Assembly (NCBI RefSeq): GCF_000186705.1
Contig: NZ_AEUE01000006.1
Coordinates: 186,001-250,000, forward strand
Length of the DNA: 64,000 bases
Direction: 5' to 3'
DNA from: Citromicrobium sp. JLT1363
GTDB taxonomy: Bacteria > Pseudomonadota > Alphaproteobacteria > Sphingomonadales > Sphingomonadaceae
Shown here: positions 1-64,000 of the stretch, in pieces
How the letters are laid out: each line of letters opens with the position of its first letter
Position numbering within the stretch: position 1 is the stretch's first letter
Translations under genes and position numbers: made by a program
Notes under the pieces: generated by a model
Databases searched by the model: none
Seen by the model: the letters and a program-made list of their open reading frames with translations, nothing else
Told to the model about the DNA's origin: nothing

Positions 1-589
1 GACCCGGCGCACCGGCGGGCCGGAGCTGTTCGGCTTCACCACACCGCTGCTGACCACCGCCGATGGCGGCAAGATGGGCAAGACCGCGAGCGGCGCGGTC
101 TGGCTCAACGAGGATATGCTGCCGGCGTATGATTTCTGGCAGTACTGGCGCAATACGGACGACCGCGACGTGGGGCGCTTCCTGCGCCTGTTCACCGATA
201 TGCCGCTGGACGAGATCGAGCGGCTCGAACGCTTGCAGGGCGCCGAGATCAACGATGCCAAGGTCGCGCTCGCCAATGCAGTGACCGCGCTGGTGCGCGG
301 GGAAGAGGCAGCAAGGAAGGCGGAGGCGACGGCACGCGAAACCTTTGCCGGTGGCGCCGGCGGCGACCTGCCCACGCTCTCGGTCGGCGATGGAATGGCC
401 CTTCCCGCCGCCCTCACCGCCCTCGGTTTCACCGCGAGCAACAAGGAAGCGAAGCGGAAGATAGCAGAGGGTGCCGTGCGCCTGGATGACGAAGTGCAGA
501 GCGATCCCGGCCTGGTGTTAACCGTGGGGAGCGGGGAGCAACGGCGCCTTTCGCTCGGCCGCAAGAAGCACGCCATCCTTACGGAGTAA
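1..589 (+). CDS. tyrS: Tyrosine--tRNA ligase, C-terminal part (5' truncated by window edge)
   Basis: Class I aminoacyl-tRNA synthetase that charges tRNA-Tyr in the cytoplasm. The reading frame is open from base 2, so the gene begins before the window and about 195 residues are seen. The sequence KMGKT near residue 24 is the KMSKS-type signature that stabilises the activated tyrosine. The last ~80 residues form an S4-like RNA-binding domain (VRLDDE), as in bacterial TyrS. The stop TAA is at 587-589. No clear hairpin terminator follows. The family call is firm; the start cannot be seen. Confidence 0.93.
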   Translation, partial: TRRTGGPELFGFTTPLLTTADGGKMGKTASGAVWLNEDMLPAYDFWQYWRNTDDRDVGRFLRLFTDMPLDEIERLERLQGAEINDAKVALANAVTALVRGEEAARKAEATARETFAGGAGGDLPTLSVGDGMALPAALTALGFTASNKEAKRKIAEGAVRLDDEVQSDPGLVLTVGSGEQRRLSLGRKKHAILTE

Positions 590-710
590 GTATCTATAAA
601 GCGGCCTTTTCGTCCCATTTCAGGACAGGGCGGCTTAACGCAAAATTAGCGATTGGGAGCGATAAGCGAAATCAGGAAGGGGCCGCGGTGGCCTCCGGAG
701 GATTTCGATC

Positions 711-1043
711 GTGGCTTCGCATCTCAGCGTAACCGACCAACGGGCGGCCATCCGCCATCCGGTCGATTACAATGTGATCGCCGATTATCTCGGCCGGGGG
801 GATGTGGACTTCCACATCAGCAATATCTCTGCGACCGGATTCATGATCGATAATGCTCAGGATGGTGAGCGCGGCGATCGCGTGATCGTCAGCTTCCCGG
901 TCATCGGCCGGATCGAAGCCTATCTGATCTGGTCGAAGGATAACCGCGCGGGCTTCCAGTTCGAACGGATCATCCGCGTGGACGACTTCCTCGAGATGAT
1001 CGACCAGCTGCAGCCCAATCCGCGCCTTCGCCGCCGCCGCTAA
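711..1043 (+). CDS. PilZ domain protein
   Basis: A 110-residue single-domain PilZ-like protein. It has an RxxxR-type element near the N-terminus (RAAIRHPV) and a D/NxSxxG element (NISATG) near residue 41, which in PilZ proteins together form the cyclic-di-GMP pocket. The N-terminal arginines are spaced RAAIR rather than RxxxR with extra basic residues, so c-di-GMP binding is likely but unproven. The start is GTG at 711, with a GGAGGA ribosome site at 697-702. The C-terminus is arginine-rich. It may be an effector of the GGDEF-EAL protein encoded far downstream; that link is only inference. Confidence 0.82.
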   Translation: MASHLSVTDQRAAIRHPVDYNVIADYLGRGDVDFHISNISATGFMIDNAQDGERGDRVIVSFPVIGRIEAYLIWSKDNRAGFQFERIIRVDDFLEMIDQLQPNPRLRRRR

Positions 1044-1115
1044 CCAAGTTCGGCCCAAAGCTGCGCTTCGCGGCAGCCCCGCAAAATTTGCTTTTGTCCC
1101 TTGCAGGCGCCTGCC

Positions 1116-2435
1116 ATGGGCTGGCGCGTGACGAAAACCGCCCCATCTCCAGACTCGTCCCCGCTGCGGATCCATAATTTCCGCGCCTACCTCGTCGCAC
1201 GTTTCTCCATGATCGTCGGCCAGTACGCGATGATGCTGATCATCGGCTGGCAGACCTATACCATCGCGCGCGGCAACGGGCTGAACGCGTTCGAGGCTTC
1301 GGGGCAGCTGGCCCTGATCGGCCTGCTGCAGTTCCTGCCGCTGTTCGTGCTCTCGCCCTTCTCGGGCCTCGCGGCGGACCGCTTCAACCGCAAGACCGTC
1401 TCGCGGCTGACCATCGGGCTGCAATTCCTCGGCGCGGGCTATCTCGCATGGACGACCTATACCGGCCATATCGACCTGACCGCGCTGTTCTCGGTCGCGG
1501 TGCTGCTGGGCGTGGTCCGTGCGTTCAACGGCCCTGCCCTGTCCGCACTGGCGCCCAACCTGGTGCCCAAGGCGATCCTGCCCAACGCCATCGCGCTGTC
1601 CTCTATCGCATGGCAGACGGGGATGATCGTCGGGCCGGCGGTGGGCGGCTATGCCTACGATGCCGCGCCTGCCCTCCCCTATGCCATCGCCTCCGGCCTC
1701 TTTCTGGTGTCGATCATCGCCATCAGCACGATCGGGAAGGTACCGCGTTCGCCCATCACCGGAGCACAGCGCCCGATCGGCCAGGTGATCGATGGATGGC
1801 GTTATGTCATCCATAACAAGATGGTCCTGGGCGCGATCACGCTGGACCTGATGGCGGTGTTCCTCGCCGGTGCCACCGCTCTGTTCCCGCCCTTCGCCTA
1901 CGACATCCTGCAGGTGGGCGAGACCGGTCTTGCGCAGCTAGCCGCGGCCCCCGCCATCGGCGCCGCCGTAACCGCGCTGTGGTTCAGCTTTCGTCCGCTG
2001 AAAACCAATGTCGGCCCCAAGATGCTCTGGGCTGTCGCGGCGTTCGGCCTCGCCACGATCATCTTCGGCTTCTCGCGCTTCATGCCGCTGAGCCTTGCAA
2101 TGCTGGTGATCGTGGGCGCGGCGGACATGTTCAGCGTGTATATCCGCCAGTCGCTGATCCAGCTGCACACGCCGGACGACAAGCGCGGGCGCGTCTCTTC
2201 CGCCAGCCTGCTGACGATCAGCGCATCGAACGAAGGCGGCGATGCGTTCTCCGGCTTCCTCGCCAGCGTCATCGGCCCGGCGGGCGCGGTGATCTTCGGC
2301 GGGGTCGGCGCGATCGTGACCGTGGCGATGTGGAGCCGGATATTCCCCGTTCTGCGACACACGCGGACCTTCGACCCGCCTGCGTCGTTGGAAGAGGAAA
2401 CCCCTGAACAGACCTTGCAGGAGAAGATCCCATGA
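1116..2435 (+). CDS. MFS transporter, EntS/MFS_3-like
   Basis: A 439-residue integral membrane transporter of the major facilitator superfamily with about 12 hydrophobic segments. The loop after helix 2 reads [10 protein letters not shown], the G-x-x-x-D-R-x-x-R/K MFS signature. Overall it resembles the MFS_3 group (EntS, macrolide and siderophore exporters); the substrate is unknown. ATG at 1116 was chosen over a TTG at 1101 because it matches the usual short N-terminus; neither has a convincing ribosome site. The 3' end overlaps cysK by the four bases ATGA, implying translational coupling, so an amino-acid or thiol-related export role is conceivable but not shown. Confidence 0.85.
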
Positions 2436-3352
2436 AAGCCGACTCGATCCTCGAAACCATCGGCAATACGCCGCATATCCGCCTCTCGCGCCTGTTCCCC
2501 GACCATGAGGTCTGGGTGAAGAGCGAACGCGCCAACCCCGGCGGCTCGATCAAGGACCGCATCGCGCTCGCCATGGTCGAGGATGCGGAGAAATCCGGCA
2601 AGCTCAAGCCCGGCGGCACGATCATCGAGCCGACCAGCGGCAACACGGGCATCGGCCTCGCGATGGTCGCGGCGGTCAAGGGCTACAAGCTGGTGCTCGT
2701 CATGCCCGAGAGCATGAGCCTCGAGCGGCGCCGCCTGATGCTCGCCTATGGCGCAACCTTCGACCTGACGCCCAAGGAAGGCGGCATGAAGGGCGCCATC
2801 AGCCGCGCGCAGGAACTGGTCGAGCAGGACGACGGCGCATGGATGCCGAGCCAGTTCGATAACGAGAGCAACTGGCAGGTCCACGTGCGCACCACCGCGA
2901 AGGAAATCCTCGGTGATTTCGTCGATCGTCCGGTCGATGCGATGATTACCGGCGTGGGCACCGGCGGCCACCTGACCGGCTGCGCTGAGGAGCTCAAGCG
3001 CCACTGGCCCGAGATGAAGGCCTGGGCGGTCGAGCCCGCAGGCTCCCCCGTCATCAGCGGCGGCGAGCCCGGCCCGCACCCGATCCAGGGCATCGGCGCG
3101 GGCTTCGTGCCCGAAAACCTGCACACCCAGTCGATCGACGGCGCGATCCAGGTCGATCCCGAAGATGCCAAGGAAATGGCCCGCCGCGCCGCGAGCGAGG
3201 AAGGCATGCTGGTCGGCATTTCGAGCGGCGCGACACTCGCCGCGATTGCCAAGAAGCTGCCCGACCTTGCCGAAGGATCCCGCGTGCTCGGGTTCAACTA
3301 CGATACCGGCGAGCGGTATCTCTCGGTCCCGGACTTCCTGCCTGAGGCGTAA
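2432..3352 (+). CDS. cysK: Cysteine synthase A (O-acetylserine sulfhydrylase)
   Basis: PLP enzyme making cysteine from O-acetylserine and sulfide. It has 306 residues, the usual CysK length. Visible motifs are the PLP-lysine region NPGGSIKDR (K about 41), the substrate loop TSGNTG (about 68-73), the phosphate-binding GVGTGGH (about 174-180) and SSGAT near the C-terminus. The start ATG overlaps the stop of the MFS gene (ATGA). A strong hairpin terminator follows. CysK versus CysM cannot be fully separated by eye, but the overall fit is to CysK. Confidence 0.93.
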
Positions 3353-3380
3353 TCGGCGCGGCAGGAATGCCCGATAAAAG

Positions 3381-3418
3381 AAGGGCGGGTCGGTGAATGC
3401 ACCGGCCCGCCCTTTTCG
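3381..3418 (+). terminator. Rho-independent terminator after cysK
   Basis: A 15-bp stem (AAGGGCGGGTCGGTG paired with CACCGGCCCGCCCTT, one G-T pair) with an AATG loop, followed by TTTTC. It lies between cysK and the convergent acyl-CoA dehydrogenase gene. Being nearly symmetrical with A residues on the other side, it may work in both directions. Confidence 0.85.
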
Positions 3419-3439
3419 TATCCTTGATGCGTTGCGCGA

Positions 3440-5245
3440 TCAGGCTGCGGTGGCGAAGGCGTCCTCGCCCAGCGCCATCAGCGAATCGCTGCCCGCTTCG
3501 ATCTTGCGACGCAGCGCGCCGGCATCGGGCACGAAGCGATCTGCGAAGTAGTGAGCGGTGGCGACCTTGGCCTCGTAATAGGCCTTGTCGGTATCGCCCT
3601 GCGTCAGAGCAGCCTTGGCGACGCGCGCCATCTTCACCCACATCAGCATCAGGCAGGTGATACCCATGATGTGCATGTAGTGATGGGCGCCCGAACCGAG
3701 GTGGTTGGGGTTCTGCATCGCATTCTGCATGAACCACATGGTGGCGGCCTTCTGCTCGCCGACGGATTTCTCCAGCGCAGCGGCGAGTTCGGCCATGCCG
3801 TCCTCGTCCTTCGCGGCTGCAACCTCGTCATCGACAAGCTTGAAGAACGCCTGCACCGCGCGGCCGCCGTGCTGGGCGAGCTTGCGACCCGCGAGGTCCA
3901 TAGCCTGCACGCCGTTGGTGCCTTCGTAGATCATCGCGATGCGCGAATCGCGCACGAACTGTTCCATGCCCCACTCGGCGATGTAGCCGTGCCCGCCGTA
4001 GACCTGCTGCATGTTGTTCGCGACGTCATAGCCCTTGTCGGTGCCGTAACCCTTGATGACCGGGGTCATCAGGCCCACGAGGTCGTCCGCCAGTTGCTTT
4101 TCGTCCTCGTCCTGCAAGGCGTGGCTGAGGTCCTGCTGAAGCGCGGTCCACAGCGCGAAGGCGCGCATGCCCTCGTTGAAGGCCTTGGCGTCCATCAGCA
4201 TGCGGCGCACGTCGGGGTGGACGAAGATCGGATCGGCCTTCTCGTCCGGCTCCGCCGGGCCGGTCAGCGCGCGGCCCTGACGGCGGTCGAGCGCGTAGGT
4301 GACGGCGTTCTGGTAGGAGACTTCGGCCTGGCTGAGGCCCTGGATGCCGACGCCAAGGCGCGCGGCATTCATCATGATGAACATCGCGGCGAGGCCCTTG
4401 TTCTCCTCGCCGACCATCCAGCCTTTCGCCTCGTCATAGTTCATGACGCAGGTCGAGTTGCCGTGGATGCCCATCTTGTGCTCGATCGAGCCGCACATCA
4501 CGCCGTTGCGCTCACCAACGGAGCCGTCGTCGTTCACCAGGAACTTGGGCACAACGAACAGCGAGATCCCCTTGGAGGAATCGGGCGCGCCCGGGGTCTT
4601 GGCCAGCACCAGGTGGATGATGTTTTCCGCCATGTCGTGCTCGCCGGCGGAGATGAAGATCTTCGTTCCAGTGATCGAATAGCTGCCATCGTCCTGCGGT
4701 TCGGCCTTGGTGCGAATAAGGCCCAGGTCCGTGCCGCAATGCGGCTCGGTCAGGTTCATCGTCCCGGTCCATTCGCAGCTGACCATCTTGGGCAGGTACT
4801 TTTCCTTCTGCTCCTGGCTGCCCTTGGCGATCAGCGCGGAGATCGCCCCGTTGGTGAGGCCCGGATACATGCCGAAGGACTGGTTAGCGGAGGAAATCAT
4901 CTCTTCCATCGCGAAGGCGACGACATGCGGCAGGCCCTGCCCGCCGAATTCCTCGGGCATCGACAGCGTGCCCCAGCCCGCCTCGCGGAACTGGTTGAAT
5001 GCATCCTTGAAGCCGGTCGGCGTGGTGACCGAACCGTCTTCGTGACGGGTGCAGCCTTCCTGGTCGCCGATCTGGTTGAGCGGCTGCAGCACCTCGGCGG
5101 TGAACTTGCCCGCTTCGTCGAGGATGGAATTCACCATGTCGGTGCTGGCATTCTCGAAGCCGGGCAGGTTGCCGTAGCTTTCAAGCTCGAGCATCTCGTT
5201 GATAATGAAACGGAAATCGCGGGTCGGGGCGGTATAGCTTGGCAT
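3440..5245 (-). CDS. Acyl-CoA dehydrogenase, DmdC-like
   Basis: FAD-dependent acyl-CoA dehydrogenase of 601 residues, longer than classical ~390-residue enzymes and matching the DmdC/FadE-like subgroup with an N-terminal extension and an extra C-terminal helical domain. The N-terminal start [14 protein letters not shown] is typical of that subgroup. The catalytic-glutamate region reads [10 protein letters not shown] (about residue 435), and the FAD/substrate loop [11 protein letters not shown] is present (about 167-177). It lies 39 bp downstream of a MerR regulator on the same strand, probably one operon for fatty-acid or branched-chain acyl-CoA oxidation. The actual acyl substrate, methylmercaptopropionyl-CoA or another, cannot be read from the sequence. 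Confidence 0.88.
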
Positions 5246-5284
5246 CGGGGGTCCTTTGCGAATGTACCGGGGGATGGCCGGGGT

Positions 5285-5725
5285 TCAGGTCTGGTCGATC
5301 TGATCGATGTGATCGATGAATTCGGAGAGCTCGTTGATCGATGAATCGATATCGTCACGCTGCTGTTTCAGCTTGGCGACGTGGGCGCGGCAGCGTTCGA
5401 TGGTAACCCTTCGCTGCTCCACGCGTCCATCGCCCAGATCGTAGAGATCGATCATCTCCTTGATCTCGGCGAGGCTGAAGCCGACGTTCTTGGCCCGCAT
5501 GATCCAGGCAAGACGCGCACGATCGCGCTTGGAATAGATGCGCGTCAGCCCGTGGCGGGTGGGCGCGATCAGCCCTTCGTCCTCGTAGAAGCGCAGCGCC
5601 CGTGCCGTGCAATCGAACTCCGCGGTCAGATCGGAAATGGTGAAGGTTTCGCGCTGCTGTGCGTCGGGACGCTCCAGATGCGCACCGGCACCTTTGTAGG
5701 GGCTCTTCGCTGTGGCTTGGCTCAT
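5285..5725 (-). CDS. MerR-family regulator of acyl-CoA metabolism
   Basis: A 146-residue MerR-type DNA-binding protein. An N-terminal winged helix (FTISDLTAEFDCTARALRFY, about residues 28-47) is followed by the EGL wing and a long C-terminal coiled coil (about 100-145). There is no cysteine metal or redox signature, so it belongs with MerR proteins that sense organic ligands such as acyl-CoAs. It is encoded just upstream of, and on the same strand as, an acyl-CoA dehydrogenase, which it presumably controls. A perfect palindrome lies directly upstream of its start. Family is firm, ligand unknown. Confidence 0.88.
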   Translation of the reverse strand: MSQATAKSPYKGAGAHLERPDAQQRETFTISDLTAEFDCTARALRFYEDEGLIAPTRHGLTRIYSKRDRARLAWIMRAKNVGFSLAEIKEMIDLYDLGDGRVEQRRVTIERCRAHVAKLKQQRDDIDSSINELSEFIDHIDQIDQT

Positions 5726-5742
5726 GACCTTCCTCTAAATGC

Positions 5743-5756
5743 CCTTTACGTAAAGG
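5743..5756. promoter_or_regulatory. 14-bp palindrome upstream of merR, probable MerR operator
   Basis: CCTTTACGTAAAGG is a perfect 14-bp palindrome ending 17 bp before the merR start codon. On the minus strand it abuts a TTGACC that could be a -35 element. MerR proteins bind palindromes between -35 and -10, so autoregulation of the merR/acyl-CoA dehydrogenase operon is the natural reading (inference). Confidence 0.65.
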
Positions 5757-6128
5757 TCAACTGGCAATCCGCTCAAGCCGGCCATCGTCGGCCAGCCTGC
5801 GGTAGAAACAGGTGCGAGCTCCGGTGTGGCACGCGGGGCCGGCCGGCTGGGCCTTGATAACCAGCGCATCCTGATCGCAATCGACCAGAATTTCCTTCAC
5901 GCGCAGCGTGTTGCCGCTGGTTTCGCCCTTGCACCACAGCGTCCCGCGCGAACGCGAATGGAAATGCGCCAGGCCGGTCTCGCGGGTAGCGGCCAGCGCT
6001 TCCTCATCGAGATGCGCGACCATCAGGACTTCGCCGGTAGAGGCATCCACGACTACGCCGGTCATGAGACCTTGCGCGTCGAATTTCGGCTGGAAGCGAT
6101 CGCCGGTTTCGCGGGCCACATCACTCAT
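5757..6128 (-). CDS. hisI: Phosphoribosyl-AMP cyclohydrolase
   Basis: Third step of histidine biosynthesis, opening the purine ring of phosphoribosyl-AMP. It has 123 residues and is a stand-alone HisI, not fused to HisE. Metal ligands are visible in VDCDQDA (about 83-89) and the cysteine motif CHTGARTCFYR near residues 99-109; GEVLMVAHLDEEAL is the conserved N-terminal segment. It is followed on the same strand, after 31 bp, by the merR gene, although that gene has its own palindrome. Two inverted repeats lie upstream of the start. Confidence 0.95.
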   Translation of the reverse strand: MSDVARETGDRFQPKFDAQGLMTGVVVDASTGEVLMVAHLDEEALAATRETGLAHFHSRSRGTLWCKGETSGNTLRVKEILVDCDQDALVIKAQPAGPACHTGARTCFYRRLADDGRLERIAS

Positions 6129-6182
6129 CGGAACAATTCCTATCCATTTTCAGACCCGTGGCGGCCATATTGTTGCTTACAC

Positions 6183-6228
6183 ACAACACTGTTGTACGAA
6201 TCCTTTCGCTAACACAACGGGACCGTTG
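6183..6228. promoter_or_regulatory. Two inverted repeats upstream of hisI
   Basis: ACAACA-C-TGTTGT (6183-6195) and CAACGG-GA-CCGTTG (6215-6228) are perfect hexamer inverted repeats. Their centres are about 32 bp apart, roughly three helical turns, on one face of the helix. They lie in the 296-bp gap between hisI and comF, in which I see no credible gene. They could be operators for hisI or for the end of the comF transcript. The bound protein is unknown. Confidence 0.4.
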
Positions 6229-6424
6229 CAAGCAGGCGGCGCTTCACGAAGACTGTGTTTCGTGACCGGAGACGGTCGCCCTTCAGACCGAGGCGCCGCA
6301 CAGACGCGCCAGGGTTCAGGGGGCACATTGCCGGTTGGGGGTTTTGCCGGCGATGTGAAGACGAGGGATTTGGGTTGCCGTTCGGCTTTTCGGGGGAACG
6401 GCCGGGTAACCCATAGAGATTTCG

Positions 6425-7219
6425 TCACGCGGCGCCCGGGATCGTATCGGTCCCGGGCGTTTCGTTTTGCGGGCCGGTGTGTGGGGCAGCCGGGTCCGGT
6501 ACCCGAGCGAAACACGCGATCCTCACGCTTTTTGCGCCAGCCTTGCGCAGCACGCGCACGCATTCTTCACTGGTCGCGCCACTGGTCAGCACATCGTCCA
6601 CCAAGATCACATCGCGTCCCGCCAGAACCGGGGCGCACCCGCGTTTCACGGCAATCGCGCCGCGCATCGTCTTCGCCCGCTGCGCTCGCCCCAGCCCGCC
6701 AAGCTTTGGGGTGAACCGAACGCGCTGCAGCCCGCCGACCATCACGGCATGGCCGGTGTGTCCGGAGATGGCGTGCGCCAGCAAGGCCGCCTGGTTGTAA
6801 CCGCGCATCCACAGGCGGACGCGGTGCAGCGGCACGGGCACAAGCACCGCATCGCGGGGCGCATCCGCCAGTCTGGATGCGATCAGCCGCCCCATCAGCT
6901 TGGCCAGGCCGATCCGGCCACCATGCTTGAACCGCAGGACCAGCTGGCGCGCAGTTTCGGTGTAGAGCGCGGCCGCAGTCACCCCGTCATGCCCGGGTGG
7001 ATGGGCGATGCAGGTCCCGCAGACGCTCCCTTGCGAGGCGGCGGGAAGAGGCAGCTGGCATCGCATGCAGGCGGGCTCGCCCGGCAGGTCGAGCGTGTCC
7101 CAGCACGCTGCGCACAGTCCGGGCCCCTCTGCGATCCCACCTCCGCACAAGGGGCAGCGCGGCGGGTATACGAAGTCCACCAGCGGCGTCAGCGCGCGCG
7201 AAAGTGCGGTGGCAGGCAT
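6425..7219 (-). CDS. ComF family phosphoribosyltransferase-like protein
   Basis: A 264-residue ComF/GntX-type protein. The N-terminal half has a four-cysteine zinc-ribbon pattern (CPLCGGG, CAAC, CMRCQL, CGTC, about residues 18-81). The C-terminal half carries the PRPP-binding signature VILVDDVLTSGAT (about 207-219). In competent bacteria ComF acts in DNA uptake; in alphaproteobacteria it is a conserved single gene of unclear role. It is divergent from the methyltransferase-like gene, with only 42 bp between them, a neighbourhood common in this group. Confidence 0.9.
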   Translation of the reverse strand: MPATALSRALTPLVDFVYPPRCPLCGGGIAEGPGLCAACWDTLDLPGEPACMRCQLPLPAASQGSVCGTCIAHPPGHDGVTAAALYTETARQLVLRFKHGGRIGLAKLMGRLIASRLADAPRDAVLVPVPLHRVRLWMRGYNQAALLAHAISGHTGHAVMVGGLQRVRFTPKLGGLGRAQRAKTMRGAIAVKRGCAPVLAGRDVILVDDVLTSGATSEECVRVLRKAGAKSVRIACFARVPDPAAPHTGPQNETPGTDTIPGAA

Positions 7220-7261
7220 CGCGGGCTATGCTGCCCCCCTGCCCCGATGTAGGCAAGCGCC

Positions 7262-8071
7262 ATGACAGAGCGTAGCATTCCCCGCATCTTCAGCCAGCGT
7301 CGCCGTGTGGCGCGCGCTCTCCGGCATCACAGGGCTTGCGGCGTGGGTTCGAAAGCGAATCCGAAAGAGCAGTTCCTCCGGGCGCAGGCGGCGGAGGACA
7401 TTCTCGAACGGATCGACTTCATGCGCTTCCCGCCATGCCCGGCGTACCTGCTGGGTGACTGGCCATCATTGCTCGGCAAAGGCCTTGTCGACCGGGGCTT
7501 CGGCATCTGGGATGGCGGGCCAGATTCGCTGGACGAAGAGAAGCCGTGGGAAAGCCCTTTCTTCGGTCTCATCGTCAGCCTGTTCACGCTCGACACCCTC
7601 AACGATCTGCCCGGCGCGCTGCTTCACTATCGCAACGCCCTGCCCCCGGGCGGGGTGTTCATCGCCCAGTTCACCGGAGCAGGCAGCCTGCCCGCCCTGC
7701 GCGGGATCATGCAGGCGGCGGATGGCGACACGACGCATGCGCGCATCCACCCCCAGATCGACCGCCCCGCCGCCAGCGGCCTGATGAGCCGCGCCGGTTT
7801 CGCCAAGCACGTGGTCGACAGCCACACGCTGACCGTCCGCTATTCCAGCCTCGAAACACTGGTCGGCGACCTGCGGGCGCAAGGCATAAACAGCGTGCTG
7901 GCCGACGCGCCGCCGCCGATTACCCGTCCCGGCCTCGCCCGCGCCCGCGCCGCCTTCGACGACCTGCGCGAAGATGACGGGAAAGTGAGCGAAACCTTCG
8001 AAATTCTCACCCTCACGGGATGGCAAGAAGGCGAGCTCGACATCGAGTGGAACCCGAAGGCCGGCGAATAG
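7262..8071 (+). CDS. BioC/NDUFAF5-like methyltransferase-fold protein
   Basis: 269 residues resembling the alphaproteobacterial relatives of BioC and of the mitochondrial complex I assembly factor NDUFAF5. The post-motif region is well conserved (FGLIVSLFTLDTLNDLPGALL, then LPPGGVF, about residues 100-135). Where motif I (a glycine-rich ExGxGxG) should bind S-adenosylmethionine the sequence is CPAYLLGDWPSLL, so the SAM loop looks eroded. It may therefore be a non-methylating assembly factor. It is divergent from comF and convergent with ppdK, whose stop is adjacent. Confidence 0.75.
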   Translation: MTERSIPRIFSQRRRVARALRHHRACGVGSKANPKEQFLRAQAAEDILERIDFMRFPPCPAYLLGDWPSLLGKGLVDRGFGIWDGGPDSLDEEKPWESPFFGLIVSLFTLDTLNDLPGALLHYRNALPPGGVFIAQFTGAGSLPALRGIMQAADGDTTHARIHPQIDRPAASGLMSRAGFAKHVVDSHTLTVRYSSLETLVGDLRAQGINSVLADAPPPITRPGLARARAAFDDLREDDGKVSETFEILTLTGWQEGELDIEWNPKAGE

Positions 8072-10738
<2,667 letters not shown>

Positions 10739-10759
10739 ATCGATCTTTTCCTGGTAGTC

Positions 10760-10786
10760 CCTGACACACCTGACACAGTGTTCAGG
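10760..10786. promoter_or_regulatory. Operator-like repeat upstream of ppdK
   Basis: Two direct CCTGACA copies (10760-10766 and 10769-10775) are followed by CAG and then TGTTCAGG (10779-10786). The second copy and the last arm form an imperfect inverted repeat. This has the same half-site and 3-bp spacing as the perfect repeat CCTGACA-TGG-TGTCAGG at 14267-14283. It sits in the 57-bp glyS-ppdK gap. The protein that binds is unknown; a shared regulator is inferred. Confidence 0.5.
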
Positions 10787-10795
10787 CGCTAAATT

Positions 10796-13234
10796 CTATC
10801 CCTCGATTTTTCCGAAGTCCGCCACCTGGTGGACCGCGTCTCGAAAACGCGCGAGCAGCCCAAGGCGTGCCGAACGTTTTGTTTTATCGTCGTCATTTAC
10901 CGTCACATTCTCAAAGAAATCGTCAATCGGCGCGCGCAAGCTGGCAAGCGCGGACATCGCATCCGCAAACCGCTCCTCGCGCACTGCCGTTGCCGCCTGC
11001 GGGCCTGCCGTATCAAGCGCATCCATCAGCGCCTTCTCGGCCGGTTCGGGCGTGTAGGACAGCGATTTCGCGCTATTGCGCCGCTCTTCGACCTGCGCGG
11101 CGACGATATCCTTCATGTCCGGATCGTCGACCAGCACCAGCGGGTCTTCCTCGCCGGTATGGGGCGCATCGTCTTCGCCCTGCCAGTCTTCCTTCTTCAG
11201 GATGTTCGCCGCGCGCTTGTACCCGGCGAGCAGGTTCTTGCCGTCCTCGGTCTCCATGAAGCTCTGGAGCGCGTGGACGCGGGCGAGCAGGCGAACGAGA
11301 TCGTCCTCGCCGCCAAGTGCGAACACCGCGTCGATCAGGTCGTGACGGACGCCTGCCTCGCGCTGCTGGACCTTGAGGCGGTCGGCGAAGAAGTCGAACA
11401 AATCGCCGACAAACGAGGACGGACGTAAGAGACTACGGAACGGTTTCGGTTCGCCGTCAGCTTCAAAGGCTGGGCGGAAGGCCACGCCGCTATCCCCTGC
11501 CCCTATGAGTCGATCATCCAACCAGCGATAGCGTTCATCAGAAGAACCCGCCTTATCGATAAGGTTGTAGGCAGGTTGATTTCCGTCGACTGCAAGCAAG
11601 ACGGTGAGCGGAATCAACAAAGCCGACGATAGACCGAAGCGCAGGTTATTCCTCGAAATCAGGGCTACGGTGCCCAAGGTGGCCCGACGGAGGGCGAACG
11701 GATCCTTGGAGCCGGTGGGCTGCATGTCAGCGGCGAAGAAAGTGACCAGCGTATCCAGCTTGTCCGCCAGACTCACCGCCACCGTCACCGGAGCAGTCGG
11801 CACCTCGTCGCCCTGCCCGACCGGCTTGTAGTGATCGCGGATTGCGTCGGCGACGGCCTCGGGCAGACCCTCGGCGCGGGCGTAGTAGCCGCCCATGAGG
11901 CCCTGCAGCTCGGGAAATTCGCCGACCATCTCGGTTACGAGGTCGGCCTTGCACAGCCGCGCGGCCTGTTCGGCCATGTCGGCCAATTCTTCCTTCGTCA
12001 CCCCCGCGGAGGCGGGGGTCCCGCTCCCTTCCGTGTCCGCACCCGAAGAAGCGGGACCCCGGATCAAGTCCGGGGTGACGATATCGGATTCCACCAGCCA
12101 GCGGGCCAGTTTGGCGACCCTCTCGACCTTGTCGGCGACAGTGCCCAGCCTCTCGTGGAAGGTGATCCGCTTGAGCCCCTCGGCATGCTGCGCGAGGGTT
12201 TTCTTCTGGTCGACCTCCCAGAAGAAGCGCGCGTCGGACAGCCGCGCGGCGAGCACCTTGCGGTTGCCGTCGACGGTTGCCGCGCCGCCGTCCGCCGCCT
12301 CGATATTGGCGGTGCAGATGAAGGCGTTGGCGAGCGTGCCTTGCGCATCCTCGCAAACGAAATACTTCTGGTTGACCCGCGCGGTGAGCTGGATCGTTTC
12401 GGGCGGAACGGTAAGGAAATCCTCCTCGAACCGGCCCAGCAGCGGGATCGGCCATTCGGTCAGGCCCGCATTCTCGACCACCAGCCCCTCGTCCTCGACC
12501 AGGCTCAGCCCAGCTTCGGACGCGACCTGCGCCGCGCCCTTGCGGATCAGTGCGGCGCGTTCCTCGTGATTGACGATCACATGCGCGGCACGCAGCTTGA
12601 TGGCATAGTCGTCCGCGTCGCCGATCGTGATGTCGCCCGAATGATGGAAGCGGTGGCCCAGCGTGACCGCGCCCGACGTAACGCCATGCACCTCGCACGC
12701 GACCACCTCGTCGCCCAGCAGCGCGACGATGCCGGACAGAGGCCGCACCCAGCGCATGCTTTCGGTCGAGATCGACGCCGCACCCCAGCGCATCGACTTG
12801 GGCCAGGCGAAATCGCGGATGATCGCGGGGATCGACTCTGCCAGCACATCGCGCACCGCCCTGCCCGGCGTGTCGATCACCGCGAAGTACGTCTCGCGGC
12901 CCTTCACTTCGCGCACCTCGAGCTGGTCACGCGTCACGTTGTTCTTGCGGCAGAAGCCGTCGACCGCCTGATCGGGCGCGCCCACGGGCGGGCCCTTGGC
13001 TTCCTCGCTGACCGCCTGCGTCTCGGTCGGCAGCCCCCGCGCGATCAGCGCGAGGCGGCGCGGGGTGGACCACACGGTGACCTCGCCCATCGCGACGCCC
13101 GCTGCGTCCATCTCGCGCCGGAACAGCTTTTCCAGTTCGGCGCGCGCACCCGCCTGCATCCGCGCGGGGATTTCTTCGGAGCGCAGTTCGAGGAGGAAAT
13201 CGCTCGCGTTCTTGTCGGGTGAACGTTCGTTCAC
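10796..13234 (-). CDS. glyS: Glycine--tRNA ligase beta subunit, with in-frame repeat insert
   Basis: Beta subunit of the alpha2-beta2 glycyl-tRNA synthetase. It has 812 residues, longer than the ~690 of E. coli. The start [13 protein letters not shown] near residue 8 and the conserved [19 protein letters not shown] near 612 identify it. The GTG start at 13232-13234 overlaps the glyQ stop by four bases (GTGA); the upstream ATG would overlap glyQ further. Residues about 386-413 ([13 protein letters not shown]...TPASAGVT) are encoded by a palindromic repeat. Residues about 518-600 are encoded by lower-GC DNA and align poorly with what I know of the family. Both may be surface insertions that the enzyme tolerates. 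Confidence 0.94.
11997..12079. repeat. Palindromic repeat element inserted in frame in glyS
   Basis: An 83-bp element bounded by GTCAC and GTGAC. It contains two hairpins, CCCCGCGGAGGCGGGG and CCCCGGATCAAGTCCGGGG, and the arms GTCCCGCT/AGCGGGAC, so the whole can fold as a double hairpin. Sequences of this GTCACCCC...GGGGTGAC type are abundant intergenic repeats in sphingomonads and caulobacters. Here it lies inside a coding region and preserves the frame, adding about 28 residues to GlyS, much like Rickettsia palindromic elements. Confidence 0.85.
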
Positions 13235-14175
13235 AGGGACCACTCCGGATAATTCTCGGCCCATTTCGGCGCCATCAGTTCGGCGTATTTCTCGCAGGAG
13301 CCACGCGCGAGATCGCGCACGCGGCCCATGTAGCTCGCGCGTTCCTGCACGGAGATCACGCCGCGCGCCTGCAGCAGGTTGAAGATGTGGCTCGCCTCCA
13401 CAGCCTGTTCGTATGCGGCGATGGGGACATCATGAGCGAGCGCATTTTCGCACTCCTTCTCCGCCTTGGCGAAGAGGTCGAACAGCGCATCGGTCTCCGC
13501 GACCTCGAAGTTCCACTTCGACATCTGCTTCTCGTTTTCGAGGAAGACCTCACCATACGAAACGCCGCGCCCATTGAAGTTCAGGTCGTACACGTTGTCG
13601 ACGCCCTGAATGTACATCGCGAGGCGTTCGAGCCCGTAGGTCAGCTCGCCTGCGACCGGCTTGCAGTCGAAGCCGCCCATCTGCTGGAAATAGGTGAATT
13701 GGGTGACTTCCATCCCGTCGCACCAGACCTCCCAGCCCAGGCCCCATGCGCCGAGCGTGGGCGATTCCCAGTCATCCTCCACGAAGCGGATATCGTGCTT
13801 GAGCGGATCGATCCCGATCACCCGCAGCGATTCCAGGTAGAGGTTCTGGATGTCGGGCGGGCTCGGCTTCAGGATCACCTGATACTGGTAGTAGTGCTGC
13901 AGACGGTTCGGGTTCTCGCCGTAGCGGCCATCGGTTGGGCGGCGGCACGGCTGCACGAAGGCGGCATTCCATGGCTCGGGCCCCAGCGTGCGCAGCGTGG
14001 TCGCGGTATGGAACGTCCCCGCCCCCATCCGCATGTCGTAAGGCTGCAGGATCACGCAGCCCTGCCCTGCCCAGAAATCGTGCAGGGCGAGGATCATGTC
14101 CTGGAAACTGTTTTTCGGATCGCGGCTCATCAGGCGAAGGGCCATGGCGAAGCGCTGCGAAAGCGTCAACGCCAT
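13231..14175 (-). CDS. glyQ: Glycine--tRNA ligase alpha subunit
   Basis: Catalytic alpha subunit of bacterial glycyl-tRNA synthetase, with class II motifs. Identifying segments are [19 protein letters not shown] (about 22-40), [40 protein letters not shown] and [10 protein letters not shown]. 314 residues from the ATG at 14175. An internal ATG at 14130 would give 299 residues and an N-terminus closer to the family, so the true start may be there. glyS follows with a GTGA overlap. The gene is divergent from the micro-protein cluster, sharing 128 bp that hold operator-like repeats. Confidence 0.96.
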
Positions 14176-14214
14176 GCGTCGGATTGGCGGACAATGTCAT
14201 CCCTTCCCGACCTT

Positions 14215-14283
14215 ATGTCAGGTACTATTGACATAGACAGCGAATCGCGACATATAGTCATGCATACCTGACATGGTGTCAGG
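14215..14283 (+). promoter_or_regulatory. Sigma-70 promoter with TGTCAGG operator repeats
   Basis: TTGACA (14228-14233) is followed by a 17-bp spacer and CATATA (14251-14256), or 19 bp to TATAGT (14253-14258); this is the best -35/-10 pair in the window. Around it are ATGTCAGGTA (14215-14224), its exact reverse complement TACCTGACAT (14265-14274), and the tight palindrome CCTGACA-TGG-TGTCAGG (14267-14283), which would lie near the transcription start. The layout suggests a repressor, plausibly the XRE protein encoded 500 bp downstream (inference). Confidence 0.7.
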
Positions 14284-14303
14284 ATGTAGCGACGGAGGTA
14301 GCA

Positions 14304-14414
14304 GTGAAGAAGAGCTTCTGGTGCACCGGTGAGATGAGCCGCGACGAAAAGGTCGCGTTCTGGATTTCCATCGCGACGGTCCTGATCGCGTCGCTCACCG
14401 TAATCGTGAACTAA
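14304..14414 (+). CDS. Single-helix micro-protein 1
   Basis: 36 codons from GTG at 14304, with a GGAGGT ribosome site at 14294-14299. The N-terminal part is polar (KKSFWCTGEMSRDEK) and is followed by one membrane helix (VAFWISIATVLIASLTVIV). There is no recognised family. It is the first gene behind the promoter at 14228-14258 and the first of four similar-sized one-helix proteins. The strong ribosome site and codon content argue that it is real. Confidence 0.6.
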   Translation: MKKSFWCTGEMSRDEKVAFWISIATVLIASLTVIVN

Positions 14415-14436
14415 GCAAGAGAGGGAAGGACAAGCC

Positions 14437-14559
14437 ATGACCATCGAACTCAACAAGCAGACCATCGGCCGAACCGTCCTTGCGACCGGGCTGCTGTTTT
14501 TCGCCGGATACGGCGTCGGCAATATCGCCGCGAAAATCGTGATGCTGATCGGCGGATGA
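14437..14559 (+). CDS. Single-helix micro-protein 2
   Basis: 40 residues from ATG at 14437, preceded by the purine-rich site GAGGGAAGGA (14421-14430). A short polar N-terminus (MTIELNKQTIGR) leads into one hydrophobic helix (TVLATGLLFFAGYGVGNIAA). The stop TGA overlaps the ATG of the next micro-gene (ATGA), showing an operon-like arrangement. No family is recognised. Confidence 0.6.
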   Translation: MTIELNKQTIGRTVLATGLLFFAGYGVGNIAAKIVMLIGG

Positions 14560-14651
14560 GTACCGCGCCCGGCAGCCGCTCCCTTGCCTGGACGATGATC
14601 GCGCTGGCGTTCCTCATGTCGATCCTGGCCATCATCATCAGCACGAGGTGA
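14556..14651 (+). CDS. Single-helix micro-protein 3
   Basis: 31 residues, starting inside the stop of micro-protein 2 (ATGA overlap). It consists of a short polar head (MSTAPGSRS) and one membrane helix (LAWTMIALAFLMSILAIIIS) ending in TR. No family is recognised. Support comes from the overlap arrangement and from the same head-plus-helix design as its neighbours. Confidence 0.5.
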   Translation: MSTAPGSRSLAWTMIALAFLMSILAIIISTR

Positions 14652-14655
14652 ACCA

Positions 14656-14769
14656 ATGACCGCAACCGAAAGAAAAGACGACCAGCCCCGCGAGGCAGAT
14701 CGCAGCAGCGACGACATGATGGTGTTCTGGCTGCTCATGTTCGCCATGGTCGTGCTGGCGTGGGCCTAG
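14656..14769 (+). CDS. Single-helix micro-protein 4
   Basis: 37 residues from ATG at 14656, with GAGGTG about 6 bp upstream. The charged N-terminal half (TERKDDQPREADRSSDD) is followed by one C-terminal membrane helix (MMVFWLLMFAMVVLAWA) ending at the stop. No family is recognised. The XRE regulator begins 10 bp downstream. Confidence 0.55.
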   Translation: MTATERKDDQPREADRSSDDMMVFWLLMFAMVVLAWA

Positions 14770-14779
14770 GCGGCATCAC

Positions 14780-14974
14780 ATGAAGAACCGCCTCAAAGTC
14801 CTGCGCGCCGAACGCGACTGGAGCCAGGCCGAACTGGCCGGGCGACTCGACGTCTCGCGCCAGGCGGTCAACGCCATCGAGACCGGCAAGCACGACCCCT
14901 CGCTGGGCCTCGCATTCAAGATCGCTCGCCTGTTCGACACGCCGATAGAGGAGATTTTCGATGACGCAGAATGA
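14780..14974 (+). CDS. Cro/CI-type (XRE) transcriptional regulator
   Basis: A 64-residue minimal helix-turn-helix protein, almost entirely HTH_3 domain (about residues 4-58). The recognition region is WSQAELAGRLDVSRQAVNAI, followed by the family ending FDTPIEEIF. It has no sensor domain. It overlaps the next gene, a membrane protein, by 14 bp; this pairing of a tiny XRE regulator with a small membrane protein is common and the two are presumably co-expressed. The palindromes at 14215-14283 are its most likely operators (inference). Confidence 0.88.
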   Translation: MKNRLKVLRAERDWSQAELAGRLDVSRQAVNAIETGKHDPSLGLAFKIARLFDTPIEEIFDDAE

Positions 14975-15386
14975 CGGGAATCTTTCGGGCGAACAGCGGC
15001 TGAAGGCGCGTCGCCGCCGTTTCTTCCGCTACCTTGCCATCGCATTTGTGGTCAGCATGGTTGTCGGCATCCTGAGCGGTGGGGTGGCCGCATTCTACGA
15101 GGACGGCACCGTCCCGCTCTGGATACCCTTGGTGGTGTGCGTTGCAGCTGCCCTGGCATTCGCCTGGTTCACCTACGACTATTTCAGGCGGGTCGACGAA
15201 CTGGACCTGATGGACAACCTATGGGCTCATCTGATCGGTTTCTACGGCGGCCTCACCGTGTTCGGCGTGTGGTACTTCCTCGCCGAGCTTGACCTTGCGG
15301 CAAAGCCGAGCGCCGTTGCCACCGTCGCCATCATGGTTGCCCTGACCTTCGTCGCCTACGGCCTGCGCAAACTCGGCCTGCGATGA
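14961..15386 (+). CDS. Four-helix membrane protein paired with XRE regulator
   Basis: 141 residues. A basic N-terminal stretch (KARRRR) is followed by four predicted membrane helices, at about residues 24-48, 54-78, 88-108 and 116-136, with the signature FTYDYFRRVDELD between helices 2 and 3. The start overlaps the XRE gene by 14 bp. No named domain is recognised. Its regulator-membrane pairing resembles two-gene modules in which the membrane protein modulates or is controlled by the regulator. The last gene of the micro-protein cluster. Confidence 0.8.
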   Translation: MTQNDGNLSGEQRLKARRRRFFRYLAIAFVVSMVVGILSGGVAAFYEDGTVPLWIPLVVCVAAALAFAWFTYDYFRRVDELDLMDNLWAHLIGFYGGLTVFGVWYFLAELDLAAKPSAVATVAIMVALTFVAYGLRKLGLR

Positions 15387-15458
15387 CATCACAACGCGCT
15401 GACAACACAGCGTAATTCGACTAGTTCATCACTCAATAATCGAAAGAAGGATACCCCC

Positions 15459-16406
15459 ATGCATTTCCACCGCAAATCGAAGTTTCTCGCCAGCGCCTGC
15501 GCTGCATTCGCCATCGCCGCGACCACGGTGGGCTGCGCCCCGGCGCAGACGATGTCGACGCCCGTCGCTTCGACGCAGGCTCCGGCAAGTTCTGTCGGCA
15601 TCGAGGGCCCGGCACTGTGGCGCGTCGCCGACGAAGACACCACGATCTACGTCTTCGGCACGGTTCATGCCCTGCCCGACGATGTGAACTGGTATTCCGG
15701 CACCGTGAAGAACGCGCTCGATTCCAGCGACACGCTGGTGACCGAGATCGACATGACCCCGGCTGCCGAGGCGGAAACGGCCGCGCTGTTCCAGCGCACC
15801 GCCACCCTTCCCGCAGGCACGACCCTGCGCAGCCTGCTGACGGAGGAACAGCGCACCGATTACGAGGCGCTGCTGACCGAGTTCGGCATGCCGGTCAACG
15901 CGCTCGACACCGTGGAGCCCTGGGGCGCCGCGCTGGCGCTGTCGCAGATCGCATTCGCCAGGGCGGGGATCGACGGCGAGAACGGCACGGAGAAGGTGCT
16001 GGAAGAAAAGATCGGCGACCGGCTGGGCCGCGATGCGCTGGAGACGGCGGCATTCCAGCTGGAGATCTTCGACGGCCTGCCGCAGGATGCGCAGATCGAC
16101 TATCTGATGGAGACCGTGACGGAGATCGACACGGTCGTGCCCATGCTCAACCAGATCATCGCGGAATGGGCGGAAGGCGACGTCGACGATCTGGGCGCGC
16201 TGCTGAACGAAGCGCTGGAGGCCGACCCGGTTCTCGCCGATCGCATGCTCTATTCGCGGAACAAGACGTGGGCGGGCTGGATCGACGAGCGGCTCGATAG
16301 CCCGGGCACGATCTTCATGGCGGTTGGCGCAGGGCACCTGGCAGGCAACCGGTCGGTACAGGATTATCTCGCCGAGCGCGGGATCAGCATGACCCGCGTA
16401 CAGTGA
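15459..16406 (+). CDS. TraB/GumN family lipoprotein (copy 1)
   Basis: 315 residues. The N-terminal signal ends in a lipobox-like TTVGC (Cys about 26), so it is probably lipid-anchored in the periplasm. The TraB/GumN hallmark is the GTVHALP segment (about 67-73), with a second conserved segment AVGAGHLAG near the C-terminus. The TraB fold is related to metal-dependent hydrolases of the erythromycin-esterase/Tiki group; the function in these bacteria is unknown. It is directly followed by a paralogue, the two stop/start regions nearly touching. Confidence 0.87.
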   Translation: MHFHRKSKFLASACAAFAIAATTVGCAPAQTMSTPVASTQAPASSVGIEGPALWRVADEDTTIYVFGTVHALPDDVNWYSGTVKNALDSSDTLVTEIDMTPAAEAETAALFQRTATLPAGTTLRSLLTEEQRTDYEALLTEFGMPVNALDTVEPWGAALALSQIAFARAGIDGENGTEKVLEEKIGDRLGRDALETAAFQLEIFDGLPQDAQIDYLMETVTEIDTVVPMLNQIIAEWAEGDVDDLGALLNEALEADPVLADRMLYSRNKTWAGWIDERLDSPGTIFMAVGAGHLAGNRSVQDYLAERGISMTRVQ

Positions 16407-16411
16407 CGACC

Positions 16412-17305
16412 ATGAACCTGTTCCGATCCGCCCTTCTCGCACTGCTCGCCTGTCTGGTCGCCGCCTGTGCCCAGCCCGACGAGCGCGAGACGGGCGGGCC
16501 GGACGCCCCGAACCCCCTGCTGTGGGAAGTCGCGCGGTCGGACGGATCGGTCGAAGGATGGCTGATGGGCACGATCCACGCGCTTCCCGACGGGGCCCGA
16601 TGGCGCAATGGAGCGATCGACCGCGCCGTCGCCGATGCCGATATTCTCGTCATGGAGATCGACGATCTGGACGATCGCAAGGCCATGGCAGCCGCTTTCC
16701 AGCCGCTCGCCTTTTCCGATGGGCAGCCGCCGCTTGCCGCGCGCGTACGCCCGGAACAGCGCGAGCAGCTGGCCGATCTTGTCGGGCAAACCTCCTACGA
16801 TCTTGACGACTTCGCCCGGATCGAAAGCTGGAGCGCGGCGCTGATCCTGGCACAGGCGATCGAAACCGATGCGGACGCGCGCAATGGCGTGGACCGTGCG
16901 CTGGTCGAGGATTTCTCGGGGCGCCCGACCATGGAGATCGAGGGCGCGCGAGAGCAGTTCGCGGTGTTCGACGGATTGTCGGAGAGCGCGCAACGCGCCC
17001 TGCTCGCCGCCATCGTCGAGGATTCGCGCAAGGACGAGGCGGAACGCATGGAACCGATCACGCTGTACCTCACCGGCGATGTCGACGGGCTGGAGCGCCT
17101 GTCGCGCGAAGGCATGCTGGCGATACCCGAAGTCCGCGAGGCACTGCTCACGAAACGCAACGCGCGGTGGACACCGCGGATCGAGCGCCTGCTGGCGCGC
17201 GAGGAGCGCCCTCTGATCGCGGTGGGCGCTGCGCACATGGTGGGCGATGACGGGCTGGTCGCCCTGCTCGAAGCGGAAGGCTATCGCGTCACGCGCGTGC
17301 AATAG
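16412..17305 (+). CDS. TraB/GumN family lipoprotein (copy 2)
   Basis: 297 residues from ATG at 16412, six bases after the stop of copy 1; a GTG at 16403 overlapping that stop is an alternative start. Signal peptide and lipobox LVAAC (Cys about 16-17). It has the TraB motifs GTIHALP (about 52-58) and AVGAAHMVG (C-terminal). It is clearly paralogous to the preceding gene but diverged, so the pair looks like an old tandem duplication. Confidence 0.86.
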   Translation: MNLFRSALLALLACLVAACAQPDERETGGPDAPNPLLWEVARSDGSVEGWLMGTIHALPDGARWRNGAIDRAVADADILVMEIDDLDDRKAMAAAFQPLAFSDGQPPLAARVRPEQREQLADLVGQTSYDLDDFARIESWSAALILAQAIETDADARNGVDRALVEDFSGRPTMEIEGAREQFAVFDGLSESAQRALLAAIVEDSRKDEAERMEPITLYLTGDVDGLERLSREGMLAIPEVREALLTKRNARWTPRIERLLAREERPLIAVGAAHMVGDDGLVALLEAEGYRVTRVQ

Positions 17306-17435
17306 GCTTGGCGGCGCCGATGCAGCTTGCATTTCCGCGCCACTGCCCGTAACAGCGCGCGCTTCGGCGCCATGTGCATCCCTGGAGGCGTGGCGGACCG
17401 AAGCATAATATCCGCATTTCGAAAGGTAGTATACG

Positions 17436-18116
17436 ATGAGCGACGCTCTGACCCTGCCGGCCGAGACGCGCGACCGGGCTGGCAAGGGAGCCTCCCGGGC
17501 ACTGCGTCGCGAAGGCCGTGTCCCCGCCGTGATCTATGGCGGCAAGGAAGAACCCATCACGATCCACGTCGAAGAGCGCGAACTTATTCGCCAGCTCGAC
17601 ATGGGCCACTTCATGAACTCGATCATCGAAATCGAAGTTGGCGGCAAGAAAGTGCGCACCCTGCCCAAGGACGTTGCGCTGCACCCCGTCACCGACCGTC
17701 CCGAGCATGTGGACTTCCTGCGCCTTGCGAAGGGCGCCAAGGTGGACGTGAGCGTCCCCGTGGTCTTTGTCGACGAAGAGGAATCGCCCGGCCTCAAGAA
17801 GGGCGGCGTTCTCAACGTGGTCCGTCACGAGCTGGAACTGGTCTGCGAAGCGGACAAGATTCCGAACGAGATCGTCATCAGCGTCAAGGGCAAGGAAGTC
17901 GGCGACTCGATCCACATCAGCGAAGTCGACCTGCCCGAAGGCAGCACCTCGGCGATCACCGATCGCGACTTCACGATCGCCACGCTGGTCGCCCCGTCCG
18001 CGCTCAAGAAGGCCGAAGGCGCCGAGGGTGAAGACGAAGTCACCGAAACCGAGGTCATCGAGCAGCATGCCGAGACCGTGGAAGGTGAAGACGACCAGGT
18101 CGTCGACGGCGAATAA
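17436..18116 (+). CDS. rplY: Ribosomal protein bL25, long Ctc form
   Basis: 5S rRNA-binding protein of the large ribosomal subunit. It has 226 residues, the long TL5/Ctc form with an N-terminal L25 domain ([27 protein letters not shown], seen in two parts at about 9-35) and a C-terminal beta domain, plus an acidic tail rich in E and D. Forms of this kind were first noted as general stress protein Ctc. pth follows 90 bp later after a terminator, the usual rplY-pth order. Confidence 0.95.
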
Positions 18117-18139
18117 GCCGCTTCACATACTGCATTGCG

Positions 18140-18175
18140 AACGCCGGGCCTCTCCCCAGAGGTCCGGCGTTTTCA
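18140..18175 (+). terminator. Rho-independent terminator after rplY
   Basis: Stem AACGCCGGGCCTCT paired with AGAGGTCCGGCGTT (one G-T pair), loop CCCC, then TTTC. It lies between rplY and pth, so pth probably needs read-through or its own promoter. Confidence 0.8.
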
Positions 18176-18206
18176 TTTCCGGGCCAAGCGATTAGGGACT
18201 GGCGCC

Positions 18207-18776
18207 ATGCAGATATGGACAGGCCTAGGAAACCCGGGACCGCGCTACGCGCTCCATCGGCACAATGTCGGCTTCATGGCGTGCGACGTGATCGGCGAGG
18301 CCCACGATTTCGGCCCCGTGCAGAAGAAGTTTCAGGGCTGGGTCCAGGAAGGCCGGATCGGGACCGAGAAGGTCCTGCTGCTCAAGCCCGCAACCTTCAT
18401 GAACGAGAGCGGCCGTTCGGTCGCCGAAGCCATGCGGTTCTACAAGCTGGAGCCGGACGCGCTGACCGTCTTCCACGACGAGCTGGACCTCGCGCCCTTC
18501 AAGGTGAAGGTTCGCATGGGCGGCGGGCTGGCCGGGCACAACGGCCTGCGCAGCATCAACCAGCATCTCGGCCCCGATTTCAGGCGAGTGCGCATCGGCA
18601 TCGGCCATCCGGGCCACAAGGACCGCGTGACAGGCCATGTCCTGGGCAACTTCGCCAAGGCCGAGATGGACGATCTGGCGGACATGCTCGGCGCAATGGC
18701 GAGCGAGGCATCGTGGCTGGCCGAAGGCGACGATGCGCGCTTCATGAACGATGTCGCGCTCAGGATGCAGGATTGA
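18207..18776 (+). CDS. pth: Peptidyl-tRNA hydrolase
   Basis: Releases tRNA from prematurely dropped peptidyl-tRNAs. It has 189 residues from ATG at 18207, giving the family N-terminus MQIWTGLGNPGPRYALHRHN with the catalytic His near residue 19-20. Other signatures are LLKPATFMNESG (about 62-73), FHDELDL (about 92-98) and GGGLAGHNGLRSI. Longer upstream frames were rejected because this start fits the family exactly. Confidence 0.96.
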   Translation: MQIWTGLGNPGPRYALHRHNVGFMACDVIGEAHDFGPVQKKFQGWVQEGRIGTEKVLLLKPATFMNESGRSVAEAMRFYKLEPDALTVFHDELDLAPFKVKVRMGGGLAGHNGLRSINQHLGPDFRRVRIGIGHPGHKDRVTGHVLGNFAKAEMDDLADMLGAMASEASWLAEGDDARFMNDVALRMQD

Positions 18777-18784
18777 CGCGGACC

Positions 18785-19399
18785 ATGCCGGGCCGCGGTA
18801 CCCTGCTTGTCCTGCTGACCGCGCAAACGCTGTTCTTCGCCATTATCGGCCTTGCCCTCTGGGTGCTATCGGGCCGCCCCGCCCGGTCCTTCGTCACCTT
18901 CGGGTCGGACGAATTCGTTGCCGGAGGGCTGCTTGCCGCGGTGCTGGTCGTGCTGGCGGCGGCGACCTTCTACGGCCTGCCGAAGCTCGCCGAATACCTC
19001 GTGCGGGCACAGGCGGATAACTTCGCCTTCCTCGAAAAGCCGCTGCCCTTCCCCGCCGTCATCTGGGTCTCGCTGGGTGCGGGGATCGGCGAGGAAGCGC
19101 TGTTTCGCGGTGGCGTGCAGACGCTCGCGGGTGACTATATCTCCGCGCCGCTGGCCATTGCCTTCGCCGCGGCGCTCTTCGCGGTGGTCCATTTCGCGAA
19201 GCCGACGGTCGCCGCGATCATCTTCGCGATCGGAGCCGTCTTCGGCTGCGTCTACTGGATCACGGGATCGCTGCTTGCGGTGATGCTGGCCCATGCCCTC
19301 TACGATGTGTTCGCCTTGTGGTACGTCCAAAAGGAGATGCACCGGCTCCGCGTGTTCGCGGCTAAGGAGGTATCGAACGACGAGACGATCACGGAGTAG
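18785..19399 (+). CDS. CPBP family intramembrane glutamic endopeptidase
   Basis: 204 residues with several membrane helices. The CPBP (Abi/Rce1-like) catalytic motifs are present in order: GEEALFRG (about 100-107, EExxxR type), FAVVHF (about 130-135) and HALYD (about 167-171). ATG at 18785 was chosen; a TTG at 18773 that overlaps the pth stop is the alternative. Substrates of bacterial CPBP proteases are mostly unknown. The SDR gene starts four bases after its stop. Confidence 0.85.
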   Translation: MPGRGTLLVLLTAQTLFFAIIGLALWVLSGRPARSFVTFGSDEFVAGGLLAAVLVVLAAATFYGLPKLAEYLVRAQADNFAFLEKPLPFPAVIWVSLGAGIGEEALFRGGVQTLAGDYISAPLAIAFAAALFAVVHFAKPTVAAIIFAIGAVFGCVYWITGSLLAVMLAHALYDVFALWYVQKEMHRLRVFAAKEVSNDETITE

Positions 19400-19402
19400 A
19401 CC

Positions 19403-20401
19403 ATGCCCCAGCTATCCCGCCGTACCCTGCTTGCCGGCGCCGCCGCGACCGGCGTGCTGACCGCCACGGCCGCCCGCGCCCAGCGCGACCTTGCGGCCAC
19501 CACGCCCAATCTTTTCGGCAAGAGCGTGCTCATCACCGGATCTTCCTCCGGGTTCGGGCGCCTGGGCGCGGAGCATTACGCGCGTCTCGGCGCGAAGGTC
19601 TTCGCGACCATGCGCAACCTCCCCCGCCCCGAAGCGGAAGAGCTGCGCGCCCTCGCCGCAGACGACGGACTCGACATCACCGTGATCGAGATCGACGTCC
19701 TGTCCGACGCGCAGGTCGCAGCGGGCGTCGCCGAGGCCGAGCGGCTGAACGGCGGCGGGATCGACGTGCTGGTCAATAATGCCGGGATCGGCATATCGGG
19801 CCCCATCGAAGTGCAGGACATGCAGGCGACCGAGCTGATCTTCGGCACCAACGTGCTTGGCGCACACCGGATGGCACGCGCCGTGCTGCCGGGCATGCGC
19901 AAGAAAGGCGGCGGTCTGATCGTGCCGATCTCCAGCCAGCTCGGCCGGGTGATCGTGCCCTACTCCGGCCATTACTCGCCGACCAAGTTCGCGCTGGAAG
20001 CGATGAGCGAGGCGATGGCCTACGAACTCGTGCCGCATAATATCGAGGTCTCGATCATCGAGCCCGGCGGCTATCCGACGCAAGTCTGGGTCAACCGCAA
20101 TATCTACACCTCCGCGCTCAAGGAACGTGCGGCGCAGGTTCACACGGCAGGCTATCCGCAGGTGGTCGCGAACATGGGCGAGGAAGACGGTTCGGGCCGC
20201 AGCGCCGACCCGATGGACGTGCCGCGCGCCATCGCGCAGATCATCGCCATGCCCGGCGGTACGCGCCCGCTGCGCACCGAGGTCCATCCCGGTTCCAAAC
20301 CGCAGATGAGGATCAACGAGGTGACGGCACAAGTGCAGGTCGGCTGGCTCGGCGGGTCGGGCTACGGCCCGCTCATCAAGGCGGTCCATAATGTGGACTA
20401 G
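19403..20401 (+). CDS. Short-chain dehydrogenase/reductase with Tat-type signal
   Basis: 332 residues. After an N-terminal twin-arginine-like signal (LSRRTLLAGAAATGVLTATA, cleavage after ARA) comes a classical SDR domain: TGSSSGFG cofactor loop (about 45-52), NNAG (about 121-124) and the active-site YSPTK (about 193-197). Most SDRs are cytosolic, so a predicted exported SDR is unusual; export with bound cofactor through Tat would be consistent. The substrate is unknown. It overlaps the DUF4087 gene by 11 bp. Confidence 0.85.
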   Translation: MPQLSRRTLLAGAAATGVLTATAARAQRDLAATTPNLFGKSVLITGSSSGFGRLGAEHYARLGAKVFATMRNLPRPEAEELRALAADDGLDITVIEIDVLSDAQVAAGVAEAERLNGGGIDVLVNNAGIGISGPIEVQDMQATELIFGTNVLGAHRMARAVLPGMRKKGGGLIVPISSQLGRVIVPYSGHYSPTKFALEAMSEAMAYELVPHNIEVSIIEPGGYPTQVWVNRNIYTSALKERAAQVHTAGYPQVVANMGEEDGSGRSADPMDVPRAIAQIIAMPGGTRPLRTEVHPGSKPQMRINEVTAQVQVGWLGGSGYGPLIKAVHNVD

Positions 20402-20765
20402 CCGCCCCGCCCTGCTGATGGCCGCGCTGCTCGGCGCTGCTTCGTGCGTCACCTCCCCCGCCCTTGCGGAAACGCGCTGCGGCTGGCTGGTAAACCCCAC
20501 GCCCGCCAACTGGTGGCTGATCGATGCCCAGGGCGAATGGACCATCGGCGAACAGGGCGGCTATCAGGCCCCCGGTTTCGACGAAGCGCCCTGGGAGGGT
20601 ACGCGCGAACAGGTGCCGGTAAACGGCAATTACGGCTATGAATGCGCGTGCATGGCGGTTACGAGCGATCCCGACACGAAGACCATCACGCGCGTCATCT
20701 CGGTTCGGTCCAGGCCGCTGAAAGCCTGCAGGGCGGATCCGAAGCTTCCTTCGATGGAGGCCTGA
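20391..20765 (+). CDS. DUF4087 domain protein, exported
   Basis: 124 residues with a signal peptide (cleavage after ALA, about residue 26; a Cys at 19 could alternatively be a lipobox). The mature part has the DUF4087 look: RCGWLVNPTPANWWLID (about 29-45) and a CACMAV segment. The function of the domain is unknown. It starts 11 bp inside the SDR gene, so the two are co-translated. Confidence 0.8.
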   Translation: MWTSRPALLMAALLGAASCVTSPALAETRCGWLVNPTPANWWLIDAQGEWTIGEQGGYQAPGFDEAPWEGTREQVPVNGNYGYECACMAVTSDPDTKTITRVISVRSRPLKACRADPKLPSMEA

Positions 20766-20792
20766 CGCGCCCTACCCGATCAGAGGATTCCC

Positions 20793-21893
20793 ATGGGTTT
20801 CAAATGCGGTATCGTCGGCCTGCCCAATGTCGGCAAGTCGACGCTGTTCAATGCCTTGACCGAAACGCAGGCCGCCCAGGCCGCGAACTATCCCTTCTGC
20901 ACGATCGAGCCCAATGTGGGACAGGTCTCCGTGCCGGACGAGCGGCTGGAAAAGCTGGCCGCCATCAGCAAGAGCGCCAAGATCATCCCCACGCAGCTCG
21001 CCTTCGTGGATATCGCGGGGCTGGTGAAAGGCGCCAGCAAGGGCGAAGGCCTGGGCAACCAGTTCCTCGCCAACATCCGCGAAGTCGATGCCATCGTCCA
21101 CGTGCTGCGCTGCTTCGAGGATGACGACATCCAGCACGTGAACAACAAGGTCGATCCCATCGCCGATGCCGAAGTGGTGGAGACCGAGCTGATGCTGGCC
21201 GACCTCGAAAGCGTCGAGAAGCGCGTCGAGAACGCGAAACGCCGCGCGACCGGCGGCGACAAGGAAGCCAAGGCGCTGGCCAGCGTGCTGGGCCAGGCAC
21301 TCGAATTCCTGAAGGACGGCAAGCCCGCGCGGCTGGTCGAACCCGGCGACGACGAGGAAGCGCGGCTGTTCGAACAGGCGCAGCTGCTGACCGCCAAGCC
21401 CGTGCTCTACGTATGCAACGTGGCCGAGGAAGACGCGGCCGAGGGCAATGCCCTGTCGAAGCTCGTGGCCGAGAAGGCCGAAGCCGAAGGCGCGCAGTCG
21501 GTGGTCGTCTCCGCAGCCATCGAGGCCGAGCTTGTCGAGATGGAAGAGGCGGACCGCGCCGAGTATCTCGCCGAGCTGGGCCTCACCGAAAGCGGCCTCT
21601 CGAAGATCATCCGCGCGGGCTACAAGCTGCTGGGTCTGCAGACCTTCTTCACCGTCGGCCCCAAGGAAGCGCGCGCCTGGACGTTCCCGGCGGGCGCCAA
21701 GGCCCCGCAGGCGGCGGGCGAGATCCACACCGATTTCGAACGCGGCTTCATCCGCGCGGAAACCATCGCCTACGACGATTACATCGCGCTGGGCGGCGAG
21801 GCTGGCGCCAAAGATGCAGGCAAGCTGCGCCAGGAGGGCAAGGAATACCTCGTGCAGGATGGCGACGTGCTGATGTTCAAGTTCAACGTCTGA
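20793..21893 (+). CDS. ychF: Redox-regulated ATPase YchF (Obg family)
   Basis: 366 residues, the standard length. It has the P-loop GLPNVGKST (about 8-16), the DIAGLVKGASKGEGLGN switch region (about 71-87), the NVAEED-type base motif that prefers ATP in YchF/OLA1, and the C-terminal TGS-like domain (RAWTFPAGAKAPQAAGEIH...FIRAE). It is involved in ribosome-associated and oxidative-stress functions. pth and ychF stay close, as in many proteobacteria. Confidence 0.96.
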   Translation: MGFKCGIVGLPNVGKSTLFNALTETQAAQAANYPFCTIEPNVGQVSVPDERLEKLAAISKSAKIIPTQLAFVDIAGLVKGASKGEGLGNQFLANIREVDAIVHVLRCFEDDDIQHVNNKVDPIADAEVVETELMLADLESVEKRVENAKRRATGGDKEAKALASVLGQALEFLKDGKPARLVEPGDDEEARLFEQAQLLTAKPVLYVCNVAEEDAAEGNALSKLVAEKAEAEGAQSVVVSAAIEAELVEMEEADRAEYLAELGLTESGLSKIIRAGYKLLGLQTFFTVGPKEARAWTFPAGAKAPQAAGEIHTDFERGFIRAETIAYDDYIALGGEAGAKDAGKLRQEGKEYLVQDGDVLMFKFNV

Positions 21894-21962
21894 GGATTCT
21901 CGGCACCATAGTGCTCCCCCGCCGTTGGATCGAAAACAACGGCAAAACAGGGGCTCACGCAG

Positions 21963-22766
21963 ATGGTCGACAAATCCGAGAAGTTTAACTGGCTGGTGCG
22001 CGTGGGCTATTTCAGCCGCGCCATTCTCTACACCGTCGTCGGTTTGATCGCGCTGACCAGCGCGGGCCGCATTGCCGAAGGTACGGCAGGCATCTTCAAG
22101 GCGATCGAGGACTTCCCGGGGGGTACGGCGATCCTGTGGATCATGGTGCTGGGCCTGTTCGGCTATGCGCTGTTCCGCTTCTGCTCGCCACTGTTCGATA
22201 TCGAGAACGAGGGTTCGGACGCCAAGGGCTGGGGCAAGCGGATCGGCCATGCGGGCAGCGCCATCGGCCACCTCGCCCTCGCCTGGTCGGCGTTCAAGTT
22301 CGCGACCGACAGCGGCGGCGGGTCCGGCGGCGGCGCGCAGGAAGCGGCTTCGGGCGTGCTCGGCGTGGAATTCGGCGGCATCCTGCTCGGCCTGCTGGGC
22401 CTCACCTTCTTCATCGCTGCGTTCAATCAGGGCAAGAAGGGCGTCACCGGCAGCTTCATGAACCGCGTCAGTCCGCAGGCACCCGATTTCACGCGGATGA
22501 TCGGCGGTGCGGGCTATGTCGCGCGTGCGGTCGTGTTCGTCATCATCGGCTGGTCGCTGGTGGGCGCGGGCTTCATGTCGCAGGGCAGCGATCAGGTGAA
22601 GACCATCGGCGATGCGGTCGCCAGTCTGGCGGATGATGGCATCTGGTTCACGCTGGTTGCGATCGGACTGCTGCTGTTCGGCCTCTTCAGCTTCATCCTC
22701 GCCCGCTACCGGATCATTCCAGAGCTGAGCTCGGGCGGAAAGGTGCCCAAGTTCCGGGCGGGTTGA
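21963..22766 (+). CDS. DUF1206 membrane protein
   Basis: 267 residues with six predicted membrane helices in three related two-helix units; each unit begins with a GYFSRAILY/GYVARAVVF-type segment (for example about residues 12-22 and 180-188), the hallmark of DUF1206. Function unknown. A hairpin (GCCGTTG/CAACGGC) lies in the short gap before it. It ends just before the CsoR-like palindrome that precedes the glutaredoxin fusion. Confidence 0.85.
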   Translation: MVDKSEKFNWLVRVGYFSRAILYTVVGLIALTSAGRIAEGTAGIFKAIEDFPGGTAILWIMVLGLFGYALFRFCSPLFDIENEGSDAKGWGKRIGHAGSAIGHLALAWSAFKFATDSGGGSGGGAQEAASGVLGVEFGGILLGLLGLTFFIAAFNQGKKGVTGSFMNRVSPQAPDFTRMIGGAGYVARAVVFVIIGWSLVGAGFMSQGSDQVKTIGDAVASLADDGIWFTLVAIGLLLFGLFSFILARYRIIPELSSGGKVPKFRAG

Positions 22767-22769
22767 AGG

Positions 22770-22786
22770 ATACCCCTAGGGGGTAT
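22770..22786. promoter_or_regulatory. CsoR-like palindromic operator
   Basis: ATACCCC-TAG-GGGGTAT is a perfect inverted repeat with 7-bp arms and a 3-bp centre, 11 bp before the start codon of the glutaredoxin-MauE gene. C/G-tract palindromes of this form are typical operators of CsoR/RcnR/CstR repressors, which respond to copper, formaldehyde or reactive sulfur. No csoR-like gene is present in the window, so the repressor must be elsewhere. Confidence 0.75.
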
Positions 22787-22797
22787 ATATTTCGGCT

Positions 22798-23535
22798 ATG
22801 ACCAAGACCGCCGAACTGCACCGCATGGTGATGGACAAGCACGTGTGCCCCTATGGCACCAAGTCCAAATGGCTGCTCGAGAACGCGGGTTACAAGGTTG
22901 AGGATCATCACCTCACCACCCGCGAGCAGACCGACGCCTTCAAGGACGAGCACGGGGTGAAGACGACCCCGCAGACCTTCATCGATGGCGAGCGGATCGG
23001 CGGTTACGAGGAACTGCGCAAGTACCTCGGCAAATCGGTGAAGGACCCGGATAAGACGAGCTATCGCCCTGTTCTGGCGGTCTTCGCGGTAGCCGCCGCG
23101 CTGGCCGTGACGCTCAGCATCGGGCTGCTGGACGGCCTGACCATTCGCACCATCGAATGGTTCGTTGCATTTTCCATGGGCATGCTCGCCATGCTCAAGC
23201 TGCAGGATGTCGAGCAATTCTCGACCATGTTCGTGGGCTACGACCAGCTTGGCCGAAGGTTCGTGCCCTACGCCTATGCCTATCCCTACCTGGAGGCGAC
23301 GGCGGCGGTACTCATGGCGGGGCGCATTCTGCCATGGCTTTCCATCCCCATCGCGCTGTTCATCGGGACAGTCGGCGCGGTCAGCGTGTTCTACGCGGTC
23401 TATGTCCAGAAGCGCGACATCAAGTGCGCCTGTGTTGGCGGTGGCAGCAACGTGCCGCTGGGCTTCGTTTCGCTGACCGAAAATCTAGCCATGATTGCCA
23501 TGGGAATCTGGATGCTGCTAGGCCCCGCGCTCTAA
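22798..23535 (+). CDS. Glutaredoxin-MauE/DoxX-like fusion membrane protein
   Basis: 245 residues. Residues 1-80 form a glutaredoxin domain with a single-cysteine active site CPYG (Cys about 17) and the cis-proline loop TTPQTFIDGERIGGYEEL. Residues about 85-245 form a MauE/DoxX-like membrane domain with four helices and a CAC pair near residue 211. The design suggests thiol electron transfer across or at the membrane. No ribosome site precedes ATG 22798, and the operator ends 11 bp upstream, so the mRNA may be leaderless. ATGs at 22825 and 22831 are alternatives. Confidence 0.85.
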   Translation: MTKTAELHRMVMDKHVCPYGTKSKWLLENAGYKVEDHHLTTREQTDAFKDEHGVKTTPQTFIDGERIGGYEELRKYLGKSVKDPDKTSYRPVLAVFAVAAALAVTLSIGLLDGLTIRTIEWFVAFSMGMLAMLKLQDVEQFSTMFVGYDQLGRRFVPYAYAYPYLEATAAVLMAGRILPWLSIPIALFIGTVGAVSVFYAVYVQKRDIKCACVGGGSNVPLGFVSLTENLAMIAMGIWMLLGPAL

Positions 23536-23554
23536 CCAGCGAAGGGCGTCTTGA

Positions 23555-24019
23555 ATGCAGTATTTCGAGGATTTGGAAGTCGGCACGAAGTCGTCTTTCG
23601 GCCACTACGAGGTCACCCGGGAAGAGGTGCTGGAATTCGCCTCCAAATACGATCCGCAGCCATTCCATCTTGACGACGAAGCTGCGGCGCAGACCTTTTT
23701 CGGGCGCCTGTCGGCCAGCGGATGGCACACCTGCGCCATGTCGATGCGGATGATCGTCGATCAGTTCCGCCATGAAAAAACAGCCTCTATCGGTTCGCCG
23801 GGAATCGACGAACTGCGCTGGCTCAAGCCGGTCTATCCCGGTGACACGCTCAGGATGGAAACCGAATTGATCGAGAAGCGACGGTCAAAGTCCAAGCCGA
23901 ACATGGGCTTCACGAAAAGCCGCCAGACCGTTTTCAACCAGCATGACGAACCGGTGCTGACGATGATCGGCAACGGCATCTTCGCGGTCCGCGATCCGGA
24001 ACACACCCCGGAAGGCTGA
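23555..24019 (+). CDS. MaoC family hydratase/dehydratase
   Basis: 154 residues, one hot-dog fold. The catalytic segment DPQPFHLDDEAA (about 31-42) and FFGRLSASGWHT (about 48-59) are those of MaoC-like enoyl-CoA hydratases. It lies 19 bp after the glutaredoxin fusion and just before an SGNH hydrolase gene. The acyl substrate is not predictable from sequence. Confidence 0.88.
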   Translation: MQYFEDLEVGTKSSFGHYEVTREEVLEFASKYDPQPFHLDDEAAAQTFFGRLSASGWHTCAMSMRMIVDQFRHEKTASIGSPGIDELRWLKPVYPGDTLRMETELIEKRRSKSKPNMGFTKSRQTVFNQHDEPVLTMIGNGIFAVRDPEHTPEG

Positions 24020-24036
24020 GCAGGCAGGAGCAAACC

Positions 24037-24786
24037 ATGTCGGTGATCCGTTTCTGGCCTTGGCTGCTGGCCATGGCTGTGATGTTCGTGTGGGGCCTTG
24101 CGGCGGGCGAGTACAAGATCTTCCCGCACTCCCAGATCAACTACGTGAAGAACCTGATCGATGGTGACGACGGTTCGCGCGATCCGGACGAGTATATCGG
24201 TTCACCCAAATCCGTCATCATCGGCCAGGGTGACCCCTTGTGGGGAACCCGCGCGGACGTGGCCATGGTCGGCGATTCCATCACCGCGCAAGGTCGCTGG
24301 CACGAAATGTTCCCGGGCACGAGTATCGTCAACCGCGGCGTGGGCGGCGATACGGTGGGCGGCGTCAGGGAGCGTCTGCCATCGATCCAGGCGGTGCGGG
24401 CGAAGAAATACTTCCTGCTGATCGGCACGAACGACGCTCTGTTCGAAAACCCGGACGACGCATTCCTGGGCCACTATTCGGCGGTAATCGACGGGCTGCA
24501 GGCAGACGGCGCACAAGTGTTCGTGCACCCGATCCTCGATTGCGGCGATACGCCGCAATGCACGCCGGAGGTCCGCGACAGGATCGCACGGCTGAACACC
24601 AAAATCGTCGATCTGGCGCGGCAGAAAGATGCGCGGATCATCGACCTCAACGGCTCTCTGTCAGACGAGGATGGACTACTGCCGGAAGTGACCTGGGACG
24701 GTCTGCACCTCAATTCAGAGGGTTTCCGTCGCTGGCGAGAAGCCATCGAACCGGCCGTGACCTCGACCGGGGACGATCGGAGCTGA
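24037..24786 (+). CDS. SGNH/GDSL hydrolase, membrane-anchored
   Basis: 249 residues. One N-terminal membrane helix (about 5-25) is followed by an SGNH esterase domain with all four blocks: GDSI (about 79-82), GVGGD (about 100-104), GTND (about 129-132) and DGLHLN (about 227-232), supplying the nucleophile Ser, the oxyanion Gly and Asn, and the Asp/His pair. It is probably periplasmic. The substrate (acylated sugars, lipids or peptidoglycan) is unknown. It is convergent with mutL, eight bases between stops. Confidence 0.87.
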   Translation: MSVIRFWPWLLAMAVMFVWGLAAGEYKIFPHSQINYVKNLIDGDDGSRDPDEYIGSPKSVIIGQGDPLWGTRADVAMVGDSITAQGRWHEMFPGTSIVNRGVGGDTVGGVRERLPSIQAVRAKKYFLLIGTNDALFENPDDAFLGHYSAVIDGLQADGAQVFVHPILDCGDTPQCTPEVRDRIARLNTKIVDLARQKDARIIDLNGSLSDEDGLLPEVTWDGLHLNSEGFRRWREAIEPAVTSTGDDRS

Positions 24787-24794
24787 GCGCAGGC

Positions 24795-26654
24795 TCAATG
24801 CCTTCCAAACAGCTTCTCGACCTCTTCCATCGATAGTTTCACCCATGTCGGGCGGCCATGGTTGCACTGGCCCGATCGCGGGGTGCGCTCCATTTCGCGC
24901 AGCAGGGCGTTCATTTCCTCGACGCGCAGGGTGCGCCCTGCCCGGACCGATCCGTGACAGGCCATGGTGGCGAGGACATATTCGATTTTCTCCGTCAGCA
25001 GCAGCGAGCCGCCGCCCTCGCCCGACCCGTCGATGCCGTTTTTCGCCAGATCGTCCGCAATGTCGCGCAGCAGCGCGTGCGGGTCCGCCTTGGGCAGTGC
25101 ATGCGGCAGGCTGCGCACAAGCATGGCGGCCGGGCCGAACCGTTCGACGGCGAGCCCGAGCCGGTCGAGATCGTCTGCAATGCTCTCCAGCCGGTCGCAC
25201 TCCGCCTCGGACATCTCGACCACTTCGGGCATCAGCAGCGCCTGGCTGCGAGAGACCGCATCGCTCGCCCCGGCGGAGCGCAGGCGTTCGAGCGTGAGGC
25301 GTTCGTGCGCCGCGTGCTGATCCACCAGCACCAGTCCGTCCGCCGCTTCCGCCACGATATAGGTGTTGGCGACCTGCCCGCGCGCAATCCCCAGCGGATG
25401 GTCGGGCGCGACCTGTGCGGCCTCCTCGGCCTCGATGGCCCGCCCGGAAGGCAGCGCCCCGGGCGAAGGAGCGCCCCAGTCCAGTCGCCCCTCGTGCAGC
25501 GAGGGTGTGCCCTCGCCTCCCAGCCTGTCGAAGATGGAGCGTGTGGAGTCACCCGCCGCCGCCTCGCCCGAAGCAAAGGCGCCCGGCGCCACCGGCTCTG
25601 CCTGCCACTTCGCCATCGCGCTGGCATCCGGCGCCTGCGCGCTGCGCTTGTCCCCTGTGGAGAGAGCGGCGCGCAGCCCGCCCACGATCATGCCGCGCAC
25701 GCCCTGCGGATCGCGGAAACGCACCTCGCTCTTGGCAGGATGGACATTCACGTCGACATCCTCGGGCGGCAGGTCGAGGAACAGCGCGAGCACCGCATGC
25801 CGGTCGCGCGCGAGCATCTCGGCATAGGCACCCCGCACCGCGCCCACCAGCAGGCGGTCCTTCACCGGCCGCCCGTTGACGAACAGGTACTGATGATCCG
25901 CCACGCCGCGGTTGTATGTCGGCAGGCCGGCGAGCCCGGTCAGCGTCATGTCACCGCGCGCGAGATCGATCGGCACAGAATTGTCCTTCAACTCGCGCGC
26001 GACGAGCCGCACCACCCGCTCGGGCAAGGCTTCGCCGCGCTGCAGCTGGAATATCCGGCGGCCATTGTTGGAGAATGTGAAGCCGACTTCGGGGCGAGCC
26101 ATCGCCAGGCGGCGCACGATGTCCTGACAGGCGGCATATTCGCTGCGCGGCGTGCGCAGGAATTTGCGGCGCGCGGGCACCTCGCGGAAGAAGTCCTCTA
26201 TCCGCGCACGGGTGCCGGGCGGGACGGCAGCCGGCCTGTCTTCCACCACCCGCCCATGATCCACCACACGGCGCCAGCCTGCATCGGCGTCGTGCGGCCG
26301 GCTTTCGAGCGTGAAGCGCGCGACGCTGGCGATGCTGGGCAATGCCTCCCCCCGGAAGCCGAGAGTCGCGACTCGCTCCAGCGCGTGGCCATCGCCCACC
26401 AGGTCTTCGGGCAGCTTGGAGGTGGCATGGCGTTCCAGCGCGAGCGCCAGCGCGCGCTCGTCCATGCCGCAGCCATCGTCGACCACCTCGATGGCACCGA
26501 TTCCGCCATCCTCCAGCGTCACCGCAATTCGGGTCGCGCCCGCGTCGATCGCATTTTCCAGCAATTCCTTGAGCGCGGCGGCAGGACGTTCGATCACCTC
26601 GCCCGCGGCGATGCGGTTGATGAGCGCTTCTGGCAGTCGTCTGATCGTCGGCAT
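24795..26654 (-). CDS. mutL: DNA mismatch repair protein MutL
   Basis: 619 residues from the ATG at 26654, whose product MPTIRRLPEALINRIAAGEV is the invariant MutL start; a longer frame upstream was rejected. N-terminal GHKL ATPase: ELLENAIDAGAT, DGCGMD and TLGFRGEALPSI. The C-terminal endonuclease signature DQHAAHERLTLE matches DQHA(x2)E(x4)E, with supporting CNHGRP, so this MutL nicks DNA itself, as expected in MutH-less alphaproteobacteria. It is divergent from mreB. Confidence 0.96.
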   Translation of the reverse strand: MPTIRRLPEALINRIAAGEVIERPAAALKELLENAIDAGATRIAVTLEDGGIGAIEVVDDGCGMDERALALALERHATSKLPEDLVGDGHALERVATLGFRGEALPSIASVARFTLESRPHDADAGWRRVVDHGRVVEDRPAAVPPGTRARIEDFFREVPARRKFLRTPRSEYAACQDIVRRLAMARPEVGFTFSNNGRRIFQLQRGEALPERVVRLVARELKDNSVPIDLARGDMTLTGLAGLPTYNRGVADHQYLFVNGRPVKDRLLVGAVRGAYAEMLARDRHAVLALFLDLPPEDVDVNVHPAKSEVRFRDPQGVRGMIVGGLRAALSTGDKRSAQAPDASAMAKWQAEPVAPGAFASGEAAAGDSTRSIFDRLGGEGTPSLHEGRLDWGAPSPGALPSGRAIEAEEAAQVAPDHPLGIARGQVANTYIVAEAADGLVLVDQHAAHERLTLERLRSAGASDAVSRSQALLMPEVVEMSEAECDRLESIADDLDRLGLAVERFGPAAMLVRSLPHALPKADPHALLRDIADDLAKNGIDGSGEGGGSLLLTEKIEYVLATMACHGSVRAGRTLRVEEMNALLREMERTPRSGQCNHGRPTWVKLSMEEVEKLFGRH

Positions 26655-26807
26655 CTGGCCGGACGTAGCCGAGACGGTGGAAAAATTCGACGGGCCCCGC
26701 GAACTTACGCCCGTTTTTTGCTTAAAGGCGTCGCGTTTTACGTTAGGGGGCGCTAGGGGCCTTGTTCTGGTGGACTCGCACCAACGGCCCGTCCCTTCAA
26801 CCACTGA

Positions 26808-27890
<1,083 letters not shown>

Positions 27891-27921
27891 GTCAACCGGG
27901 ACCGAACCGGACGGAGGAACT

Positions 27922-28890
27922 ATGGCCCTGTCGGGGTCGAAACAGAGGATATCGGGGCACTCGAAGAAGGCCCAGTACAGCGCTTTCACCGGCTATGTGG
28001 CAATCGTCCTGGCGATGCTGCTGGGGATCGTGCTGCTGGTCGTCTCCCTCATCCAGCCTTCCTCCTTCAGCGGCCTGCGCGGCCTGTTCGGCGATGCGAC
28101 CCAGCCCGTCGCCACGGCGAATGCCGGCGCGCGCAGCGGGGGCCGCGGCTTTTTCGACTCGGTCCAGGGCTACCTCGAGGCCGGGCAGCAGAATGCCGAG
28201 CTGAAGAAAGAAGTGGAGATCGCGCGCATCCGCCTCGCCGAGGCGCGGGCAACCGAAGAAGAAAACCGGCGACTGAAGGCCCTGCTGGGTCTGCGCGAAA
28301 CCGAGGTGGAGCCGGTAGCTGTTGCGCGCCTCGTGGGATCGAGCGCCGTGAGCACGCGGCGTTTCGCCTATCTCGGCGCAGGCCGCTCCGACGGTGTGAA
28401 ACCGGGCATGCCGGTTCGCAGCGAGCGCGGGATCGTAGGCCGGGTGCTGGAATCGGGGCGCCATTCTTCGCGCGTCCTGCTGATTACCGATAGCGAGAGC
28501 GTGCTGCCCGTGCGCCGTGCGGGCGACAACACGGTCGCCTTCGCTGAAGGACGCGGCGACGGGCTGATCAACATCCGCCTCATCAATCTTGGCATCAACC
28601 CGCTGGAACGCGGCGACGTGTTCGTTACCAGCGGCGCGGGCGGCCTGTATCGGCCGGGCATCGCGGTCGCCATCGTTACCCGCCTGACGGACGACGGGGC
28701 CGTGGCGCGCATCATCAGCAATCCGGCGGCGACCGACTATGTCGCGGTCGAACCGATCTGGCAGCCCAACGCCGTGCGCGGTGCGGAAACACCCATCGAG
28801 GAAGCGGTCGGCTCCAACCTGACCGTCAGCGGCAATGAAGAGAGCGAAGCGGAGGAAGGCACGCGCCAGTCCGAACTGGTGACGCCATGA
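27922..28890 (+). CDS. mreC: Rod shape-determining protein MreC
   Basis: 322 residues. A single N-terminal membrane helix (about 24-47) is followed by a coiled coil (about 88-118) and the periplasmic beta domain containing ARLVGSSAVSTRRF and GIVGRVLESGRHSSRVLLITD, both typical of MreC. The C-terminus has an acidic low-complexity tail (EESEAEEGT). It overlaps mreD by four bases (ATGA). It links MreB to the periplasmic synthesis machinery. Confidence 0.95.
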   Translation: MALSGSKQRISGHSKKAQYSAFTGYVAIVLAMLLGIVLLVVSLIQPSSFSGLRGLFGDATQPVATANAGARSGGRGFFDSVQGYLEAGQQNAELKKEVEIARIRLAEARATEEENRRLKALLGLRETEVEPVAVARLVGSSAVSTRRFAYLGAGRSDGVKPGMPVRSERGIVGRVLESGRHSSRVLLITDSESVLPVRRAGDNTVAFAEGRGDGLINIRLINLGINPLERGDVFVTSGAGGLYRPGIAVAIVTRLTDDGAVARIISNPAATDYVAVEPIWQPNAVRGAETPIEEAVGSNLTVSGNEESEAEEGTRQSELVTP

Positions 28891-29444
28891 TCGAACGGCG
28901 CGCCTACAAGACGCGGCGCGACGGGCACGGACGCCAGATCAACCGCGATCAGTCCCCGTTCCTGCTGATCTTCATTCCGTGGGCGACCATCCTGCTCGCC
29001 TCCTATCTGCAAAGCGTGCCCATCGCGACATCGGGGCCCTTGCTACCGCCTATCGGGTTCCTCTTCCTGCTGGGCTGGCGCCTGCTGCGTCCAGGGGTCC
29101 TGCCGATCTGGTCGGGCCTGATCTTCGGGATCTGGGACGACCTGTTCAGTGGCCAGCCATTCGGATCGGCTATATTCCTGTTCTCGGCAGCGATGCTGGC
29201 GATCGAGCTTGTCGACATGCGGTTCCCATGGCGCGGTTTCGCGCAGGACTGGCTGATCGCTGCGATCATCGTGGTGGTCTATATCCTGGCTGCCACTCTG
29301 GTTTCGGGCAGTCGCCTGACGCTCCCGCTGTTCGCCACCATCGTCCCGCAAGTTCTGCTGTCCATCATCGCCTACCCATTCATCGCCTTCATCGTTTCCA
29401 GTCTCGACAAACTCCGCATGATGCGGTTCCGGACCATCGCCTGA
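28887..29444 (+). CDS. mreD: Rod shape-determining protein MreD
   Basis: 185 residues with five or so membrane helices. The segment WSGLIFGIWDDLFSGQPFGSA (seen around residues 73-93) is the conserved MreD core. The start overlaps the mreC stop and the end shares one base with the mrdA start (TGATG), so the operon is translationally coupled. Confidence 0.93.
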   Translation: MIERRAYKTRRDGHGRQINRDQSPFLLIFIPWATILLASYLQSVPIATSGPLLPPIGFLFLLGWRLLRPGVLPIWSGLIFGIWDDLFSGQPFGSAIFLFSAAMLAIELVDMRFPWRGFAQDWLIAAIIVVVYILAATLVSGSRLTLPLFATIVPQVLLSIIAYPFIAFIVSSLDKLRMMRFRTIA

Positions 29445-31531
29445 TGCCTTTCGGCCTTACCAAGCAAGTGCTCAACGAGAGCACGCTGACCAACAGTTTC
29501 GACCGCCGCAGCTTCGTGCTGGGCGTGGGCGGGCTTTCCGTGGGCATGCTGCTCGCCGGTCGGATGGGCTATCTCGCCATTGCCGAGAACGACAAGTACG
29601 CCGTCGAGAGCGAAAGCAACCGGGTGAACCTGACGCTGATCCCGCCGCGGCGGGGCTGGATCCTCGATCGCAACGGCGCGCCGCTCGCTTCCAATCAGGC
29701 GGACTTCCGCGTCGATATCATTCCCGAGCGGCTGCAGGACGGAGAGCGCGAGCTGGATACGCTCGCCAAGCTCCTCAAGCTCGACGACGCGAAACTGCGC
29801 GATCTGCGCAAGGAGATCGACGAATCGGCGGGCTACGCCCCCATCGAGGTCGCCAGCGGCCTCGACTACGATGCCTTCGCTGCCGTCAGCATCCGCCTGC
29901 CCGAGCTGCCCGGCGTGGTGCCGCAGCGCGGTTTCTCCCGCTATTATCCCACCGGCCCTTCGGTCGGCCATCTGCTCGGCTATGTGGGCGCGGCCAGCCG
30001 CGAGGAGTTCGAAGAAGATCGCAACCCCCTGCTGATCACGCCGGGCTACAAGATCGGCAAGGACGGCGTCGAAAAGCAGTTCGAACAGACCCTGCGCGGC
30101 AAGCCCGGCGCACGGCGGGTGGAGGTGACGGCCTCGGGCCGGATCGTGCGCGATCTCAGCACCCGGCCCGACGTTCAGGGCGATCCGGTGCAGCTGACCA
30201 TCGACGGCCCGCTGCAGGATTATGCCGCCCGGCGGCTCGGCCTGGAAAGCGGCTCGGTCGTGGTGATGGACTGTCTCACGGGCGACCTGTTGTGCATGGC
30301 TTCGATGCCCAGCTTCGATCCCAACTCCTTCTCGGACGGGATCGGCAGCGTCGAATATGCGATGCTGAGCGAGAACGAGCGGGTGCCGCTGCGCAACAAG
30401 GTTCTCAAGGGACTCTATCCGCCAGGCTCCACGGTGAAGCCGATGCACTCGATGGCGTTCATGCACGAAGGCATCGATCCGAACGAGCGCATCGTCTGCG
30501 GTGGCGGCCGCCGGATCGGCAACCGCTTCTTCAACTGCTGGAGCAACCACGGCGTCGTCGACATGGCGAAGAGCGTCTACCAGTCCTGCGACAGCTACTA
30601 TTATCACTTCGCCCAGCAGGTCGGGTTCGACAAGGTTGCCGCCTATGCCCGCCGATTCGGCCTGGGTCAGGAATTCGATCTGCCCGTGGCGAGCCAGTTC
30701 TACGGCACCGTGCCCGATCCGGCCTGGAAGCTGAAGAAATACGAGCAGGAATGGCAGCCGTACGACACGGTCAACGCCTCGATCGGCCAGGGCTATTATC
30801 TTACAAGCCCGCTCCAGCTGGCAGTCATGGCCACCCGGCTTGCCACCGGGCGCGAGGTTGCGCCTTCCATGATCAAGACGAATGAGCGCAAGCGCTTCAA
30901 TTCGCTCGACTTCAACAAGGATCAGATCGACTACATCCACCAGGCGATGAGCGATGTGGTCAACGGGCCAGGCACCGCCGGACGCGCCAGACTGCCGATC
31001 GACGACATCCTGATGGCAGGGAAGACGGGTACCGCGCAGGTCGTCTCGCTCAGCAAGTCTGACGGCAAGAGCGGCCCGTGGAAGTACCGCGACCACGGCC
31101 TTTTCGTGTTCTATGCCCCGTTCGACAATCCGCGCTATGCCGGCGCGGTGGTGATCGAACACGGCGGCGGCTCGGGCGCGGCCTACCCCATCGCGCGCGA
31201 CGTGATGACCTTCCTGTTCGATCCGCAAAAGGGCATGGACGCCCTGCGCGCCCTGGAAAAGGAATGGGGCGGCACCGCGCAGCAGCGGCTCCAGCGCCGG
31301 TACGAGGAATATGCGCGGGCTGCGGGCGAAACCATTCCGCCCAGCGCGCCGCTGGATCGCGAAATCCAGGCCCGGGTCGATGCCGAGGCGCGGATCGAGG
31401 CGCAGCGCCACGAAGCCTTCGCGCGCGACAATCCGCGCAGGGTGCGTCGTCCGGACGTGGAAGAACCGGTCGAGGGAGATCGCAATAGCGGCACCGGCGG
31501 ACCATCCGGTGCCCAGGGGGCAGCACAATGA
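29444..31531 (+). CDS. mrdA: Penicillin-binding protein 2 (elongation transpeptidase)
   Basis: 695 residues from the ATG at 29444, which overlaps the mreD stop. N-terminal anchor (about 25-45), PBP dimerisation domain starting PPRRGWILDRNG, then the transpeptidase with nucleophile motif STVK (about 329-332) and KTGTAQV (about 526-532); the SxN-like motif is near SCDSYYY. The C-terminal tail of about 100 residues is rich in Arg, Glu and Ala and is probably disordered. It overlaps rodA by four bases (ATGA). Confidence 0.95.
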   Translation: MPFGLTKQVLNESTLTNSFDRRSFVLGVGGLSVGMLLAGRMGYLAIAENDKYAVESESNRVNLTLIPPRRGWILDRNGAPLASNQADFRVDIIPERLQDGERELDTLAKLLKLDDAKLRDLRKEIDESAGYAPIEVASGLDYDAFAAVSIRLPELPGVVPQRGFSRYYPTGPSVGHLLGYVGAASREEFEEDRNPLLITPGYKIGKDGVEKQFEQTLRGKPGARRVEVTASGRIVRDLSTRPDVQGDPVQLTIDGPLQDYAARRLGLESGSVVVMDCLTGDLLCMASMPSFDPNSFSDGIGSVEYAMLSENERVPLRNKVLKGLYPPGSTVKPMHSMAFMHEGIDPNERIVCGGGRRIGNRFFNCWSNHGVVDMAKSVYQSCDSYYYHFAQQVGFDKVAAYARRFGLGQEFDLPVASQFYGTVPDPAWKLKKYEQEWQPYDTVNASIGQGYYLTSPLQLAVMATRLATGREVAPSMIKTNERKRFNSLDFNKDQIDYIHQAMSDVVNGPGTAGRARLPIDDILMAGKTGTAQVVSLSKSDGKSGPWKYRDHGLFVFYAPFDNPRYAGAVVIEHGGGSGAAYPIARDVMTFLFDPQKGMDALRALEKEWGGTAQQRLQRRYEEYARAAGETIPPSAPLDREIQARVDAEARIEAQRHEAFARDNPRRVRRPDVEEPVEGDRNSGTGGPSGAQGAAQ

Positions 31532-32649
31532 GTTCCGTGATCCCGGCCCCCATCGCCCGCCAGCCGTGGTCTATGCTGACGCCGCTGATCCTGCTGACCT
31601 GCTTTGGCGCGGCTGTTCTCTATTCGGCGGCGGGGGGCAGCTTCACGCCTTTCGCATCCTCCCACCTGATCCGCTTCGGCATATTCATGGTCGTGGCACT
31701 GGTGATCGCCGCCATGCCCCGCGATTTCGTAAAGCTGGTCGCCTATCCTGCCTACGTGGGCATTCTGCTGCTGCTGGTCGCCGTGGAGGCAGCGGGCGCA
31801 ATGGGCGGCGGGAGCCAGCGCTGGCTCGAGGTCGGGCCGATCCGGCTCCAGCCTTCGGAACTGATGAAACCGGCCATCGCCCTCGCCCTCGCCCGCTTTT
31901 ACGACACGCTGCCTACCGGCATGATCGGTTCTTGGCGCGCGCTGGTGCCTGCAGGCGTCATCATTGCCCTGCCCGTGGGCCTCGTGCTGATGCAGCCCGA
32001 TCTGGGCACCGCGCTCGCCATCCTGTTCTCAGGCGCAGTGGTGATGTTCCTCGCCGGCCTGCCGATGAGCTGGTTCCTCAGCGCGGGTGCCGCCGGAGCG
32101 ATCGCGGTGCCGCTAGCGTACAATTTCGCGCTCAAGCCCTATCAGCAGCGCCGTGTGACGACCTTCCTCGACCCCGAAAGCGATCCGCTGGGCAGCGGCT
32201 ATCACATCACCCAGTCCAAGATCGCGATCGGATCGGGCGGGTTTTCCGGCAAGGGCTTCAACGAGGGTTCGCAGAGCCACCTGCAATACCTGCCCGAACC
32301 GCACACCGACTTCGTCTTCGCCACGATGGCGGAGGAATGGGGCCTGCTGGGCGGCCTGTTCGTGATCGTTTCCTTCGGCCTGATCCTCTACTGGGGCCTC
32401 AAGGTCGCGCGCGCGGCGCAAAGCCGGTTCGACCGACTACTGGCAGCAGGCATGGTGGCAACCATGTTCTTCTACATCGCGATCAATCTGCTGATGGTGA
32501 TGGGGCTTGCTCCCGTGGTCGGCATTCCGCTGCCTTTCATGAGCCATGGCGGCTCTTCGATGATGACCAACATGCTGTGCGTGGGCACGCTGATGATGGT
32601 GCATCGCTGGAATACGCAGGGCCGTGGAGGCGGGCTTCTTTCGAGCTGA
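31528..32649 (+). CDS. rodA: Rod shape protein RodA (SEDS glycosyltransferase)
   Basis: Peptidoglycan polymerase partner of PBP2. It has 373 residues with about ten membrane helices. SEDS hallmarks: WLEVGPIRLQPSELMKPA (about 95-112), QPDLGTA (about 155-161) and the catalytic-region EPHTDFVFATMAEEWG (about 255-270), with GIPLPFMSHGGSSM near the C-terminus. Last gene of the elongation operon; no clear terminator is seen before tRNA-Lys 118 bp downstream. Confidence 0.95.
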   Translation: MSSVIPAPIARQPWSMLTPLILLTCFGAAVLYSAAGGSFTPFASSHLIRFGIFMVVALVIAAMPRDFVKLVAYPAYVGILLLLVAVEAAGAMGGGSQRWLEVGPIRLQPSELMKPAIALALARFYDTLPTGMIGSWRALVPAGVIIALPVGLVLMQPDLGTALAILFSGAVVMFLAGLPMSWFLSAGAAGAIAVPLAYNFALKPYQQRRVTTFLDPESDPLGSGYHITQSKIAIGSGGFSGKGFNEGSQSHLQYLPEPHTDFVFATMAEEWGLLGGLFVIVSFGLILYWGLKVARAAQSRFDRLLAAGMVATMFFYIAINLLMVMGLAPVVGIPLPFMSHGGSSMMTNMLCVGTLMMVHRWNTQGRGGGLLSS

Positions 32650-32767
32650 ATCGCTCTGTTGCGAAGGAAGGGGTTGCACCTTTCGCCACAGGCCCTATGT
32701 GACCGCCTCCCGCCGACGAATCGCACGATCGATTAACGGCGCGGCCTCATCATCTGCAGGCCGGTGT

Positions 32768-32843
<76 letters not shown>

Positions 32844-33605
32844 TCATTTTTCCACGTAAAGCAAAAGTTCGTCGCCACCTGCGTAAGAGACCCGAACTGA
32901 ATATTCCTCTGGGACGACGAATTCAAACGGTCGATCAAGTACGAAAACCCTTTGTTGATCTTCCGAGACGATCTTGAGTATCTTCACACCTTCTGAGCTC
33001 TTATATCCTGCCGACAGGCTTCCTAACTTGGTGGGCACGGAAAAATTCGGTTCGACGGTGAAGCCATTTCGCGTATCAAGCGACACTGATGGACCAACAA
33101 TCGGTTCGAAGACGAGATAGAGCGACTCGTTCGTTTGAATGACCTGCTCCCTCTGGTTCACGCGATCGTGGAAGTCTTTCAGTTGAGAGCAGGCGGACTG
33201 CGCAGCACTGGGGTCTGATCGATTTGCATCAATTGCAGCCACCAAATTTGCATGGGTTAAGCGCAGTTCAGCCGGAGGCAGAATGAAAGCCAAATCGTTG
33301 CGAGCTTGGCTTATATCAATTCCAGCCTCCGAGAGAGAGCCGATCTCTTTCGATTCATAAACTGGCTGATAGCGAGTGCACATTTGCGGCGTCCCGAAGG
33401 AGGTTACGCCACATTGAGTGGTGATCGGAACCATACCTACCTGGACCTGCTCGGTCGTTCCGACTCGACATGTTGCCGCGAGCACATCTTCGAGTACCAG
33501 GATGTATCCCTGCTCTTCCGCACTGAGCTTGCTCTTGCCAAGCGGACTTCCGCAGCTCGCAAGAAGCGTCCCAATCGCAACTATCGCTATCGACCTAAAC
33601 ATCAA
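32844..33605 (-). CDS. Lipoprotein of unknown function, low GC
   Basis: 253 residues with a lipoprotein signal (LLASCGS, Cys about 18). After the anchor it has several cysteines (TCRVGTTEQ, TQCG, MCTRY), an Asn/Ser/Gln-rich middle and a beta-rich C-terminus. No family is recognised. Base composition is clearly lower in GC than its neighbours and codon use is mixed, suggesting recent transfer. It ends exactly at the CCA end of tRNA-Lys, a classical insertion point, but no integrase or obvious flanking repeat is seen. Confidence 0.75.
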   Translation of the reverse strand: MMFRSIAIVAIGTLLASCGSPLGKSKLSAEEQGYILVLEDVLAATCRVGTTEQVQVGMVPITTQCGVTSFGTPQMCTRYQPVYESKEIGSLSEAGIDISQARNDLAFILPPAELRLTHANLVAAIDANRSDPSAAQSACSQLKDFHDRVNQREQVIQTNESLYLVFEPIVGPSVSLDTRNGFTVEPNFSVPTKLGSLSAGYKSSEGVKILKIVSEDQQRVFVLDRPFEFVVPEEYSVRVSYAGGDELLLYVEK

Positions 33606-33682
33606 CGCCCCCCCCCGGAAGTCGTCTATATCACAATCAAGCCGCCAATGAAGATTATGTCATGGATAAAATCCATCGCTTG

Positions 33683-33704
33683 CTATCACATTGCAATGTG
33701 ATAG
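33683..33704. promoter_or_regulatory. Perfect 22-bp palindrome at the start of the HTH-ribBX gene
   Basis: The arm CTATCACATTG (33683-33693) is followed directly by its exact reverse complement (33694-33704), and the ATG at 33705 begins on the next base. A perfect 22-bp palindrome by chance is improbable. The following gene encodes an N-terminal helix-turn-helix domain, the obvious candidate to bind it. No RFN riboswitch could fit in the 99-bp gap to the preceding gene. Confidence 0.8.
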
Positions 33705-34979
33705 ATGCCCCGCATGAGCGACACTACGATAGCACGCGTGCGCACCGCCATCGCCTCCGGGGAGATGACCCGCGCCGCCCTTGCCCGCGCGGCGGGGCTT
33801 CACGCAAACACCCTGCGCGATTGCGCAGAGGATGACTGGAATCCCACCGCAGAAACCCTGCGCAAGTTGGATGCCTTTCTCGACGCACAGGACGATGCGC
33901 CGGTGCTCGTCGGGATCGAGGAGATCATCGAGGAAGCACGCAATGGCCGCATGTTCGTGCTCGTCGACGACGAGGACCGCGAGAACGAGGGCGATCTGGT
34001 GATCCCCGCTCAGATGGCGACGCCCGATGCCGTGAACTTCATGGCCACCCACGGGCGCGGGCTTATCTGTCTGACGCTGCAACGCGCTCGGGTCGAAGCG
34101 CTCGGCCTCGAATTGATGAGCCGCAGCAACGGCACACGTCACGAAACCGCCTTCACCGTCAGCATCGAGGCGCGCGAAGGTGTGACCACCGGGATCAGCG
34201 CCGCGGACCGTGCGCGCACCGTGGCGGTGGCGATCGACCCGACCAGGGGCGCGCAGGATATCGTGACACCGGGCCACGTCTTCCCACTGATTGCGCGCGA
34301 TGGCGGCGTGCTGGTTCGTGCAGGCCATACCGAGGCTGCGGTCGATATCTCGCGTCTGGCAGGCCTCAACCCCTCGGGCGTGATCTGCGAGATCATGAAC
34401 GATGATGGCTCGATGGCGCGGCTCGATGATCTCGTCGACTTCGCGCGGCGCCACAAGCTCAAGATCGGCACGATCCGCGATCTGATCGAATATCGCATGA
34501 AGCACGATCACCTTGTGGAACGTGCGGGCGAGAGCACCTTCACCAGCCAGCACGGCGGGGAATGGCGCGCGATCAGCTATCGCAGCACGGTGGACGGCAG
34601 CGTTTCCGTGGTGCTGCAGAAAGGCCGCGTGCTGGCCGACAGCCCTACCCTCGTGCGGATGCATCGCATCTCGCTGTTCGACGATGTGCTGGGGCGCGAA
34701 GGCGACAAGCGCGACACTCTCCAGCGCGCGATGCGCGTGATCGGCGAGGAAGGCAGCGGGCTGATCGTATGCCTGATGCCGGGCCAGCCCGAAAAGATGC
34801 GCGCCGAAGTGGCTGGCAAGCCCGAGGGCGGCGATCTGCGCGAATACGGCATCGGCGCGCAGATCCTGGCCGATCTCGGCGTGTCCGAGATGACCCTGCT
34901 GACCAATTCCCACCGCAATGTCGTCGGCCTGGAAGGCTACGGCATCTCCGTGGTGGGCGAACGCCCCATTCCGGAGTGA
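33705..34979 (+). CDS. ribB: HTH-fused 3,4-dihydroxy-2-butanone-4-phosphate synthase (RibBX type)
   Basis: 424 residues in three parts. Residues about 5-62 resemble a helix-turn-helix domain ([19 protein letters not shown]). Residues about 70-275 are RibB, with the acidic catalytic loop [25 protein letters not shown] and [10 protein letters not shown], making the four-carbon riboflavin precursor from ribulose 5-phosphate. The C-terminal ~150 residues look like GTP cyclohydrolase II but lack its zinc-binding cysteine cluster, so this is the RibBX arrangement known in Proteobacteria. ribH follows four bases after the stop. A second ATG at 33714 could be the start; neither has a good ribosome site. 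Confidence 0.9.
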
Positions 34980-34983
34980 ATTA

Positions 34984-35406
34984 ATGGCCAAATTCCTGAT
35001 CGTGGAAGCGCGCTTCTACGCCGACCTGAACGACAAGCTGATCGAGGGCGCACGCGCCGCGCTGGAAGATGCAGGTCACCAGGCCGAGGTGCTGACCGTG
35101 CCCGGCGCGCTCGAGATTCCGGGCGCCATCGCGCTGGCAGCGGAGAGCGGCCAGTACGACGGCTTCGTGGCCATCGGTGTTGTGATCCGGGGCGAGACCT
35201 ATCATTTCGAGATCGTGGCGGGCGAGAGCGCGCGCGCCATCATGGCGCTGACGATGGACGGTATCGCCATCGGCAACGGGATCATCACGGTGGAGAACGA
35301 AATCCAGGCGCAGGTTCGGGCCGATCCGGCGCAGAAGAACAAGGGCGGCGAGGCAGCGAAAGCCGCCATCGCGCTGCTCGACATTGCGGGCCGCTTCGCG
35401 CGCTGA
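34984..35406 (+). CDS. ribH: 6,7-dimethyl-8-ribityllumazine synthase
   Basis: Penultimate step of riboflavin synthesis. 140 residues from ATG at 34984, giving [19 protein letters not shown]; the upstream start was rejected because it lies inside ribB. Motifs: [11 protein letters not shown] (about 39-49), [14 protein letters not shown] (about 66-79) and GNGIITVEN (about 99-107). It is coupled to the HTH-RibBX gene, so both would be controlled together by the palindrome. Confidence 0.95.
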
Positions 35407-35462
35407 ACCTAACCTTTGCGTGATTGCGAAACGGATCGCGTCGTTCGCGCATTGCCCTGCGC

Positions 35463-37042
<1,580 letters not shown>

Positions 37043-37098
37043 CTAGTCAGGCCGGAGAAAACACGTTCGGCCTTGGTGCGCCGCGCGGCTTATGCGGT

Positions 37099-37123
37099 GG
37101 AACGAACCCATGCAAGCTGCGTT
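37099..37123 (+). promoter_or_regulatory. EcfG-type (general stress response) promoter
   Basis: GGAAC (37099-37103), a 16-bp spacer, then CGTT (37120-37123). This is the alphaproteobacterial EcfG consensus GGAAC-N16/17-CGTT exactly. It lies 66 bp before the start of the YqjD-like gene and would drive the stress cluster 37189-38503. Confidence 0.8.
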
Positions 37124-37188
37124 GCAAAATCGAGGACGGCACAAGTTTTGGGCCTGTCGAATACTAACTGCAAAAAGAGGGAAATCCC

Positions 37189-37734
37189 ATGGCTACTGAC
37201 GACAAGACTAACGAAACCAGCGCCGTTCCTCTGACCACCGACGCCGCAGGCGCGGCAAGCGGTTCCGCTGCAGCGCAAGGCGCCGGCGGCAAGGAAGAGG
37301 CGAAGTCGCGCTTCAATTCCGCTCTCGACGAAGCCAAGGCCGGCGCGCAGGCGCTTCGCGGCGAAGCGTCGACCCGTGCGCACGCTTACAAGGAACAGGC
37401 CACCGCCAAGGGTTCGGAATATGCCGAGCAGGCGAAGGCCAAGGGCGGCGAACTTGCCGTCGAAGGCAAGCACAAGGCCAGCGAAGCGCTGACTTCGCTG
37501 AGCCGCGTCGTGGCCGAAAACGCCGCCAAGATCGACGACAATTTCGGCCCCAAATACGGCGACCACGCGCGCAACGCCGCGCGCAGCCTGCAGGACGCCG
37601 CCGCGCATATCGACACCAAGTCGTACGACGAACTGGGTGACGAAGCGCGCGAATTCGTGAAGAAGAACCCCGGCCTTTCGGTCGGGATGGCTGCCTTCGG
37701 CGGCTACATTCTCGCACGCATCTTTCGCCGTTGA
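37189..37734 (+). CDS. ElaB/YqjD-like stress membrane protein
   Basis: 181 residues. The long Ala/Lys/Glu-rich helical part (about 30-150) carries repeated KAKGGE/EQAKAKG-type heptads, like amphipathic LEA or apolipoprotein repeats. The C-terminal segment is FVKKNPGLSVGMAAFGGYILARIF, a glycine-zipper membrane anchor like that of YqjD/ElaB/DUF883. In E. coli, YqjD binds ribosomes at the membrane in stationary phase; a similar stress role is inferred. It overlaps the next gene by four bases and lies behind an EcfG promoter. Confidence 0.8.
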   Translation: MATDDKTNETSAVPLTTDAAGAASGSAAAQGAGGKEEAKSRFNSALDEAKAGAQALRGEASTRAHAYKEQATAKGSEYAEQAKAKGGELAVEGKHKASEALTSLSRVVAENAAKIDDNFGPKYGDHARNAARSLQDAAAHIDTKSYDELGDEAREFVKKNPGLSVGMAAFGGYILARIFRR

Positions 37735-38198
37735 GTTCCTCCGCCCAAGGAGGGGCTGTGCCGGGTCATAATGATCTCGACGAGCCTGTCGCACCGTCCG
37801 GTTTCACCGGAGCCGATGCGGCAGGCTCACCCTATGCCGAGCAGACGCGGGCGGATGAAGAGCCTCTCGGTTCGCTGTTCGACGATGCCTATGCGCTCTA
37901 CGAGGACGGTCGCACCTATGTGGAGGCGGAAGTCGCCTTCCAGAAGTCCCGCGCCAACTACGCTTCGCGCGAAGCGGGCTCAGGCGTGGTCTTCGTGCTG
38001 GGCGCGCTGGCCTTCCTGCACCTCGCCCTGATCGGGCTGGTCGTGGGGCTGATCATCGCGCTGGCGCCGATCATCGGGCCGTTCGTTGCCACCGCGGCGG
38101 TGGTGGGCACGTTGCTGGTGCTGATGATCATCGTCGGGCTGCTCGCCCGGTCGCGCTTCAAGCGCGTGACGCGAGCCTTCAAGGAGCCCGGAGCATGA
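37731..38198 (+). CDS. Phage-holin-family (DUF1469-like) membrane protein
   Basis: 155 residues: a polar N-terminal half, then two long membrane helices (about 84-105 and 110-132) and a basic tail. It matches the DUF1469/Holin_LLH-like proteins (YqjE family) that accompany YqjD in proteobacteria; it is not evidence of a phage. It sits between two stress-type genes and overlaps both by four bases (GTGA-like at its 5' end and ATGA at its 3' end), so it is co-translated with them. Confidence 0.8.
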   Translation: MSSSAQGGAVPGHNDLDEPVAPSGFTGADAAGSPYAEQTRADEEPLGSLFDDAYALYEDGRTYVEAEVAFQKSRANYASREAGSGVVFVLGALAFLHLALIGLVVGLIIALAPIIGPFVATAAVVGTLLVLMIIVGLLARSRFKRVTRAFKEPGA

Positions 38199-38503
38199 GC
38201 CCGCGCAAGCGCCAGATGGAAGAGGACCGCGCCCTGCGTGATGCCGCTCGCACGCTGGTGAAGGACGATATCGCGCACCTCAAGGGTGACGTGGAGGAGA
38301 AGGGGATCGGCGCACGGATCGCCAGTTCGGCCCTGCTCGGCGTGGGAGACATCGTTTCCGAAGGCAGGGAACTGGTCGAAAAGCACAAGCCCGCATCATA
38401 CGGGATCGGCGCTATACTGGCGATGATCCTGGGCTGGTGGGCTCTGGGCGGAGACGATGACGAGCCCGAGGATGACGACTACGCCTGGGACGAAACGGAC
38501 TAG
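38195..38503 (+). CDS. Small YqjK-like protein of unknown function
   Basis: 102 residues: charged N-terminal helix (KRQMEEDRALRDAARTLVKDD), a middle segment with DVEEKGIG, then one helix (SYGIGAILAMILGWWALGG) and an acidic C-terminus (DDDEPEDDDY). No named family. It is the third gene of the YqjD-YqjE-like set and starts inside the stop of the previous gene. Membrane-associated by prediction. Confidence 0.7.
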   Translation: MSPRKRQMEEDRALRDAARTLVKDDIAHLKGDVEEKGIGARIASSALLGVGDIVSEGRELVEKHKPASYGIGAILAMILGWWALGGDDDEPEDDDYAWDETD

Positions 38504-38514
38504 CCGAAAGTCTC

Positions 38515-38539
38515 GGAACCGAGTGCCCCTTCCGACGCT
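38515..38539 (+). promoter_or_regulatory. EcfG-like promoter, near consensus
   Basis: GGAAC (38515-38519), 16 bp, then CGCT (38536-38539), one mismatch from CGTT. It lies 37 bp before the start codon of the next stress-type gene, a sensible distance for a second EcfG promoter in the cluster. Confidence 0.5.
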
Positions 38540-38576
38540 TGATTAATGAAGAACATTTCGAGGTTGGAGATTACCG

Positions 38577-39056
38577 ATGAGCACGCAGGAACAGCGCGAC
38601 GAACTACGCCGCAAGATCGAGGAAAGCGAACGCCGCAACGAAGAGCGCAGCATTGCGGACATGGCGCGTGACGCCACCGACAATGCGACCGAATTCGTGA
38701 AGGCACACCCGCTGCTCACCGTCGGGGCGGTCGCACTGATCGGTCTTGCGATCGGTTCGCGTACCTCCAAGGGGCGCGAGCTTACCGGCCGCGCAGTCGG
38801 CTTTGCCGATCATCTGGCCGATCTTGGTCTGGCCTATGCCAGCGGGATGGCCGGCAAGGTGGGCACTGCCACCCGCCACGGTGGCGACCGCCTGGTGGAC
38901 CTGAGCGACGACATTGCCTTCGGCAGCCGCTCCGCGCGCCGCAATGCCGCCTACTTCGCCGATCGCCAGAAGGACGCCGCGCGCCACGCCGGTCGTCGTG
39001 CTGCCCGCAAGACGGGCCGCGGCTATCGCGACCTGCGCTCGGCTCTCCCGTTCTGA
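38577..39056 (+). CDS. YqjD/DUF883-like membrane protein
   Basis: 159 residues. It has a charged N-terminal helix (about 5-45), one membrane helix (TVGAVALIGLAIGSR) and an unusually long basic C-terminus rich in Arg, Ala and Gly with GRRAARKTGRGYRD near the end. It is related in design to the gene at 37189. The hairpin at 39122 terminates it. Membrane-tethered nucleic acid or ribosome binding is an inference from the basic tail. Confidence 0.75.
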   Translation: MSTQEQRDELRRKIEESERRNEERSIADMARDATDNATEFVKAHPLLTVGAVALIGLAIGSRTSKGRELTGRAVGFADHLADLGLAYASGMAGKVGTATRHGGDRLVDLSDDIAFGSRSARRNAAYFADRQKDAARHAGRRAARKTGRGYRDLRSALPF

Positions 39057-39121
39057 TCCGGCGACCTGAAAACCCTATCGGGCCCCTGCTCTGGCAGGTT
39101 TGCCCAATGTAAGCTTGTAAC

Positions 39122-39155
39122 AAAGCCCGCGCGCGTTAATGCTTGCGGGCTTTTT
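39122..39155 (+). terminator. Rho-independent terminator after the stress cluster
   Basis: Perfect 9-bp stem AAAGCCCGC/GCGGGCTTT with a 14-nt loop, followed by TT. It closes the YqjD-like gene and separates it from the DUF4170 gene. Confidence 0.82.
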
Positions 39156-39190
39156 CACATTTAGCCCCAATTCGAACGGAGATTCCCCCG

Positions 39191-39448
39191 ATGTCCGACC
39201 CCAAATCCAGTGCCAACGTCCAGGAAACCACCAGCCCGCAGCTGCTTCACCTTGTCATGGGTGGACGGGTGAAAGACCCACGCTCGGTCGAATTCCAGGA
39301 CCCGGAAAGCATCCATGTCGTCGGCGTTTTCAGCACCTACGAACAGGCCGAAGAAGCATGGCGCGCCAATGCCCAGCGCACGGTCGACGATGCAGAGATG
39401 AAGTATGTGATCGTGCACATTCACAAGCTGCTCGAACCTTCGTCCTGA
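39191..39448 (+). CDS. DUF4170 protein
   Basis: 85 residues from ATG at 39191. It matches the small DUF4170 family of alphaproteobacteria by HLVMGGRVKDP, FSTYEQAEEAWRANAQRTVDDA and MKYVIVHIHKLLEP. Function unknown. The GNAT gene follows after seven bases. Confidence 0.85.
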   Translation: MSDPKSSANVQETTSPQLLHLVMGGRVKDPRSVEFQDPESIHVVGVFSTYEQAEEAWRANAQRTVDDAEMKYVIVHIHKLLEPSS

Positions 39449-39455
39449 GCCGCGA

Positions 39456-39932
39456 GTGGCATACCGCATTCGCCCGTTTCGCCGTGAGGATGCGGAAGCG
39501 CTGGCCCAGCTGGCAGTGCGGGCCATCCGGACGATCGGCCCACGCGCCTATTCGCCCGAACAGGTTGCGGCCTGGTCTGCACGCCATGGCGAGGCCGCGT
39601 CTTATGTTGAGCGTTCGGAGGAAGGCCATCTGATACTGGTGTGCGTGGACGACGCCGATCGTCCCTGCGCCTATGCCCTGCTGGAGGGCGATGGGCACCT
39701 GGACCACCTCTATTGCGATCCGGATCACACGCGGCAGGGCGTCGCCGAAAATCTGCTCGCCGAGGCGGAGACCGCGGCGCGCGCATCAGGCGCGACGCGG
39801 CTGTATACCGAAGCAAGCGAACTTCCCTGCGCCGCCTTCGAGCGCGCGGGTTATCGCGTTTCGCACAGACGCGACTTCGAAGTGGACGGCGTACCGATCC
39901 ACAATTACGCGATGGAGAAGGCGCTCGCCTGA
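39456..39932 (+). CDS. GNAT family N-acetyltransferase
   Basis: 158 residues from GTG at 39456. The acetyl-CoA loop is DPDHTRQGVAENLL (about 91-104, a Q/RxxGxG/A type with A in place of the last G), followed by a GATRLYTEAS and ERAGYR ending typical of GNAT enzymes. The substrate is unknown. Followed on the opposite strand by greA. Confidence 0.82.
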   Translation: MAYRIRPFRREDAEALAQLAVRAIRTIGPRAYSPEQVAAWSARHGEAASYVERSEEGHLILVCVDDADRPCAYALLEGDGHLDHLYCDPDHTRQGVAENLLAEAETAARASGATRLYTEASELPCAAFERAGYRVSHRRDFEVDGVPIHNYAMEKALA

Positions 39933-39961
39933 CGCCGCACCGGCGGCTCAGGCGCGCAGCC

Positions 39962-40429
39962 TCAGATGAATTCGATCTTGTCGACGAGGTAGAACTTGTC
40001 GCCCGAGGGCACCGTCACCTCGACCTCTTCGCCCACCTTCTTGCCGATCAGCGCGCGCCCCAGCGGCGAGCTGTACGAGATGCGGCCCGATTTGGCATCC
40101 GCCTCCGTCTGACCGACGATCTGGTATTTGACGGGCTTGTCGTCCTCGTCGAGCAGGGTCACGGTCGCGCCGAACACCACCTTGTCGCCGGAAAGCGTCT
40201 GCGGATCGATGATTTGGGCACGGGTCACCCGGTCCTCGATCTCGGCGATCTGCGCCTCGACCTGGCCCTGTCGTTCCTTCGCCGCGTGATATTCAGCGTT
40301 TTCCGAAAGATCGCCATGTGCACGCGCTTCTTCGATCGCGTCGACAATCTTCGGACGTTCCGCGCGCAGGGCCTTCAGATCGGCGGTGAGCCGCTCGTAG
40401 CCTTCTGCCAGCATCGGAACTTTTTCCAT
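39962..40429 (-). CDS. greA: Transcription elongation factor GreA
   Basis: Rescues backtracked RNA polymerase by stimulating RNA cleavage. 155 residues from ATG at 40429; an upstream ATG would add seven residues not found in the family. The N-terminal coiled coil has the acidic tip [16 protein letters not shown] (about 40-55), and the C-terminal FKBP-like domain has [20 protein letters not shown]. It follows carB on the same strand, as in many alphaproteobacteria. Confidence 0.96.
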
Positions 40430-40482
40430 GGGTACCCCCGATCTATCCAAATTGGCCCCGTTGAGGCTCTTTTCCCGAAAGT

Positions 40483-40510
40483 CCGCCCCTGCCGCGCCCT
40501 TGCGGGGCGG
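40483..40510 (-). terminator. GC-rich hairpin between carB and greA, possible weak terminator
   Basis: CCGCCCC (40483-40489) pairs with GGGGCGG (40504-40510) across a 14-nt loop, between the carB stop and the greA start. No T tract follows on the minus strand, so it may only attenuate read-through. Weak call. Confidence 0.35.
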
Positions 40511-40546
40511 TAAGACGAGGAGGAATTTTCGGGAGAAGTACCGTCG

Positions 40547-43500
40547 TCAGGTCGCTGAATAATAGGACTGCAATGACCGAACTTCAAGCGGGTGCGATGC
40601 AAGCGCGGTGATCGCCTCCACAGCTGCGCGCCCGGCCGATGCCGTGGTGAAGTACGGCACCTTGTGTTCCAGTGCGCCTGCCCGGATCGACTGGCTGTCG
40701 CGCAGCGACTGCCAGCCCTCGGTCGTGTTCAGAATCAGATCGATCTCGCCGTCGATGATCCGGTCGACGATATGCGGCCGTCCCTGCGCTACCTTGTTGA
40801 CCTGCGTGACCGGGAGGCCCTGATCCGCCAGGTAATCATGCGTGCCGCCGGTCGCCACGATCTCGAACCCGGTCTCGACCAGTCCGCGCACGGCCTCGAC
40901 GATCCCGGCCTTGTCGCTGTCCTTCACCGAAACGAAGGCCCTCCCTTCACGCGGAAGCATCATTCCTGCGCCCAGCTGCGCCTTGGCAAAGGCCATTGCG
41001 AAGTCCTGGTCCAGCCCCATGACCTCGCCCGTCGATTTCATTTCCGGGCTCAGGACCGGGTCCACGCCGGGGAAGCGCCCCCAGGGGAACACCGCTTCCT
41101 TGACCGCGACATAGTCGAGGTCGCGGGTGATCGGCGGCAGATCCGCCAGCTTTTCGCCCGCCATGATCCGCGCAGCGAACTTGGCGATGGGCTGGCCGAT
41201 GGTCTTGGCGACGAAGGGCACCGTGCGGCTTGCGCGCGGGTTGACCTCGATCAGGTAGATCTCGCCATCCTTCACCGCGAACTGGGCGTTCATCAGGCCG
41301 ACCACCTTGAGCTCGCGCGCCAGCGCTTCGGACTGCCGCTCGATCTCCCCGACCACTTCGGCGGAAAGCGAATAGGGCGGCAGCGTGCAGGCGCTGTCGC
41401 CCGAGTGAACCCCCGCCTCCTCGACATGCTGCATCACGCCCGCGACCACGATATCGGTCCCGTCGCACAGGACATCGACATCGCATTCGATCGCGTCGCG
41501 CAGGTACTGATCGACCAGCACGGGGCTTTCGCCCGACACCTTCACGGCGCTGGCGATGTAGTCGTCCAGCTGGGCTTCGGAATCGACCACCTGCATCGCG
41601 CTGCCGCCCAGCACGTAGGACGGGCGCAGCAGCACCGGGTAGCCAATGGTGCGCGCAGCTGCGGCGGCTTCATCGCGGCTCTTGGCGATGCCGTTTTCCG
41701 GCTGCTTCAGCTTCAGCTTGTTGACCATCTTGGCGAAGCGTTCGCGGTCTTCGGCAAGGTCGATTGCGTCCGGCGAAGTTCCGAGGATCGGGATGCCTTC
41801 GTCCTCCAGCGCCTGTGCCAGCTTGAGCGGCGTCTGTCCGCCATACTGCACGATCACGCCGACCAGTTCTCCGTTGACCATTTCCCGGCTGAGGATTTCG
41901 AGCGCGTCTTCGGCGGTCAGCGGCTCGAAATAAAGCCGGTCGGACGTGTCGTAATCGGTGGAAACGGTTTCCGGGTTGCAGTTGACCATGATCGTCTCGA
42001 ACCCTGCCTCGCTCAGCGCGAAGCAGGCGTGGACGCAGCAATAGTCGAACTCGATGCCCTGCCCGATCCGGTTCGGCCCGCCGCCCAGGATGACGATCTT
42101 CCGGCGGTCCGTCGGATCGGATTCGTCTGCAGGGGCGCCGAAAGCCGGGGCCTCGTAGGTCGAGTACATGTAGGGCGTCGTCGCCTCGAACTCGGCGGCG
42201 CAGCTGTCGATCCGCTTGAAGACCGGCAACACGCCCAGCTTGTGGCGCAGCTTGCGCACTTCGGCGGCGCTGGTCGCCCCCGCCATTGCCTGCATCGCGT
42301 CGTGCAGCAGGCCCGAGCGCGCTTCCGCCCCGCCCCGCGCCGCGCCGACGGACTGTACCGCGAGCTGCGCGAGCCGCGCGTCCGAGAAACCGAGCGCCTT
42401 GAGCCGGCGCAGATCGGCCGCCTCGCGCGGCAGACCGATATCGGCAACGCGATTTTCAGCCTCCACGATAGCCTCGATCTGGTGCAGGAACCACGGATCG
42501 TAGGTGGTCGTCTCGCGGATCGTCTCGAAGGGGATTCCAGCCCGGAAAGCCTGCCCTATGCCCAGCAGGCGCGAGGGCGTGCGGCGGCTGATGGCAGACA
42601 GGATCTCGTCGTGCGAGGCGCCTTCCAGCTCTTCCACCGGATCGAGCCCGTCGAGCCCGGTTTCCAGCCCGCGCAGCGCCTTCTGCAGGCTTTCGGCAAA
42701 GCAGCGACCGATCGCCATCACCTCGCCGACGGACTTCATCGCAGTGGAGAGGCAGGGCTCTGCGCCCTTGAACTTCTCGAACGCGAAGCGCGGGATCTTG
42801 GTGACGACATAATCGATGGTCGGCTCGAAGCTGGCGGGCGTCGCGCCGGTGATCTCGTTGGTGATCTCGTCCAGCGTGTAGCCTACCGCCAGCTTCGCCG
42901 CGACGCGCGCGATGGGGAAGCCGGTCGCCTTGGAGGCAAGCGCCGACGAGCGCGAGACGCGCGGGTTCATCTCGATCACGATCAGGCGGCCGTTTTCGGG
43001 ATTCACGGCGAACTGAACGTTCGATCCGCCGGTCTCAACCCCGATCTCGCGCAGCACCTCGATCGAGGCGGTGCGCATGATCTGGTATTCCTTGTCGGTC
43101 AGCGTCAGCGCGGGCGCGACGGTAATGGAATCGCCGGTGTGGACACCCATCGGATCGACGTTCTCGATCGCGCAGATGATGATGCAATTGTCCTTGCGGT
43201 CGCGGACAACCTCCATCTCGTATTCTTTCCACCCGAGCAGCGATTCCTCGATCAGCACCTCGGTCGTGGGCGAGGCGTCGAGGCCGGAGCGCACGATCTG
43301 CTCGAACTCGGACTTGTTGTAGGCGATGCCGCCGCCCGTCCCGCCGAGCGTGAAGCTGGGGCGTATGATCGCGGGCAGGCCGGTGAAGTCGAGCGCGTCG
43401 AGGCTGCGCTGGATCGCGGCGGCGACGTACTTTTCCTTCCGGCGCTGCTCCCCGCGGCGCCATTCGGTCTCGAACTTGTCCAGCGCGTCGCCAGAGAGTT

Positions 43501-44002
43501 CGGCTGCCCGGCGCTTGTATTCCGCCCGGTCCTCGGCAACCAGATCGTCGGCGTTGATGGTGCGTGAGCGGGCGCTTTCCAGCCCAATCTTGTCCATCGC
43601 CTCGCGGAAGCGCTGGCGGTTCTCCGCCTTGTCGATCGCATCGGCATCGGCGCCGATCATCTGCACCCCGTGCCGCTCCAGCGCGCCGCTTTCGAACAGC
43701 TTGAGCGCGCAGTTCAGCGCGGTCTGCCCGCCCATCGTGGGCAGCAGCGCGTCGGGCTTCTCCTTGGCGATGATCTTCTCGACCACCTCGGGCGTGATCG
43801 GCTCGATATAGGTCGCGTCGGCGAACTCGGGATCGGTCATGATCGTCGCCGGGTTTGAATTGACGAGGATGACGCGATAGCCCTCCTCCTTCAGCGCCTT
43901 GATCGCCTGCGTGCCCGAGTAATCGAACTCGCACGCCTGCCCTATGATAATGGGCCCCGCGCCGATGACGAGGATGGAGGAAATGTCGGTACGTTTGGGC
44001 AT
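40547..44002 (-). CDS. carB: Carbamoyl-phosphate synthase large subunit
   Basis: Makes carbamoyl phosphate for arginine and pyrimidines. It has 1151 residues, slightly longer than E. coli CarB (1073). Two homologous halves each begin with an ATP-grasp entry: [21 protein letters not shown] (about 11-31) and [19 protein letters not shown] (about 650-668); AINDNELAB-type ATP loops and the C-terminal MGS-like allosteric domain (ATGGTHDYL) follow. An extra helical segment near residues 155-200 accounts for much of the added length. Its partner carA lies 812 bp upstream, separated by a nuclease gene and a lipoprotein gene. Confidence 0.96.
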
Positions 44003-44021
44003 GACTAGTATGCTACTCCAA

Positions 44022-44058
44022 GCCCCTCCCCCTTGAGGGGGAGGCTGGGTGGGGGTGT
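44022..44058. repeat. Left flank repeat of DUF559 islet
   Basis: A hairpin CCTCCCCC-TTGA-GGGGGAGG (44025-44044) with outer AGCC/CT bases, followed by the G-rich tail GGGTGGGGGTGTAC. The same hairpin-plus-tail plan recurs after the DUF559 gene, so the gene is bracketed by copies of one short repeat family. Confidence 0.75.
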
Positions 44059-44064
44059 ACGGCC

Positions 44065-44409
44065 TTGGCCGAGAAGCGATTGACCGGCGTCGCGCGCAAG
44101 CTGCGGCGCGACATGACGAATGCGGAACGTTTGCTGTGGTCGCATCTGCGCAACGGGCAGATGGGTATGAAGTTCACGCGGCAGTTTCCCGTTGGCGGCT
44201 ACGTGGTCGACTTTGCGTGCCGCAGTCTTCGGATCGCCATCGAATGCGACGGGGGCCAGCATTCGGTTGAGGCCGACGCGGCGAGGACTGCGGCCATCGA
44301 AGCGCACGGCTACCGTGTGATCCGTTTCTGGAACCACAAAATCTTGAGCAACACCGATGGCGTTCTCGAAACCATTGCGCGCGAAATCGAAATTGCGCGC
44401 AATGTCTGA
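44065..44409 (+). CDS. DUF559 (Vsr-like) endonuclease domain protein
   Basis: 114 residues from a TTG at 44065; an in-frame ATG start is absent, so the exact start is uncertain. The protein is a single DUF559 domain related to very-short-patch repair nucleases: [21 protein letters not shown] near the start, the PD-(D/E)xK-like core [20 protein letters not shown] (about 47-66) and the ending [13 protein letters not shown]. It lies opposite in direction to carA/carB, between them, and is flanked by repeats. Such genes are often repeat-associated in sphingomonads; the biological role is unknown. Confidence 0.82.
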
Positions 44410-44412
44410 CCT

Positions 44413-44521
44413 CCCCTTCCTTTGAGGGAAGGGGTCGGGGGATGGGTGTACCCGGTTCGCGATGAAGCGCCCGGCCGTCAACGCCGACCCCCCACCCCCA
44501 CCCCCTCCCCACGGGGAGGGG
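44413..44521. repeat. Right flank repeats of DUF559 islet
   Basis: Two hairpins: CCCCTTCC-TTTGAG-GGAAGGGG (44413-44434), followed by GGGGGATGGGTGTACCC; and, inverted, the C-rich tail then CCCCTCCCC-AC-GGGGAGGGG (44502-44521). Read from the right, the last one mirrors the left flank of the islet, giving roughly inverted terminal repeats. Confidence 0.75.
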
Positions 44522-44539
44522 AGTTGTGGATGCAACACA

Positions 44540-44818
44540 TCATTCGCCTGATGGAGTGACATATTTAGCGTTGCCAACCTCTGCTCCTGAGTACTTTCCC
44601 AGCGCCTTGACACGGTGCATCACGCAACTCGACTTTTCGAAGTCAGCATCTTTCGAGATGATCAATGTGCCATTCTTGAAGGTGAAATCATCAGAGGCCA
44701 GCCCACAATCAGGTACGATCGCGCGGAGTTCATCATCAGTGAGATCTGCGGCCACTTCATAGTTGCTGCCATTGCAGGCTGCCAAAGGCATAGAGATCAC
44801 GACCAGAAGACGCTTCAC
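44540..44818 (-). CDS. Small lipoprotein of unknown function
   Basis: 92 residues from GTG at 44816-44818, overlapping the carA stop by four bases (GTGA). Short signal with lipobox PLAAC (Cys about 15), then a mature part with LTDDELRAIVPDCGLASDDF, GTLIISKDADFEKSS and two cysteines (CGL, CVM) that could pair. No family recognised. GC is lower than in carA or carB, so it may be acquired. It could be missed because it lies in the frame of a longer antisense-like reading frame. Confidence 0.65.
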   Translation of the reverse strand: MKRLLVVISMPLAACNGSNYEVAADLTDDELRAIVPDCGLASDDFTFKNGTLIISKDADFEKSSCVMHRVKALGKYSGAEVGNAKYVTPSGE

Positions 44819-45993
44819 CCCAGCATCCCCACAAACTTCTCGAACAGGTAGAAACTGTCCTGCGGCCCCGGGCTCGCCTCGGGGTGATACTGCACCCCGA
44901 ACGCCCGCTTGCCCTTGATCGCGATGCCGCAATTGGTGCCGTCGAACAGCGAGACGTGCGTCTGCTCGACATTCGCGGGCAGCGTGTCGCCGTCGACTGC
45001 GAAGCCGTGGTTCATGCTGGTGATCTCGACCAGGCCGGTCGCTTCGCCCCACCCTTCGCCGACACGCTGGACGGGGTGGTTCGCGCCGCGGTGGCCCTGG
45101 AACATTTTCGAGGTTTTCGCCCCCGCCGCGAGGCCGAGGAGCTGGTGGCCGAGACAGATGCCGAAGATCGGAATGTCGCGCTCCAGGAGCCCCTGGATCA
45201 CCGGCACCGCATAGGCACCGGTCGCGGCCGGGTCGCCCGGGCCGTTGGAGAGGAACACGCCGTCGGGCTCGTGTGCCAGCACATCCTCCAGCGAGGTCTC
45301 CGCCGGCACCACCGTCACCCGTGCGCCCGCGCGGACCAGCTGGCGGAAAATGTTGTCCTTCGCGCCGAAGTCGATCGCGACGACGTGCGGCTTGCTCGCC
45401 CCACTCTCGCCATAGCCCTTGCCCAGTTCCCACGCGCCGCCGCGCCAGCCTTCGTGCGCCTTGCGGCTCACGCGGCGGGCAAGGTCCATGCCTTCGAGCC
45501 CCGGCCACTCGCGCGCCTTCTGCAAGAGCCCCTCGAGGTCGAACACGCCGTCCGCCGCATGGGCGATCACCGCATTGGGGGCACCGTTCAAACGAATGAG
45601 CCGGGTCAGGGCGCGGGTATCCACGCCCGCCAGCCCGATCTTGCCTTCGTCCTTCAACCATGTGTCGAGATCGACTTCGGAGCGGAAATTGCTCGGCCCG
45701 GTGGGCACTTCGCGCATCACGCAGCCCAGCGCGCTTTCCACCTTGCTCTCGATATCTTCGGGGTTGGCGCCGACATTGCCGATATGCGGGAAGGTGAAGG
45801 TGACGATCTGCCCGGCATAGCTCGGGTCGGTCATCACTTCCTGATAGCCGGTCATCGAGGTGTTGAAGCACACCTCCCCCACAGCAGAGCCTTCCGCGCC
45901 GCAGCCAATGCCCCACAGGGCGGTGCCATCGGCAAGAAGCAACAGGCCCGTCGCACCATCAGGTTGCGCAGGAGTAATCTCGGCTGAAGCCAT
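44815..45993 (-). CDS. carA: Carbamoyl-phosphate synthase small subunit (glutaminase)
   Basis: Glutamine amidotransferase subunit that feeds ammonia to CarB. 392 residues: N-terminal domain with SMTGYQEVMTDPSYAGQIV (about 48-66), then class I GATase with the nucleophile motif GICLGHQLLGLA (Cys near 276) and the C-terminal His/Glu in VQYHPEASPGP (about 367-377). It is unusually far from carB because of the islet. Confidence 0.97.
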   Translation of the reverse strand: MASAEITPAQPDGATGLLLLADGTALWGIGCGAEGSAVGEVCFNTSMTGYQEVMTDPSYAGQIVTFTFPHIGNVGANPEDIESKVESALGCVMREVPTGPSNFRSEVDLDTWLKDEGKIGLAGVDTRALTRLIRLNGAPNAVIAHAADGVFDLEGLLQKAREWPGLEGMDLARRVSRKAHEGWRGGAWELGKGYGESGASKPHVVAIDFGAKDNIFRQLVRAGARVTVVPAETSLEDVLAHEPDGVFLSNGPGDPAATGAYAVPVIQGLLERDIPIFGICLGHQLLGLAAGAKTSKMFQGHRGANHPVQRVGEGWGEATGLVEITSMNHGFAVDGDTLPANVEQTHVSLFDGTNCGIAIKGKRAFGVQYHPEASPGPQDSFYLFEKFVGMLG

Positions 45994-46109
45994 GGGCCTG
46001 TCCGTTCCTTAAAGTCTGTCCAGCAATGTGCGCTAAGCCATCCGGCTAGGCCTGCACTTCGCGCCCGTCAAGCGCACGCCCGACGCTTTTCATCACCCCT
46101 CCACCCGCA

Positions 46110-46134
46110 GGAACATTTGTTATATCCGGACGTC
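46110..46134 (+). promoter_or_regulatory. EcfG-like promoter upstream of yqeY (weak)
   Basis: GGAAC (46110-46114), 16 bp, CGTC (46131-46134), one base off the CGTT consensus, 34 bp before the yqeY ATG. It is suggestive, but a coincidence cannot be excluded. Confidence 0.35.
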
Positions 46135-46167
46135 TGTTGAGTGAAACGCAAAGGTATAACGGAAAAC

Positions 46168-46620
46168 ATGATACGCGAGACGATCCAGAAGGAAGTCATC
46201 GCCGCCATGAAAGGCGGCAACAAGGAGCGGACGGCCGCGCTCCGCCTGATTCAGGCCAAGATCAAGGACCGGGATATCGAACTGCGCACCGCCAAGGGCG
46301 ACGTCGACGATGACGAGATCGTCACCGACGTGCTGCTCAAGATGGCCAAGCAGCGCAAGGAATCGATCGCGATGTACCGCGAAGGCGGGCGCGAGGAACT
46401 GGCCGAGAAGGAAGAATACGAACTTTCCGTGATCGAGGGATTCCTGCCGAAGCAGATGGACGAGGCGGAAACCCGCGCCGCGATCGACCAGGTGAAGGCC
46501 GATATTGGCGCCACCGACATCAAGTCGATGGGCAAGGTTATGGCCGAGCTGAAGACGCGTCATGGCGCCACGCTCGACATGACGCGGACCAGCGGCTGGG
46601 TGAAGGAATCGCTGTCGTGA
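46168..46620 (+). CDS. yqeY: GatB/YqeY domain protein
   Basis: 150 residues from ATG at 46168; a GTG nine codons upstream (46141) is an alternative. Helical GatB/YqeY tail domain with ALRLIQAKIKDRDIELR (about 28-44), EGFLPKQMDEAE (about 90-101) and the ending GKVMAELKTRHGATLDM. In amidotransferase GatB the same domain binds tRNA; free-standing copies are of unknown function. It starts a transcript leading to a lipoprotein, dnaG and rpoD, and overlaps the lipoprotein gene by four bases (GTGA). Confidence 0.9.
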   Translation: MIRETIQKEVIAAMKGGNKERTAALRLIQAKIKDRDIELRTAKGDVDDDEIVTDVLLKMAKQRKESIAMYREGGREELAEKEEYELSVIEGFLPKQMDEAETRAAIDQVKADIGATDIKSMGKVMAELKTRHGATLDMTRTSGWVKESLS

Positions 46621-47330
46621 GGCGCAGGCTCGCCTCTCGCATGCTGGCTCCGGTCGCGCTCGCGGCGGTGCTTGCAGCCTGCGCGGGCGAGCCGGAAGAC
46701 ACCGAACCCTCGCCGACGCCCAGCGTCACCGCCGATGCCCCATCCGATCCCAGAACGCTGGTTGCCGCCGATTTCGGCGAGCTTGAGCTGGGCGCCAGAA
46801 TCGAAGGTGCCGTGGGGCCGGAGGTCGAAGCCTCGATCATCGTCGATGGCCGGTCCATCGGCGATATCGTCAGCTACGTCGCCTGCCCTGCGGGGGTGGA
46901 GGAATGCGATCCGGACGAACTGCCCGACGATACCGTCTACACCTATGTCCACACGGTCCGCCCCGGGGTGGACGACCCGAACGATCCGCCTTTCATGCGG
47001 CCCGTGGGGCTGGACGAGGTGGAAGCGGCGACCTTGTTTGCCACGGTGCGCGAGGCACGCGGCTTCAACGGCGCGATCGGCTTTGATCGCGCGCAGGTGG
47101 AAGAGGCGCTCGGGCCGGATGGCACGATCCGTGTGCAGGACGACAACGGCACACTCGCTTGGCGCGTGGTCGGCGGCGATGGCTGGCAGACCGGTGAGGC
47201 AATCACCTTTTTCTGGCAGAGCACTCTGCCACCCGCAGGGCCCGACGAGGCTTATACGCTGCGCGCCGACGAGAAGATCGCCATGGCGTCCGGCCCATTC
47301 CCTCCCCAGGCGGAGGATGACGGATCTTAG
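46617..47330 (+). CDS. Lipoprotein of unknown function
   Basis: 237 residues from GTG overlapping the yqeY stop. Signal with lipobox LAACA (Cys about 21), followed by a Pro/Thr/Glu-rich linker (TEPSPTPSVTADAPSDP). A mature domain holds CPAGVEECDPDELPDD, whose two cysteines could bridge, and a C-terminal WRVVGGDGW. No family recognised. GC is like its neighbours. It precedes dnaG. Confidence 0.75.
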   Translation: MRRRLASRMLAPVALAAVLAACAGEPEDTEPSPTPSVTADAPSDPRTLVAADFGELELGARIEGAVGPEVEASIIVDGRSIGDIVSYVACPAGVEECDPDELPDDTVYTYVHTVRPGVDDPNDPPFMRPVGLDEVEAATLFATVREARGFNGAIGFDRAQVEEALGPDGTIRVQDDNGTLAWRVVGGDGWQTGEAITFFWQSTLPPAGPDEAYTLRADEKIAMASGPFPPQAEDDGS

Positions 47331-47392
47331 CTGTGGAGCGTTGTGCGATGGGCTAGCGCACGGCGATGCTGGCCATTAGGTTCGACCACGCG

Positions 47393-49294
47393 ATGGCGCT
47401 TTCCCCTCAATGGCTCGATCAGCTGCGGACCCGTGTGACGCTGTCCAGCGTCATCATGCGGACGACCAAGCTGCAACGCGCAGGGCGCGAATGGAAGGCG
47501 TGCTGCCCGTTCCACGACGAGAAGACACCCAGCTTCACCGTCAACGACCAGAAGGGCTTCTACCACTGCTTCGGCTGCGGAGCGCACGGCGATGTGATTC
47601 GCTGGATGACCGATCAGCGCGGGCTGCAGTTCATGGATGCGGTGAAGGAACTGGCGGTTGTCGCGGGGATGGAAATGCCCGCGCCAGACCCGCGCGAGGC
47701 GCAGAAGGCGAAACGCCGCGCCGGGCTGCACGATGCGATGGGCGCCGCGCAGGAATTCTTCGTGCGTGAGCTCGCCGGCTCGCGCGCCGCACAGGCACGC
47801 GAATATCTCGCCAAGCGCGGTTTCTCACCCGCCATCATGCGCGAATTCGGCTTCGGCTACGCTCCGGACGACCGGCAGGCCCTGGCCCAAGCGCTCGGCT
47901 CGCTGCCGCCGCAACTTCTGGTGGAGGGCGGCCTGCGCATCGCGATCGACGGGAAAGACCCGTACGATCGCTTCCGCGACCGGCTGATGCTGCCGATCCA
48001 CGATGTGCGCGGGCGCGTGATCGCGTTCGGGGGGCGTATCCTGACGCCGAAGGAAGGCGCGCCCAAATATCTCAATTCGCCCGAGACCCCGCTCTTCGAC
48101 AAGGGGCGCACGCTCTACAACCTGCACCGCGCCGGGCCCGCCTCGCGCAAATCCGACCGCATCATCGTGGTCGAAGGTTACATGGATGTGATCGCCCTCG
48201 CCAATGCGGGAATTGCGGAAGGCGTAGCCCCGCTGGGCACCGCGCTGACCGAGAATCACATCGAGGAATTGTGGCGCCATGCGCCCTGCCCCACCCTTTG
48301 CTTCGACGGGGACGCTGCAGGCCAGCGCGCGGTGCGCCGTGCGATCGAGCGCTCCTTGCCGCTGCTGCGCCCGGGGCACTCGCTCAGAATCGCGTGGCTG
48401 CCCACCGGGCTCGACCCGGATGATCTGATCAAGGCGAAAGGTGTTGCCGCTTTCGAACAGGTGCTCGAAAATGCGCAGTCGCTCCTCGACGCCGTCTGGA
48501 CGCTCGAGGCCAATGCCGCCCCGCTCGACAGCCCTGAAGCAAAGGCGGGTCTCAAGGCGCGGCTGATGATGCATGTCGATGCGATCGAGGAGCCCGATGT
48601 GCGCGCGCTCTATCGCCGCGATCTGCTCGACAGGTTTTCCGCCTTCGCATTCCCGAAACGCGAAAAAGCGCCGTTTCGTCCCGCAAAGCAATGGCGACGC
48701 GATGCGCCCGAGCCCTTGTCGCAGGACTTGTTGCGCAAGCTCTCGAACCTTTCACAGGGCGGCGCGCGCGCCCGATTGCTGGCTGCTGTCATGACGCAAC
48801 TCGCGGCTCATCCCGAGCTGATCGAGGGGCACCGCGAGGCACTGCGCGAGCTCGGCGAAAGCGATCCGGCAACGCAATCCTTGCTCGATCCGTTGCTCGC
48901 GCATGCACAAACGCTTGAAGCCGACGAGAAAAGCGCCATATTCGCCGGGCGCTGGGGCTCCCGGTCCGCTGAACACTCCGCACCCGGCCTTCTCGACAAG
49001 GCCCACGATGCAGCGACCGCGCGCGAGGACCTGGCCGAAGCCATCGAACTGCTGGTCGAAGGGCCGGCACTCGACAAGGCACTGGCCGCGGCGACGGAGC
49101 GTTTCGAACACGATCCCGAAGGCGCGTTCGCCGAACAGCAGCGACTGCTAAAGCGGAAGCTGGCGTTCGACGCACGCTTGGGCCAGATGGCAACGAGGCG
49201 GATCGCGCGAGCGACACCGGATACAGATTCAAAAGCCGCTGCGGCTCCTGCGGAAAATGGGGAACGCATCGGACAGGAAACGGATTTTCAATAG
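47393..49294 (+). CDS. dnaG: DNA primase
   Basis: Makes RNA primers for replication. 633 residues from ATG at 47393, giving MALSPQWLDQLRTRVTLSSV, the normal DnaG start; an ATG at 47366 would add nine residues. CHC2 zinc finger CCPFHDEKTPSF...CFGCGAHGD (about 37-65), TOPRIM core VVEGYMDVIAL (about 259-269) with later FDGDAAGQRA, and a C-terminal helical DnaB-interacting part. rpoD follows three bases later, the conserved macromolecular synthesis arrangement. Confidence 0.96.
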   Translation: MALSPQWLDQLRTRVTLSSVIMRTTKLQRAGREWKACCPFHDEKTPSFTVNDQKGFYHCFGCGAHGDVIRWMTDQRGLQFMDAVKELAVVAGMEMPAPDPREAQKAKRRAGLHDAMGAAQEFFVRELAGSRAAQAREYLAKRGFSPAIMREFGFGYAPDDRQALAQALGSLPPQLLVEGGLRIAIDGKDPYDRFRDRLMLPIHDVRGRVIAFGGRILTPKEGAPKYLNSPETPLFDKGRTLYNLHRAGPASRKSDRIIVVEGYMDVIALANAGIAEGVAPLGTALTENHIEELWRHAPCPTLCFDGDAAGQRAVRRAIERSLPLLRPGHSLRIAWLPTGLDPDDLIKAKGVAAFEQVLENAQSLLDAVWTLEANAAPLDSPEAKAGLKARLMMHVDAIEEPDVRALYRRDLLDRFSAFAFPKREKAPFRPAKQWRRDAPEPLSQDLLRKLSNLSQGGARARLLAAVMTQLAAHPELIEGHREALRELGESDPATQSLLDPLLAHAQTLEADEKSAIFAGRWGSRSAEHSAPGLLDKAHDAATAREDLAEAIELLVEGPALDKALAAATERFEHDPEGAFAEQQRLLKRKLAFDARLGQMATRRIARATPDTDSKAAAAPAENGERIGQETDFQ

Positions 49295-49297
49295 CCC

Positions 49298-51304
<2,007 letters not shown>

Positions 51305-51310
51305 GCCTGC

Positions 51311-51381
51311 TGCCCCGTCGTCTAACGGTAGGACAGCGGTTTTTGGTACCGTCAATGCAGGTTCGATTCCTGCCGGGGCAT
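51311..51381 (+). tRNA. tRNA-Gln (anticodon TTG)
   Basis: 71-nt cloverleaf without encoded CCA (the sequence continues CAC). Acceptor TGCCCCG/CGGGGCA with T discriminator, D-arm GTCT/GGAC, anticodon arm GCGGT-TTTTGGT-ACCGT (one G-T pair) placing TTG in the anticodon, and T-arm GCAGG-TTCGATT-CCTGC. It lies seven bases after the rpoD stop. Confidence 0.94.
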
Positions 51382-51402
51382 CACCCCAATAGCAAAGAGA
51401 AG

Positions 51403-51425
51403 AGCCCCGCTTCGGCGGGGTTTTT
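51403..51425 (+). terminator. Rho-independent terminator after rpoD/tRNA-Gln
   Basis: CCCCGC-TTCG-GCGGGG hairpin (51405-51420) with a stable UUCG tetraloop, flanked by AG/TT and followed by five Ts. It ends the dnaG-rpoD-tRNA unit. Confidence 0.92.
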
Positions 51426-51533
51426 CATGTCCGGAGGCGCGGGATCAGCCGCCCTTCCCTCGTATTTGATCCAGATCATTCTTTGCGTCCACCCGGCAGG
51501 CTATCCGAATGCCAGTCTGCAGGAGGATCCCCG

Positions 51534-52109
51534 ATGCGAGTCCTGATAATCGACGGCCATCCCGACCCCGAGCCGGCGCGGTTCGTCCATGCCCTCGCCG
51601 ATGCCTATGCCGACGGGTGCGAGGCGGGCGGTCACAGCCTGCGCCGCTTGAGGCTGGCGGATATGGACTTTCCGCTCCTGCGCAGCGTGCAGGACTGGAT
51701 GGAGGGCGAGCCTTGCCCGGTCATAGCGGCGGCACAGAAGGACATATCCTGGGCCGAACATGTCGTGCTGTTCTACCCGCTGTGGCTCGGCGACGTGCCG
51801 GCGCTGGTGAAGGCGTTCCTCGAACAGGTGGCGCGACCGGGCTTTGCGCATCGCTACCGCGGCAGCGGGCTGCCCGAGAAGCTGCTCACCGGACGCAGCG
51901 CAAGGGTCGTCGTGACCATGGGCATGCCGTCCGCCTTCTATCGCCTGTTCTATTTCGCCCACAGCCTCAAAAGCCTGAAGCGCAACATCTTCGGCTTTGT
52001 CGGCTTCGCGCCGGTCCGGCACACGATCATCGGCGCGGTCGAGAGCAGCGCGAAGGACCGCCAGAAGCATTTGTCCGCCATGCGCGAGCTCGGTCAGAGC
52101 GCGCGCTGA
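51534..52109 (+). CDS. NAD(P)H-dependent flavodoxin-fold oxidoreductase
   Basis: 191 residues from ATG at 51534, with a strong AGGAGG ribosome site (51521-51526). Flavodoxin-like NQO1/MdaB/KefF-type: MRVLIIDGHPDPEP at the N-terminus, FYPLWLGDVPALVKAFLEQV (about 81-100) at the flavin loop, then the nicotinamide region. Probably a quinone or small-molecule reductase; the substrate is not known. It has its own promoter region after the terminator. Confidence 0.83.
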   Translation: MRVLIIDGHPDPEPARFVHALADAYADGCEAGGHSLRRLRLADMDFPLLRSVQDWMEGEPCPVIAAAQKDISWAEHVVLFYPLWLGDVPALVKAFLEQVARPGFAHRYRGSGLPEKLLTGRSARVVVTMGMPSAFYRLFYFAHSLKSLKRNIFGFVGFAPVRHTIIGAVESSAKDRQKHLSAMRELGQSAR

Positions 52110-52199
52110 GCGCCAGCATCGCACAGCGCCTGCCGCGCGCACCGGGGACAAGCCGTATTAGCGGTGGAACGGTCGGGGCCAAACCTCTATGTGCCCCCC

Positions 52200-52649
52200 A
52201 TGCGCATCGCGATTGCATCAGACCACGCCGCCATCGAAATGAAGGCCGCGCTGCACGAATGGCTCGTCGAGAAAGGCCATGAGGTCGCCGACCTTGGCCC
52301 GGCCGATGGCGAGCGGGTCGATTACCCCGATTACGGTTACAAGCTCGCCTCGGTCGTCGCTGACGGCACCGCCATGCGCGGCATTGCCTTGTGCGGATCG
52401 GGCCTGGGTATTTCGATGAGCGTCAATCGCAATCCGAAGTGCCGCTGCGCGATGGTTTCCGAACAGCTCTCTGCCCGGCTCGCGCGCGAGCATAATGACG
52501 CGAACGTCATCGCCATGGGCGCGCGGCTGATCGGCATCGAGCAGGCCAAGGCCTGCGTTCAGACATTCCTGGAAACCGCGTTCGAGGGCGGCCGGCACCA
52601 GGGCCGGGTCGACAAGCTCTCCGCACCCCCCGCAACCGAAAGCGACTAG
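52200..52649 (+). CDS. rpiB: Ribose 5-phosphate isomerase B
   Basis: Interconverts ribose 5-phosphate and ribulose 5-phosphate. 149 residues from ATG at 52200; an upstream start would add 12 unconserved residues. RpiB motifs: IAIASDHAA (about 3-11), YPDYG, catalytic-cysteine segment [11 protein letters not shown] (about 65-75) and [16 protein letters not shown] (about 102-117). glyA starts four bases after its stop; both share the pentose/one-carbon theme only loosely. Confidence 0.95.
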
Positions 52650-52653
52650 ACCA

Positions 52654-53985
<1,332 letters not shown>

Positions 53986-53989
53986 TCTG

Positions 53990-54211
53990 ATGGACAATCG
54001 CGATCCCGACAATGGGCAGGACTGGGTGGAAGATGCCCGAACAGAGGTCTCCGGCATGCTGAAGGAGGGGATGCAACATCCCTCCACGAAACCCGTGCTG
54101 GCCGGCGCGGCGGTAGGTACGGTGGGAGCGATGATCCTGCCGGTCATCACCTGGCCGGTCGGCCTGGCTGCCGGTGCCGGTTACATGCTCTATCGCCGGA
54201 TCAAGCGCTGA
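53990..54211 (+). CDS. Small glycine-rich membrane protein
   Basis: 73 residues from ATG at 53990, four bases after the glyA stop. Charged N-terminal half (DNRDPDNGQDWVEDARTE), then a glycine/alanine-rich helix pair (VLAGAAVGTVGAMILP and GLAAGAGYMLYRRIKR) like small glycine-zipper proteins. No family recognised. Its stop TGA overlaps a probable CTG start of trmJ. Confidence 0.65.
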   Translation: MDNRDPDNGQDWVEDARTEVSGMLKEGMQHPSTKPVLAGAAVGTVGAMILPVITWPVGLAAGAGYMLYRRIKR

Positions 54212-54924
54212 CACCACCTCCCGCAATCGTCCTCGTCCGTCCGCAACTGGGCGAGAATATCGGCAAGGCGGCCCGCGCGATGGCCAATTTCGGCCTGCGC
54301 GAGATGCGCCTCGTCAGCCCGCGCGATGGCTGGCCGAACCCTTCGGCCGGGCCTGCCGCTGCTGGCGCGGACTTCATTCTCGACAAGGCACAGGTGTTCG
54401 AGACCACGGCGGAGGCTGTGGCCGACTGCGCGCATGTCTTTGCCACCACGGTTCGCAAGCGCGGCGTGACCAAGCCCGTGCTGACGCCAGAGGAAGCCGC
54501 CGATGCGATACACGCAGAGTCGGGCAGGAGCGCGATCCTGTTCGGGCCGGAACGCTCCGGGCTGGAGACAGAAGATGTGGCGCTCGCCCGCACGATCCTG
54601 ACTGTCCCGATCGACCCGGACTTCGGCTCGCTCAACCTCGCGCAGGCGGTTATCCTGTGCGCCTATGAATGGTCCAAGCGTCAGGGCCTCGCGCAGCCGC
54701 CCAAGGAAGACCTGCTGCCACCGGGCCCGCAGGAGGAGCTAGACGGATTGATCGCTCACCTGGAGCGCATGCTGGAGCCCAAAGGCTATTTCCTGCCACA
54801 GACACGTGCCGAAGCGACCCGCCGCACCCTGCGCGGCGTTCTGACCAAGCCGGGCTGGAATCATCTGGAATTGCGAACCCTGCGCGGCGTGCTGTCCAGC
54901 CTCGAGCGCAAACCGCGCGACTAG
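54208..54924 (+). CDS. trmJ: tRNA/rRNA methyltransferase TrmJ (SPOUT), probable CTG start
   Basis: 238 residues, probably methylating tRNA position 32 ribose in the SpoU/TrmH fold. Motif blocks: VLVRPQLGENIGKAARAMANF (start of the fold), FGPERSGLE (about 113-121) and SLNLAQAV (about 138-145). The first ATG, 54280, would cut off the VRPQLGENIG strand, which is needed for the knot. In-frame upstream no ATG, GTG or TTG occurs before the overlap with the preceding gene; CTG at 54208 fits the family N-terminus (LTPPPAIVLVRPQ) and overlaps the previous stop as CTGA. The enzyme call is firm; the start is an inference. Confidence 0.85.
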   Translation: MTPPPAIVLVRPQLGENIGKAARAMANFGLREMRLVSPRDGWPNPSAGPAAAGADFILDKAQVFETTAEAVADCAHVFATTVRKRGVTKPVLTPEEAADAIHAESGRSAILFGPERSGLETEDVALARTILTVPIDPDFGSLNLAQAVILCAYEWSKRQGLAQPPKEDLLPPGPQEELDGLIAHLERMLEPKGYFLPQTRAEATRRTLRGVLTKPGWNHLELRTLRGVLSSLERKPRD

Positions 54925-55232
54925 CTGCGCAGCCGTTCCCATTCGACCATTTCGTAGGCAATCGACGCCTCGACCAGGGCGTCCCATATCTCGCCCAGCT
55001 CGCGCTCGGGAATTCCCGCGGCCCGCGCATCGTCGCGCACATTGGCGATCACCTGGGCCTTGCGTGCCTCGTCACGCACGTGGCCGCGCTCGGGCTTGAT
55101 ACGTGCCGCAGCGCGCATGTATCCGAAGCGGACAGCGATCAGCCGCATCAGTTCGCGGTCCAGCGTATCGACGCCCACCCGCACATCGGCCATGGTTTCG
55201 CAGTCTTCGGGAGGCTTGACGGTATCGTTCAT
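54921..55232 (-). CDS. Chorismate mutase (AroQ type)
   Basis: Rearranges chorismate to prephenate for phenylalanine and tyrosine. 103 residues from ATG at 55232; upstream extensions are not family-like. All-helical AroQ fold with RVGVDTLDRELMRLIAVRFGYM (about 23-44), IKPERGHVRDEARKAQVI (about 51-68) and GIPERELGEIWDALVEASI. Its stop shares the four bases CTAG with the trmJ stop on the other strand. Confidence 0.9.
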   Translation of the reverse strand: MNDTVKPPEDCETMADVRVGVDTLDRELMRLIAVRFGYMRAAARIKPERGHVRDEARKAQVIANVRDDARAAGIPERELGEIWDALVEASIAYEMVEWERLRS

Positions 55233-55273
55233 TGCCGCGCGCTGTGCCCTGCCCGCCCGCCCCTGTCGAGACC

Positions 55274-55301
55274 TTGACCGGACGGGGATTGTTGCTATGT
55301 G
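55274..55301 (+). promoter_or_regulatory. Probable sigma-70 promoter of rpsD
   Basis: TTGACC (55274-55279), 16-bp spacer, TATGTG (55296-55301). It would give a ~160-nt leader before rpsD. S4 is a known translational autoregulator in other bacteria; I see no proven binding site here. Confidence 0.45.
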
Positions 55302-55464
55302 GCGCGCTTCGCTTCGCGAGCTTTCATACAAAGCCTCACGAGATTGGCCCCGCACCCCGGTGAAGCGGTGGCCGCGACATGGATTTACCAAGGTGAGTCC
55401 TGTCGGTGCGATGCCGGGTTGAATGCCTGCCACTGGGGTGGGCCAGCAAATTGAAGGATGAATT

Positions 55465-56079
55465 ATGTCGAAGCGCAAGAGCGCCAAGTACAAACTTGAC
55501 CGTCGCATGGGCGAAAACATCTGGGGTCGCCCGAATTCCCCGGTCAACAAGCGTTCCTATGGCCCCGGCCAGCACGGCCAGCGCCGCAAGGGCAAGATGT
55601 CCGACTTCGGCCTGCAGCTGCGCGCCAAGCAGAAGCTGAAGGGCTATTACGGCGACGTCACCGAAAAGCAGTTCAAGCGCACCTACCAGGAAGCGTCGCG
55701 GATGAAGGGCGACACCGGCCAGAATCTGATCGGTCTGCTGGAACAGCGGCTCGACATGGTGGTCTACCGCGCCAAGTTCGCACCGACGATCTTCGCCGCG
55801 CGCCAGCTGGTCAACCACGGCCACATCACCGTGAACGGCGGCAAGTGCAACATTCCGAGCCGCCGCGTGATGGTTGGCGACGTGATCGGCCTTGGCGGCA
55901 AGGCGAAGGACATGGCGCTGGTCATCGAAGCGCAGAGCCTGCCCGAGCGCGAGATTCCCGACTATGTGGCCCCCGAAGGCGACGACAAGGTGACGCTGAC
56001 CCGCGTTCCCAAGCTGGACGAGGTGCCCTACCCCGTCACCATGGAACCCAACCTGATCGTCGAGTTCTACTCGCGCTGA
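55465..56079 (+). CDS. rpsD: 30S ribosomal protein S4 (uS4)
   Basis: Primary 16S rRNA-binding protein of the small subunit. 204 residues. N-terminal [20 protein letters not shown] and [22 protein letters not shown], then the S4 RNA-binding domain [12 protein letters not shown]...[14 protein letters not shown] (seen around 95-125). A GAAGGA ribosome site precedes ATG 55465. It has its own transcription unit with a terminator, separate from the S10/alpha operons. Confidence 0.98.
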
Positions 56080-56104
56080 TCGGTTCTTCCGGTACGAACA
56101 AAAA

Positions 56105-56136
56105 AAAGGGCGGTCCGCTTGGGCCGCCCTTTTTGC
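56105..56136 (+). terminator. Rho-independent terminator after rpsD
   Basis: AAAGGGCGGTCC (56105-56116) pairs with GGGCCGCCCTTT (56121-56132, one T-G pair), loop GCTT, then TT. The A run on its other side may let it serve the convergent S9 peptidase gene too. Confidence 0.9.
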
Positions 56137-56158
56137 ATTCGGGGACTGTGCAGACCCG

Positions 56159-58135
56159 CTATTTGCGCAAATGCTCGCCGAGAAACTGGTCGATTTCCAG
56201 CAGCATGTTCCCACGAACGCGCCCGTCGTTCAGATAGTGGTCCAATCCCTTGTACTGGACGTAGCGGACGTTCGCACCCGCGGCCTTCAGCCGGTCTTCC
56301 ATGCGTTCGGACTGGCTATCGCGCACATTGATGTCCTCGGTCCCGTGAAACAGGATAACGGGGGCGGAGAACCGATCGGCAAAATTGGCGGGGCTGCCCT
56401 CGCGCACGTGCGGCCCTTCGCCGATGAAGCGTTTCACCACCTGGAAGTTGGTGTAATCGCGCGCTTCGTCCACCAGCATGCCGAGGTCCGTGACCGGTGC
56501 GATAGCGACAACGGCCTGGTAGAGCTCGGGATCGAGCACTTGCGACTGAAGGGCCGCATAGCCGCCGTAGGACCATCCGGCGATGCCCAACTGTTCGGGG
56601 TCGGCGATTCCTTCGGATACCAGCCACCGGCCTGCATCGTTCACGTCGCCCACCGCGGTACGCCACTCCTGGAAGCCGTTGCGACCGAACCATGCGTCCC
56701 CGTACCCGGTGGAGCCGCGAAAGTTGGGTTGCAGTACGGCATAACCGCGCGCGGCAAAGAACTGGACAAGCCAATCGAAGCCCCATTCGTCGCGCGAACC
56801 GGGGCCGCCATGCGGCAGCACGATGGCGGGCCCCGCCTCGCTACGCCCCGCCGGGATGGTAAGATAACCCGGGATCTGCGTGCCGTCCGCTGCTGGAAAT
56901 GTCACCGGCTTCATCTGGGCCATCTGCATGTCGACGAGCGGATCGCGCAGCGGCAGCAAGGGCGACAGCTGCTTGCTCTCACGCTCGAGCAGATAGGACA
57001 TACCGGGATCGACATCGCTGGATGCGATGATCAGCAGAGTCTGCTCGTCGGCCGAGGCGTCCACGATATTGATCAGCGGTTTCCCGGGCAGCGCGGCCTG
57101 CAGCTGCGCTGCCAACTCGGCCATTTCGGGATCCAGATACTCGACCTGGCGCTTCTCGGTCGCAAAGCTCGCGCCAACCACGCGCCGCTGACGGCCGATG
57201 CGGATCAGCCGGTCGATATCGACATCGTCTCGCGCGATAACCTGCTCGCGGCGATTCGAACCGTCCAGCGCCACGCGAAACAGCGCATCGAAGCCATCGA
57301 CGGTCTGGAAGCCGTAAGCCACATTGCTGGCGGCATCGACGGCCACCGGAACGAACCCTTCGAGATCGCCGCTGAAGCGTGTCCATCTGCTGGTATCCGG
57401 CGCGCGATAGAAGTATTCGACCTCGCCGGTCAGTTGACCGGAACTGTCGCGCGGCCGGCGCACCTTGAGGCGAAGGGCACCATTATCGTCCGCGACGTAG
57501 CGGACAGCCTCTTCGTCGGGCCGTTCGACCAGCCTGCGCCGGTTGCTGTCGATATCGACCTCTTCGACGCCCAGCCCTTCGTCTTCCTTTGCCAGCCGCG
57601 TGCCGGTCGTCACTTCCGGAAGGAATTGGCGCGTCATGAGAATGCGGTTTTCCTCACCCTCGACATCGAGCGCGAGGATCGTGCCGCCATCCTGCTGATA
57701 GCCATAGGCGCGCGACGAGCGGTCAGCCGTCAGGACGCGCGGTTTCGATCCATCCGCACCGACCGAAAAGGCTCGGGAGAAAGTTGCCGGAATACCGCCA
57801 TCGACCTTGACGATACCGTGGGCCACGCAGATCAGCGAAGCCTCGTTCGCCCAGTCGCAATAGCTCAAATCCGCATTATTGTCGGTGAGTGAAGTGACCG
57901 CCTTGGGCACCCCGTCGCCTTTGAGATCTACGACATAGAGAATTTCGGTCGTGGCGTTGTCGGAACTGATGTAGGCAACCTTGTCGCCGCTCGGCGACAG
58001 GCTCATGTCGAGAACGGTTGCACGGGCGCCGAAACGCCCCGCGATCTGCTCTGCACTGAGTTCCTGGGCAGACGCGTGGTGCGGCACCGCAAGCGCCAGC
58101 AACACGCCAGTGCTGGCAAAAAGCGCATTCTTCAT
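56159..58135 (-). CDS. S9 family peptidase (prolyl oligopeptidase/acyl-aminoacyl type), exported
   Basis: 658 residues from ATG at 58135. Signal peptide (cleavage near HASA/Q, about residue 24). N-terminal beta-propeller, then an alpha/beta-hydrolase with nucleophile GWSYGGYAAL (Ser about 497), acid in FHGTEDINV and catalytic His in GLDHYLND near the C-terminus. Typical sphingomonad secreted dipeptidyl/acylpeptidases of this size process peptides outside the membrane. It is convergent with rpsD and divergent from the GGDEF-EAL gene. Confidence 0.92.
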   Translation of the reverse strand: MKNALFASTGVLLALAVPHHASAQELSAEQIAGRFGARATVLDMSLSPSGDKVAYISSDNATTEILYVVDLKGDGVPKAVTSLTDNNADLSYCDWANEASLICVAHGIVKVDGGIPATFSRAFSVGADGSKPRVLTADRSSRAYGYQQDGGTILALDVEGEENRILMTRQFLPEVTTGTRLAKEDEGLGVEEVDIDSNRRRLVERPDEEAVRYVADDNGALRLKVRRPRDSSGQLTGEVEYFYRAPDTSRWTRFSGDLEGFVPVAVDAASNVAYGFQTVDGFDALFRVALDGSNRREQVIARDDVDIDRLIRIGRQRRVVGASFATEKRQVEYLDPEMAELAAQLQAALPGKPLINIVDASADEQTLLIIASSDVDPGMSYLLERESKQLSPLLPLRDPLVDMQMAQMKPVTFPAADGTQIPGYLTIPAGRSEAGPAIVLPHGGPGSRDEWGFDWLVQFFAARGYAVLQPNFRGSTGYGDAWFGRNGFQEWRTAVGDVNDAGRWLVSEGIADPEQLGIAGWSYGGYAALQSQVLDPELYQAVVAIAPVTDLGMLVDEARDYTNFQVVKRFIGEGPHVREGSPANFADRFSAPVILFHGTEDINVRDSQSERMEDRLKAAGANVRYVQYKGLDHYLNDGRVRGNMLLEIDQFLGEHLRK

Positions 58136-58330
58136 TCGATTCTTCCCCCCTATAGCCATGTGAAAACAGCATAATTCCCTGTGACACGCCAGCCCTCATT
58201 ATGCCCCTGGTTTACGCTTTGAGGTCATCGGGGTCGATTTGGCACAATGCGAAAGTGGGGGCGCCTCGATCCGGGAAACTGCCATCGCCCAGGCAAGTCT
58301 TTCCTAACCAAAGCCATCTATGATGGTGTG

Positions 58331-60901
58331 ATGGAGACTGCCGCCGATATCGGAAAAACGCTGGGCGATGAAGAACGGCGCCTTGCCGCACTCGCCGATC
58401 TGGCGATCCTCGATACAGCACCCGAAGCCGATTTCGACGAGCTGGCCGCGCTGGCCGCCGATATCCTCGGCATGCCGCAGGCTGCACTCAGCCTGGTCGA
58501 CAAGGACCGCCAATGGTTCAAGGCCAAGGTTGCCCTGCCCTTCGAGCAGACCCACCGCGACATCGCATTTTGCAGCCATACGGTCGCTCTTCGCGAGCCC
58601 TTGATCGTGAGGGATGCGAGTGCGGATGCCCGGTTCTCGGATAATCCGCTGGTAACCGCTGACGGCGGCATCCGCTTCTATGCGGGTGCGCCGCTGTTCC
58701 ATTCGAATGGGCAATGCGTGGGAAGTCTCTGCGTGCTCGATTCCCGGCCTCGGGACGATTTCGACGAAGACAAGCTCAGGATACTAGAAGGCCTCGCGCG
58801 GCTCGCGTCGCGCCTGATGGCAACGCGCGGCGAACGCCGGAAGGGTGAAATCGCAGCCAAGGTCGTGGAGGCCACCTCCGAAGCCGTGGTCGCGGCTGAC
58901 CGGGAAGGCCAGATCGTCCTCGTCAATCGCGCCGCAGAAGACCTGTTCGGCCATTCCTCGCAGCAGGCCCTGGGGAAGAGCATCGAACTTCTCATGCCGG
59001 ACCGCTTCCGGAACGGGCATCAGAAGAAGATCGACAACGCTGCCGCAGGCGGCCCCACGCGGTTGCTGAACACCTTGGTCGAACTGCCGATCAAGACCGC
59101 CGACGGGCGCGAGCTCCCGACCGAATTGTCCCTCGCCCCGTGGGGTGACAACGGCAGCGAGGGCGGATTTGCAGCCATCTTCCGCGATATCACCAGTCGA
59201 AAACTGCTCGAAACCGATCGCCAGGAAACACGCAACTTCCTCGACGCGATCCTCGAAAACCTCCCCGCGATGCTGTTCGTCAAGGAGGCGAGGACCGGAA
59301 GATACGTAGTGGTCAACAAGAGAGCGGCCGAGATCATGGGCTACGCCGAGAAGGACATCCTCGGGCGCACCGACAGCGAACTGTTCGGCCCTGTGGGCAG
59401 GGACTACGAAAAACGCGATGCCGAGGCCATCCTGAGTGAGCGGCCCTTTGCTTACGAGAGCGAGCATACCCGCGCGGACGGCGAGACGTTCAACATCCGC
59501 ACCACCCGTGTCCCGATGGACGGCCCGGATCACCCTCGGCAATTCGTTATCGGTATTGCCGAAGACATGACGGATTTTCGGCGCAGCGAGGCCAAAAATT
59601 ACTGGCTGGCCCGCTACGACGGCCTCACCGGACTTCTGAATCGCGGCAGCCTGTCGAGCCTCCTGAGCGACTATGTTTCTGAAGGCGATCCCTTCGCTAT
59701 CCTGAGCATCGACCTCGATCGCTTCAAGGCGGTGAACGAGCAGTTCGGTCACCCCGCCGGCGACGCAGCACTGAAGGTGGTGGGCGATCGACTGCAAGAG
59801 CTTGTCGGCCGGGAATGCGTTGTCTCCCGAGCGGGAAGCGACGAATTCGTGATCCTGCTCCGTGGGCCGCGGCTAAACGATCGCGCGACGACTCTTGCAT
59901 ACAACGTCGTCGAGCGGATGGCGGAACCGATAAAGACACGCGGCAAGGTCGCACATATCGGGGCGTCGGTTGGCATCGCCCTCTATCCGCAGGACGGGGA
60001 GACCACCGAGAAATTGCGCGAGAATGTAGATCTTGCACTTTATCGCGCCAAGAAGGACGGGCGTGGCAAGGTGTGCCTGTTCGATAGCCAGATGGACGCG
60101 GCAGTGCGCGATCGGCGGATGCTGGAAGGCGATCTGAGAGCGGCGGTCGCCAACGGCGACATAAAGCTGGCCTATCAGCCAGTGGTGGCCAGCTCCACTA
60201 CCGATGTGACCAGCTTCGAAGCCCTCGCCCGGTGGAAGCACCCCACCCGCGGGCATATCAGCCCCGAGCTTTTCATCTCACTTGCCGAAGATTGCGGTCT
60301 CATCGAGGAACTGGGCGCCCTCCTGCTCGACCAAGCCTGCAACGATGCGGTGAAGTGGCCGGAACATCTGTGCGTCGCGGTCAATCTGTCGCCGCTTCAG
60401 TTCAGGTCGGGAAAGCTGATACAGACTATCCAGTCCGCCCTGAACAGGTCCGGCCTGGCGCCGGAACGGCTCCAGCTGGAAGTGACCGAACGGCTGGTGA
60501 TCGAAGATACCGACGAGACGGTCACACAGCTCAAGGAATTGCGCGCGCAGGGCATCCATATCCTGATCGACGATTTCGGAGTGGGCCATTCCTCGCTCAG
60601 CTATTTCCAGGTCCTGCCCTTCGACAAGGTCAAGATCGACAAGTCCTTCATTCACGAGATCGAGACGTCCCGGTCGGCCAACGCCATCGTGGAAGCGGTG
60701 ATCGGCATCGGGCGGCAGCTCTCGATGGGTATCGTGGCCGAAGGTGTGGAAACCGAAAAGCAGCGCAACTTGCTCACGAGACTCGGCTGCTCGCACCTGC
60801 AAGGGTACTATTTCAGCGCTGCGATGCCGCCGGAAGAGGTCCCGGCATTTATCGCGGATATGCAGGCGCCCCCCGTCCGGCTGGCAAGCACCGTGGCCTA
60901 G
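58331..60901 (+). CDS. GAF-PAS-PAS-GGDEF-EAL signalling protein
   Basis: 856 residues from ATG at 58331; upstream ATGs are unlikely. Order: GAF (about 15-165, HRDIAFCSHTV), PAS (about 175-285), PAS (about 295-415), GGDEF (about 425-585) and EAL (about 595-850). The cyclase signature reads GSDEF instead of GGDEF (about 501-505). The EAL side keeps EALARW, NLSPLQ, LEVTER, DDFGVG, KIDKSF and VAEGVE, so c-di-GMP hydrolysis is the likely output, with the cyclase side weak or regulatory. It is cytoplasmic by sequence. It overlaps the M50 gene by CTAG. Confidence 0.93.
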   Translation: METAADIGKTLGDEERRLAALADLAILDTAPEADFDELAALAADILGMPQAALSLVDKDRQWFKAKVALPFEQTHRDIAFCSHTVALREPLIVRDASADARFSDNPLVTADGGIRFYAGAPLFHSNGQCVGSLCVLDSRPRDDFDEDKLRILEGLARLASRLMATRGERRKGEIAAKVVEATSEAVVAADREGQIVLVNRAAEDLFGHSSQQALGKSIELLMPDRFRNGHQKKIDNAAAGGPTRLLNTLVELPIKTADGRELPTELSLAPWGDNGSEGGFAAIFRDITSRKLLETDRQETRNFLDAILENLPAMLFVKEARTGRYVVVNKRAAEIMGYAEKDILGRTDSELFGPVGRDYEKRDAEAILSERPFAYESEHTRADGETFNIRTTRVPMDGPDHPRQFVIGIAEDMTDFRRSEAKNYWLARYDGLTGLLNRGSLSSLLSDYVSEGDPFAILSIDLDRFKAVNEQFGHPAGDAALKVVGDRLQELVGRECVVSRAGSDEFVILLRGPRLNDRATTLAYNVVERMAEPIKTRGKVAHIGASVGIALYPQDGETTEKLRENVDLALYRAKKDGRGKVCLFDSQMDAAVRDRRMLEGDLRAAVANGDIKLAYQPVVASSTTDVTSFEALARWKHPTRGHISPELFISLAEDCGLIEELGALLLDQACNDAVKWPEHLCVAVNLSPLQFRSGKLIQTIQSALNRSGLAPERLQLEVTERLVIEDTDETVTQLKELRAQGIHILIDDFGVGHSSLSYFQVLPFDKVKIDKSFIHEIETSRSANAIVEAVIGIGRQLSMGIVAEGVETEKQRNLLTRLGCSHLQGYYFSAAMPPEEVPAFIADMQAPPVRLASTVA

Positions 60902-61614
60902 CGCCGGAAGGCGTAGCGAAAGCTCCACCACAGAAGCGCGATGTTGGCGATGCTCAGCACGATTCCCCAGAACCAGTAGGGCAGGAACAGGGCCTGCGCG
61001 ATTGCTCCTGTGTCCGAGATTTGCGGCAACCCGCCGATCGTTCCCCCCTCGGTGAACAGGTAGCCGGTCTGCGACCACACGCTGATGCAGGCTTGCACGC
61101 CTAGCAGCTGAATGGCAAACCGCTGTTGGTCGGCGTTCGCTCTGCGCGCGATGGCCAGGATCGCAATGCCCACAAGCGGCAGGACCACCATGCCGGTAAG
61201 GCTGCGCACCCAGATTGCCGCGCTGACCAGCAGCGCTGCGCCCAGCACGGCGAGCGCAATGCGGGTCCCCCGCAAGCTGCGCGAGGATGCGATCAGCGCC
61301 GCGCCCGCCAGCGCAGGGCCGATCGGCCCGCCAGCGGCGATGATGGCGTCCTGCACCACGTTGCGATCCGGGGAGACTTCCGAAACCGCGACGCCCGAAC
61401 CATCGGGATAGATCAGCAGGTGATCGAACCGTTCCCCCATCGCGATTACCGCCAGTCCGTGGCCCATCTCGTGAAACCACGTGGTCAGGATGGTAAAGGG
61501 ATAAAGCAGCAGCGCGCCGAAGGGCGTGTGCCAGAGCATGAGCGAACCGAGCCCCAGTATGACGAGCAGCGCGATCCGCTTCTGCCGTTCCTGTTCTGCG
61601 AAATACGTGCTCAT
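60898..61614 (-). CDS. M50 family metallopeptidase
   Basis: 238 residues with several membrane helices. The zinc motif HEMGH (about 47-51, HExxH) is embedded in a helix, and [12 protein letters not shown] (about 93-104) may supply the third ligand region. It resembles the M50B-like family of membrane proteases rather than RseP (no PDZ domain). The start overlaps the tgt stop by four bases (ATGA), so it is translated with tgt; its stop shares CTAG with the GGDEF-EAL gene. Substrate unknown. Confidence 0.85.
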
Positions 61615-62741
61615 CCTGTGCCGAGATAGGTATCGCGGAACCGCTGCGCAAAGGCGGCGAAGCGGTCTTCGGCAATGGCTTCTCGCATCGCGGCCATCAG
61701 CTGCTGGTAGAAGCCGATATTGTGCTCCGTCAGCAGGATTGCGCCCAGCATCTCGCCCGACTTGATCAGGTGATGCAGATAGGCGCGGCTGTAGGTCGCG
61801 CAGGTGGGACAGGTGCAGCGATCGTCCAGCGGCCCGGTGTCTTCAGCGAAGCGCGCATTGCGAAGGTTGAGCGCGCCGTTCCAGGTGAACGCCTGCCCGT
61901 TCCGGCCCGAGCGGGTGGGCAGCACGCAGTCGAACATGTCCACCCCGCGTTCCACCGCGCCAACCAGATCGTCAGGCTTGCCCACGCCCATCAGGTAGCG
62001 CGGGGCATCCTGCGGCAATTGCGCGGGCGCGAAATCGAGCGTGGCGAACATGGCCTCCTGCCCTTCCCCCACCGCGAGCCCGCCGATGGCGTAGCCGTCG
62101 AAACCGATCTCGGTAAGGGCCTCGGCGGAGCGCCGCCTGAGGTTCTCGTCGAGAGCGCCCTGCTGAATGCCAAACAGCGCCGCACGGTCAGCATGCTCGC
62201 CGCCTGCGTCGAAGCCATCCCGGCTGCGCTTCGCCCAGCGCATGGACATTTCCATGCTCGCCTCGATCTCGGCCAGCGGGCGGTCGGCGCGCGGGCACTC
62301 GTCGAAGGCCATCACGATGTCGCTGCCAAGCAGACGCTGGATCTCCATGCTGCGTTCTGGGGTGAGCATGTGCTTGCTGCCATCGAGGTGACTGCGAAAC
62401 TCCACCCCCTCCTCGGTCAGCTTGTTGAGATCGGACAGGCTCATCACCTGGTAGCCGCCGCTATCGGTCAGGATCGGGCGGTCCCAGTTCATGAAACGGT
62501 GGAGCCCGCCCAGCTTCGCCACCCGCTCCGCCCCCGGACGCAGCATCAGGTGATAGGTATTGCCGAGAATGATGTCGGCACCCGCCGCGCGCACGGCTTC
62601 GGGCTTCATGCCCTTCACCGTGGCCGCCGTGCCGACGGGCATGAACGCGGGCGTGCGGATTTCTCCGCGCAGCATGGCAATCGTGCCGGTGCGCGCGGCA
62701 CCGCTGGTGGCAGAGATGGTGAAGTCGAAGCGCTTGGTCAT
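61611..62741 (-). CDS. tgt: Queuine tRNA-ribosyltransferase
   Basis: Exchanges guanine-34 for the queuosine precursor in tRNAs with GUN anticodons. 376 residues from ATG at 62741, giving [14 protein letters not shown]; a longer frame upstream does not fit. Motifs: [12 protein letters not shown] (about 38-49), [12 protein letters not shown] with catalytic Asp (about 92-103), and zinc ligands CTCPTC (about 305-310) with His further on. It precedes the M50 gene with an ATGA overlap. Confidence 0.97.
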
Positions 62742-62860
62742 CGCAAGGGGCGCTAGGATAGCTTGGCGCGCCTGTCGATGCGTGGCGCATCGTCTCATTC
62801 ACGATTTGCTCAGTGATTTGGCGCCAGACGGAGCCTCCATCGATCGAGGATGCCGTTACC

Positions 62861-63379
62861 ATGATCCGCTCTCTCGCCGCCGCCGTCTGCATGTTCGCCG
62901 CCAGCACCACCGCCATGGCGCAGACGCCGCAGCCCCGCCCCTGCATCACCCCGGCCGAGAACGAGGCGCTCGTCGCCTATGTCATGCCCGATCTGATCGA
63001 CGCGCTGGAGAGCAGGTGTGCTTCCAGCCTGCCGTCCAGAGCTTTCCTCGGCACACGCTCGGCCGCGCTGCAGAAGAAGCTCGAACCGCAGGCGGATCGC
63101 GCCTGGCCGCGGGCGCGCAACGCGGCGCAGCGTTTCGCCGGCACGCGCCTGCCGGTGGATACCCGGTTCGAAAGCGTCGCCAAGGCCGCGCTCGCACCGG
63201 CAGCCGCCACGCTGATCGCGCGAGGCTTCGATGGCGATCAATGCCGCATGGCCGACCGGCTGCTGGCCGAACTCGCCCCGCTTCCGCCGGAAAACCTTGC
63301 CGGGGTGATGGCGCTGTTCCTGGAAATCGGCATTGCCGAGAACGAGGACGTACCGTTCCGCGTATGCCCGGCAGACTGA
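62861..63379 (+). CDS. Exported protein of unknown function
   Basis: 172 residues from ATG at 62861 with a signal peptide (cleavage after AMA, about residue 20). Mature, mostly helical, with three or four cysteines (CITPAENEA, RCASSL, QCRMADR, RVCPAD) that could form disulfides in the periplasm. Looks like a soluble periplasmic protein; no family recognised. Its stop is four bases before the convergent DUF481 gene. Confidence 0.75.
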   Translation: MIRSLAAAVCMFAASTTAMAQTPQPRPCITPAENEALVAYVMPDLIDALESRCASSLPSRAFLGTRSAALQKKLEPQADRAWPRARNAAQRFAGTRLPVDTRFESVAKAALAPAAATLIARGFDGDQCRMADRLLAELAPLPPENLAGVMALFLEIGIAENEDVPFRVCPAD

Positions 63380-63383
63380 CGAA

Positions 63384-64000
63384 TCAGAAACCGTAGACCA
63401 GCGTGAAGCGGGTCAGCGTATCGGTCTTTTCCCGGTTCTGACGGGCGTTGCTGTTATACTCCAGCTGGTAGCTGAGCCGCGAGCGGAGCCGGTTGCTGAC
63501 CTTGAAATCGATCCCGCTCAGCAGGTTGAGCGTGGTGTTGGCGCTGTCCACGATCAGCAGCGCCTCACCCCCGGTCTCAGTCACGGCGTTGGCATCCTGT
63601 GTGAAGGTAACGCGGTCAGCCAATTTCCAGTCGAAATCCGCCCCGAACAGCGCGGCGAGCCGGTCTATGCGGGTCCCGTCGGTCAGCTCGGTCACGCGGT
63701 AGGCCGGGCCCGCCTTGATCGAGAGGGTGGCGGAATCGCTTTCCAGCAGCGTGTAGCCGACCCCGCCCGACACCGCGTAGCGATGGTCGAAACCCTGGAA
63801 CCGGTCATGCTCGTATTGCGCAAGGCCATAGGCAAACAGGTTCTCGCCCATTTCGAAGCGGGGTTCGTACGCGACCAGATAGCGCTCGCGGCTGGTGACG
63901 CCGTTCGACCGCTGGTAATCCGCGCTCACGCGCAGCGCGTGGGTCCAGTCGATGCCCTCGCGCTTCAGTTTGAGCGCGAGCGCCAGGCCCGTATCCTCGC
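63384..64000 (-). CDS. DUF481 outer-membrane protein, C-terminal part (5' end beyond window)
   Basis: About 205 residues of a DUF481 (YdiY-like, salt-induced) beta-barrel protein; the reading frame runs past base 64000, so the N-terminus is missing. Alternating polar and aromatic beta strands such as RERYLVAYEPRFEM and FAYGLAQYEHDRFQG, and a terminal aromatic (TRFTLVYGF), are those of an outer-membrane barrel ending in Phe for BAM recognition. Function of DUF481 barrels is unknown. Confidence 0.85.
   Translation of the reverse strand, partial: EDTGLALALKLKREGIDWTHALRVSADYQRSNGVTSRERYLVAYEPRFEMGENLFAYGLAQYEHDRFQGFDHRYAVSGGVGYTLLESDSATLSIKAGPAYRVTELTDGTRIDRLAALFGADFDWKLADRVTFTQDANAVTETGGEALLIVDSANTTLNLLSGIDFKVSNRLRSRLSYQLEYNSNARQNREKTDTLTRFTLVYGF

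Follow-up and report, generated by a model that had tools for sequence, protein, structure and literature searches.

A membrane operon of Citromicrobium sp. JLT1363, with counterparts across the Sphingomonadaceae, probably combines an autorepressing XRE regulator with a membrane partner and drives expression of exchangeable small membrane proteins; we put the probability of this reading at about 0.55. The operon lies in the window, the 64,000-nt stretch of contig NZ_AEUE01000006.1 (positions 186,001-250,000; 3.1-Mb assembly) that we analysed. Its chassis would consist of a promoter and its array of XRE operators, a 64-aa XRE protein, a small multi-helix partner and a neighbouring TraB/GumN gene. 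The switch gene and its control site are kept in many relatives, and the genes between them keep changing. We found no description of this operon in our searches of open-licence papers.

The operon and its promoter-operator region

Reading the window sequence, we found the six predicted ORFs in place, all on the + strand. The four leading genes, of 36, 40, 31 and 37 codons, each encode a micro-protein with a single hydrophobic helix, as had been described. Micro1 (14304-14414) has a GTG start with GGAGG upstream, and its product is basic on the N-terminal side of the helix; micro2 (14437-14559) carries a conserved AGYGxGN motif; micro3 (14556-14651) is coupled to micro2 by the expected ATGA, shared at 14556; and micro4 (14656-14769) has a charged head followed by its helix. 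Micro1 and micro4 each have four basic residues before the helix and none after it, suggesting that their N-termini are inside. The corresponding counts are 2 versus 1 for micro2 and 1 versus 1 for micro3, which give no clear sign of orientation. The XRE gene (14780-14974) and the gene for a 141-aa four-helix membrane protein (14961-15386) share 14 bp, an overlap that had also been predicted. HTH_3 occupies residues 5-59 of the XRE protein (E 2.7e-16; 59.8 bits against a Pfam cut-off of 23), which is little more than a DNA-binding domain. Upstream, on the opposite strand, lies glyQ, and two TraB/PrgY/GumN genes lie downstream (PF01963, E 1e-70 and 1.3e-54); the product of the first (15459-16406, + strand), a constant neighbour, has a lipoprotein-like N-terminus with a lipobox identified by eye. 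Beside glyQ and TraB, the locus is found on long contigs.

The promoter (14228-14258, + strand) has a perfect TTGACA at 14228-14233. The candidate -10 element, TATAGT at 14253-14258, lies at a spacing of 19 bp, the alternative at 17 bp (CATATA, 14251-14256) is poor, and a strict sigma-70 scan does not list the operon promoter; hence the description "near-consensus" in the original prediction is true of the -35 element alone.

The operator palindromes, in turn, are present as three 16-bp sites of the form GTCA-N8-TGAC, to which no strand is assigned. O1 (14217-14232) is exact and overlaps the -35 element; O2 (14257-14272), 40 bp from O1, is exact and lies over the -10 element and the probable +1; and O3 (14278-14293) has one mismatch. 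Given that O1 and O2 cover the -35 and -10/+1 positions, where a bound protein would block polymerase, they are repressor-like sites. The O1 pattern has one exact site in its own genome, which points to a local regulator, and one more site with two mismatches. There was no Rfam match at E values up to 0.1.

Allowing at most three mismatches, we located a 33-bp promoter-operator core in 80 of the 397 family genomes sampled, at one site each, and a reversed control gave none; at the threshold used, the pattern is missing from the other 317. A stricter 44-base pattern searched over the class matched 2 of 289 genomes, both in the window's family, which had four members in that sample. Our main set of 86 loci comprises the 80 found with the 33-base pattern and six named loci (L047, L048, L050, L052, L053 and L054). 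L140 was excluded from the set, since it comes from the same genome as L051, yet is among the 70 loci that were fetched. Other loci, for example L010, L017, L019, L024, L049, L055, L056 and L058, were left out because they missed the pattern, were cut or were duplicates; loci of that kind do have XRE and the partner, and in L056 and L010 a divergent operator is present.

Measured from the first base of TTGACA, the O1 position (11 bases before) holds an exact site in 69 of the 86 loci, and the O2 position (29 bases after) in 61; at both positions, all 86 loci have a site with at most one mismatch. The O3 position (+50) is exact in 19 loci and within one mismatch in 41. A further one-mismatch site at +8, a form that the window lacks, occurs in 60/86, and sites are about 20 bp apart. 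Altogether, 149 exact and 276 near sites were observed per set of 86, against 0.12 and 3.6 in shuffled sequence, although this conservation is partly built in, because 80 of the loci were picked by the operator pattern. Since the selecting pattern includes O1's right half and O2's left half, we counted the other halves separately. Outside the pattern the operator is conserved too: among the 80 loci, the left half of O1 is exact in 63 and the right half of O2 in 69, and both are within one mismatch in all 80.

Constant and variable parts of the locus

All 86 loci have XRE downstream of the operator, and the called chain of every locus includes at least one multi-helix gene, up- or downstream of XRE. 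All 70 fetched loci, which include 2.8-3.5 kb of sequence after the operator, gave tblastn matches to both XRE and TraB/GumN. Of 30 loci taken with 1.5 kb on either side, 26 gave a tblastn match to XRE and 25 to glyQ. Where a gene precedes XRE (71 loci), it overlaps XRE by 4 nt in 38, a number obtained with a gene caller that favours close spacing. The caller was home-made and rewards close spacing and hydrophobic helices; some of its calls are spurious, and the counts of called genes given here are approximate. We conclude that four parts stay constant: the operator array, XRE, TraB/GumN and some multi-helix membrane protein. TraB/GumN had no place in the module as first described.

The multi-helix gene need not lie downstream of XRE. 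In the called chains of L107, L109 and L128, TraB directly follows XRE and the sole multi-helix gene is upstream, indicating that the downstream partner is not strictly required; it is missing in 2 of 10 genomes of the genus and, at the search threshold, in 170 of 199 genomes of the family. Judged by the four-helix protein, the nearest named relative is Citromicrobium sp. UBA3494, with 92% identity.

The stretch between the operator and XRE is variable. No gene is called there in 15 of the 86 loci, and we conclude from this that the cargo is dispensable. One to six four-helix genes lie upstream of XRE in 45 loci, a one-helix micro-protein is part of the cargo in 35 and is not called in the remaining 51, and an UrcA gene heads the cargo in 21; these classes overlap. 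The one UrcA cargo protein tested matched TIGR04433 with E 1.5e-20, and none of seven window proteins matched this family. Two or more micro-proteins were called at only three loci (L006, L106 and L142), and L048 and L127 have two short ORFs each, one of them under the helix threshold. Among the 86 loci, four micro-proteins are found at the window locus only.

The nearest relative (genome G201; L036, the same as L044) has the same operator, followed by micro2, a four-helix gene of 128 aa, XRE and a partner with 92% identity. The 128-aa gene sits where micro3 and micro4 are in the window, and of the four micro-proteins only micro2 is kept. We therefore reject a single conserved module made up of the four micro-proteins. 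What is conserved is the chassis, and the micro-proteins, as a set, are the cargo of a single species, so that the original prediction of a regulated membrane module was only partly right: the membrane operon, the regulator-like sites and the placing in the Erythrobacteraceae sphere stand, as does synteny with XRE, which holds in other genera, and the set of four does not.

The micro-proteins and their relatives

A chain of micro-ORFs like that in the window is not expected by chance. We searched for sense micro-ORFs of 28-75 aa with a hydrophobic 17-mer in the 476-bp stretch that holds the four. Of 3000 order-1 Markov sequences modelled on it, 2917 had no such ORF, 83 had one and none had more than one. 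Among 476-bp stretches of the window, taken on both strands in steps of 50, chains of three or more occur here only. The GC content at third positions of micro1 to micro4 (0.86, 0.78, 0.91 and 0.84) is like that of the neighbouring genes (XRE, 0.82; four-helix gene, 0.78; the two TraB genes, 0.85 and 0.81).

Micro2 has clear relatives. The AGYGxGN motif runs through 19 aligned rows, two of which are doubtful. A profile matched 20 of 298 genomes at E <= 2.1e-6; many of these loci are themselves rows of the profile, and those of G294, G041 and G166 are not. In all 20 the operator is present, matching at 22-33 of 33 positions, as is XRE, which was recognised by pattern in 19 and by reading in L182. 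Nine weaker places have an operator score of 16-19 positions, no XRE by pattern and frames of at least 193 aa. The dN/dS ratio of micro2 is below 1 in all six pairs within the genus. Between the window and L065, the 40 codons differ by 24 synonymous and 24 non-synonymous changes, and the synonymous sites are saturated. Judging from these comparisons, micro2 belongs to a real conserved family that is under purifying selection.

Homology is more weakly shown for micro1. It starts 76 nt downstream of the first T of TTGACA; in 26 of the 86 loci the first called gene begins at 76-78. Relatives are found in L052 (Aurantiacibacter odishensis) and L155, both as first genes of the same operon and with a shared cysteine. 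The z scores are 6.8 and 7.0, no background ORF out of 74 scored as high, and the shuffle p is at its floor of 1/301, with 36 comparisons made. Over 25 codons of the core shared with L052, dN is 0.56 and dS 0.88, which is weak evidence of constraint. Across 298 genomes, apparently not including those of L052 and L155, which are rows of the micro1 profile, the only credible match is its own locus; the other 29 places have E values of 0.0035-0.092, and many lie inside long frames or across stops.

For micro3 and micro4, we found no convincing relative, and the marginal matches listed here are not counted as homology. The best match of micro3 has a z of 4.0 on 15 residues, equalled by 1 of 74 background ORFs, and the next have z scores of 3.4 and 3.3. 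Micro4 has two matches, both doubtful, one to L098 (z 2.6, score 39, shuffle p 0.02, 0/74 background ORFs) and the other to L014 (z 3.1, 3/74). Its three matches in 198 other genomes have E values of 0.02-0.1, and all lie inside long frames.

It is conceivable, though rather unlikely, that micro3, micro4 and perhaps micro1 are chance ORFs or leftovers of a lost four-helix gene, in which case only micro2, XRE and the four-helix protein would matter. The marginal matches of micro3 and micro4 and the confinement of the micro1 profile to its own locus fit this explanation, as does the 128-aa four-helix gene exactly at the micro3/micro4 place in the nearest relative. In addition, a 45-aa micro-ORF at L145 has the look of a four-helix gene shortened in frame by an internal deletion, suggesting that micro-proteins can arise by deletion. 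However, all four micro-ORFs tile the stretch with coupled starts, hydrophobic helices and coding-like third positions, and micro1 has its relatives in the same position. Moreover, when compared with 140 four-helix proteins, micro1 to micro4 scored no better than shuffled sequence (p 0.73, 0.20, 0.31 and 0.49), whereas the L145 ORF reached the floor of p 0.01. No frame of 14556-14779 did better than shuffled, and micro3 and micro4 as remnants of a four-helix gene thus lack sequence support.

Type I toxins are short peptides with one helix, and micro-proteins under repression resemble them in size. We considered whether the micro-proteins could be a toxin-like set that depolarises the membrane when XRE repression fails, with the four-helix protein protecting the cell. 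The fast turnover of cargo between species would suit such a set. We nevertheless regard this as improbable: 15 of the 86 loci have no cargo, searches of plasmids and viral contigs gave no copy of the partner, and the models of toxin-antitoxin XRE proteins score far under their NCBIfam cut-offs (Y4mF, 37.4 bits against 71.65; HipB, 22.4 against 79; HigA, 20.8 against 47.7). None of the seven proteins scanned matched a toxin family above its cut-off, and by the models tested this is not a type II toxin-antitoxin system. A known defence system is not supported either, since PADLOC, run on eight proteins, gave only helix-turn-helix matches for XRE.

Possible membrane control and known systems

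The four-helix partner is invariant at D79, E80, D82 and D85-W88 (DE.D..DNLW) in alignments of 21 and 16 proteins, many of them shared. An AlphaFold2 model (mean pLDDT 79) has helices at 10-47, 54-81, 85-109 and 118-137, and the DExDxxDNLW motif is predicted to sit at the helix 2-3 junction. Lysine and arginine counts along the segments (7, 0, 2, 1 and 3) would place this loop inside, in the cytoplasm. The partner has no Pfam or NCBIfam family above cut-off, and none of the PHROGs families matched it at E up to 0.01; fold searches with its model against solved and viral structures yielded no match (best E 0.67 and 0.84). Neither a mobile nor a viral origin is supported, given that searches for a plasmid match or viral-contig relative found none. 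In the window's own genome, further XRE paralogues lie beside membrane proteins (L002 and L003), of which that of L003 matches the partner family at 94% and that of L002 at 59%.

The four-helix proteins encoded upstream of XRE fall into clusters of 55 and 14 and four singletons, and the partners into a cluster of 66 and two singletons. With HHalign, the two cargo clusters matched the partner cluster at 90.5% and 95.4%, and the acidic pair fell in register, although scores between membrane families may be inflated by composition. One cargo member has predicted helices at 3-30, 34-52, 59-94 and 102-127 and carries a DEY motif with an invariant D58 at the same junction.

We propose that XRE dimers most likely bind O1 and O2, helped by further sites about 20 bp apart, and that bound XRE would repress the whole operon, including its own gene. 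XRE regulators are commonly repressors, and it is this habit, together with the operator positions, that leads us to favour repression, although XRE could instead activate. Depending on the condition of the inner membrane, the four-helix protein most likely retains XRE or lets it go, by way of the acidic cytoplasmic DExDxxDNLW loop. Being co-encoded and small, with a conserved acidic loop that could bind the regulator, it is the best candidate for the signal input, by analogy with LytTR regulatory systems. Upon derepression, the genes from the operator to XRE would be expressed as exchangeable membrane effectors that insert in or adjust the membrane. These effectors would be the four one-helix micro-proteins in the window, and four-helix paralogues or UrcA elsewhere.

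More tentatively, the locus may be a plug-in membrane-surveillance operon, in which a fixed chassis of promoter, repressor and membrane sensor stays at one chromosomal place in much of the Sphingomonadaceae and the cargo is swapped between species; the sensor and many effectors would come from one four-helix family, and the occasional micro-protein would be a shortened form. If the reading proposed here is right, an undescribed membrane control system encoded at one locus is common to sphingomonads, with a strikingly conserved operator and a fast-changing small-protein cargo, which would offer a testable case of an XRE repressor governed from the membrane and a one-helix protein family short enough for gene finders to skip. 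It would also provide a natural series of loci, from zero cargo to six upstream four-helix genes, for studying the role and origin of the micro-proteins.

Respiratory and transport complexes commonly contain one-helix subunits of about 30-40 aa, and the micro-proteins could be accessory subunits of that kind. We regard this as very improbable, since none of the six operon genes or the glyQ and TraB neighbours is a respiratory or transport gene, and all Pfam matches to transporters fall short of the cut-off.

The arrangement that we favour, an autorepressed XRE operon with a membrane partner, resembles DUF2178-type pairs, in which a small XRE protein adjoins a small multi-helix protein whose second helix is followed by an acidic motif; no DUF2178 is among the Pfam matches listed for the four-helix protein (E up to 1) or for six other multi-helix proteins (E up to 0.1).

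A second parallel is the PrgX/PrgY pair of pCF10 in Enterococcus. According to PMC7117660, the TraB homologue PrgY is believed to break down the pheromone that the cell itself makes, and the PrgX repressor binds two operators, one of them over the promoter. The likeness lies in a two-operator repressor (a role that XRE would play here), a TraB/PrgY-family protein nearby and short hydrophobic peptides. On that model, the micro-proteins would be precursors of extracellular peptides that TraB/GumN, present in every fetched locus and doubled here, degrades or shields, with XRE as the repressor that they control; we give this the least credence, because a 64-aa XRE has no room for a peptide-binding domain and the 51 loci without a micro-protein still keep TraB. 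As that source describes it, PrgX is a plasmid-borne, peptide-binding regulator, unlike the XRE protein of this locus, which is nearly a DNA-binding domain alone and is encoded on long contigs.

The UrcA cargo seen at other loci, and missing from the window's operon, bears on the signal. According to PMC8963506, urcA of Caulobacter responds to uranium, zinc and copper, encodes a periplasmic protein of unknown function and is under the control of the UzcRS two-component system. The UzcRS motif given in that paper is not the same as the operator of this locus. The presence of UrcA among the cargo hints at envelope or metal stress as the signal.

The LytTR regulatory systems, such as HdrRM and BrsRM of Streptococcus mutans, offer a further parallel. 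PMC6193735 describes them as widely distributed and mostly unstudied, with a membrane protein that inhibits its own regulator. As described there, they share with this locus a small operon in which a soluble DNA-binding regulator is followed by a membrane protein, and repeats at the operon's own promoter; the transmembrane gene lies directly downstream of the regulator here as well. The regulator of the window belongs to XRE/HTH_3, however, with no LytTR among the 14 families listed, and the inverted GTCA-N8-TGAC sites lie over -35 and -10/+1, whereas the LytTR repeats in that paper are direct and upstream of -35. The variable cargo between promoter and regulator is a further difference from the systems described there. 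We conclude that the operon, although it departs from LytTR regulatory systems in two of their features and is not one of them, would work in a like manner, as an autoregulated regulator paired with a membrane partner.

Relatives and neighbours of the operon

Directly 3′ of the operon, two genes of the TraB/PrgY/GumN family stand in tandem (window positions 15459–17305; Pfam E-values of 1e-70 and 1.3e-54), and this family was found next to the operon in 70 of the 70 fetched loci. Elsewhere in the window's own genome (G000), we observed two paralogues of the XRE gene, 72% identical in L002 (contig C26, 122510–122692) and 58% identical in L003 (contig C23, 75598–75783), each adjoined by membrane-protein genes. 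The membrane protein of L003 matched the family of the operon's four-helix membrane protein (HHalign, 94%), and seems to contain the D-E-L motif twice.

Variation in the cargo before XRE

The largest operon seen, L103 (G218, contig C1, 726600–730300), carries UrcA and six four-helix genes between its operator and XRE. A tandem UrcA pair heads the operon of L152 (G326, contig C18, 22900–26600); read by eye, a stretch between this pair and the downstream intact XRE gene looks like a decayed XRE gene. Locus L145 (G374, contig C1, 1738700–1742450) has a 45-aa micro-ORF with which both ends of a four-helix cargo protein align, as would be expected after an in-frame internal deletion in a four-helix cargo gene.
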